From a virus, in IMG/VR virus record IMGVR_UViG_3300017776_000071, positions 1 through 33,894 of that record: a stretch of DNA of 33,894 nucleotides. The stretch is one strand, 5' to 3'. Below the pieces are notes generated by a model. The model saw only the letters and a program-made list of their open reading frames with translations. It did no database searches and was not told the origin of the DNA. Made by a program: the position numbers and the translations under genes. Shown in pieces: positions 1-33,894 of the stretch (its first letter is position 1; each line of letters starts with the position of its first letter).

Positions 1-667
1 TGTATATTCGTGTACTACAGGAAGTTATAATGTAGGAGTTGGTCAAGGTGCTGGATCAAGTATTACTACCTCAAATGATAATGTTTGTCTCGGTTATGCT
101 GCTGGAGATGTAATAACTACTGGAAGTCAAAATATTATGATAGGTACTGGTTCAGATGTTTCTGCTAGTGGGGGTGTTTATCAAACTGTAATTGGTGACG
201 ATTTAGTAAGTGCTGGAAATAATAATTTTACTTTTGGTAAATCTGGAACTTACTCGAATATTTCTTTTGGTGAAAACAGTATTGGTACAGGATCAGATGA
301 AAGACTAAAAGAAGAAATTGCAGATGAAAAAGTAGGACTATCCTTTATAAACGAATTAAGACCTGTAACTTTTAAATGGAAAAAAGCTAAAGATGTTCCA
401 AATACATTTGTTAATTATTATAAAAAAGACTCAGAAGAAAGAGTTATGAATGGTAAATCCAATCACGGATTTATAGCACAAGAAGTAAAAACAGCATTAG
501 ATAAATATTCTGATATAAAAGATGGTTTTGGTCTTTGGAAAGAATCTCCTGATGGAACGCAAATAGTTGCACCAGCAGCTATGATTTCTATATTGACTAA
601 AGCAGTTCAAGAACTTTCAACAGCATTAGATGCAGCACTTGCTCGCATAACAACCTTAGAAGGATAA
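1..667 (+). CDS. Tail fibre protein, C-terminal part with S74 chaperone domain
   Basis: The reading frame is open from base 2 and the gene has no start here; it continues in frame from the gene cut off at 33894. The first ~100 residues are repeats of the type N-x-x-x-G-x-x-A-G/T-T-G, as in the other part of the fibre. From about base 290 comes a Peptidase_S74 intramolecular chaperone domain: GSDERLKEEI, where the serine is the expected self-cleavage residue, then FKWKKA, HGFIAQEV and a closing coiled coil (LTKAVQELSTALDAALARI). In known families this domain helps trimerise the fibre and then cuts itself off. Joined across the ends, the protein would be about 552 residues. Role as receptor-binding fibre is inferred from the family. 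Confidence 0.85.
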   Translation, partial: VYSCTTGSYNVGVGQGAGSSITTSNDNVCLGYAAGDVITTGSQNIMIGTGSDVSASGGVYQTVIGDDLVSAGNNNFTFGKSGTYSNISFGENSIGTGSDERLKEEIADEKVGLSFINELRPVTFKWKKAKDVPNTFVNYYKKDSEERVMNGKSNHGFIAQEVKTALDKYSDIKDGFGLWKESPDGTQIVAPAAMISILTKAVQELSTALDAALARITTLEG

Positions 668-671
668 AACA

Positions 672-974
672 ATGGCACAAACAGTAGCAGAAGTGTTAAG
701 CGCGGCAACCGATAGCGTCACCGTAATTAACGATATTAATACCAAAGGCAAAGCATCAGATTATGTTTCCGCATCCGATCCGTCTGCGGGAGTCACACAG
801 GCAGATGCAAATGCTAGAGTAAAAGCAAACGTAGATCATTTATCTACAGTCCTGGCTTATGCACCAGTAGATTCAGATGACGATACTCCTGATGTAGCTG
901 GATCAAGTGCTGATAAATCATCTTACACCACAGCAATTAGCACTGGTAATACTTATATTTCAAATAATAGCTAG
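672..974 (+). CDS. Hypothetical small protein after the tail fibre
   Basis: A 100-residue protein starting 4 bases after the fibre stop. It is rich in Ala, Ser, Asp and Thr, with no Cys and no membrane segment. The middle (QADANARVKANVDHLSTVLAY) looks helical, and the end is polar. I do not recognise the family. The tight spacing suggests co-expression with the fibre, so a virion or fibre-assembly role is possible but not shown. Confidence 0.65.
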   Translation: MAQTVAEVLSAATDSVTVINDINTKGKASDYVSASDPSAGVTQADANARVKANVDHLSTVLAYAPVDSDDDTPDVAGSSADKSSYTTAISTGNTYISNNS

Positions 975-982
975 GAAGTTCT

Positions 983-1102
983 ATGGATTTTATAATTTGG
1001 ATATTAATAATAGTTGCGGTCAGCGTAATTGGCTTGCGTATTCTTGATGAAGATAAATTCAACCAATTAAAAGAATTTATTAAAAATAAATATATGAGGT
1101 AA
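983..1102 (+). CDS. Small single-pass membrane protein (39 aa)
   Basis: ATG at 983 is preceded by AGGAAG at good spacing and the stop TAA is at 1100-1102, two bases before the next start. The product has an N-terminal hydrophobic helix (IIWILIIVAVSVIGL, about residues 4-18) followed by a short charged tail ending NKYMR. It is too short for most gene finders. The function is unknown; small membrane proteins like this occur among phage lysis or membrane-remodelling genes, but that is only a guess. Confidence 0.6.
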   Translation: MDFIIWILIIVAVSVIGLRILDEDKFNQLKEFIKNKYMR

Positions 1103-1104
1103 TA

Positions 1105-2619
1105 ATGGCTCTATTGCCTATTACACCAGTAGCGGGTATTGTCACTAACGGTACTGAATACTCCCAAAAAGGTCGCTGGACAAATGGCGATCTTGTGCGT
1201 TTTCAAAACGGCAACTTACGGCCTATCGGTGGTTGGGAAAAACTAAAACCAACTGCTTTAACAGGCACACCAACCGCAATGTATGCGTACAGCGATAATG
1301 CTGGCAATCAAATACTAGCTGTTGGTACTCGCCAAAAAGTCTATGTTTTAACACGCAATACTTGGTATGACATTACCCCAACTGGTTTTGTTACGGATGC
1401 CTCAAATGATCCGTTAGGCTATGGTGCATATAATTACGATGTAGAAGATTATGGCGATGCTCGATCACAATCAGGGTTGTTGTTTAATACTACTTCTTTT
1501 TCGTTTGATAATTGGGGTGAATACTTAATTTTCTGCTCTGCATCTGATGGCAAAATTTACCAATGGAGACCACATGGCGGTGGTACAAACACACCTGATG
1601 CTGCGGGTACAGCGATTACTAACGCACCAACTGGTAACTTAGGGGTAGTTGTAACTAACGAAAGACATGTAGTTGCATTAGGTGCAGGTGGTGATCCTAG
1701 AAAAATATCTTGGTGTTCCAGAGAAGATTTAACTAATTGGACAGCTAAAGCAACCAATACGGCTGGTGACTTGCAAGTGCCAACAGGCGGTAGAGTTATC
1801 GGTGCGGTTAAGTGGAAAACTGACGTAATGATATTTACTGATACTGGTATCGCTAGAATGTTTTATGCGGGCAATCCATTTGTATATGGAATACAAGATG
1901 CGGGTACTAACTGTAAAGCAATCTCAACTCGCTCTATTGCAAGTTCTGGTGATTTCTTATCATGGGTAGGAGAAAACGCTATCTTCTTATTTGACGGTAG
2001 AGTACAAGAAATACCATGTGATGTGCATGATTACTTATTTAACGATTTAAACTACAGTTACAGAAAAACAATTGCTGGTGGTCACAACTCAAACTTCAAT
2101 GAATTTGTATGGTTTTTTCCATCTACAGATAGCACCAAACCTGATAAATATATTATTTGGAACTATGCAGAAAAAGCATGGTCAGTCGGTGCAATGGATC
2201 GTGGTTGTTGGATAGATCAAGGTATCTGGGATTATCCAATTGCTTGTGATAATGCTGGTTTTGTTTATCAGCATGAATCTACTACTCTTGGCAATTCACC
2301 TAACTTGGGTACTGCTGTACCGTTTGCTGAGTCAGGCCCAATCGAATTAGGTAATGGTGATCGTTATATGCAATGCAACCAAATCATTCCTGATTCAGAA
2401 GCAAATAGCTTACCTGGCGTGGTATTAAGTTTTAAAGGTAAGTTTACACCACTTGGCCCAACAACAGACTTTGGCTCATTTACTTTTGATTCTAGTGATG
2501 GTTATACCGATGCACGTTTTAGTGCTAGGCAAGTGCAAATGACAGTGACAGGCGATACTGACCAAACTTTTGAAGTCGGTAACATTCGCCTTGATTTAAA
2601 AGCCAGAGGTAAAAGATAA
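1105..2619 (+). CDS. Tail hub / packaged-DNA stabilisation protein (gp10-like)
   Basis: A 504-residue protein beginning MALLPITPVAGIVTNGTEYS, with RWTNGDLVRFQNGNLRPIGG soon after. The rest is beta-rich with many W, G, D and aromatic residues and recurring short blade-like segments such as TDVMIFTDTGIARMFY and GENAIFLFDGRVQEIP. This style matches the P22 gp10-type stabilisation protein and related beta-propeller tail proteins of short-tailed phages, about 470-500 residues long. It lies upstream of the ejection genes, as expected for a tail-machine part. The upstream 5 bases contain GAGGTAATA as a weak ribosome site. Family assignment is by resemblance, not by alignment. Confidence 0.65.
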   Translation: MALLPITPVAGIVTNGTEYSQKGRWTNGDLVRFQNGNLRPIGGWEKLKPTALTGTPTAMYAYSDNAGNQILAVGTRQKVYVLTRNTWYDITPTGFVTDASNDPLGYGAYNYDVEDYGDARSQSGLLFNTTSFSFDNWGEYLIFCSASDGKIYQWRPHGGGTNTPDAAGTAITNAPTGNLGVVVTNERHVVALGAGGDPRKISWCSREDLTNWTAKATNTAGDLQVPTGGRVIGAVKWKTDVMIFTDTGIARMFYAGNPFVYGIQDAGTNCKAISTRSIASSGDFLSWVGENAIFLFDGRVQEIPCDVHDYLFNDLNYSYRKTIAGGHNSNFNEFVWFFPSTDSTKPDKYIIWNYAEKAWSVGAMDRGCWIDQGIWDYPIACDNAGFVYQHESTTLGNSPNLGTAVPFAESGPIELGNGDRYMQCNQIIPDSEANSLPGVVLSFKGKFTPLGPTTDFGSFTFDSSDGYTDARFSARQVQMTVTGDTDQTFEVGNIRLDLKARGKR

Positions 2620-2981
2620 TGGATCTATCCTCACAAAGACAGTACATACAAAGGGCAACTAATGCTAAATTAAATGTTGCTGGCACAACTTCATTAGAAA
2701 CCATCTATACAGCACCCGCTGGCGGTGATTTTGATTTTGCTATCATAGAATCTTTGCTCGTTAGTGATGATGGTAACCAACAAACCAATATAGATATAGT
2801 AGTAGTCAATGGTGGCACTACGCATTATTTATTTAAGCAACATAATATAACAGCACACGCCACTGATGAAATGCTGACTAGAAGTTTAATTTTAACTGCG
2901 GGTGAAATACTAAAAATACAAGTCAGCCATGCCAACATTAATGTTCTGGCAAGTGTAGTGGAATATGCAAAAGGCGATTAA
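2619..2981 (+). CDS. Small virion-associated protein
   Basis: A 120-residue protein whose ATG overlaps the previous stop by one base (TAATG). It is mostly beta-strand-like (TSLETIYTAPAGGDFDFAII, then TNIDIVVVNGGTTHYLF), a style common in phage tail or head accessory proteins with a small beta-sandwich. No cysteines, no signal and no membrane segment. It overlaps the next gene by 17 bases, so it is translationally coupled on both sides. Structural role is inferred from position. Confidence 0.6.
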   Translation: MDLSSQRQYIQRATNAKLNVAGTTSLETIYTAPAGGDFDFAIIESLLVSDDGNQQTNIDIVVVNGGTTHYLFKQHNITAHATDEMLTRSLILTAGEILKIQVSHANINVLASVVEYAKGD

Positions 2982-3375
2982 TACAGTTATTGATTTGTTC
3001 CCAAAAGAGCAATTAGAGCCGTGGGAAATAGAATGGAAAAAATGTAAGCCATTGCTTGTAAAGGCAATGAAGTATCAAGATACCTATACAATAGATGATA
3101 TAGAGGATAAAATAAGAAATGGAATAGCGTGGTTATGGCCCGCTGAACATTCTGCTATAGTAACTGAATACGTTATATGTGGTAAAAAGAAAATAATACA
3201 CATTCTGCTTGCTAGTGGAGAATATGAAGAGATAGAAAAGATTTACCATTGTATAGAAACTCATGCGAAAGAAATGGGTGTAAATAAAATTACCTTAATT
3301 GGTAGAAAAGGTTGGCTAAGAAAAATAAAACATTTGGGTTTTAAGCCAGAATATTTAGTAAGTAAAGATTTATAA
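2965..3375 (+). CDS. GNAT-like acyltransferase-fold internal virion protein
   Basis: A 136-residue protein. The second half has the order expected of a GNAT fold: AIVTEYVICGKKKIIHILLA (central strands), then a helix (EIEKIYHCIETHAKEMG), a strand (VNKITLIGR) and KHLGF near the end. Phages of the T7 and related short-tailed groups carry a similar acyltransferase-like protein (T7 gp13 type) in the same place, next to ejection proteins. Catalytic activity is not implied; in T7 it acts as a structural or assembly protein. It starts within the upstream gene and ends 12 bases before the next one. Confidence 0.55.
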   Translation: MQKAINTVIDLFPKEQLEPWEIEWKKCKPLLVKAMKYQDTYTIDDIEDKIRNGIAWLWPAEHSAIVTEYVICGKKKIIHILLASGEYEEIEKIYHCIETHAKEMGVNKITLIGRKGWLRKIKHLGFKPEYLVSKDL

Positions 3376-3387
3376 AAGGAAGTAAAA

Positions 3388-4395
3388 ATGGCAGCAGCAT
3401 TACCAATGTTAGCAACAGCGGGACAAGTAGCGGGAACAGTAGGAAGTATAGCTGGGGGAGTCGGTGCTGTTAAAGGTTTGATGGGTAGCGGAGGACAAGC
3501 TCAAACTCAAGCATCAAGTATGGTTGACCCGCAAACTCAAGCAATACAAAGGGATTTATACGAGAAAGCACAAGCTGCATCACAACAACCTTTCGTACCC
3601 TACACAGGGCCTATGGTTGCTGGTTTCTCGCCAGATCAATTAAAAGCATTTGGTGCTACCAGAGGCATGTTTGAACGCAGTCAAGCACTTGATCCAATGG
3701 GTCAGTTAAGCTCTTTAGCTGGGCAACAAGCACCGTCTTTATTGGGTGCAGACATTGGTGCATATCAAAGTCCATATACTTCACAAGTCATAGAGCAATC
3801 TATGCAAGATATTCAACGTCAAGCAGATATTGCTAGAGGCGGTGCGCAAGCACGAGCTATTGGGGCGGGCGCATTTGGCGGTTCTCGATCTGCATTATTA
3901 GAGTCTGAGTCACAAAGACCGTATGTCGAGCAAATGGCACGAACTTCAGCGGGTCTGCGTGAGGCGGGCTTTGGGCGGGCGCAAGCGGCAGCAGAATCAG
4001 ACCTTGCGCGTGAGATGGCTAATAGACGTTTTCAAGCGGGCTTGCAACAAGGCTTGCTCGGTGAACAGTATCGTGGTTTAGGTTTGCTAGGTGGTATTGG
4101 TGGTCAACAGCAAGCGTTGCAACAGCAAGCGATTGCGGCTGGGCGGGGTGAGTTCCAGAGAGCATTAGATTATCCACAACGACAACTTGGATTACTGGCA
4201 ACTGGTGTGAGTGGAGTTACACCAAGTAGAACAGAAACAGAAAAATACAGCCCTGGTATATTTGATCGACTGTCCTCTGGATTAGAACTGTATGGACAAG
4301 CACAACCATTTTTAGGTAGTTTGTTTGGATCACCTTCTACCCAATCATGGAGAGAAAACCCAGAACAATATATTTCAGATTTAGGATTTAGTTAA
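3388..4395 (+). CDS. Putative DNA ejection / internal virion protein A
   Basis: A 335-residue protein with good ribosome site (AAAGGAAG). The N-terminus is small-residue rich (GQVAGTVGSIAGGVGAVKGL), able to insert in membranes, and the middle is rich in Ala, Gln, Arg and Gly with helical segments such as GAFGGSRSALLESESQRPYV. This composition and the place before two further long helical proteins fit ejection (internal virion) proteins, which leave the head and line a channel in the host envelope. Many of its codons are more GC-rich (around 3840-4150) than in the neighbours. Function is inferred from composition and order. Confidence 0.6.
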   Translation: MAAALPMLATAGQVAGTVGSIAGGVGAVKGLMGSGGQAQTQASSMVDPQTQAIQRDLYEKAQAASQQPFVPYTGPMVAGFSPDQLKAFGATRGMFERSQALDPMGQLSSLAGQQAPSLLGADIGAYQSPYTSQVIEQSMQDIQRQADIARGGAQARAIGAGAFGGSRSALLESESQRPYVEQMARTSAGLREAGFGRAQAAAESDLAREMANRRFQAGLQQGLLGEQYRGLGLLGGIGGQQQALQQQAIAAGRGEFQRALDYPQRQLGLLATGVSGVTPSRTETEKYSPGIFDRLSSGLELYGQAQPFLGSLFGSPSTQSWRENPEQYISDLGFS

Positions 4396-5628
4396 ATGGC
4401 AATACAAGATTTATTAAGAACTTTAGGTCAAAGAGCAAGCACAGGCTTGGAAAGAATGGGTGCGACTACTGACCCAAGATTATCTCCAGCAGCACAACGA
4501 TTAGCTGGCATACAAAATCTTAGTCAAGCGTTAAGACGTACTGGTGCTACTTTGTCTGGTGATCCAAAAAGAATGGCGTTGCAAGCGCAAGAAGATGAAA
4601 GGTTAAGACAGAGAAAGTTAGCAGAAGATCAAAAAAGAAGATTAAATCAATTTTTAGCTTCCTCAGAAGGGGCAAAATATCGAGGTATGGGAGAGTTACT
4701 TGGCACTCAATCATTACCATTAATAGCACAAGACGTGTTTAAGGGTAAATCACAAAGAAGAATAGTCAAAGGTGCAGATGGCTTTAATTATTATGAAGAT
4801 ACAGGAGAAAGAGTTTTTCCTAGTGTTGATAAACCACCAAAAGGTGCTACTAATGATCCATTAAGAACGGTAACAGAATCAGGAAAAGTTGTAAGAAATG
4901 TTAGAGATAGTGAATTAACACAAGAAGAAATATTAAAAATAAATAACAGTGGGCAAGTTATACAACCATTAGGATTTACTGAAAAATTTGAAAGTAGTAA
5001 AGAGGTAAATTTTGCACCAATAAAATCTAAATATTTAGCCACACAAAATATTATTATTAAAACAACCGAATTAGCACAAAAATTTGCTGATGCACCTACT
5101 TCTGCTTTAGCTATTGGCCCAGTTACAGAGTTTGTAGATAGTATTATACAAAATATAGATGCTGCTGGTGATTTGTTATCTAACGCAAAAGATAAAAAAG
5201 CGTATAAATATATGCAAGAAACAAGCACTTCACTATCAGGCAGAAATTTTAATGATGCTATACAACAAGCATCTCAAGAATCTGGAGTAGCGGGATCAAG
5301 AATCAGAGATTTAGGTTATTTGTTCGCAGCAGCTAGAGGGCAAGAAGGTAAAGGTTTATCAGATAAAGATTACGAAAACGCATTAAAAATTGTTGCTGGT
5401 GGTATCGGTATTGCTGGCAGAAGCGCGGTATTAAAAGATGTTGCTGATGGTTTGCGAAGTGAATTTTACAGAGATATAAATTTTGATATTGCTACAAGCG
5501 AAAATAATGCTTATGTTAATAAATTAAAAGAATTACCGCAATTGCCATCCTTTGCATTTCCAGTATCAGCACAACAAACACCAACTGAAACATCTGACGG
5601 AAAAAAGACAATTAGAATCACACTTTGA
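4396..5628 (+). CDS. Putative DNA ejection / internal virion protein B
   Basis: A 410-residue protein whose ATG directly follows the stop of the previous gene. It is helical and charged at the N-terminus (MALQAQEDERLRQRKLAEDQ), then polar, with helices such as TELAQKFADAPTSALAIG and SRIRDLGYLFAAARGQEGK, and a Lys/Thr-rich tail. No catalytic motif is seen. With the genes on both sides it makes a three-gene set like the ejection proteins of short-tailed phages (P22 gp7-gp20-gp16 position). Assignment rests on context. Confidence 0.6.
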   Translation: MAIQDLLRTLGQRASTGLERMGATTDPRLSPAAQRLAGIQNLSQALRRTGATLSGDPKRMALQAQEDERLRQRKLAEDQKRRLNQFLASSEGAKYRGMGELLGTQSLPLIAQDVFKGKSQRRIVKGADGFNYYEDTGERVFPSVDKPPKGATNDPLRTVTESGKVVRNVRDSELTQEEILKINNSGQVIQPLGFTEKFESSKEVNFAPIKSKYLATQNIIIKTTELAQKFADAPTSALAIGPVTEFVDSIIQNIDAAGDLLSNAKDKKAYKYMQETSTSLSGRNFNDAIQQASQESGVAGSRIRDLGYLFAAARGQEGKGLSDKDYENALKIVAGGIGIAGRSAVLKDVADGLRSEFYRDINFDIATSENNAYVNKLKELPQLPSFAFPVSAQQTPTETSDGKKTIRITL

Positions 5629-5643
5629 TTAACGGTTAATAAT

Positions 5644-7779
5644 ATGGCTCAAGTAATATATGAATTTGAATTACCTAATGGTGACATTCTTGAAATAGAG
5701 GGTGAGGAAGGTAAGCAAGCCGAAGCTACCGCAAAAGCTAGGCAGTATATCAATGCACAACAACCTACATTAACTGAAACCGCTAAAGATGTAGCTAAAA
5801 GTGTAGTCGCTGGTGGCACTAAAGGTTTGTCGTATTTAGCTGGATTTCCAGGTGATATTGGTGAGATCGCAAAAACATACGCACCCTCAGTGTTTGACAC
5901 ATCTATCAGAGAAATGGTAACAGGAAAAGAGTATGGGCCAACACCTGATTTTCTTCCAACCTCAAAAGAAATATTAGAATTTGATGCTTATAAAAATATA
6001 GCGCAAAGATACCCTGAGTTAGCTCCAGATATAGAAGCTAGATATGGAGATAGAATAAGACCATCTGAAATTGCGGGATACGAACCACAAACCATACCAG
6101 GCAGATATGCAAAAACAATGACTGAGTTTGCTTCCCCCTCAGTGCTTGCAAAAACACCAGCAGCTAGAAAGTTTGCAACAAAATTAGGTGTTGGTAGTGG
6201 GGCATTATTTCAAGGTTTAGAAGATATTACAGATAGCACTGGTGTCGCTGCTGGTATTACAATTCCAGCTACTTTTGCGATGTCTTATTTTGGTGGGCCA
6301 AGTAAAGCAGCTCAAATGGCTCAAAGAGCAATGCAAGCTGTAAGTGAAGAAGATATTGTAAAAGGGCTTGCATTAGAAAAACAAGCAACAGAAATGGGAA
6401 TAAAATTGCTACCAGGTGAGGTTATTCAAGACAAGCAATTAGCATCATTAGTAGAAAAAGTTATTGCGTCAGATGCGGGTTCACCTTATATATATGGCTC
6501 AACAAAAGGTAGAGATAAAGTTGTTCAAGAACTTGCGGAATATCAAGCAAGTAAAATATCTTCTATTCCCGAAAGCCAAAGAGAAATTATGGATTTAGTG
6601 CAAACAACATCCAAGCAATCTATAAAAGATGTAAAAAGGCAAAGATCAATACAGGCTAGAGATGCGGGTTATTCTGTTGCAAATACAGAAGCATTAGAGC
6701 CAAATCAAGTTCTAACGGTAATTGATCAAATTGATAATGCAATTAACAGTTTCCCAAAAGGAAATCCAAACATAATAAAATTAAATCAAATAAAAAGACA
6801 ATTAATAGCAAAAACCAAAACGGTAAATAAACAAAAGGTTATAATTCCAGAAACTAATATTAATAAACTAGATTTGACATTCAAACAATTTCGAGATGAT
6901 TACAATAGATCAAAAAAAGGCGTAGCAACAGAGCAAAGATTTATAGATGATTCGTTAGGGTTACAATTATTTAATGGTGAAAAAACTGGAATATTAGATA
7001 TTTTAAATACTAACCTTAGAACAAATAAAAGTTATGCAAGTGCAAATGATGAATTTGCTAGATTGTCGGAAACTTTAGTTGATCCTGTAGTAAGAAATAT
7101 TAAAGCATTAACTAAAAACGATATTACTTTGGAAAAAATCAAAAAATTTGTTTTTAATCCAGCACAAGCAAATCCACAAGATATTAAAAAAACATTAAGC
7201 ATTTTAAATAAAACAGACCCAGAAGCTACAGTACAAATTGCAAACACTTACTTTAGAAATGCTATGAACAGAGCATTTGCTATAACTAAACAAGGAGAAG
7301 ATGCTTCAATAGGGTTTAAACTCGCAAAAGATGTTATGGGAACAAAAGGTCAAAGAGCGAACTTTTTGGCTGTACTAGATGGTGTGGCAGAAGCTAAAGG
7401 AATTGATGCCAAATCCTTAAAAATAGGATTTGAGAATTTTTTAAATGTATTAGAAAGAACTGGAAATTTATCAAATATAAATAAACCTGGATTTAATATA
7501 ACAAAAGAAGCTCAAAGAACTTTAGCAAAAGATATTGCTATGGCAAAAACATTTAACCCACTTGTAAGGTTATCCACTAAATATGGTGAAATACAAGCTG
7601 GTGGAGCATATTCATCTTTAGGTAAAATTTTTGCTAAAGACAATGCGCTAGAAGATTTAATTTTAATGGCTAAAACAGACCCTAAATCAAAAGTAGCCAT
7701 TAGTAGAGCATTACAAATAATTAATGCAACACAACAAATGACTCCAGAACAACAAGTAGAAGCTCCAGCACTACAATAA
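5644..7779 (+). CDS. Large internal virion / ejection protein C
   Basis: A 711-residue protein, the largest of the three ejection candidates. It opens with a small beta domain (MAQVIYEFELPNGDILEIEG) followed by EGKQAEATAKARQY, a start I associate with large internal proteins of marine short-tailed phages. A hydrophobic segment near residues 195-215 (GVAAGITIPATFAMSYFG) could enter a membrane. The rest is long and helical, with many Lys, Asn and Ile and no lytic-transglycosylase motif that I can find. Ribosome site is weak (TTAACGGTTAATA). Confidence 0.6.
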   Translation: MAQVIYEFELPNGDILEIEGEEGKQAEATAKARQYINAQQPTLTETAKDVAKSVVAGGTKGLSYLAGFPGDIGEIAKTYAPSVFDTSIREMVTGKEYGPTPDFLPTSKEILEFDAYKNIAQRYPELAPDIEARYGDRIRPSEIAGYEPQTIPGRYAKTMTEFASPSVLAKTPAARKFATKLGVGSGALFQGLEDITDSTGVAAGITIPATFAMSYFGGPSKAAQMAQRAMQAVSEEDIVKGLALEKQATEMGIKLLPGEVIQDKQLASLVEKVIASDAGSPYIYGSTKGRDKVVQELAEYQASKISSIPESQREIMDLVQTTSKQSIKDVKRQRSIQARDAGYSVANTEALEPNQVLTVIDQIDNAINSFPKGNPNIIKLNQIKRQLIAKTKTVNKQKVIIPETNINKLDLTFKQFRDDYNRSKKGVATEQRFIDDSLGLQLFNGEKTGILDILNTNLRTNKSYASANDEFARLSETLVDPVVRNIKALTKNDITLEKIKKFVFNPAQANPQDIKKTLSILNKTDPEATVQIANTYFRNAMNRAFAITKQGEDASIGFKLAKDVMGTKGQRANFLAVLDGVAEAKGIDAKSLKIGFENFLNVLERTGNLSNINKPGFNITKEAQRTLAKDIAMAKTFNPLVRLSTKYGEIQAGGAYSSLGKIFAKDNALEDLILMAKTDPKSKVAISRALQIINATQQMTPEQQVEAPALQ

Positions 7780-7785
7780 CCCTAT

Positions 7786-8262
7786 ATGAACAGAGCAACG
7801 GAAAGGCTCGGCAGATCAGGTGAATATTTCGCAGCTTCCGTTCTTTCCATGCAAAGTGATTCTGTTTTATTAATGCCACCTGGTGCGGAAGCAGACATAC
7901 TATTTGATTACGAGCAAAAGTTTCTCAAGGTACAAGTTAAAACAAAATCACATCGACACGAATCAGAAAAAGATTTATGGAAGTTTGATATTAGGCGTGG
8001 CTCAAGTTCCAGAGAAAGATTCTTCCGAGAAGGCCAGATAGATTTGTTTGCACTGTGTTGTACTGAGTATAATAAAGTTTTGTTTTATCCGTTTCACGAA
8101 GTCACTAATGCTGAAGGTAACTCCAAAACAGCGATTTATATTAAAGACAATATTATCCGTAGTAATGATAATGAAGCTAGTCTTGAAGCCGCGTTAAAAT
8201 CAATTACAGAACACAATAATCAGTTACAATACAACTATGGACGATATAATAAATTTAATTAA
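7786..8262 (+). CDS. PD-(D/E)XK-like nuclease, possible
   Basis: A 158-residue protein. Near the start is GRSGEYFAASVL with Glu13, then AEADILFDYE with Asp37, then LKVQVKTKS with Gln50-Val-Lys52. This E ... D ... (E/Q)xK spacing is that of small PD-(D/E)XK nucleases such as the intron-associated or resolvase-like endonucleases, with Gln in place of the usual Glu. The rest (FDIRRGSSSRERFF, IDLFALCCTEYNKVLFYPF) also fits that fold. It sits six bases behind the last ejection gene and overlaps the next gene by 26 bases, an unusual place for a nuclease. It might be packaged or act late. Activity is inferred. Confidence 0.55.
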   Translation: MNRATERLGRSGEYFAASVLSMQSDSVLLMPPGAEADILFDYEQKFLKVQVKTKSHRHESEKDLWKFDIRRGSSSRERFFREGQIDLFALCCTEYNKVLFYPFHEVTNAEGNSKTAIYIKDNIIRSNDNEASLEAALKSITEHNNQLQYNYGRYNKFN

Positions 8263-8587
8263 TCAGGTAGGTTTTCCAGTAGCAAGTGCATTAGGATTAG
8301 GATTTTTTATTTGGAAACTGATTAACCGCATTATTGATGGTATGGAACAAAAGATAGATGTGGTGGATGAGAAAGTAGATGCCAGTCTAAACGCGATGGA
8401 AGAACGCCTGAGTACCAAGCTAGACGCGCAATATGGCATAATAGTGGCATTGATAGATCGTGTGAGAGCCTTAGATAATCAGACCATACGTCAAGATGTT
8501 TTATTAAAAACATTACTTGGTATTCCTAATTTAATTGAAATAGATAAGGTGGCAAAAGCAGACCGTGAAGATCAGCGTAAAGATTAG
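8237..8587 (+). CDS. Small membrane protein, YvrJ-like / holin-like
   Basis: A 116-residue protein. The N-terminus (DDIINLINQVGFPVASALGL) runs into a hydrophobic helix (GFFIWKLI, to about residue 30), which resembles the short YvrJ-type and BhlA-like membrane proteins. The rest is a long coiled coil (KIDVVDEKVDASLNAMEERL). One membrane helix plus a cytoplasmic coiled coil is compatible with a holin-like or antiholin-like role, but similar proteins also occur with no known function. No ribosome site is visible; translation is probably coupled to the upstream gene (26-base overlap). It overlaps csgF by 23 bases. Confidence 0.55.
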   Translation: MDDIINLINQVGFPVASALGLGFFIWKLINRIIDGMEQKIDVVDEKVDASLNAMEERLSTKLDAQYGIIVALIDRVRALDNQTIRQDVLLKTLLGIPNLIEIDKVAKADREDQRKD

Positions 8588-9008
8588 TTTATTAATATTA
8601 TTTGCAAGCAATTTATTGGCAGATGAAATATTATTCAAGTTTAAAAGCCCTAGCTTTTCAGGTGTTAATACTTCTTCACATTTCTTAACAATAGAGAATC
8701 AAGAGAACACCAGAAAGCAAACGGTTAAAGATGAAATAAAAGCCTACCAAGATGAACTAGCCAGAGATGCTGATAATACAACACTGGCAAGATTTATTAG
8801 AAACTTAGAAAGTCGTATTTACGCACAGCTAAGTAGACAAATGGTAGAACAATTATTTGGTCAGACACCACAGAAACAGGGTAAATTAGAGTTAGAAGGT
8901 AATACGATTGAATATATTGTGGAAGCAGAAACGATCACTCTCACTATCACAGATGAGGTGGGCGGGCAGACTAATATTACTGTGCCTATCGGGGATTTTA
9001 CTTTCTAG
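8565..9008 (+). CDS. csgF: Curli assembly protein CsgF
   Basis: A 147-residue secreted protein; bacterial CsgF is about 138. It starts with GTG, the only usable start, inside the upstream gene. The signal peptide is MKISVKISLLILFASNLLA, with cleavage before Asp20. The mature start ILFKFKSPSFSG matches the CsgF hallmark pattern (F-x-F-x-x-P-x-F-x-G) that plugs into CsgG, and SHFLTIENQENTR follows where CsgF has FLLNSAQAQNS. The end (IEYIVEAETITLTITDEVGG, then TNITVPIGDF) matches the C-terminal strands. In bacteria CsgF binds the outer side of the CsgG pore and helps place the fibre nucleator. I am confident of the family from the motif order. Confidence 0.88.
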   Translation: MKISVKISLLILFASNLLADEILFKFKSPSFSGVNTSSHFLTIENQENTRKQTVKDEIKAYQDELARDADNTTLARFIRNLESRIYAQLSRQMVEQLFGQTPQKQGKLELEGNTIEYIVEAETITLTITDEVGGQTNITVPIGDFTF

Positions 9009-9774
9009 TTGCACTCCTCGATATACAGCATTACTAGAAGAAGGTGGTATTCCTTATATCGTAATAGAAAAAGCCTCTATTTTAGATTTGCAAAACCAAG
9101 AATTAAAGAACGTACCACCAGCAAAAAGAAAACCTGTGGTTGCTATTTATCCAAACAGTTTTTTGGATCAAACAGGCCAAAGAAAAAGTAATGGATCGTT
9201 TGCTTTATTCAGTACGGCAATCACGCAAGCACCTGAAGCATTTCTTATCAGAGCTTTAAAACATGCTGCAAATGGAGAGTTTTTTCAAGTTGCAGAACGA
9301 GTAGGTTTAGATAGTTTAACTAAAGAAAGGCAATTAATACGCTCTACCAGGCAAACTTTTGAAGAGGAGAGTGCGGTAAAACCTCTTTTGTTGGCGGGAT
9401 TGCTATTGCAAGGCGCTGTGCTGTCCATAGATACCAACATTAGAAGCGGTGGAATGGGTGCGCGCTACTTAGGTATAGGAAGCTCTAAAGAATATCGGGA
9501 AGATTTGATTACTATTTCATTACGCTTGGTTTCTGTTTCTACAGGTGAAGTTTTAATTGAAGTCTTAGTAAATAAAAGTATTATCTCGGTAGGGCTATCA
9601 CAAGATTTATTTCGGTTTATATCTAATGGCACAAAGTTAGTTGAAATTGAAGGTGGTGCAGCAGAAAACGAAAGCACATCAATAGCATTACAGCAAGCAA
9701 TAGAAGAGGGGGTGTTAGAAATAATTAAAATAGGTATTAGTAAGAGGTACTGGCAATATGAAAAAGTTAATTAG
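8953..9774 (+). CDS. csgG: Curli secretion lipoprotein and outer-membrane pore CsgG
   Basis: From ATG 8953 the protein is 273 residues, close to the usual 277. Residues 1-19 form a lipoprotein signal with lipobox L17-S18-S19-C20. Family hallmarks follow in order: PVVAIYPNSFLDQTGQRK, then SFALFSTAITQAPEAFLIRA (the FSTA of the pore constriction, with the inner Phe kept), LDSLTKERQLIRSTRQ, SIDTNIRSGGMGARYLGIG, LRLVSVSTGEVL and the C-terminal helix ending SKRYWQYE. CsgG forms a nonameric outer-membrane channel that exports curli subunits without added energy. An upstream ATG at 8908 is possible and gives a longer n-region. The gene overlaps csgF by 56 bases. Confidence 0.92.
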   Translation: MRWAGRLILLCLSGILLSSCTPRYTALLEEGGIPYIVIEKASILDLQNQELKNVPPAKRKPVVAIYPNSFLDQTGQRKSNGSFALFSTAITQAPEAFLIRALKHAANGEFFQVAERVGLDSLTKERQLIRSTRQTFEEESAVKPLLLAGLLLQGAVLSIDTNIRSGGMGARYLGIGSSKEYREDLITISLRLVSVSTGEVLIEVLVNKSIISVGLSQDLFRFISNGTKLVEIEGGAAENESTSIALQQAIEEGVLEIIKIGISKRYWQYEKVN

Positions 9775-10465
9775 TTTGTTTTTATTATTATCGTATAGCG
9801 CAATAGCTGACGATAACGAAATCTATGTTGACCAGGTCGGGGCATCGGCTAACATAGACATTGAGCAGCTGGGATCAGGAAATTTAGTGGGCGGTTTAAA
9901 TAGTGCAGCTGGCAGTATGACAGCGTTTGATTTGGATGGAACATCTATGTCATTAGATTTGAATTTAATTGGCAATAATAATAAATATCTTGGGGATATA
10001 AACGCAGATTCATTCACTGGCATATTTGACTTTGATGGTGACAGCAACCAGTACACGATACAGGTTGATCCTACTAATACTTATAGTGCAGATTCATCTA
10101 ATGTAAATGTAGACGTAGATGGCAGTAGCAATACTTTCACACTTGATCTAGCGACTAATGCGTTAGCTAGTGGCGCAGATGTAGATACGATAGTGCAAGG
10201 TTCAAGTAACACAGTAAACATTGATTTGGATATAGACTCAGCAACTAACTATATGGATATAGATGGAGATTCAAATACAATAAATTATGATGGAGATGGT
10301 TATGCTTCTGGCTATTTTAAATTGGATCACACAGGTAGTTCCAGATCTTTCGACATTGAACAACAATCGACATTGGCCTCGGACTACTTGGAAGTATATT
10401 CTTCTGGGTCTAATGGCTCAGTTTGTATTAATCAAGACGATCAAGGCACAAGCGTTGGATGTTGA
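9758..10465 (+). CDS. Secreted curlin-like repeat protein
   Basis: A 235-residue protein with AGAGG about 10 bases before its ATG. The signal peptide is MKKLISLFLLLSYSAIA. Mature residues 23-42 read YVDQVGASANIDIEQLGSGN, which carries two Q-x-G-(x)-N units like the CsgA/CsgB repeat. Further repeats are looser: FDGDSNQYTIQVD, VDGSSNTFTLDL, VQGSSNTVNIDLD, IDGDSNTINYDGD. The protein is acidic, with almost no Lys or Arg after the signal, and ends with two Cys (VCINQDD...VGC) that might pair. It is probably the substrate of the CsgG channel encoded next to it. It is not a standard CsgA; the amyloid property is inferred. Confidence 0.75.
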   Translation: MKKLISLFLLLSYSAIADDNEIYVDQVGASANIDIEQLGSGNLVGGLNSAAGSMTAFDLDGTSMSLDLNLIGNNNKYLGDINADSFTGIFDFDGDSNQYTIQVDPTNTYSADSSNVNVDVDGSSNTFTLDLATNALASGADVDTIVQGSSNTVNIDLDIDSATNYMDIDGDSNTINYDGDGYASGYFKLDHTGSSRSFDIEQQSTLASDYLEVYSSGSNGSVCINQDDQGTSVGC

Positions 10466-11480
10466 TATAGGAAGTATTACAGAACTAAACGGAAACACCA
10501 GAGTAGTAAGAGATAAACCTTACACCAGTGAGATTGATTTCTCACTTAACTCTATGGATAGACTAGAGACTGCTGCGGGCAGAATGGGTGTTACTTTCCG
10601 TGATGATACTACTATTAGATTGACAGAGAATTCCAATGTTGTAATTGATTCTTTTGTATTTGACCCTGATCCAAGCAAATCGACTATGGCCCTATCATTT
10701 GTTAAAGGTACTGGTCGTTTTATAAGCTCTAAAAGTAAACGTATACCTAAAGAAAATATTAAGATTAGAACAAACTCTGCCACCATTGGTATTCGTGGTA
10801 CTGACTTTACTATTACGGTTTCAGAGACAGGTGCTTTAGTCATACTATTACCTGATGAGTTTGGTGAAAGTTCAGGAGAGATTGCTGTTACTACAGCACT
10901 TGGTCAGGTAATACTAAATAAACCCTATGAAGCTACTACAGTTTATAATTTTGAAACTGCTCCAACACCCGCTGTTATATTAGATTTGACCTTGGATATG
11001 ATTGACAACATGTTAATTGTTAATCCACCTCAAACTAAAGAACTAGAAGCTAATGAAGCCAATGCAGTAGCAGATAATATTCTTGATGTTGACTTCTTAG
11101 AATTTGATGAGCTTGATACTGATGATCTGGCTGAAGATGATTTAGAGTATACCGAACTTGATATAGATTATCTTGCAGCTAATTTTCTGGAAGATTTGTT
11201 AGATGTAATTCAAGAAGTCGATGAATTAAGTAAAGCAAATCAAGCCTTATCATCTGATGGCATCAAAGGTACTGACATTGGTTATGACAGTGATACCCAG
11301 ATAAATACTTTTGTTGATGATAGCCAGGTTAAATTTATTAGACAGGTCGAAAATAATTTACAAATGCAAGTATCAAAAGATGGTTCATACAACATAAGAA
11401 TCGAGCAAGGCGGTAAAGTAAATGCAGTCTCTACTAACGGAGGCAGTAGTTCTACTATCAATATCAAACAAGGAAGTTAA
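10413..11480 (+). CDS. FecR-domain protein with curlin-like C-terminus
   Basis: From ATG 10413 the protein is 355 residues. The start MAQFVLIKTIKAQA is a weak export signal; the frame is open further upstream but offers no better start nearby. A FecR domain covers about residues 45-130: RLETAAGRMGVTFRDDTTIR, LSFVKGTGRFIS and TNSATIGIRGTDFTITV are typical. An acidic stretch of repeated FLEFDELDTDDLAEDDLEY type follows. The last 33 residues (GSYNIRIEQGGKVNAVS, then STINIKQGS) look like curlin or CsgB repeats. FecR domains here probably act as an extracytoplasmic beta domain. It may anchor or nucleate the fibre made by the preceding protein. Confidence 0.7.
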   Translation: MAQFVLIKTIKAQALDVDIGSITELNGNTRVVRDKPYTSEIDFSLNSMDRLETAAGRMGVTFRDDTTIRLTENSNVVIDSFVFDPDPSKSTMALSFVKGTGRFISSKSKRIPKENIKIRTNSATIGIRGTDFTITVSETGALVILLPDEFGESSGEIAVTTALGQVILNKPYEATTVYNFETAPTPAVILDLTLDMIDNMLIVNPPQTKELEANEANAVADNILDVDFLEFDELDTDDLAEDDLEYTELDIDYLAANFLEDLLDVIQEVDELSKANQALSSDGIKGTDIGYDSDTQINTFVDDSQVKFIRQVENNLQMQVSKDGSYNIRIEQGGKVNAVSTNGGSSSTINIKQGS

Positions 11481-11713
11481 ATAGGCTTACCATCAGAATC
11501 GCACTTATGGATTAATTCTAATTCTAAGTCAATATAGTGTTTAGCTTTTAATAAATCTTCTACTTTGTTAGTTTTATTTCTGGTAACATACTTGACCACA
11601 TTACCCAAACAGAACGAGAGATTGTTTGCAGTTATATATTGTATCGGTTGAATTGCTTGAGATTGATAATGTTGACCCGCCATCTGCACATCAGTAGCTA
11701 ATTTTTTTTTCAT
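11477..11713 (-). CDS. DUF3310 family protein
   Basis: Read on the minus strand, ATG at 11713 is preceded by GGAAGAGAGA, a better start than ATG 11725, and gives 78 residues. The core HYQSQAIQPIQYITANNLSF, GNVVKYVTRNK and EDLLKAKHYIDLELE is the DUF3310 pattern, a small phage protein family often described as nucleotide kinase-like without firm proof. It is transcribed away from the early operon and its end overlaps the end of the FecR gene by 4 bases. Confidence 0.8.
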   Translation of the reverse strand: MKKKLATDVQMAGQHYQSQAIQPIQYITANNLSFCLGNVVKYVTRNKTNKVEDLLKAKHYIDLELELIHKCDSDGKPI

Positions 11714-11741
11714 TCTCTCTTCCATTTATGTGTTTAATGTG

Positions 11742-11749
11742 AGTATAAT
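11742..11749. promoter_or_regulatory. Divergent early promoter (-10 elements)
   Basis: Between the DUF3310 gene and the early plus operon, TATAAT at 11744-11749 reads rightward, and TATACT at 11742-11747 reads leftward on the other strand. Both are near-perfect -10 boxes. No good -35 box is seen at either side, so an activator may be needed. Position and AT content support a divergent promoter; exact starts are unknown. Confidence 0.5.
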
Positions 11750-11779
11750 ACAACAGTCGTGTATAAATGGGAAGGGATC

Positions 11780-11983
11780 ATGAGAGAAGAAAAAGATTAT
11801 TCTAACTTTATGACCACAGTGGAATTAGCCGCTAGGTGGAAGAAGTCACCGAGAACTTTAGAGAATTGGCGAGTGCAAGGCATTGGCCCAAACTTTTATA
11901 AAATAGGTGCTGCGGTGCTATACAAGGTTAATGAAATAGAAGAACTTGAAAGCAGTTCATCCAACGCTAATAAAACCAAATGA
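11780..11983 (+). CDS. HTH (excisionase/MerR-like) DNA-binding protein
   Basis: A 67-residue protein from ATG 11780, preceded by GGGAAGGGATC. The core MTTVELAARWKKSPRTLENW followed by RVQGIGPNFYKIGAAVLY is the classical helix-turn-helix of the HTH_17/excisionase-like group. A polar tail follows (ESSSSNANKTK). It is the first gene of the rightward early operon and might regulate the divergent promoter before it. No integrase is present, so an excision role is unlikely. Confidence 0.8.
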   Translation: MREEKDYSNFMTTVELAARWKKSPRTLENWRVQGIGPNFYKIGAAVLYKVNEIEELESSSSNANKTK

Positions 11984-12369
11984 ACGCCAGAAACAAGGGT
12001 AGAAGAGGTGAGCGCGAAGCCATCGAAGTTATTAAGTCCTTGACTGATATTCAGTTAGAGGTCAACTATAGTCAGACGTATGGTGGCGGGCATGATTTGT
12101 TAGGTGGTGAACCGTATGCCATTGAGGTGAAAAGGCGCAAGTCTTTAACACAAGGTGACATCAAGCAGTGGTGGAAGCAAACGTGCGAGCAAGCAATCAA
12201 GGTAGATTTAATACCTTGTCTTTGGTATCGAGCAGATCGCGCTGACTGGCATGTGGTTATACCGCATGCTGATTGGCATTTTCCAGATCAAGATTTTAAT
12301 TGCACTATCACTATATCGCCTGAACTTTGGGCTAAAATTACAAAGGATCAAATTCATGGCCCACAGTAG
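11980..12369 (+). CDS. Holliday-junction resolvase-like PD-(D/E)XK nuclease
   Basis: A 129-residue protein overlapping the previous stop by 4 bases (ATGA). The active-site pattern is complete: GRRGEREAIEVI with Glu11, GGGHDLLGG with Asp39 and YAIEVKRRKS with Glu49-Val-Lys51. A basic patch follows (KRRKSLTQGDIKQWWKQ). This is the layout of small phage resolvases of the PD-(D/E)XK superfamily. It would resolve branched DNA before packaging or during recombination. It ends inside the next gene, with a 14-base overlap. Confidence 0.75.
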   Translation: MNARNKGRRGEREAIEVIKSLTDIQLEVNYSQTYGGGHDLLGGEPYAIEVKRRKSLTQGDIKQWWKQTCEQAIKVDLIPCLWYRADRADWHVVIPHADWHFPDQDFNCTITISPELWAKITKDQIHGPQ

Positions 12370-13084
12370 ATTTTCACCATCAGCAGCAAAGCGTTGGATG
12401 GCTTGCCCTGGTTCAATACAACTAGCCGAGAGTATACCTTTTGTAATGGATACCACTATGCCAGCCGCAAAAGGAACATTAGTGCATCACATGGTGGAAA
12501 TGCTATTGAAAGATAGATTAGAGAATGTATCGCTCTCTGATTACTGGCTAGGTAGAAAAGAAGAGATAGATGGTTTTGTAGTCGAAGTCACGGAGGATAT
12601 GGTGGATTGTGCTGAACAGTATGTGCATTACGTCAAAACCAGAAAAGAAGATTTAAGCGGTAAATTATTAATAGAAGAAAGAACACGCATAGATGAGATC
12701 AGCCAAGAGTGTTGGGGTACAGTAGATGCCTTAATCTTGGGTAAAGAAGCTAATCGCATTGCCGTCATTGATTTAAAATCAGGTAAGTTTCCAGTAGACG
12801 TTGAGCATAATGAACAGTTGATGATTTATGCGCTTGGTGCATTGAGTCGGTATGGTAATGAAAATACCACAGTAGAGCTAACCATCGTGCAACCTACTTC
12901 ATTTCACAGAGATGGCAAAATTAGAAGTTGGGATATCTCAGCAGAAAATTTAGTGGAATGGGGTTTCAATATTCTAAAGCCAGCTATTGAGGCTTGCTTG
13001 GAAGAAGAACCAGTTTTCAATGCTGGGAGAGATCAATGTCGTTTTTGCCGAGCAAAAGACATTTGTAATTCATACAATCAATAG
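12356..13084 (+). CDS. DUF2800 / Cas4-AddB-like PD-(D/E)XK nuclease with probable Fe-S cluster
   Basis: From ATG 12356, with AAAGGATCAAATTC upstream, the protein is 242 residues. RFSPSAAKRWMACPGS with Cys17, KGTLVHHM with His44/45, GTVDALI with Asp124 and IDLKSGK with Asp139 and Lys141 follow the RecB-like nuclease order, then NEQLMIYALGAL. The C-terminus has Cys228, Cys231 and Cys237 (QCRFCRAKDIC). One N-terminal plus three C-terminal cysteines is the AddB/Cas4 iron-sulphur arrangement. The family fits DUF2800, found with phage recombination genes. It likely acts as an exonuclease for the annealing protein downstream. Confidence 0.78.
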   Translation: MAHSRFSPSAAKRWMACPGSIQLAESIPFVMDTTMPAAKGTLVHHMVEMLLKDRLENVSLSDYWLGRKEEIDGFVVEVTEDMVDCAEQYVHYVKTRKEDLSGKLLIEERTRIDEISQECWGTVDALILGKEANRIAVIDLKSGKFPVDVEHNEQLMIYALGALSRYGNENTTVELTIVQPTSFHRDGKIRSWDISAENLVEWGFNILKPAIEACLEEEPVFNAGRDQCRFCRAKDICNSYNQ

Positions 13085-13095
13085 AGGTAATAATA

Positions 13096-13347
13096 ATGAG
13101 TGAAGAAGAAAAAGCTACGTTTAGCTTTGAAGATGGGGTTGAGCATAATGTGAGCGATCTCAGTGAAGAAGGGAAGCTAGTTTATAACAAGCTAGTTATG
13201 GTTAATAACAATAAGAGAGAGTTTGAGGCTAATGCGCAGTTTGAGGTAGAGAAGCTCAGTATTTTATCAGCAGCCTATGCACATCAGCTTAAAGGTTTTA
13301 TAACTAAAGAGGAGAGTAAAATTGAGTCTATCAGCAATAAGAAGTAA
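13096..13347 (+). CDS. Small acidic/helical protein, DUF6447-like
   Basis: An 83-residue protein with GAGGTAATAATA upstream. The sequence FEDGVEHNVSDLSEEGKLVY, then KLVMVNNNKREFEANAQFEV, reads as a short beta hairpin followed by a long helix. Similar small proteins are called DUF6447 and accompany phage recombination genes; the match is from memory. It lies between the nuclease and the recombinase and overlaps the latter by 26 bases. Confidence 0.65.
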   Translation: MSEEEKATFSFEDGVEHNVSDLSEEGKLVYNKLVMVNNNKREFEANAQFEVEKLSILSAAYAHQLKGFITKEESKIESISNKK

Positions 13348-14056
13348 GACTAAATTAAAGCCACCGAAGTTGGTGCTATATGGGGGTGCGGGTATTGGTA
13401 AAACATCATTCGCGGCAAGCATGAATAAACCCATATTTGTTCTAACTGAGGATGGAATGGGTAAAGTGCAGTGCGATCATTTTCCAGTAGCTAAAGATTA
13501 TGATGAGTTCATTAGTAATCTAAATTCACTGTTAAATGAAGATCACGAATTTTCTACGGTGTGTATTGATAGTCTTGATTGGGCCGAACCGCTTTTATGG
13601 GAAAAGGTTTGTACTATACATGGCAAAAAATCAATAGAAGAATTTGGTTATGGGCGTGGTTATGTAGAAGCCTTAAAGTTATGGCGCGAATATATTGATA
13701 TCTTAAATCTACTACGAGATGAAAAAAAGATGACGATTATTCAAATTGCACATAGTCAAATTAAACGTTTTGAGTCACCAGAGATTGAAGCCTATGATCG
13801 CTATGAATTAAAACTACATAGAAAAGCCAGTGATTTAATTCTTGAGCACAGCGATTGTTGCTTCTTTGCCAACTATAAATTTGGCAGTGTCAAGGTTAAA
13901 GGCAAAGGTGGACAAACTACATCCAAAGCAATTCAGGGTGAAAGAATGTTATACACCGAAGCCAAGCCCGCTTTTCTAGCGAAAAACAGGTATGCACTAC
14001 CAGCAGAAATGCCATTTGATTGGCAAGAAATTAGATCAGCAATTATCGGGAAATAA
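13322..14056 (+). CDS. Sak4-like RecA-fold annealing/recombination ATPase
   Basis: A 244-residue protein. The likely start is TTG at 13322, behind the strong site GAGGAGAGTAAAA; the next ATG falls after the Walker A motif. Walker A is LVLYGGAGIGKTSF (Gly21-Thr28) and the Walker B strand is STVCIDSLDW. MTIIQIAHSQIKRF and LHRKASDLILEHSD follow, as in the AAA_24/Sak4 group of phage single-strand annealing ATPases. It pairs with the SSB-like gene downstream, a partnership typical of Sak4. It is likely used in recombination-dependent replication. Confidence 0.75.
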   Translation: MSLSAIRSKTKLKPPKLVLYGGAGIGKTSFAASMNKPIFVLTEDGMGKVQCDHFPVAKDYDEFISNLNSLLNEDHEFSTVCIDSLDWAEPLLWEKVCTIHGKKSIEEFGYGRGYVEALKLWREYIDILNLLRDEKKMTIIQIAHSQIKRFESPEIEAYDRYELKLHRKASDLILEHSDCCFFANYKFGSVKVKGKGGQTTSKAIQGERMLYTEAKPAFLAKNRYALPAEMPFDWQEIRSAIIGK

Positions 14057-14067
14057 AGGAGAATAAA

Positions 14068-14574
14068 ATGACCGATTTGAGTAAGTATGGGCATGATTTT
14101 GATGCCGAAATAGAAAGTGGGAGTAGGAAGATAGAGCCAGGCAGACACAACATGGCTTTTGTTTCCGATGAAATTATCACAGGGTCAAATGGGTGGGAAG
14201 CAGTCAAGCTCACTTTTGAAGTCGAAGGCACTACCATGAATATTGGGTATGCTTGCACTATGGCACATGATACCAGTGATAAAGCGGTGAGCATTGGCAT
14301 AGAAACTCTGCGTAAAATTGGTAATGCAGCGGGGATAGTTGGTGCATTAACTGATCCTGAAAAGCAGTTGCTTGGCAAGAGCGTGAGTGCGGAGTTGGTA
14401 GTGGGTGAACGTGGTTATCTTGAGGTAAAGGATGACTTTGGCAACACATTTCAACCTGTTGAAAAAGCCAAGCCAACGCAGAAAGAAAAAATAAAAGCAC
14501 AAAATAACTTTACCAAGAAAGCCAGTAAGGATGAACCAGAATTAGAAGAACTGGATGACGATATCCCATTCTAG
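14068..14574 (+). CDS. Single-strand DNA-binding protein-like (DUF669 type)
   Basis: A 168-residue protein with AAAGGAGAATAAA before its ATG. The body has beta strands (PGRHNMAFVSDEI, WEAVKLTFEVEGT, KSVSAELVVGERGYLEVKDD) in an OB-like order. It ends with an acidic tail, ELEELDDDIPF, closely like the SSB tip (DDDIPF) that recruits replication partners. The DUF669 family of phage SSB-like proteins has this layout. It stands next to the annealing ATPase and primase-helicase and overlaps the next gene by 20 bases. Confidence 0.75.
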   Translation: MTDLSKYGHDFDAEIESGSRKIEPGRHNMAFVSDEIITGSNGWEAVKLTFEVEGTTMNIGYACTMAHDTSDKAVSIGIETLRKIGNAAGIVGALTDPEKQLLGKSVSAELVVGERGYLEVKDDFGNTFQPVEKAKPTQKEKIKAQNNFTKKASKDEPELEELDDDIPF

Positions 14575-14968
14575 TTTGCCGTTCTTAAATGATAGGCCCT
14601 CGCTGTGTTCGTATTGCCTACAGCCAGTGAAGGGTCTGTTGTTCCACCACGGTTCGAGATGGTATGGTGCATGTAGTGCTGACCACTTAGAAAAAATAAA
14701 ACTAGAATTACAAACGCACGATGCGTTTAAACAGGGAGTGAGAGAAATAACTTTGCAACATCCAATCATCAATCATACAGCCGTAGAGAAAGCTGTAACC
14801 GCAACTAAAGAAGTCTATTTAAAAGCAGCCAAGCGCAATAAGTCGTATGTCTTACATGAGTGGCAAAAAGATGATCGGGTACGTTTGTTTCAGCAAGCAA
14901 TTCAAGAGTATTTAAAGTATTGCACTGCTCAAGCACAGCATGGACTTCTCGTAAAGGATGATGGTTGA
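14555..14968 (+). CDS. Zinc-finger protein of the replication operon
   Basis: A 137-residue protein starting within the SSB-like gene. Residues 18-45 contain CSYCLQPVKGLL, HHGSRWYGACSADH, giving a C-x2-C ... C-x3-H zinc-binding candidate. A long helical region follows (EKAVTATKEVYLKAAKRNKS) and a charged tail. I do not recognise the family. Its place between SSB-like protein and primase-helicase suggests a DNA replication accessory role, which is inference. It overlaps the next gene by 11 bases. Confidence 0.65.
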   Translation: MTISHSSLPFLNDRPSLCSYCLQPVKGLLFHHGSRWYGACSADHLEKIKLELQTHDAFKQGVREITLQHPIINHTAVEKAVTATKEVYLKAAKRNKSYVLHEWQKDDRVRLFQQAIQEYLKYCTAQAQHGLLVKDDG

Positions 14969-16802
14969 TTTAACTAAATATGTAAAAGATGGGATTGTCA
15001 TTGATGAAAATTATATTTTCCGTGGCGCAAACAAATCCACAAACGATTTAATCCATGAGATGTCACGCGATGGCTTGGTAGTAAATTACCTTGACACTAG
15101 CGGTGAGCTTGTGCGGGTGAAAGTGACTAGCGGGGATAATCATCGACCCGATAAACATGGCGAAAAATCTGGGTGGTATACATTTTTCACGAATGGCGAA
15201 TATCAAAACGCAGTTTATGGTAATTGGCGTACTGGCTTACAAAAGCAATGGAGTAACATTGATCCCAATGAACTCAGTATCACGCAACGCAATCAAATAA
15301 AAGCAGATATGAGCGCGGCTAAGGAGCAAGCCGAGGCAGAAAGAAAGATACGGCAGAATGAAGTCGCAGAGCTATGTCAAACGCGCTTTGGAACTTACCA
15401 AGAATTAACCGCACATCCTTATCTGGATGCCAAGGGTATCAAGAATGAATATGGGTTTCGTGAGCATAAAGGCACGTTAGTAGTGCCTATCTATTCTACG
15501 GATGGTGAGTTACGTTCTTTGCAATATATAGATAAGAAGGGGCGGAAGCGTTTTGTATCGTCATCTGAGATCAAGGGAAACGTATTCCCGATAGGCTTCA
15601 ATTTGGGTGCATTAGGTGAGCTTGAGAGTGTGCTAGTGTGCGAGGGGGTGGCAACTGGAGTCAGTTTACACATGGCAACTAAGCAAGCGGTGCTAGTGGT
15701 GTTCAGTGCGAGCTTTGGTTTAGAGGCTTTAACCAGATTAAGAAAAATAAGTAAGGCGAGATTGATTTTGGCATTTGACAATGATGCCAATGGGGTGGGG
15801 CAAAAGAAGGCCGCTGAGTGCAGTAACAGTTTACACAATACCATTATTAGATTGCCATCAGTGCAAGGTGATTTTAATGATTTACATCTTGAGCGTGGGA
15901 TTGAAGCGGTTAAGCTAGAGATTGAAGGTGGTGGTATTGGGATCAAGCGATATGAGATACGATCATTAGTTGGTGAGCCACCGCCAGTACAATTTTTGGT
16001 TGATCGTTTGATCCCTTTAGCTACCCCTGGTGTGCTTGCGGCTGTGGGTGGTATTGGTAAATCGTTTCTAGCGTTACAGTTAGCTATGAACATTGCCAAT
16101 GGTTCAGGTAAGTTTTTAGGTAAAAACATTTTACAATCTGGCAACTCAGTTATTTTTGCCAGTGAAGATTCACGCACTGAAATACATCGCAGAATTCACG
16201 CGCTTGATCCAGAGGGTAAACGATTCGATGCACCATACGATGTGTATTGTGTGACGATTGCAGACATGGGTAAACCAATGATCTTATTATCTGAGGATAA
16301 TATCACCAGTATTGCAACCGAGATTGTCGAAGAGTTAAAAACCATTCCAGATTTAAAACTTTTAGTATTTGATCCAATTCAATCATTCGTTGCGGCAAGC
16401 TCACCTATTAGTAATAGCAATGAGTCAGCGCAACTGTGGTGTACTTTTTGTGCGAGTATCGCGGCACAATTAGGATGCACTGTTTTAAGTATTCATCACA
16501 TGAATAAATCAGCCTTAACAGGTGCGGAGAGTGCGATGGATGCTAGACAAAGTATTAGAGGCGCTTCAAGTATAGTCGATGGGATGCGGTTCGCATTTGC
16601 CATGTGGTTGACTGATGAGAAAGAAGCCAATCGAGTATGTTTGGCGCAAGGTATTGAACCTGATCCAACAGCGGTGGTGCGGGCGGGCATGGTGAAAAGT
16701 AATAGCGGTAATATTGACAATTCAATAATGACTTTAATTCGCAAAAAAAATAGTCCAGTATTAGATATATTAAAAGAGAGTAAGGAGATAAAATGGGATT
16801 AG
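14958..16802 (+). CDS. TOPRIM primase fused to RecA-like helicase
   Basis: A 614-residue protein; ATG 14961 is an equally good start. After an unassigned N-terminal part, the TOPRIM domain shows VLVCEGVATG with Glu229 and LAFDNDANG with Asp274/Asp276. Then a RecA-like (AAA_25/RepA-type) domain shows AAVGGIGKSFLALQLA with Lys368, Walker B LLVFDPIQSF with Asp472 and LSIHHMNKSA. The usual zinc-ribbon primase start (CHC2-like) is not seen, so template recognition may use the separate zinc protein upstream. It is the central replication enzyme of the operon, with no phage polymerase beside it. It overlaps the methyltransferase by 10 bases. Confidence 0.85.
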   Translation: MMVDLTKYVKDGIVIDENYIFRGANKSTNDLIHEMSRDGLVVNYLDTSGELVRVKVTSGDNHRPDKHGEKSGWYTFFTNGEYQNAVYGNWRTGLQKQWSNIDPNELSITQRNQIKADMSAAKEQAEAERKIRQNEVAELCQTRFGTYQELTAHPYLDAKGIKNEYGFREHKGTLVVPIYSTDGELRSLQYIDKKGRKRFVSSSEIKGNVFPIGFNLGALGELESVLVCEGVATGVSLHMATKQAVLVVFSASFGLEALTRLRKISKARLILAFDNDANGVGQKKAAECSNSLHNTIIRLPSVQGDFNDLHLERGIEAVKLEIEGGGIGIKRYEIRSLVGEPPPVQFLVDRLIPLATPGVLAAVGGIGKSFLALQLAMNIANGSGKFLGKNILQSGNSVIFASEDSRTEIHRRIHALDPEGKRFDAPYDVYCVTIADMGKPMILLSEDNITSIATEIVEELKTIPDLKLLVFDPIQSFVAASSPISNSNESAQLWCTFCASIAAQLGCTVLSIHHMNKSALTGAESAMDARQSIRGASSIVDGMRFAFAMWLTDEKEANRVCLAQGIEPDPTAVVRAGMVKSNSGNIDNSIMTLIRKKNSPVLDILKESKEIKWD

Positions 16803-17890
16803 AAACTAATAGAACATTGTATGGCGATTGCCGAGAAACATTAAAAGAATTGCCAGAAAAATGTATTAACACTTGTATTACTTCACCGCCTTATTGGGGT
16901 TTGCGTGATTATGGAACTGGTGAATGGATTGGTGGCGATCCGAATTGCCCTCACATGAGAACTACAAAAATAAGTAAAGACACATCAACTGGTCATAAAG
17001 CTATGTTTGAGCAAGGCAATGTTGTTGGTGATGCTATTTATAAAAACGAATGTCCAAAATGCGGTGCAGTTAGGAAAGACAGTCAATTAGGTTTAGAGGA
17101 AACTCCAGAAGAATTTGTTGAAAACTTAGTTAAGGTATTTAGAGAGGTAAGACGTGTGTTGTGTGATGATGGTACAGTTTGGCTTAACTTGGGTGACAGT
17201 TATTACAATTACAGACCAGGCAAAGGGCAATCATTGATAAAACAAACTGTCAGTAACACGAATCAAGATTTACCTCAAGAAGTGGCAGGACGAGCCAATA
17301 AGATCGAAGGATTAAAAGAAAAAGATTTAGTTGGCATACCTTGGCGAGTAGCCTTTGCTTTACAAGCTGATGGTTGGTATTTAAGACAAGATATTATCTG
17401 GCATAAACCTAATCCAATGCCAGAGAGTGTGCAAGATAGATGCACTAAGTCACATGAATATATTTTTTTGCTAAGTAAAAACCCTAAATATTATTTTGAT
17501 AATGAAGCGATTAAGGAAGATGCTGAAACTGATCCAGTAAAAAGAGATAAAATGGGAGAGGGGTATCAAGCTGATTACGCTAAAGGTAAAAGGTTTAGTG
17601 AGGGAGAAAGAGTCTGGGGTTCTACTAAGAAAAACAAACGCTCTGTCTGGACTATAACCACTAAACCATTTAAAGGCGCACACTTTGCTGTATTTCCACC
17701 TGATTTAATCGAGCCATGTATATTGGCGGGTTGCCCTAAAGATGGTGTGGTACTTGATCCATTTATGGGTAGCGGAACAACAGGAATGGTAGCACAGGAA
17801 TTGGGCAGAAAATGGATTGGTTGCGAGTTAAATGCAGAATATATAAATTTACAAAAGACAAGAACAGCACAACAAGTTTTAGAGTTATAA
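16793..17890 (+). CDS. DNA methyltransferase (N4/N6, beta class)
   Basis: A 365-residue enzyme with AAGGAGATAAA before the ATG. Motif IV is TSPPYWGLRDYG (residues 30-41) and motif I is DPFMGSGTTG (residues 322-331); the IV-before-I order is the beta class. TSPPYW is typical of N4-cytosine and some N6-adenine enzymes. An insert with CPH and CPKCG (about residues 51-90) may bind zinc. LNLGDSYYNY and DIIWHKPNPMPESVQDR also fit. No restriction endonuclease accompanies it, so it probably protects phage DNA or marks it; the target is unknown. Confidence 0.88.
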   Translation: MGLETNRTLYGDCRETLKELPEKCINTCITSPPYWGLRDYGTGEWIGGDPNCPHMRTTKISKDTSTGHKAMFEQGNVVGDAIYKNECPKCGAVRKDSQLGLEETPEEFVENLVKVFREVRRVLCDDGTVWLNLGDSYYNYRPGKGQSLIKQTVSNTNQDLPQEVAGRANKIEGLKEKDLVGIPWRVAFALQADGWYLRQDIIWHKPNPMPESVQDRCTKSHEYIFLLSKNPKYYFDNEAIKEDAETDPVKRDKMGEGYQADYAKGKRFSEGERVWGSTKKNKRSVWTITTKPFKGAHFAVFPPDLIEPCILAGCPKDGVVLDPFMGSGTTGMVAQELGRKWIGCELNAEYINLQKTRTAQQVLEL

Positions 17891-17921
17891 TAAAATGGTA
17901 ACTACATCTAAGGACAACAAC

Positions 17922-18092
17922 ATGAAATGTTGGCATTGCCAAACGGATTTAATCTGGGGTGCAGATCACGAAATTAGCGCAGACAATCCCATCGCTGATC
18001 CAGATGAATATTGCATGGTAACGAATCTATCTTGCCCCGCTTGCAACGCATATGTCGAAGTTTATTTGCCAAAGGAATTAAATCATGAGTAA
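17922..18092 (+). CDS. Small zinc-ribbon protein
   Basis: From ATG 17922, preceded by AAGGACAACAAC, it is 56 residues: MKCWHCQTDLIWGADHE at the start and LSCPACNAYVEVYLPKE near the end, giving two CxxC pairs about 32 residues apart. A longer start at 17895 has no ribosome site. Zinc-ribbon proteins of this size are common in phage early operons; the function is unknown. It overlaps the next gene by 8 bases. Confidence 0.7.
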   Translation: MKCWHCQTDLIWGADHEISADNPIADPDEYCMVTNLSCPACNAYVEVYLPKELNHE

Positions 18093-18183
18093 AGGCAGTC
18101 GCCCTAGAAAGATATTAGATAAGAAAAAATACCGCGATAATTGGGATAAAATATTCCATAAAAAGAGCAAAAAGAAGCAGTAA
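18085..18183 (+). CDS. Tiny basic protein (32 aa)
   Basis: AAAGGAATTAAATC precedes ATG 18085, and the stop is at 18181-18183. The product begins MSKGSRPRKILDKKKYRDNW and ends KKSKKKQ, highly basic with a single aromatic cluster (YRDNWDKIF). Very small proteins with this SKGS...YRDNWDKIF style occur in many phage early regions. It might bind nucleic acid. It ends the early operon just before the repeat array. Confidence 0.65.
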   Translation: MSKGSRPRKILDKKKYRDNWDKIFHKKSKKKQ

Positions 18184-18184
18184 T

Positions 18185-18236
18185 GTTGATGAAGTTTTCA
18201 TCAACCCCTGATGAAGTTTTCATCAACTGTTGATGA
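18185..18236. repeat. 22-bp palindromic operator-like repeat array
   Basis: Three copies are spaced exactly 22 bp apart, at 18185, 18207 and 18229. The first is a perfect 9-bp inverted repeat (GTTGATGAA, three bases, TTCATCAAC). The second keeps 7 inner base pairs of the palindrome with changed outer bases. The third is a half site (GTTGATGA). A spacing of about two helix turns puts the sites on one face of DNA. It lies directly before a -10 element and the gene for an HTH protein. This is the layout of a repressor operator with cooperative binding. Confidence 0.65.
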
Positions 18237-18254
18237 GGAATCGGTCATACAGAC

Positions 18255-18265
18255 TATACTATACT
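18255..18265 (+). promoter_or_regulatory. Candidate promoter, tandem TATACT -10 boxes
   Basis: TATACT occurs twice, at 18255-18260 and 18260-18265, about 100 bases before the HTH gene at 18368. A possible -35 (TTGATG, 18230-18235) lies inside the last repeat unit, with long 19-24 base spacing. A protein bound to the array would therefore overlap the promoter. Confidence 0.45.
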
Positions 18266-18268
18266 AAT

Positions 18269-18296
18269 AGAGAGATGCGCCTGTGGCGCACTCTCT
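18269..18296 (+). promoter_or_regulatory. Leader hairpin before the HTH gene
   Basis: A 12-bp stem (AGAGAG and TGCGCC against GGCGCA and CTCTCT) with a one-base bulge and a three-base loop lies at the probable transcript start. It is followed by TAATTTAAGTTTG, not a clear U-run. It could stabilise the leader or act as an attenuator. The remaining leader (18297-18355) repeats GTTTGAGTATTAGC twice. Confidence 0.5.
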
Positions 18297-18367
18297 TAAT
18301 TTAAGTTTGAGTATTAGCTTTAGTTGTAGTTTGAGTATTAGCATGAGTTTAGGTTTTAGGAGAGAGG

Positions 18368-18802
18368 ATGAACCAGTATTGGTGGATTGAGAGTGGTGGC
18401 GGAGTGCCGAGCGAGGAGCAAGCAAGCGGGTGTGTGCGGTATGCAGTTTCGCAGTATTCGTATTCAAAAGTGAAGCAAGCGGTATGGCGAATCTATCGCT
18501 TGAATCTGGATCGAAAAGATTTAAACGCTTCCGATAAGGTGGTGCTGTATTGCTTGTGCGAGCGTTTCCGCGTGCAAAGTATGAGCAGTACGGATGCGGT
18601 GGGGTATCTTAGTAAGATGTGTGGTATGAATCGCACGACAGTGGGTAAAAGTATTCAGCGGTTAGTGGATGCGGGGTTGATTTGGATTGTGGAAGAGGGG
18701 GAAGTGCGGAAGGCGCATAAGCGGTTGGAAGCGCGGAAGTATTTTAAGAAGCATTTCCTGCTAGTAGGGCTGAGTTATATGCTTGCGGAAGGGGGTAGCT
18801 AG
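18368..18802 (+). CDS. Winged HTH DNA-binding protein (HTH_36/Rep-like)
   Basis: A 144-residue protein with TAGGAGAGAGG before its ATG. The centre reads LNASDKVVLYCLCERF, then AVGYLSKMCGMNRTTVGKSI, then QRLVDAGLIWIVEEGEVRKA, a winged helix-turn-helix as in HTH_36 and replication-initiator N-terminal domains. No catalytic domain is attached. It stands alone behind its own promoter and the 22-bp array, so it may be an autoregulator that binds that array. A replication-initiator role is a second possibility. Codons here are more GC-rich than in the surrounding genes. Confidence 0.7.
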   Translation: MNQYWWIESGGGVPSEEQASGCVRYAVSQYSYSKVKQAVWRIYRLNLDRKDLNASDKVVLYCLCERFRVQSMSSTDAVGYLSKMCGMNRTTVGKSIQRLVDAGLIWIVEEGEVRKAHKRLEARKYFKKHFLLVGLSYMLAEGGS

Positions 18803-18818
18803 GGGGTGGTAGAGAAAT

Positions 18819-18851
18819 GCCCTCACAGAGGCTTGTGGTGCGTGTGAGGGC
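18819..18851. terminator. Inverted repeat between convergent genes
   Basis: GCCCTCACA (18819-18827) is perfectly repeated in inverse orientation as TGTGAGGGC (18843-18851), with a 15-base loop. It lies between the end of the rightward HTH gene and the end of the leftward small-gene operon. No strong U-run follows on either strand, so a two-way terminator is plausible but not certain. Confidence 0.4.
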
Positions 18852-18868
18852 GGGGGGAAGGTGGGTGG

Positions 18869-19051
18869 TTAGGTGTGGTGCTTGTATTTTATCCTTAACC
18901 AGTTGTTATACTTTTTGTGGTATTCGTATTCGCTTAATATATCTTTTTCATGATATTGCTTTTTTTCATCCAGATATCTGCGGTACATTCTCTCTAAGAA
19001 TATTTGAAAGTTGGAACGATTATCGCGCCACCTGTTTTTTAACTTATGCAT
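18869..19051 (-). CDS. Hypothetical basic/aromatic small protein
   Basis: From ATG 19051 it has 60 residues, starting MHKLKNRWRDNRSNFQIFLE and rich in Arg, Lys, Tyr and Glu. The start overlaps the previous stop by 8 bases (ATGCATAA), which supports real translation. The family is unknown. It is the last gene of the leftward operon. Confidence 0.55.
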   Translation of the reverse strand: MHKLKNRWRDNRSNFQIFLERMYRRYLDEKKQYHEKDILSEYEYHKKYNNWLRIKYKHHT

Positions 19052-19214
19052 TGTCACGCTCTTGGTTATCTAAAAAATCCTCGCGTAACGCGGTAGCGTA
19101 TTTAAGTAAGGCCTGTTTCGCAATTGCAGTATTTGGTATCCAGGCGCGTTGTCTGGTTAATCCGCGTTGCTGTTGTACTTGTTCATAACGTTTTGTATAT
19201 TTATATGTTGACAT
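19044..19214 (-). CDS. Hypothetical small protein (56 aa)
   Basis: ATG at 19214 follows GGGAAAGAG at good spacing; the stop is at 19044-19046. The product starts MSTYKYTKRYEQVQQQRGLT and contains RQRAWIPNTAIAKQALLKYA, probably two helices with a basic face. It is below the usual length limit of gene callers. Family unknown. Confidence 0.6.
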   Translation of the reverse strand: MSTYKYTKRYEQVQQQRGLTRQRAWIPNTAIAKQALLKYATALREDFLDNQERDNA

Positions 19215-19235
19215 CTCTTTCCCTTTTTAATTTGT

Positions 19236-19523
19236 TTATAGTTCAGCTTGTTGTTGCATTTGTTGCTGTCTGAGTAATTCCTCTTCAGCTTCAATGCGGT
19301 TTTTGTTTACGCTGTTTTGTAATACTGAGATCAGCAAGTTTTTATCCTTGCCGTTTAAGTCTCGAAACGTGTTAATGATTGTTAATATTTTTTCATTGGT
19401 ACTCATAATTGTATCCTCTTTAGCTATTAGGTTGAGTTTACTAATAAGCGAATCCTTCTCTAGTTCACTTAATAATTCATTGCTAATCACTTGATTAATC
19501 TTCTGTATTATTGAGTGTCTCAT
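19236..19523 (-). CDS. Hypothetical helical protein
   Basis: From ATG 19523 it is 95 residues, all helical, with a Gln-rich end (RQQQMQQQAEL). ATG 19541 is also possible. An internal in-frame ATG at 19406 has a better ribosome site (AGAGGATACAATT) and would give a 56-residue form (MSTNEKILTIINTFRDLNGK at its start), so two products could be made from one frame. Family unknown. Confidence 0.5.
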   Translation of the reverse strand: MRHSIIQKINQVISNELLSELEKDSLISKLNLIAKEDTIMSTNEKILTIINTFRDLNGKDKNLLISVLQNSVNKNRIEAEEELLRQQQMQQQAEL

Positions 19524-19530
19524 AAGTGCA

Positions 19531-19686
19531 TCATATATCATCATAATCATATATGTCAAAATCATGATCCCAGTCGCAGTGCTCACAAAAATATCCATGG
19601 AAATTTAAGCCCACATCATATTCTGGAATTTGAAATTGAATATCTTCACTGCCACATTCAGGACATTCATCGAATAGATCAGTCAT
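19531..19686 (-). CDS. Small acidic zinc-ribbon protein (51 aa)
   Basis: ATG at 19686 lies in the last codons of the upstream gene (8-base overlap); the stop is at 19531-19533. The product begins MTDLFDECPECGSEDIQFQI and continues to CEHCDWDHDFDIYDYDD. The pairs CPEC and CEHC, 22 residues apart, form a zinc ribbon, and the tail is very acidic. Such proteins are common phage early factors with unknown targets. Confidence 0.7.
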   Translation of the reverse strand: MTDLFDECPECGSEDIQFQIPEYDVGLNFHGYFCEHCDWDHDFDIYDYDDI

Positions 19687-19879
19687 TGGAAACCTCCGTT
19701 GCGCGTTCACTTAAATCTTTAAGTAACTCTAAAGAGTTCTCTAATTCCCATTGAGGTAAGTTACCTACTGGAATCATAAATAAAGATTGATTGTCATCCT
19801 CCATAGCCTTTAAAGTTTTTATAATTGTATCTAAAACATAATCTATTTTTTCTATATCGTTCATTAGCTTTTCCATCAT
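19679..19879 (-). CDS. Hypothetical small helical protein (66 aa)
   Basis: ATG at 19879 overlaps the upstream stop by 4 bases (ATGA). The product starts MMEKLMNDIEKIDYVLDTII and has a middle QSLFMIPVGNLPQWELENSL; it is acidic and mostly helical. Family unknown. The overlap on both sides supports translation. Confidence 0.6.
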   Translation of the reverse strand: MMEKLMNDIEKIDYVLDTIIKTLKAMEDDNQSLFMIPVGNLPQWELENSLELLKDLSERATEVSND

Positions 19880-20049
19880 TCGCCTCTCTTTTTACGTTGG
19901 TTTAAAATATCCCTAACGCGGTTTATTGAGTACCATTTTTTTGAAATGGTAGAATCCTTCATAAATCTATACTCGTTATATAACTCATTCCTTAAATGGT
20001 ATAAGTGATCTTCAAGCTGCTCTATTGTTAAGCTGTTATAACTTCTCAT
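19876..20049 (-). CDS. Hypothetical small protein (57 aa)
   Basis: The start ATG 20049 is chosen because it lies in the end of the upstream gene, with AAAGAGAGAG before it; a longer frame exists but lacks such a site. It starts MRSYNSLTIEQLEDHLYHLR and ends NQRKKRGE: a helix with a basic end. Family unknown. Confidence 0.55.
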   Translation of the reverse strand: MRSYNSLTIEQLEDHLYHLRNELYNEYRFMKDSTISKKWYSINRVRDILNQRKKRGE

Positions 20050-20197
20050 TGTTTTCTCTCTCTTTGTTAATAAAACTGATTCTAATGTTATCTGCACGCT
20101 CAATAACGCGTTTTAGTTCTGGCGATATGTTCTGTTTCTTTGCTACTTTGTTGAACTCGCGCCATTGGTTTAGTATTTGTGTATCTTGGTTAATCAT
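20036..20197 (-). CDS. Hypothetical small protein (53 aa)
   Basis: ATG 20197 overlaps the upstream stop by 8 bases, and the stop TAA is at 20036-20038. The product starts MINQDTQILNQWREFNKVAK and ends FINKERENNEKL. It overlaps the next start by 14 bases. Family unknown; the coupling at both ends is the main support. Confidence 0.55.
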   Translation of the reverse strand: MINQDTQILNQWREFNKVAKKQNISPELKRVIERADNIRISFINKERENNEKL

Positions 20198-20408
20198 GGC
20201 TAATTTTAACGATTATTATATCCCACCCAAAAGGGCTACATTCAACCGCAGTTTCGCCAATGTTAAGGGCTATTAAATCGCTAAAACTATGCTCCTGTAA
20301 ATTCCAATCATTTTTATTCTTAATAAAATCTTCTAATAAAACAGTTTTACTTAATTGATTTCCGTATGATTCCTCGTTCCAGATTACTTGAAATTTCATC
20401 TCCTTCAT
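20190..20408 (-). CDS. Hypothetical protein (72 aa)
   Basis: The start at 20408 (MKEMKFQVIWNEESYGNQLS) follows GGGAGTAAGTGAG; the frame extends upstream to 20474 but that part lies in a hairpin region. The product looks like a small alpha-beta protein with an acidic middle and the end DIIIVKISHD. Family unknown. Confidence 0.55.
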   Translation of the reverse strand: MKEMKFQVIWNEESYGNQLSKTVLLEDFIKNKNDWNLQEHSFSDLIALNIGETAVECSPFGWDIIIVKISHD

Positions 20409-20437
20409 CTCACTTACTCCCGTTATTAAACATAATA

Positions 20438-20463
20438 AAGCACACCAGGTGAATGGTGCGCTT
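20438..20463 (-). terminator. Intergenic hairpin 1 of the leftward operon
   Basis: On the minus-strand transcript a 9-bp stem with an 8-base loop forms (AAGCGCACC with GGTGTGCTT). One pair is G-U in RNA but a mismatch on the plus strand. The following bases are U-rich but broken (TATTATG), so a partial terminator or processing site is possible. Confidence 0.45.
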
Positions 20464-20470
20464 GATATGC

Positions 20471-20824
20471 TCAACTATTGATGTTTGAGATTGCCTCGTT
20501 ATAACCAATAACAAAGCCGAACATTTCTTCCTTGGAATTGAATCTCTTTAAATCATGCCCATAATAATGACCTAAAGTAATAGAATGTTTATTAAATAAT
20601 AATCCTTCTTGTTTTACGCTTTTCTTATTGGCATGAGAGTCATAACCATGCTCAATAATATTCTTTTCAAATAATGCGCATTGAAAGGCATAATAATATT
20701 TATTATCACCGCGTAATGAGAAAGTGATTTTCTCTTTGGCTTGTTTAAACTCGATTTCTATATCTTTATTAAATCGATCATGCATTTGTTCTAATGTTTC
20801 TTGTTGTAGTTTTACTGCTTCCAT
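20471..20824 (-). CDS. Hypothetical early protein (117 aa)
   Basis: ATG 20824 follows GAGAGGGTAAGAAG. The product begins with a charged helix (LEQMHDRFNKDIEIEFKQAK) and continues to a mixed part with FVIGYNEAISN near the end. It has no motif that I recognise. Its leader resembles that of the gene at 21158-21472. Confidence 0.6.
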   Translation of the reverse strand: MEAVKLQQETLEQMHDRFNKDIEIEFKQAKEKITFSLRGDNKYYYAFQCALFEKNIIEHGYDSHANKKSVKQEGLLFNKHSITLGHYYGHDLKRFNSKEEMFGFVIGYNEAISNINS

Positions 20825-20840
20825 CTTCTTACCCTCTCTC

Positions 20841-20861
20841 TTGGTTAAAATTAATCTTAAT
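20841..20861. repeat. 21-bp exact direct repeat, copy 1
   Basis: The 21-base block from 20841 (it begins TTGGTTAAAATTAATC) is repeated without change at 21105-21125. In both places it lies before the ribosome site of a leftward gene and after a hairpin, so it forms part of a repeated leader module. Confidence 0.7.
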
Positions 20862-20862
20862 G

Positions 20863-20887
20863 GATTACCGCCTGTTAGACGGCAATC
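20863..20887 (-). terminator. Intergenic hairpin 2 of the leftward operon
   Basis: On the minus strand GATTGCCG pairs with CGGTAATC over 8 bp with a 9-base loop; one pair is G-U only on this strand. The 21-bp repeat follows directly. Regulatory hairpin or weak terminator; no clear U-run. Confidence 0.4.
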
Positions 20888-20899
20888 TATAAGACTAAT

Positions 20900-21088
20900 C
20901 TATATGAGATTTTCGTTAGCGTAGTTACTCAAGATTGAAACAATCTCGCCAGTTGGTCGCGTTGCATTTTCAATTAGAAGTTTTTTAAATTCTAAATCTT
21001 CACAACACATATTAAAAGAAGCACAATTGTTACCCTCAAAAATACTAGCGATTAAGTCTAGTTTATCGTTTTTTGCTCTTGTTCCCAT
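20900..21088 (-). CDS. Hypothetical small protein (62 aa)
   Basis: ATG 21088 follows GAGGAAAGGAAA. The product starts MGTRAKNDKLDLIASIFEGN and has NCASFNMCCEDLEFKKLLIE in the middle with three Cys. Family unknown; probably one small folded domain. Confidence 0.6.
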   Translation of the reverse strand: MGTRAKNDKLDLIASIFEGNNCASFNMCCEDLEFKKLLIENATRPTGEIVSILSNYANENLI

Positions 21089-21104
21089 TTTCCTTTCCTC
21101 TCTG

Positions 21105-21125
21105 TTGGTTAAAATTAATCTTAAT
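21105..21125. repeat. 21-bp exact direct repeat, copy 2
   Basis: Identical to 20841-20861. It follows a hairpin (21127-21150) and precedes the ribosome site of the gene starting at 21088, the same order as in copy 1. Confidence 0.7.
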
Positions 21126-21126
21126 A

Positions 21127-21150
21127 AAACGCACCTAAGAAGATGCGCTT
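21127..21150 (-). terminator. Intergenic hairpin 3 of the leftward operon
   Basis: On the minus-strand transcript AAGCGCATC pairs with GGTGCGTTT over 9 bp with a 6-base loop, using two G-U pairs that are mismatches on the plus strand. TATTAAG follows. The sequence AAGCGCA is shared with hairpin 1. Confidence 0.45.
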
Positions 21151-21157
21151 GATAAGA

Positions 21158-21472
21158 TCAACTGTTATTGAGGTAATCGGCTACAATTTCTTCACCGATA
21201 ATATAGGTATACATGTTAACCACTCTCTCTGGGTCGCTTAAATCTGTGTATACTTCACCAAAATTTGATTGCTCATAATCTTTAATATGATTAATGACTT
21301 CAAAAGCCATATCACCTAACCATTTTTTAGCTTGGTATGTACCAATAATGTAATAATCAGTGTTAAAGATTTCATGGTGTAAATCGTCCGAGTTAGATTC
21401 AATCCATTCTTTATCATAATTAATAATGTGGTCATTAAAATGCTCTTTTATTTCTTCTTTCTTATAGTCCAT
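21158..21472 (-). CDS. Hypothetical early protein, first gene of leftward operon (104 aa)
   Basis: ATG 21472 follows GAGAGGATAAGAAG. The product is acidic, starts MDYKKEEIKEHFNDHIINYD and contains the aromatic run DYYIIGTYQAKKWLGDMAFE. Acidic proteins of this size at the head of early operons are sometimes antirestriction or host-takeover proteins, but I see no proof here. It is served by the -10 element at 21505-21510. Confidence 0.65.
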   Translation of the reverse strand: MDYKKEEIKEHFNDHIINYDKEWIESNSDDLHHEIFNTDYYIIGTYQAKKWLGDMAFEVINHIKDYEQSNFGEVYTDLSDPERVVNMYTYIIGEEIVADYLNNS

Positions 21473-21501
21473 CTTCTTATCCTCTCTTTTGGTTAGTGTT
21501 G

Positions 21502-21515
21502 TGCATTATAATGCA
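21502..21515 (-). promoter_or_regulatory. Leftward promoter with palindromic -10
   Basis: TGCATTATAATGCA is a perfect 14-bp palindrome that contains TATAAT, read leftward at 21505-21510. Its start would lie about 25 bases before the ATG at 21472. TTTACA on the minus strand, 15 bases upstream, is a possible -35. The palindrome could be an operator. Confidence 0.5.
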
Positions 21516-21579
21516 TGAGTGCCTCTGTAAATGCAAGCATATATATGATGTTTCTATAGTTAAATGTCACGAAATCGCT

Positions 21580-21585
21580 TATAAT
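21580..21585 (+). promoter_or_regulatory. Rightward -10 element before the terminase genes
   Basis: TATAAT at 21580-21585 lies 32 bases before the small terminase start. No clear -35 is seen. Together with the leftward element at 21505 it makes the 21473-21617 gap a divergent promoter region. Confidence 0.4.
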
Positions 21586-21617
21586 CAGGCATATGAGGGA
21601 CTTAACGAGGGGTTGCA

Positions 21618-22097
21618 ATGGGAATAAAAACCACCAAAAAACGCGCTAAATTAGGTAGAAAGCGCATTGATTTGAGCGATAAAGAAACTTTAGAGAAAAT
21701 AAAACATCTTGCGGGTCTTGGATTATCGGATAAAGCAATCGCAACATCCTTGGGGTGTTCAAGGGCTACTATATTAAGACGTAAACGTGATTCTGCAACA
21801 TTTGATACAGCTATAAAGGAAGGAAAGATAAGAGCAATTGAAAAAGTAAGCAATGCGCTCTATGACTCCGCAACTGGTCGCACTGGCGAAAAGCCTTCAA
21901 CCGCAGCACAAATATTCTTTCTCAAAAATCGAGGCGCAAGCGAGGAGCTCGGAGCGTGGAAGGATAGACTAGAGCAGACTACCAACTACAGCGTTAACCT
22001 AGCCGACATCATCGGCACGCGCAAGCAAGCCCTGGCGCACGCAAGCACGCCCGCAATAGCGCCTAATGATGCACTCATAATTAACAATGATGATTAA
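21618..22097 (+). CDS. terS: Terminase small subunit
   Basis: A 159-residue protein with GAGGGGTTGCA before ATG. The N-terminal basic part (KKRAKLGRKRIDLS) is followed by the HTH GLSDKAIATSLGCSRATILR, then a helical oligomerisation part (AIEKVSNALYDSATGR) and a tail ending IINNDD. This is the small-terminase layout, which recognises phage DNA and feeds the large subunit encoded after the origin-like gap. The HTH could bind the palindrome just downstream. Confidence 0.78.
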   Translation: MGIKTTKKRAKLGRKRIDLSDKETLEKIKHLAGLGLSDKAIATSLGCSRATILRRKRDSATFDTAIKEGKIRAIEKVSNALYDSATGRTGEKPSTAAQIFFLKNRGASEELGAWKDRLEQTTNYSVNLADIIGTRKQALAHASTPAIAPNDALIINNDD

Positions 22098-22110
22098 TTA
22101 CTGGCACATG

Positions 22111-22290
22111 TTATCCACAGGCGCGCGCCAGCTAGCGCGTGGGGTGAGGTGGGTTGCTAACAGGTTACACACAGGCTTGTAAAATATGCACAATCTATAC
22201 AAAGTTATCCACAGATTTATCCACACCCCCCCATTGATTTGCAAGCGCGGGGTATTGTACATAGAACTGTTGCACAAAAATTTTATTACT
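22111..22290 (+). other. Putative DnaA-dependent replication origin (oriC-like)
   Basis: The gap between the terminase genes (22098-22351) contains three perfect DnaA boxes TTATCCACA at 22111-22119, 22205-22213 and 22217-22225, all in one direction. Two single-mismatch versions lie between (TTACACACA at 22165 and ATATGCACA at 22184). An AT-rich stretch with ACAAAAATTTTATTACTTTT follows at about 22274-22293, as a candidate unwinding element. A near-perfect 16-bp palindrome lies at 22124-22139. The interpretation is inferred from motif density. No phage polymerase is present, which fits host-driven replication. The region could also hold the packaging site. Confidence 0.65.
22124..22139. repeat. 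16-bp GC-rich imperfect palindrome
   Basis: CGCGC-C-AGCT-A-GCGCG is symmetrical apart from one base pair, and stands just behind the small terminase gene and the first DnaA box. Candidate recognition site for the small terminase (pac) or for an origin-binding protein. Confidence 0.45.
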
Positions 22291-22351
22291 TTTGCGGGAT
22301 GCACTCGTCTTTCTCTCCTCTCTCCCGTTGGCGGGTGCATCCTTTAATCCC

Positions 22352-23884
22352 ATGAAATACGGAGCAGAACAAGAAAAACAACTGATGACTGAGCTATGGT
22401 CGCTCAACATCAAAGACAGTCCACTAAACTTTGTTAAATTTGCCTTCCCGTGGGGGCAAGAGAACACCCCCCTCGAAGATTTTACAGGCCCAAGAGAGTG
22501 GCAAGAAAAAATTTTGCGAGATATTGAGATTCACATTCAACGCAACCAGAATATGACTATGCCAGAGATGTTTAGACTGGCAGTTGCTTCAGGTCGTGGT
22601 ATCGGCAAGTCTGCCTTAGTTGCATGGTTAATTCTATGGATGCTCTCAACCCGCCTCGGCTCTACTATCATAGTCACCGCCAACACCGAGCAACAGCTAC
22701 GCTCACGCACCTGGGCTGAACTCGGCAAATGGCTCACGCTATCCATTAACTCACACTGGTTTCACAAAACCGCTACCTCACTAAAACCAGAAAAGTGGTT
22801 TGAAGAAGCACTCATACGCGACCTACAAATCGACACTGGCTACTACTACGCCCAAGCCCAACTGTGGTCAGAAGAAAACCCAGATGCCTTTGCTGGCATC
22901 CACTCCACCTACGGTGTGTGCTTAATTATGGATGAGGCATCAGGTATTCCTGCACCCATCTACTCAGTATCGGAAGGTTTCTTCTCTGAACCCACCTCAG
23001 ATAGATACTGGTTTACTTTTTCTAACCCACGCAGAAACACAGGCCCATTCTACGATAGTTTTTATTCCAAGCGTAAATATTGGAATAACGAACAAATAGA
23101 CTCGCGTACTGTAGAAGGTACAGATCAAAAGCTCTTTCAAACCATGTTAGAGCAGTATGGCGAAAACTCAACCGTAGCGCGGGTGGAAGTGCTAGGTGAG
23201 TTTCCTAGTGCCGATGACGATACGGTAATACCAATGGAATTAGTACGCGCAGCCGTAGATCGAGATGTCGCAATCAGTGCTTCCGCGCCTATTGTGTGGG
23301 GTGTGGATGTAGCGCGCTTTGGGGGTGATAACTCAGCGTTATGTGTGCGTCAAGGTAATACTGTCTTAGAAATGAAAACATTTAATTCTATGGATTTAAT
23401 GCAACTTTGCGGGGCGATAAAAAACAAGTATGATAACGAGACCGTAATGAGTAAACCGCAAGAAGTGTTAGTGGATGTAATTGGGCTAGGTAGCGGAGTC
23501 GTAGATCGGTTGGCAGAGCAGAACTTGCCAGTGCGCGGAGTGAATGTTGCAGAAGCACCCGCCACGAAAAAGAATTTTTTAAACTTGCGAGCCGAACTCT
23601 GGTTTGCAATAAAAGATTGGTTAGCACAACGAGATTGTCGCTTACCGTATGATGATGAATTGGTAGCAGAATTAGTTGCACCAATATACAAATATACCTC
23701 GACAGGCAAGATAAAATTAGAATCAAAAGAAGAAATGAAAAAAAGAGGAATTAAATCACCCGATAGAGCTGATGCACTCGCACTGACTATGGCAAGTGCC
23801 GCAGCTTCATTTAGTGGCAGTCAAACATTTATGGGGTATAATTTCAAGAAACCATTAAAGTCAAGAATTTTGAGAGTTGGATAA
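22352..23884 (+). CDS. terL: Terminase large subunit
   Basis: From ATG 22352 the protein is 510 residues; a TTG start at 22292 is less likely, and the ribosome site is weak in either case. Walker A is SGRGIGKSA (residues 80-88), Walker B VCLIMDEASG (Asp194-Glu195), and FTFSNPRR fits the coupling motif. The nuclease part has GVDVARFGGD (Asp319), LVDVIGLGSG (Asp375) and SPDRADALAL (Asp471/Asp474). It cuts and packages phage DNA through the portal encoded next. All key residues are intact. Confidence 0.93.
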   Translation: MKYGAEQEKQLMTELWSLNIKDSPLNFVKFAFPWGQENTPLEDFTGPREWQEKILRDIEIHIQRNQNMTMPEMFRLAVASGRGIGKSALVAWLILWMLSTRLGSTIIVTANTEQQLRSRTWAELGKWLTLSINSHWFHKTATSLKPEKWFEEALIRDLQIDTGYYYAQAQLWSEENPDAFAGIHSTYGVCLIMDEASGIPAPIYSVSEGFFSEPTSDRYWFTFSNPRRNTGPFYDSFYSKRKYWNNEQIDSRTVEGTDQKLFQTMLEQYGENSTVARVEVLGEFPSADDDTVIPMELVRAAVDRDVAISASAPIVWGVDVARFGGDNSALCVRQGNTVLEMKTFNSMDLMQLCGAIKNKYDNETVMSKPQEVLVDVIGLGSGVVDRLAEQNLPVRGVNVAEAPATKKNFLNLRAELWFAIKDWLAQRDCRLPYDDELVAELVAPIYKYTSTGKIKLESKEEMKKRGIKSPDRADALALTMASAAASFSGSQTFMGYNFKKPLKSRILRVG

Positions 23885-23887
23885 TTT

Positions 23888-26026
23888 ATGAAATACGATA
23901 AAAAAGATAAGAAGCACAGTAAGTCAAACAAAATAGACTACACTAAGTTACAAGGCATTATTCGTTCTGAAATGGATGACGCTGAAGATTATATCAACCA
24001 GATTGGTAAAGATCGTGCTGAAAGCACTGATTATTATTTAGGTAATGAACCAGAAAACGTCAGTGATTTACAATCTAACTTTGTCTCTACTGATGTGCGC
24101 GACAGTGTTTTATTCATGTTGCCCTCTATTATGCGCACTTTCTTTGGCACTAAAAAAGTAGTCGAGTTTGTACCTAATGGCCCAGAAGATATTGCGGTTG
24201 CCGAACAACAAACAGATTATATCAACTACATAGTGCAACAAAAGAACTCTGGTTTTAAAGTATTTTATGATGCCTTTAAAGATGCGTTAGTCAGAAAGTC
24301 AGGTTTTGTAAAAGCCTTCTGGGATGAAACCATGACGGCTACCACCCACGAATACACAGACCTTGACCCCGCTTCCTACCAAGCACTAATCCTTGACCCT
24401 GATGTAGAAGTGGTAGATGAAAGTATTAAGATGGAATCTATTACCATGTTAAACCCAGAAACAGGTGAAGAGATTGTCCAAGAATCACCCGCTAGTTATG
24501 ACCTCACCATCCGTAGAGTCAAACGTAAAGATCAAGTATGTATCGAAGCAGTGCCTCCAGAAGAGGTATTAATCTCCAGAAATGCCAGAAGTTTTGCAGA
24601 ATCACCTTACGTTGCACACCGCATGGTAAAAACCGTTTCTGACTTGGTTGCTATGGGTTATGACCGTGACGAAATAGAAGAGTATGCGGGTTCAGGTTCG
24701 TCATTTGATGCCGACACCTATACAGAGCGCGAAGCTAGAGAGCCTATTGGCAGTAATATGTACCCTGGTGGTGCAGACAGTGAACACAGTAAAGAAGTGT
24801 TATACGTTGAGCATTACTGTTTTTATGATTTAGATGACGATGGTATAGATGAACGCGTCAGAGTATGTACTGTAGGTAATGGTGCAAATATTGTTAATTG
24901 CGAAGCATGGGATGATCTGCCGATTGCGATGTTCTGCCCTGATCCTGAACCACATACGGCAATTGGCAGTTGCCCCGCAGACTATGTTAAACCTATCCAA
25001 GCCGCTAAATCACAAATTATGCGTGATACGCTAGACTCATTAGGCCACTCAATATTCCCAAGAATGGGAGTAGTAGAAGGACAGGTTAATATTGATGACG
25101 TACTGAATACAGATATTGGACAACCTATAAGAATGAGAGCACCAGGCATGGTACAACCATTCTCAGTGCCATTTGTCGGTAAAGAAGCGTTTCCAGTATT
25201 AGGTTATTTAGATGAATCTAAAGAAAACCGCACTGGTGTTTCTAAAGCAAGTGCTGGTTTAAATGCTGATGCACTGCAATCTAGCACTAAATCGGCAGTA
25301 GCAGCGACTATGAGTGGTGCGCAAGGCAGAATTGAGCTAATTTGCCGTCATTTTGCTGAAGGTGGGATGCAACAACTCTTTAAATTGGTCAATGGTTTGG
25401 TTATAAAACACCAAGATGCACAAGCTATGTACCGTCTAAATAACCAATTTGTTACCGTTGATCCACGTTATTGGGATGCTGATAAAGATATGGTTGTTAA
25501 TGTAGCAATCAGTAAGTCTAGTGATGAAGAAAAATCAGCATTACTAGCACAAATGGCGGGCAAGCAAGAGCAAATATTACAGATTATGGGTGTAAACAAT
25601 CCATTAGTTAGCTTACAGCAATACTCGAACACATTAACCAAAATTATTGAAATGGCTGGCTTTAAAGATGCACAAGCGTTTATCAATACGCAAGTACCAC
25701 CAATGCCTCCGCAACCAGAACAGCAACAACCAGATGCAGCAGAGATGTTAGCACAGGCTGAAATGCAGAAAGCACAGGTGCAAGCGCAAAAAGCTATGAT
25801 TGATGCTGAAACAGATAGAATGAAAATAATCATGGATGACGATAGAGACCGCGATAAAGCAGAAGCTAATATTCGTTTGAAAGCGGCTGAACTCAATGCC
25901 AAGTATGGCGCACAAGTCAACGTAGCAGAAATTAATGCACTTATGGAACGTGATCGAGAAACGCTACGCCAGATAGCTAAAACACAATCACAAGGATTAT
26001 TTACTGACGGTGGACAAACCAACTAA
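23888..26026 (+). CDS. Portal protein (P22-like)
   Basis: A 712-residue protein, the usual length for the P22-type portal family. The N-terminus is basic (KYDKKDKKHSKSNK), then SEMDDAEDYINQIGKDRAES and VSTDVRDSVLFMLPSIMRTF, typical of this group. The C-terminal part is a long Gln/Ala/Met-rich coiled coil (EMLAQAEMQKAQVQAQKAMI), as in the portal barrel. Twelve copies form the DNA channel at the head vertex. It starts 4 bases after terL. Confidence 0.9.
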   Translation: MKYDKKDKKHSKSNKIDYTKLQGIIRSEMDDAEDYINQIGKDRAESTDYYLGNEPENVSDLQSNFVSTDVRDSVLFMLPSIMRTFFGTKKVVEFVPNGPEDIAVAEQQTDYINYIVQQKNSGFKVFYDAFKDALVRKSGFVKAFWDETMTATTHEYTDLDPASYQALILDPDVEVVDESIKMESITMLNPETGEEIVQESPASYDLTIRRVKRKDQVCIEAVPPEEVLISRNARSFAESPYVAHRMVKTVSDLVAMGYDRDEIEEYAGSGSSFDADTYTEREAREPIGSNMYPGGADSEHSKEVLYVEHYCFYDLDDDGIDERVRVCTVGNGANIVNCEAWDDLPIAMFCPDPEPHTAIGSCPADYVKPIQAAKSQIMRDTLDSLGHSIFPRMGVVEGQVNIDDVLNTDIGQPIRMRAPGMVQPFSVPFVGKEAFPVLGYLDESKENRTGVSKASAGLNADALQSSTKSAVAATMSGAQGRIELICRHFAEGGMQQLFKLVNGLVIKHQDAQAMYRLNNQFVTVDPRYWDADKDMVVNVAISKSSDEEKSALLAQMAGKQEQILQIMGVNNPLVSLQQYSNTLTKIIEMAGFKDAQAFINTQVPPMPPQPEQQQPDAAEMLAQAEMQKAQVQAQKAMIDAETDRMKIIMDDDRDRDKAEANIRLKAAELNAKYGAQVNVAEINALMERDRETLRQIAKTQSQGLFTDGGQTN

Positions 26027-26189
26027 AATTTATACGATAGAAATTGGTGAGGGTGATGAAGTATTTATTGGTAGCGATATACCAGCAACTTCAGAACAAG
26101 AAGCAATAAATAAAATGATGTTTATGTTTATTGGTAGGATAAATCAAAACTCAGAATTGATACATGTAGAAGAAAATAGGATTCATTAA
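26010..26189 (+). CDS. Small hypothetical protein with GTG start (59 aa)
   Basis: GTG at 26010 lies in the end of the portal gene and the frame runs to TAA at 26187. The product contains KIYTIEIGEGDEVFIGSDIP and EQEAINKMMFMFIGRI, a plausible beta-rich start and a helix. The only site-like sequence is AGGA about 14 bases before. I rate it real because the frame fills the gap to the next gene exactly. Family unknown. Confidence 0.5.
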   Translation: MDKPTKIYTIEIGEGDEVFIGSDIPATSEQEAINKMMFMFIGRINQNSELIHVEENRIH

Positions 26190-26191
26190 TT

Positions 26192-26443
26192 ATGGCAATA
26201 ACTTATCGAGGTGAAAGATTTAGTGGGTATAACAAACCTAAAAGAACTTCAGGCAAAAGTAAGAAGTTTGCAGTATTAGCTAAAAAAGGTGAAACAGTTA
26301 GATTAATTCGTTTTGGTGATCCCAGTATGACGATCAAAAAAGACCAACCAAAAAGACGTAAATCATTTAGAGCAAGACATAAATGTGACACTAACCCCCC
26401 TGATAAATTAAGCGCAAGATACTGGTCTTGCAAAAAATGGTAA
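26192..26443 (+). CDS. Conserved basic phage protein (83 aa)
   Basis: Very basic, starting MAITYRGERFSGYNKPKRTS, then KGETVRLIRFGDPSMTIKKD and RRKSFRARHKCD, ending WSCKKW. I recall close relatives in many marine and T7-like phages, of unknown function, with this RKSFRARHKCD signature. Two Cys might bind metal. It is likely a virion or DNA-binding accessory protein; the role is not known. Confidence 0.7.
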   Translation: MAITYRGERFSGYNKPKRTSGKSKKFAVLAKKGETVRLIRFGDPSMTIKKDQPKRRKSFRARHKCDTNPPDKLSARYWSCKKW

Positions 26444-26452
26444 GGAAATACT

Positions 26453-26596
26453 ATGTCGTTATACAGAAATATTAATAAAAGAAGAAAAGCTGGCACAAGT
26501 AGAACCAAGAAAAAATCAACTATTTCTGATAAAACCTACGCTGACATGAAAGCTGGATTTAAAAAGAAAAAGAAAAGGAGAAGTAAAAATGCCTAG
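26453..26596 (+). CDS. Tiny basic protein (47 aa)
   Basis: AAGGAAATACT precedes ATG 26453; the stop TAG at 26594 overlaps the next ATG by 8 bases. It starts MSLYRNINKRRKAGTSRTKK and ends with a Lys-rich stretch (FKKKKKRRSKNA). Short proteins of this MSLYRNIN...ADMKAGF type recur in phages between portal and lysis genes. Function unknown. Confidence 0.65.
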   Translation: MSLYRNINKRRKAGTSRTKKKSTISDKTYADMKAGFKKKKKRRSKNA

Positions 26597-26648
26597 AGGT
26601 AAAGGAACATATAAAAAGCCTGGTAGACCAAAAAAGAAAAAAGGTTAA
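26589..26648 (+). CDS. 19-residue basic microprotein
   Basis: A strong site (AAAAGGAGAAGTAAAA) precedes ATG 26589, and the stop is TAA 26646-26648. The whole product is MPRGKGTYKKPGRPKKKKG. It has an AT-hook-like core (GRPKKKK). Microproteins with the MP-GKGTY-GRP-KKK pattern occur in other marine phages as I remember, always near the structural genes. It may bind DNA or be co-packaged. Confidence 0.6.
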   Translation: MPRGKGTYKKPGRPKKKKG

Positions 26649-26653
26649 GGTAA

Positions 26654-27136
26654 ATGAAATTTAAGTTTATTAAAAATATTATTGGCGCAGTAGCGCCATC
26701 TATCGGCACAGCATTGGGTGGGCCTATGGGTAATATGGCAGCCAACATTGTCGCAGAAGCATTAGGTTGTGAGCCTACTCCAAAAAAGATAGAGCAAGCA
26801 GTACAAGCTGCAACTCCAGAACAATTAGCTGAACTAAAAAAACTAGATACTGACTTTGAAATAAAAATGAAAGAGTTAGAAGTTGATTTATACGCACTAG
26901 AAACTAAAGATATCCAAGATGCAAGAAACAGGTTTTCTAAAGATTGGACATCTAGGGTTATAGGCGTAACTGTAGTGGGTGGTTTTATGGGATATATCTT
27001 TCTAATCACGCTCCAGCCTCCAGAGCAGAACAGTGAAGCATTGATTAACTTAGTCCTGGGATACCTTGGAGGACTTGCAAGTGCTATTATTTCTTTTTAC
27101 TTTGGTGCAAGTAATACTGGAAACAAAGAAGAATGA
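26654..27136 (+). CDS. Holin (GTA_holin_3TM-like)
   Basis: A 160-residue protein. The N-terminus is moderately hydrophobic (FIKNIIGAVAPSIGTALGG), then a charged helical part (EQLAELKKLDTDFEIKMKEL), then two clear membrane helices (VIGVTVVGGFMGYIFLITL and LVLGYLGGLASAIISFYFG) and a short charged end. This layout fits the GTA_holin_3TM group. It directly precedes and overlaps the lysozyme by 4 bases, so it is likely the canonical holin of the lysis cassette. Confidence 0.8.
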   Translation: MKFKFIKNIIGAVAPSIGTALGGPMGNMAANIVAEALGCEPTPKKIEQAVQAATPEQLAELKKLDTDFEIKMKELEVDLYALETKDIQDARNRFSKDWTSRVIGVTVVGGFMGYIFLITLQPPEQNSEALINLVLGYLGGLASAIISFYFGASNTGNKEE

Positions 27137-27570
27137 ATATATCTAAAGAAGGTATTGATTTAATTAAACATTTTGAAGGTTGCAGACTTGAAGCCTACGA
27201 AGATGCAGTAGGTGTACCTACAATTGCCTATGGCAGAATTAAAGATGTCAAGATGGGTGACTCTTGCACACAAGCGCAAGCGGAAGCGTGGCTTGATGAA
27301 GAACTGCATGAATATGAAGGTTATATCAATGATGCTGTAACTGTTGCATTAACTCAAAATCAATTCGATTCTCTGGTATCATGGGTTTATAATTTAGGCC
27401 CAAGTAATTTAAAATCATCTACGATGTTAAAAGTATTAAATAAAGAACAGTACGCTGACGTTCCAGAGCAAATACAAAGATGGAATAAAGCGGGCGGTAA
27501 AGTTTTAGAGGGATTAACTAAGAGAAGAAATGCAGAAGCATTACTATTCGAGGGTAAAGCATGGACATAA
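27133..27570 (+). CDS. Lysozyme (endolysin, GH24)
   Basis: A 145-residue T4/P22-type lysozyme. KHFEGCRLEAYEDAVGVPTI holds the catalytic set: Glu15, then Asp24 (8 residues between), then Thr30 (5 between). Later WVYNLGPSNLKSS and LTKRRNAEALLF match the C-terminal lobe. It has no signal peptide, so release needs the holin. It cleaves the peptidoglycan glycan bond. Confidence 0.93.
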   Translation: MNISKEGIDLIKHFEGCRLEAYEDAVGVPTIAYGRIKDVKMGDSCTQAQAEAWLDEELHEYEGYINDAVTVALTQNQFDSLVSWVYNLGPSNLKSSTMLKVLNKEQYADVPEQIQRWNKAGGKVLEGLTKRRNAEALLFEGKAWT

Positions 27571-27800
27571 ATCCTTTTTTTCTATGGAATGTTGTTTTAA
27601 CATTAATATATGCACCTTTAATTTACAGCATTAGAGCTAATGCTACAGAATTAAAAAGAATTGATATTTTATTAAACAAAACTAGAGAAGAGTTACCAAC
27701 AAATTATGTAACTAAGATAGACTTACTAGAAGATATGGAACGATTATTTAAAAGATTAGATAATTTAGAATCAAAAATAGATAGATTAATTTCAAGATAG
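27561..27800 (+). CDS. Small membrane protein with coiled coil, spanin-like
   Basis: A 79-residue protein with an N-terminal membrane helix (FFLWNVVLTLIYAPLIYSI, about residues 6-24) and a long coiled coil (DLLEDMERLFKRLDNLESKI). It begins in the end of the lysozyme gene. This is the layout of an inner-membrane spanin, although no outer lipoprotein partner (o-spanin) is visible here. The assignment rests on topology and position. Similar proteins are seen in marine phage lysis regions. Confidence 0.5.
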   Translation: MDINPFFLWNVVLTLIYAPLIYSIRANATELKRIDILLNKTREELPTNYVTKIDLLEDMERLFKRLDNLESKIDRLISR

Positions 27801-27811
27801 AAGGAAACAGC

Positions 27812-28444
27812 ATGGCACAAAGAATTGTAGACCCACTTTTTACATCAGGATTAGAATACGCTATGTCGGTAGCGGGTGGCGAAAACGTACCTAGTATGAT
27901 TGCACCAGGCGTAGGTTATTCAGAAGAATTTCCAATGGGTTATACAATGGAAGGTGGAGTGCCAAGTGCAGTAGCACCACCAGTAGCACCACCCCCACCC
28001 ATGCAACCAATAGCCGAAGAGCCAATGTTTACGCGCGCTCCACCCGCAATGACTGGTAGAGTGCCTGATCCTAGAGACTTACCATCACCTACTGGTATTC
28101 CTTATATAGATGAGCTTAATTACAGATTAGCAACACCACCAGAAGGCGGTTTGTTAATTACACCCGAAGAAGAAATGGCTGCGGCTCAAGTTCGCGCTTT
28201 AGGTTTAGGTCAATTTACTCCACCTGTATTTGGCTCTGGATTACCAATGACAGATGGTGAGATGGCAATGTTTGATCTTGACCCAGAAGGGTATGAATTT
28301 GCAACACCACCAGCAACGCCAGCACCTATACCACAACCAGTCAAAGGTTATACACCTTTTGATTTTACTAACATACAAGCAGCACTAGATAGTGTGCAAG
28401 CAATGCCAATGCTCACCAGAGGTGGTGGGAGAAACAGGAGATAA
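27812..28444 (+). CDS. Proline-rich hypothetical protein (210 aa)
   Basis: AGAAGGAAACAGC precedes the ATG. The product is rich in Pro, Ala, Gly and Met (a VAPPVAPPPPMQP stretch), with little predicted structure, an acidic middle and a basic end (GGGRNRR). Repeated PATPAP-like parts. Likely an unstructured virion or assembly protein by position; family not recognised. Confidence 0.6.
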   Translation: MAQRIVDPLFTSGLEYAMSVAGGENVPSMIAPGVGYSEEFPMGYTMEGGVPSAVAPPVAPPPPMQPIAEEPMFTRAPPAMTGRVPDPRDLPSPTGIPYIDELNYRLATPPEGGLLITPEEEMAAAQVRALGLGQFTPPVFGSGLPMTDGEMAMFDLDPEGYEFATPPATPAPIPQPVKGYTPFDFTNIQAALDSVQAMPMLTRGGGRNRR

Positions 28445-28445
28445 T

Positions 28446-28709
28446 ATGGCAACTAGAGAGGAAGTATTAGACTCAAACGAAGCTGAATTAATTTTAAACA
28501 GCGATACATTAAAAAAATCTATTAAGAATTTAAAACAAGAATACGTTGCTTTATGGATGAGCACGAAAGGCGAAGATAGTGTAGCCTTGCGTGAAACTCT
28601 ACATACTGCAATAAATATTTTACCAGAGGTAGAGAGGCATCTACGCATTTTGGTAGAACGTGGGAAGATAACCAGTGCACAAGTCAAAAAATTGCACAAT
28701 TACATATAA
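28446..28709 (+). CDS. Small helical protein (87 aa)
   Basis: ATG 28446 starts one base after the previous stop; a longer frame begins at 28392 but is inside that gene. It starts MATREEVLDSNEAELILNSD and continues with charged helices (TLKKSIKNLKQEYVALWMST, ILPEVERHLRILVERGK). Location just before the scaffold gene suggests head assembly. Family not recognised. Confidence 0.6.
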   Translation: MATREEVLDSNEAELILNSDTLKKSIKNLKQEYVALWMSTKGEDSVALRETLHTAINILPEVERHLRILVERGKITSAQVKKLHNYI

Positions 28710-28745
28710 CTAGGTAAAATTTTAAAAAACTTGAAGGAGTTTAAT

Positions 28746-29771
28746 ATGAGCAACATCGCGAAGCCGATTGCTTTACAATCACAATTTGATAAAACAGTTA
28801 CTTCACTTGAAGGATTTCTGACTCCCGATGAGGCAGCACCAGAAACAGCACAAGTGGCAGAAACATCTCCAGAAGAAGTAGTCGAAGAAGTAATGGAAGC
28901 GGAAGAAGTGGTAGAGGTGGAAGCCGAAGCTGAAATGGAAGCTGAAGTAGAAGATGACTTTGAAGAAGGAGAAGAGATAGAACAGTCTTTAGAAGAACAA
29001 ACAGAAGTAGAGGAAGAACTACAACCTCAAGCCTATACCGTCAAAGTTGATGGTGTAGAACAAGAGGTCACGTTAGCTGAACTCCAAAACGGATATTCTC
29101 GTCAGCAAGACTATACTCGCAAAACTCAAGAACTGTCTCAACAACGCAAAAGCATTGAAGAACAGCAAGCAGAGTTAGCGAAAAAAGATGCTGTTTACGC
29201 TCAGTTATTACCTCAATTAGAGGCGAGTCTAAATGGTGAATTAGAAAACGAACCAGATTGGGCAGCACTATATGAATCTGATCCTATTGGCTATGTTCGT
29301 GAAAAAGATGTGTGGGAAGATAAACGTAAGAAGTTAGATGCAGCTAAAGCTGAAAACCAAAGATTGCAAGATGAAGCAATGCAAAAGCAGCAAGAGCAAA
29401 TTCAAAAGTTTGTCGAATACGGCAACCAACAACTTACTGAAAAAATTCCACACTGGTCTGATGCAGAAAAATCTCAAAAGGAAAAAGCTGCAATCACAAA
29501 CTATGCTATTAAAGACTTGGGCTTTACTGCACAAGAAATTAATCAGGTGATAGATTATCGAGTGTTACTTGGTTTACGCGATGGGATGCTATACCGCAAA
29601 CAAGTGGCAGCTTCCAAAAAGAAACCAACCCAAAAAGCGGCTTCAAGAGTGGCAAGACCTGGTACTTCTAATAAACCAAAGACAATGACTGCGGTGAAAA
29701 AAGCACAAATGAAACTAGCTAAATCTGGCAAAGTGCAAGATGCGGCTAAAGTCTTTGAACAATTTATTTAA
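28746..29771 (+). CDS. Scaffolding protein
   Basis: ATG 28746, preceded by GAAGGAGTTTAAT, gives 341 residues. The first part is extremely acidic (long Glu/Val runs), then YTVKVDGVEQEVTLAELQNG and YSRQQDYTRKTQEL, the signature of phage scaffolding proteins, a coiled coil, and a basic C-terminal part (ASKKKPTQKAASRVARPG) that would contact the capsid. It lies directly before the capsid gene, as usual. It guides capsid assembly and leaves the mature head. Confidence 0.88.
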   Translation: MSNIAKPIALQSQFDKTVTSLEGFLTPDEAAPETAQVAETSPEEVVEEVMEAEEVVEVEAEAEMEAEVEDDFEEGEEIEQSLEEQTEVEEELQPQAYTVKVDGVEQEVTLAELQNGYSRQQDYTRKTQELSQQRKSIEEQQAELAKKDAVYAQLLPQLEASLNGELENEPDWAALYESDPIGYVREKDVWEDKRKKLDAAKAENQRLQDEAMQKQQEQIQKFVEYGNQQLTEKIPHWSDAEKSQKEKAAITNYAIKDLGFTAQEINQVIDYRVLLGLRDGMLYRKQVAASKKKPTQKAASRVARPGTSNKPKTMTAVKKAQMKLAKSGKVQDAAKVFEQFI

Positions 29772-29784
29772 AAAGGTATAAAAA

Positions 29785-30720
29785 ATGGCTAAAGTAACAA
29801 ACGCCTTTGACACATATACTGCTACTTCTGACCGAGAACAGTTGTCTGATATTATCTACAACATTTCTCCAATGAGTACGCCATTTATGAGTTCTATTGG
29901 CAAAACTAATGTAAGAAATGTCCAGTTTGACTGGCAAACAGAAGCTCTACCAAGTCCATCTGGAACAGGACAATTAGAAGGTTTTGAACTTTCTCGTGCT
30001 GCTTCAACTGCAACGGTTAGAGAAATCAACTACTGTCAAATCAGTAGCCGTGATGCAACTGTCACTAACACTCAAGATGCCTCTGATGCAGCGGGAAAAA
30101 AATCAGAAATGGCGCATCAACTAGCTATTATGGCTAAGGCCTTAAAGCGCGATATGGAAACGGCTTTATGCTCTAAAGTCGCTAAAAATGCGGGTGCAGC
30201 AGCTACAGTTCGTCAAACTGGTGGATTTGAAACGTGGACAGAAACAAATGTATCTCGTGGTACTAATGGCGCGGGCGCTGGTAACGGTGCTGCCCCAACT
30301 GACGGTACAGCGCGTGCGTTTAGTGAAACCATCTTGAAAGCAGTACAACAACTCTGCTTTGCAAATGGTGGTGAGCCTTCAATGTTAGTCGTTGGCCCAC
30401 ACGTTAAAGGTGTTGTATCTGGTTTTAGTGGCAGAACTTCTGTTACGCAAACAGTAGATGCAAATACAGTTGAAGCATCAGTAGCTATCTACGCGGGTGA
30501 CTTTGGAGAACTTAAAGTAGTTCCTTCAAACTTCAGTCGTGCAAGATCAGCTTTATTTGTTGATCCTAACTACGCGAAAACTTGTTTTTTAAGAGATTTT
30601 GACACAATTGATATCGCAACTATTGGTGATGCAATTACGAAAATGTTAGTCGTTGAATTTGGATTAGAAGTATCAAATGAGAAGGCTCACGGAATCGCTG
30701 CTGACTTATCAACTTCATAA
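29785..30720 (+). CDS. Major capsid protein (SU10-like, HK97 fold)
   Basis: A 311-residue protein with AAAAGGTATAAAA before the ATG. TYTATSDREQLSDIIYNISP at the start, then TPFMSSIGKTNVRNVQFDWQ and RDATVTNTQDASDAAGKKSE, is the typical order of the SU10-type (DUF5309) capsid family, an HK97-fold group. It ends shortly before a strong terminator. Hexamers and pentamers of this protein form the head. Confidence 0.9.
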   Translation: MAKVTNAFDTYTATSDREQLSDIIYNISPMSTPFMSSIGKTNVRNVQFDWQTEALPSPSGTGQLEGFELSRAASTATVREINYCQISSRDATVTNTQDASDAAGKKSEMAHQLAIMAKALKRDMETALCSKVAKNAGAAATVRQTGGFETWTETNVSRGTNGAGAGNGAAPTDGTARAFSETILKAVQQLCFANGGEPSMLVVGPHVKGVVSGFSGRTSVTQTVDANTVEASVAIYAGDFGELKVVPSNFSRARSALFVDPNYAKTCFLRDFDTIDIATIGDAITKMLVVEFGLEVSNEKAHGIAADLSTS

Positions 30721-30728
30721 GTTGTAGC

Positions 30729-30760
30729 AAGAGGGGTGAGTAATCGCCCCTCTTTTTTTA
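30729..30760 (+). terminator. Rho-independent terminator after the capsid gene
   Basis: AAGAGGGG (30729-30736) pairs with CCCCTCTT (30747-30754) around a 10-base loop, followed by a T-run to 30759. A classic intrinsic terminator. It may lower expression of the adaptor and tail genes relative to capsid. Confidence 0.88.
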
Positions 30761-30770
30761 GGTTTTTAAC

Positions 30771-31061
30771 ATGGCAAAAAGAACAGTTATAGATTCAAAG
30801 TCAGGCTTTATTAATGAGTTTGCTACTGAGGATGATAAGAATATCTACCACACCACGCAAAATGTTCAGCCTGTTCTGGATAATGTAAAGAATTTATCTT
30901 ATGGCACTCAAGGCAAAGAATTAAAACACGTTGCTGAAGTACCTATGGTAATATATCAACAAGCAATACGCGAAGGTTGGGCTAACGATAGAAAGCAATG
31001 GAAGAAATGGCTCAACGACCCAGATAATAAATTATTTAGAATATGGCAAGGTAGAGTATGA
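30771..31061 (+). CDS. Hypothetical protein after the capsid (96 aa)
   Basis: A basic-to-neutral protein starting MAKRTVIDSKSGFINEFATE and including YQQAIREGWANDRKQWKKWL and ending WQGRV. This family is common right after the capsid gene in HMO-2011-like phages. The Trp-rich end may contact other head parts. Function unknown. It overlaps the adaptor gene by 4 bases. Confidence 0.68.
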   Translation: MAKRTVIDSKSGFINEFATEDDKNIYHTTQNVQPVLDNVKNLSYGTQGKELKHVAEVPMVIYQQAIREGWANDRKQWKKWLNDPDNKLFRIWQGRV

Positions 31062-31705
31062 CGTATGATGAACTAAAAACACAGATCGCCAATTATTTAA
31101 ATAGAAGTGATCTTACCTCACAGATTGATATTTTTATTGATACTACGGAAGCAGAATTAAACCGTAAGCTGAGAGATAAAGATATGATTAAAAGAGCCAC
31201 AGCAACTGCTGATGGTCAATACTTAACTTTACCTACAGATTGGTTGGAAGTAATCAATGTAGAAATTACATCAGGTGATTTTACGCCTTTATTTCAACAA
31301 TCCATAGAATCATTAGATATATTTAGACGAGCTAATAATAATAGTTCAGGACAGCCAAAGTATTTTGCAATTGTAGATGGCACGTTAGAACTTGCCCCTA
31401 CCCCTGACACTTCATATACATTACAATTAACTTATTACGGTAAAATCAGCGCGTTAAGCGACTCGAACACCAGTAACTTTGTTTCATTAAACCATCCAGA
31501 TGTTTATTTGTATGGAGCAATGAAGCAAGCCTCTATTTATCTAATGGAAGATGATAGAGTACAAATGTTTACTGCGCAATTTGAATTAGCATTAGAAGAA
31601 ATGCGTATGCAACAAGAAAAGGCTGCTTTTGGTCAAGGCTCTTTAATACAAAGACGCAGAACTTACGGCAAGCCACGCAACACAACATATTTTATGAGAA
31701 ATTAG
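31058..31705 (+). CDS. Head-tail adaptor protein (SU10 adaptor-like)
   Basis: A 215-residue protein starting MTYDELKTQIANYLNRSDLT, with IDTTEAELNRKLRDKDMIKR, LPTDWLEVINVEI and YTLQLTYYGKISALS. This is the layout of the short-tailed phage adaptor family that binds beneath the portal (P22 gp4 and T7 gp11 position). It makes the ring between the portal and the tail hub. The assignment is by motif resemblance and gene order. Confidence 0.75.
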   Translation: MTYDELKTQIANYLNRSDLTSQIDIFIDTTEAELNRKLRDKDMIKRATATADGQYLTLPTDWLEVINVEITSGDFTPLFQQSIESLDIFRRANNNSSGQPKYFAIVDGTLELAPTPDTSYTLQLTYYGKISALSDSNTSNFVSLNHPDVYLYGAMKQASIYLMEDDRVQMFTAQFELALEEMRMQQEKAAFGQGSLIQRRRTYGKPRNTTYFMRN

Positions 31706-31718
31706 GAGTTAAACAATA

Positions 31719-32114
31719 ATGGCTGGATTTACAGATTATTTAGAAGATAAAGTATTAGACCATGTATTTGGTGGTAGTGCTTACACAGCACCAGGAACTT
31801 TATACGTTGGTTTATTTACGGCAGCACCTTCTGATACTGGTGGCGGTACTGAATGTTCAGGTGGTTCATACGCAAGAAAAAGTATGGCTGCAATGACAGT
31901 TTCAGGAACTTCACCTACTACAGCAACCAATGGCGCAGCAGTGGAATTTGTTACTGCAACAGGTTCTTGGGGTACAGTAACCCATGTAGGTATTTTTGAC
32001 GCATCATCAAGTGGCAACTTAATGGCTTGGGCTGCGTTATCTGCATCTAAGGCAGTAGCAAGTGGCGATGTATTTAGATTCGATGCTGGTGACTTAGACG
32101 TTACTTTGGCTTAA
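31719..32114 (+). CDS. Virion protein, tail/head fibre-like (131 aa)
   Basis: Starts MAGFTDYLEDKVLDHVFGGS and continues with Ser, Thr, Gly and Ala-rich strands (APGTLYVGLFTAAPSDTGGG, TATGSWGTVTHVGIFDASSS, AGDLDVTLA). This pattern is common in a phage tail or head-fibre accessory family. It starts behind AGGAGTTAAACAATA. It stands upstream of the repeat protein and the fibre. Confidence 0.65.
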   Translation: MAGFTDYLEDKVLDHVFGGSAYTAPGTLYVGLFTAAPSDTGGGTECSGGSYARKSMAAMTVSGTSPTTATNGAAVEFVTATGSWGTVTHVGIFDASSSGNLMAWAALSASKAVASGDVFRFDAGDLDVTLA

Positions 32115-32117
32115 TTA

Positions 32118-32888
32118 ATGGCCTCCGTTGGTTACGGTGTTTATAACTATGGCATAGCTGCGTATGGTACTCCTCAGTATGAGGTTGCAGCAGCTACTAT
32201 AGCGCAAACGTCAGGTGTTTCGGCATCTGGCTCAATGACGTTTGCTGTATCTGCAACATCAGCACAAACATCAGGCGTAACCGCAAGTGGGCGTTTAGTT
32301 AAACTAGGCGCAAGTACCATAGCGCAAACCTCTGCGGTAACGGCAACAGCCGAAGTGGTAAAACTCGGTACTGCAACTATGGCGCAGACTTCTGGTTTTA
32401 CCGCTACTGGCAGACAAATAGATCGTGGTCAAGCTACGATTGCACAAACATCAGGATTAACCGCAACCGCAGAAATAGTCAAACTTGGTACAGCCACGCT
32501 TGCACAAACCTCTGGGTTAAGCGCAACAGCCGTTATTGTCTTGGATGGTGAAGCTACCATAGCACAAACAAGCGCGATGACTGCATCAGGTACACTGGTT
32601 AAATTAGGTGTAGCAACACTAGCACAAACGTCAGGCATGACAGCTACACCAGAAATTATTGCATCAGGATCAGCGACCATAGAGCAGATAAGTGGTTTTA
32701 CTGCACTTGGTGGTATAATATATTCTGGTACGGCAACTATCGCACAAACATCTAGTGTTTCCGCGATTGGTAGCTTAAAATGGGCAGATGATACTGTAAC
32801 GACAACCAATTATACGGATCAAACAGTAACCACAACAACTTGGACAGACCAATCCGATCCGTCAACGTCTTGGTCAGAAGCAGCATAA
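32118..32888 (+). CDS. Virion protein with ten 20-residue tandem repeats
   Basis: A 256-residue protein. Residues 26-225 are ten unbroken copies of a 20-residue unit, with consensus ATIAQTSGLTATAEIVKLGT, with no insertions, so the DNA repeats every 60 bp (32193-32792). The start (GYGVYNYGIAAYGTPQYE) is Tyr/Gly-rich and the end (TWTDQSDPSTSWSEAA) is Thr/Trp-rich. A regular 20-residue repeat of this kind could form a beta solenoid fibre or surface decoration. It lies before the tail fibre. Family not recognised. Confidence 0.75.
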   Translation: MASVGYGVYNYGIAAYGTPQYEVAAATIAQTSGVSASGSMTFAVSATSAQTSGVTASGRLVKLGASTIAQTSAVTATAEVVKLGTATMAQTSGFTATGRQIDRGQATIAQTSGLTATAEIVKLGTATLAQTSGLSATAVIVLDGEATIAQTSAMTASGTLVKLGVATLAQTSGMTATPEIIASGSATIEQISGFTALGGIIYSGTATIAQTSSVSAIGSLKWADDTVTTTNYTDQTVTTTTWTDQSDPSTSWSEAA

Positions 32889-32902
32889 CATAGGAAAGAA
32901 TT

Positions 32903-33894
32903 ATGGCAGATACAACAACTACAAATTTAAGTTTAACCAAACCAGAAGTGGGGGCAAGTACCGATACCTGGGGAACAAAACTTAATACTGATCTTGACAC
33001 TATAGATGCGATATTTGGTGCATCAGGTACAGCCGTTAATATGGGGGCAGTTACTTTTACCGAAATTAAAAGCTCAACCTCTGGAACATCAAACTTCATA
33101 GCGGGTGTCAACGCAGGTAACAGCATTGCAAGCGGTGGTAATTATAATGTCTGCGTAGGCGATGAAGCGGGTACAGCAATAACTACGGGTGATAATAATG
33201 TTGCTATTGGCTATCAGGCTTTAGATGCAGAAGATACTAGAAGTGACTCTATTGCAATAGGCTATCGTGCCTTAACTGCACAAAACGGAGATACTGGAAA
33301 TACCTACAACATAGCTATAGGTACTGATGCTGCGTTGTCTCTTACAACAGGAAACAGAAATGTTTATATCGGTGCGTTATCAGGTGATGCAAATGTAACA
33401 GGTGATGGTAATACTGCGCTTGGACATAATACTTTATCAACTAATACTCATTCAGAAAACAACGTAGCAGTAGGTTATGAAGCTCTAAAAACTTTTAATG
33501 TTGGTTCTGGCTCTGCTTTTAATGTTGCAGTAGGAAGCGTAGCTTTAACAGCTTGTACTACTGGAGCTAATAATACAGCAATTGGTGGTAGTGCTTTAAC
33601 AGCAAACACCACAGGTACAGGTAACACCGCAGTAGGTAATTCTGCTGGAGCAGCTATAACAACAGGCGGTTACAATACATTAATGGGTAATCTTTCTGGT
33701 GACGCTATAACTACTGGAACACAGAATGTTGCTTATGGTGCAGTATCATTTACAAATGCTACTACTGGTAATTACAACACTGCTCTTGGATATAATGCTT
33801 TATCAGCAAACACTACAGCAAATAATAATACAGCCGTTGGTCATAGTGCTTTAGCAGTAAATACTACAGGTACAAGAAATATAGCAATAGGAAA
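32903..33894 (+). CDS. Tail fibre protein, N-terminal part (runs off the window)
   Basis: ATG 32903 with AGGAAAGAATT upstream. The start [20 protein letters not shown] and [16 protein letters not shown] is a typical phage-fibre anchor. After it come about 14 repeats of the form N-(T/V)-A-(V/I)-G-x-x-A-L-x-x-x-T-T-G, which resemble the YadA-like head repeat of trimeric adhesins. The gene has no stop and leads in frame into base 2 of the window, where the S74 domain ends it. Confidence 0.85.

Follow-up and report, generated by a model that had tools for sequence, protein, structure and literature searches.

Curli modules carried by phages are widespread in the ocean, and proposals for their purpose run from aggregation and exclusion to uptake and lysis. 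The locus described here raises the question of what such a module builds, and to what end, when a phage carries it. The window (the whole stretch of DNA that was analyzed, 33,894 bases) is an IMG/VR record containing portal, terminase, capsid, primase and endolysin genes. Identity to known phages did not exceed 46% for the portal protein and 49% for TerL, and the backbone belongs to a lineage other than that of HTVC023P-type podophages; relatives belonging to the HTVC023P group were also present, an example being L087 (terminase 59–61%). The window gave no integrase match, and it retains an excisionase-like gene at 11759-11983. The region 17890-21618, about 3.7 kb in length, has few and short open frames, which is unusual given the size of the phage. 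Scans of promoters and terminators gave no more sites than were found in shuffled sequence. L085 and L087, which are filed as Candidatus Pelagibacter MAGs, are phage-like contigs with the curli cassette, and L087 additionally carries endolysin, spanin and terminase genes.

The preliminary description of this DNA placed a four-gene curli block at 8565-11480. Matches based on Pfam, fold and motif evidence bore out the presence of CsgF, CsgG, curlin-like and FecR genes at that place, while the start of the block had to be moved one gene upstream, to 8237. Neighboring genes overlap one another throughout the cassette thus bounded (8237-11480). The cassette genes, and two further genes outside it that bear on its function, are as follows.

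8237..8587, + strand: CC, first gene of the cassette; coiled-coil protein of 116 aa with a single membrane helix at its N-terminus
8565..9008, + strand: CsgF, secreted, 147 aa; PF10614, E 1.6e-17, above the curated cut-off
8953..9774, + strand: CsgG, outer-membrane lipoprotein pore, 273 aa; PF03783, E 3.6e-45 (scored on the open frame 8908-9774), above the Pfam cut-off
9758..10465, + strand: exported curlin-like protein of 235 aa that has a signal peptide and is predicted to fold as a beta-solenoid; hot spot of allele exchange
10287..11480 (open frame), + strand: FecR-domain exported protein with a curlin-like tail; PF04773, E 1.5e-11
26654..27136, + strand: holin-like membrane protein, outside the cassette; phrog_1544 (unknown function)
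27133..27570, + strand: endolysin, outside the cassette; phrog_7 endolysin, E 1.4e-57

The channel genes are the best defined part of the cassette. The profile search placed 8953-9774 in CsgG, as had been proposed, and the closest solved structure to the window protein is E. coli CsgG (E 2.8e-36). Its start is likely the ATG at 8953, yielding MRWAGRLILLCLSGILLSSC, and the signal peptide and lipobox (LLSSC) are as first reported. On reading of the pore-lining loop, the FSTA stretch is retained in phage CsgG proteins, and the tyrosine of the E. coli loop (KPYPASNF) is not conserved in them. CsgF has an N-terminus of the CsgG-binding type, DEILFKFKSPSFSG, and matches E. coli CsgF chains weakly (E 0.21). 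The absence of CsgE also held, in that PF10627 had no match across 22 phage records in a search whose control does find E. coli CsgE; CsgE is likewise missing from published alphaproteobacterial and phage curli systems. In the CsgG tree, sequences from viral contigs cluster (32 rows, support 100/99) separately from the myophage pair. No bacterial donor was placed by this tree, the sampled Alphaproteobacteria being 39–45% identical. A 1499-base "Salmonella phage" csgG record was set aside as an unannotated fragment of 2x coverage.

The gene upstream of csgF matches phrog_18771 (E 1.7e-15), and proteins of HTVC008M and Melnitz match the same family; the two small genes preceding csgF in those phages belong to the CC family. 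Copy form varies among loci, CC being either a single 116-aa protein or a pair of short paralogs, the latter as in HTVC008M and Melnitz. A gene named HK, sometimes in two copies, has been described before CsgF (PMC9599517), and its position, size and copy number suggest that it is probably CC. No kinase domain was found in CC with Pfam, and HATPase_c, which matched in every one of 14 control genomes, had no match in 22 phage records, among them HTVC008M; we therefore rejected a histidine kinase identity for the upstream gene. CC matched a holin PHROG weakly (E 0.011 for the window, 1.1e-4 for Melnitz) and had no Pfam holin match. The protein would sit in the inner membrane.

The two remaining genes encode candidate substrates. 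The preliminary description of a secreted curlin-like repeat protein was upheld with respect to secretion and fold, the protein having a signal peptide and a predicted fold similar to that of phage proteins carrying the name "Curlin associated" (E 1.4e-5, TM 0.79), but the repeat itself scored below the cut-off in the window (Curlin_rpt, E 0.068). Curlin_rpt matched 4 of 25 relatives, with a best value of 1.1e-4. The AlphaFold2 model (mean pLDDT 85.6) aligned with solenoids including SufB/SufD and putative adhesins at Z up to 16.7 (VIA-align), although the solenoid is a common fold and these matches give no function; a PDB Foldseek search with the model returned nothing at E below 0.3.

A FecR-domain protein with a curlin-like end was confirmed by the PF04773 match and by a tail motif that is kept in relatives. 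Its start codon, TTG 10356 or another, is located within the curlin-like gene, the mature part begins at about 10455, and the signal-peptide end ...AQA is conserved in most relatives. In the last 50 residues, the curlin-type motif Q-x-G-x-x-N occurs in 23 of 24 relatives, compared to 0.04 expected per sequence. Within the window alone the motif was not significant in the curlin-like protein (p 0.09) and was not called significant in the FecR protein (p 0.04), so that its significance comes solely from conservation in relatives. The structure prediction (pLDDT 36.5) was left unused. The FecR domain follows the signal peptide, and neither a cytoplasmic N-terminal domain nor any other domain was found in the protein, which therefore lacks the layout of a FecR anti-sigma regulator, whose FecR domain is preceded by such a cytoplasmic domain and a membrane anchor. 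When the FecR profile was searched in 289 alphaproteobacterial genomes, the best matches lay within long open frames; in ten of these that were examined, roughly 110–320 residues precede the domain, and RTX, cadherin or FG-GAP repeats occur in several. Judged by sequence, the closest cellular relatives of the FecR protein appear to be large surface proteins, not regulators. The exported architecture and these nearest relatives led us to reject a role as iron regulator, and the protein probably acts as a partner with a structural, anchoring or CsgB-like role. Parts of the phage module that were earlier read as regulators resemble structural surface proteins.

Comparison of related contigs demonstrated that the five genes behave as a unit. 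The order CC-CsgF-CsgG-curlin-FecR was constant in 80 CsgG loci and in 66 of 69 CC loci (the relatives with sufficient downstream sequence, in which csgF follows CC), and about 150 viral loci overall have this fixed gene order. The four genes are missing from L143, L144 and L145 and present in L146 and L148, with flanks mostly at 92–97% nucleotide identity, and the break in the first three begins at the stop codon of CC and ends where the holin-like gene starts, i.e. it falls at gene boundaries. Within the lineage of the window itself, the slot flanked by the PDDEXK gene and DUF3310 lacks the block in L201-L205 and L207-L209, carries all five genes in the window, in L003 and L220 and in others, and holds a tyrosine integrase in L219 (3483-4604) and L232 (4231-5289). 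Two of these records, G313 and G314, have CC-CsgF-CsgG-curlin-FecR at another position, downstream of the portal gene; behind the cassette, G314 has a CHASE2 cyclase, then a GTA-type holin and an M15 endolysin. Because slots may be empty or filled with an integrase, and because the genes are found at other placements, the cassette moves as one unit between different locations, and the channel is inherited or lost jointly with its substrates. The curli-less slots of L143 (3126-3274) and L145 (3083-3230) contain several direct copies of about AAAATGACATTTTGTCAGTTTTT, each bearing the palindrome TGACA-TTT-TGTCA, which may represent operator sites or scars. In some of the window's relatives, though not in the window itself, a CHASE2-adenylate/guanylate cyclase gene lies directly 3' of FecR (L238:5998-7785).

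To quantify selection on the cassette, we compared CsgF, CsgG, curlin-like and FecR genes among relatives and obtained median dN/dS values of 0.08–0.11, with dS near saturation; all four genes are under purifying selection. Within this conserved block, one gene stood apart. The window and L003, compared in 150-base steps, were 91–100% identical outside 9751-10500 and 69–83% identical within it, which corresponds to the curlin-like gene; identity of that gene itself was 69–77%, and its dS was 1.9 versus 0.04–0.15 in the neighboring cassette genes. Such a jump in dS points to replacement through recombination. Of 61 pairs in which CsgG identity reached 92% or more, and which are not independent of each other, 10 from several lineages had the curlin-like gene over 10 points lower than CsgG as well as FecR; applied to FecR and to CsgF, this test gave 0 and 1, respectively. 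In the pair L058 and L059 the diverged gene was CsgF (80.8%), with the curlin-like gene at 100% and CsgG at 98.1%. Between phages that are 97–100% identical on either side, the curlin-like gene drops to about 70%, and these alignments suggest that the gene for the exported curlin-like protein is swapped between near-identical phages, with the pore and FecR genes conserved.

Taken together, these results are best explained by a phage-borne, reduced type VIII (curli-type) export cassette that displays proteins on the infected cell, a reading to which we assign a probability of roughly 0.6. CsgG, by homology, would form an outer-membrane channel on which CsgF sits; the curlin-like and FecR-curlin proteins, given their signal peptides, which relatives retain, would reach the periplasm via the host Sec system, exit via CsgG and be displayed on the cell surface. 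The preliminary proposal that the phage makes its own channel with its own substrates is supported; its further point, that this takes place late in infection, derives from gene order and strand, by which expression is probably late, alongside structural and lysis genes. The payoff would most likely be an altered cell surface, through aggregation of neighboring cells or exclusion of competing phages, and the displayed protein may be exchanged among phages by recombination while the channel stays conserved. Confidence in this explanation is lowered by the missing CsgE, by the sub-threshold Curlin_rpt score in the window and by the lack of clumping among Melnitz-infected cells (PMC9004378).

A lysis function is the strongest competitor to surface display, although we consider it improbable. 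The CsgG pore would then permeabilize the envelope late, in the manner of a pinholin or secretin, which is the proposal made for Melnitz, and the curlin-like proteins would be secondary. Of the 27 loci flanked by 3.5 kb in both directions, 22 have lysis-type genes beside the cassette, a count in which contigs are partly redundant and some genes are holin-like by position only. A homologue of the window's holin-like gene adjoins the cassette in many relatives, CC is kept beside lysis genes in cassette-less phages, and of G313 and G314, in both of which the cassette follows the portal gene, the latter has it just upstream of its holin and endolysin. Nevertheless, cassette-less phages with 92–97% identical flanks retain the holin-like gene and endolysin, L087 pairs the cassette with an endolysin and two spanin-like genes, and the window has its own separate holin-like/endolysin pair (26654-27570), in which the first gene overlaps the start of the second by 4 bases. 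A lysis role is less likely for these reasons, and it leaves the conservation of both exported proteins with the pore unexplained. Opening of the outer membrane for release, one of the three aims that the preliminary description listed, is accordingly the least supported of them, given the separate pair and the lysis genes kept by block-less phages.

Somewhat less probable again is that the surface protein acts specifically by excluding competing phages or altering receptor access, and not by aggregating cells. The substrate gene alone is a hot spot of exchange, as expected of a surface specificity factor, and the lack of clumping in Melnitz infections (PMC9004378) fits this view, but genes placed in the late or lysis region would come late for such a role; moreover, exclusion is a purpose inside the surface-display explanation rather than a different machine. 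We regard as distinctly unlikely the suggestion (PMC7029224, PMC9599517) that CsgG/CsgF works during infection as a pore through which large nutrients or cofactors are taken up. Lack of CsgE may leave this pore ungated, and FecR has been taken as iron-related by the published authors, but an uptake pore would leave the conserved exported proteins and their allele exchange unexplained, and the window FecR resembles surface proteins, not iron regulators. That the cassette is host DNA misjoined to a phage contig, as the preliminary description had considered, or decaying cargo, we reject as having almost no likelihood, since the same block recurs in other metagenomes and in independent contigs (L001, which is identical; L003, 33885 bases long; L197), is carried by more than 100 viral contigs and is under purifying selection (dN/dS about 0.1).

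Within surface display, it is conceivable, and we put this forward tentatively, that the cassette is a mobile system in which conserved CsgG/CsgF exports an exchangeable beta-solenoid that is anchored by the FecR-curlin protein and swapped by recombination, resulting in a phage-specific coat rather than ordinary amyloid curli. If so, phages would swap their displayed protein much as bacteria do with surface antigens. Near-identical phages that naturally differ in having or lacking the cassette make the purpose of phage curli testable.

Compared to the curli system of E. coli (csgBAC, csgDEFG), the window shares the CsgG pore and CsgF, but is without CsgE and has a substrate that is weakly curlin-like. 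We know of no E. coli counterpart of the FecR-curlin protein. Phages offer closer parallels, and the statement in the preliminary description that curli genes have been mentioned for some marine phages is borne out by the literature (PMC7029224, PMC9004378, PMC9599517). CsgF/CsgG were described in pelagimyophages in 2020 (PMC7029224), and Melnitz was reported in 2022 with curli genes, the idea of a pinholin, and infected cells that did not clump (PMC9004378). HTVC008M (KC465899) and Melnitz (MZ577097) have the same gene order as the window, with identities of 28% for CC, 40–46% for CsgG and 36% for FecR; they differ in being T4-like myophages that have CC in two copies, an additional curlin-like gene and a cyclase, and their curli genes have no lysis cassette alongside within the stretch read. 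Nine HTVC023P-type podophages, also from 2022, have the order HK-CsgF-CsgG-CsgA/B-FecR, to which some add a second curlin and adenylate cyclase (PMC9599517). With these podophages and the pelagimyophages (PMC9599517) the window shares the order of small gene(s)-CsgF-CsgG-CsgA/B-FecR and the absence of CsgE, while it differs from the HTVC023P-type T8SS region in having a backbone of another lineage and neither adenylate cyclase nor second curlin; the published HK and regulator readings (PMC9599517) were not supported in the loci examined here. Phage curli modules are thus already known, and the window adds a carrier from another backbone lineage. What goes beyond earlier work is comparative evidence on the mobility of the cassette, on what the HK and FecR genes encode and on the exchange of the exported protein.
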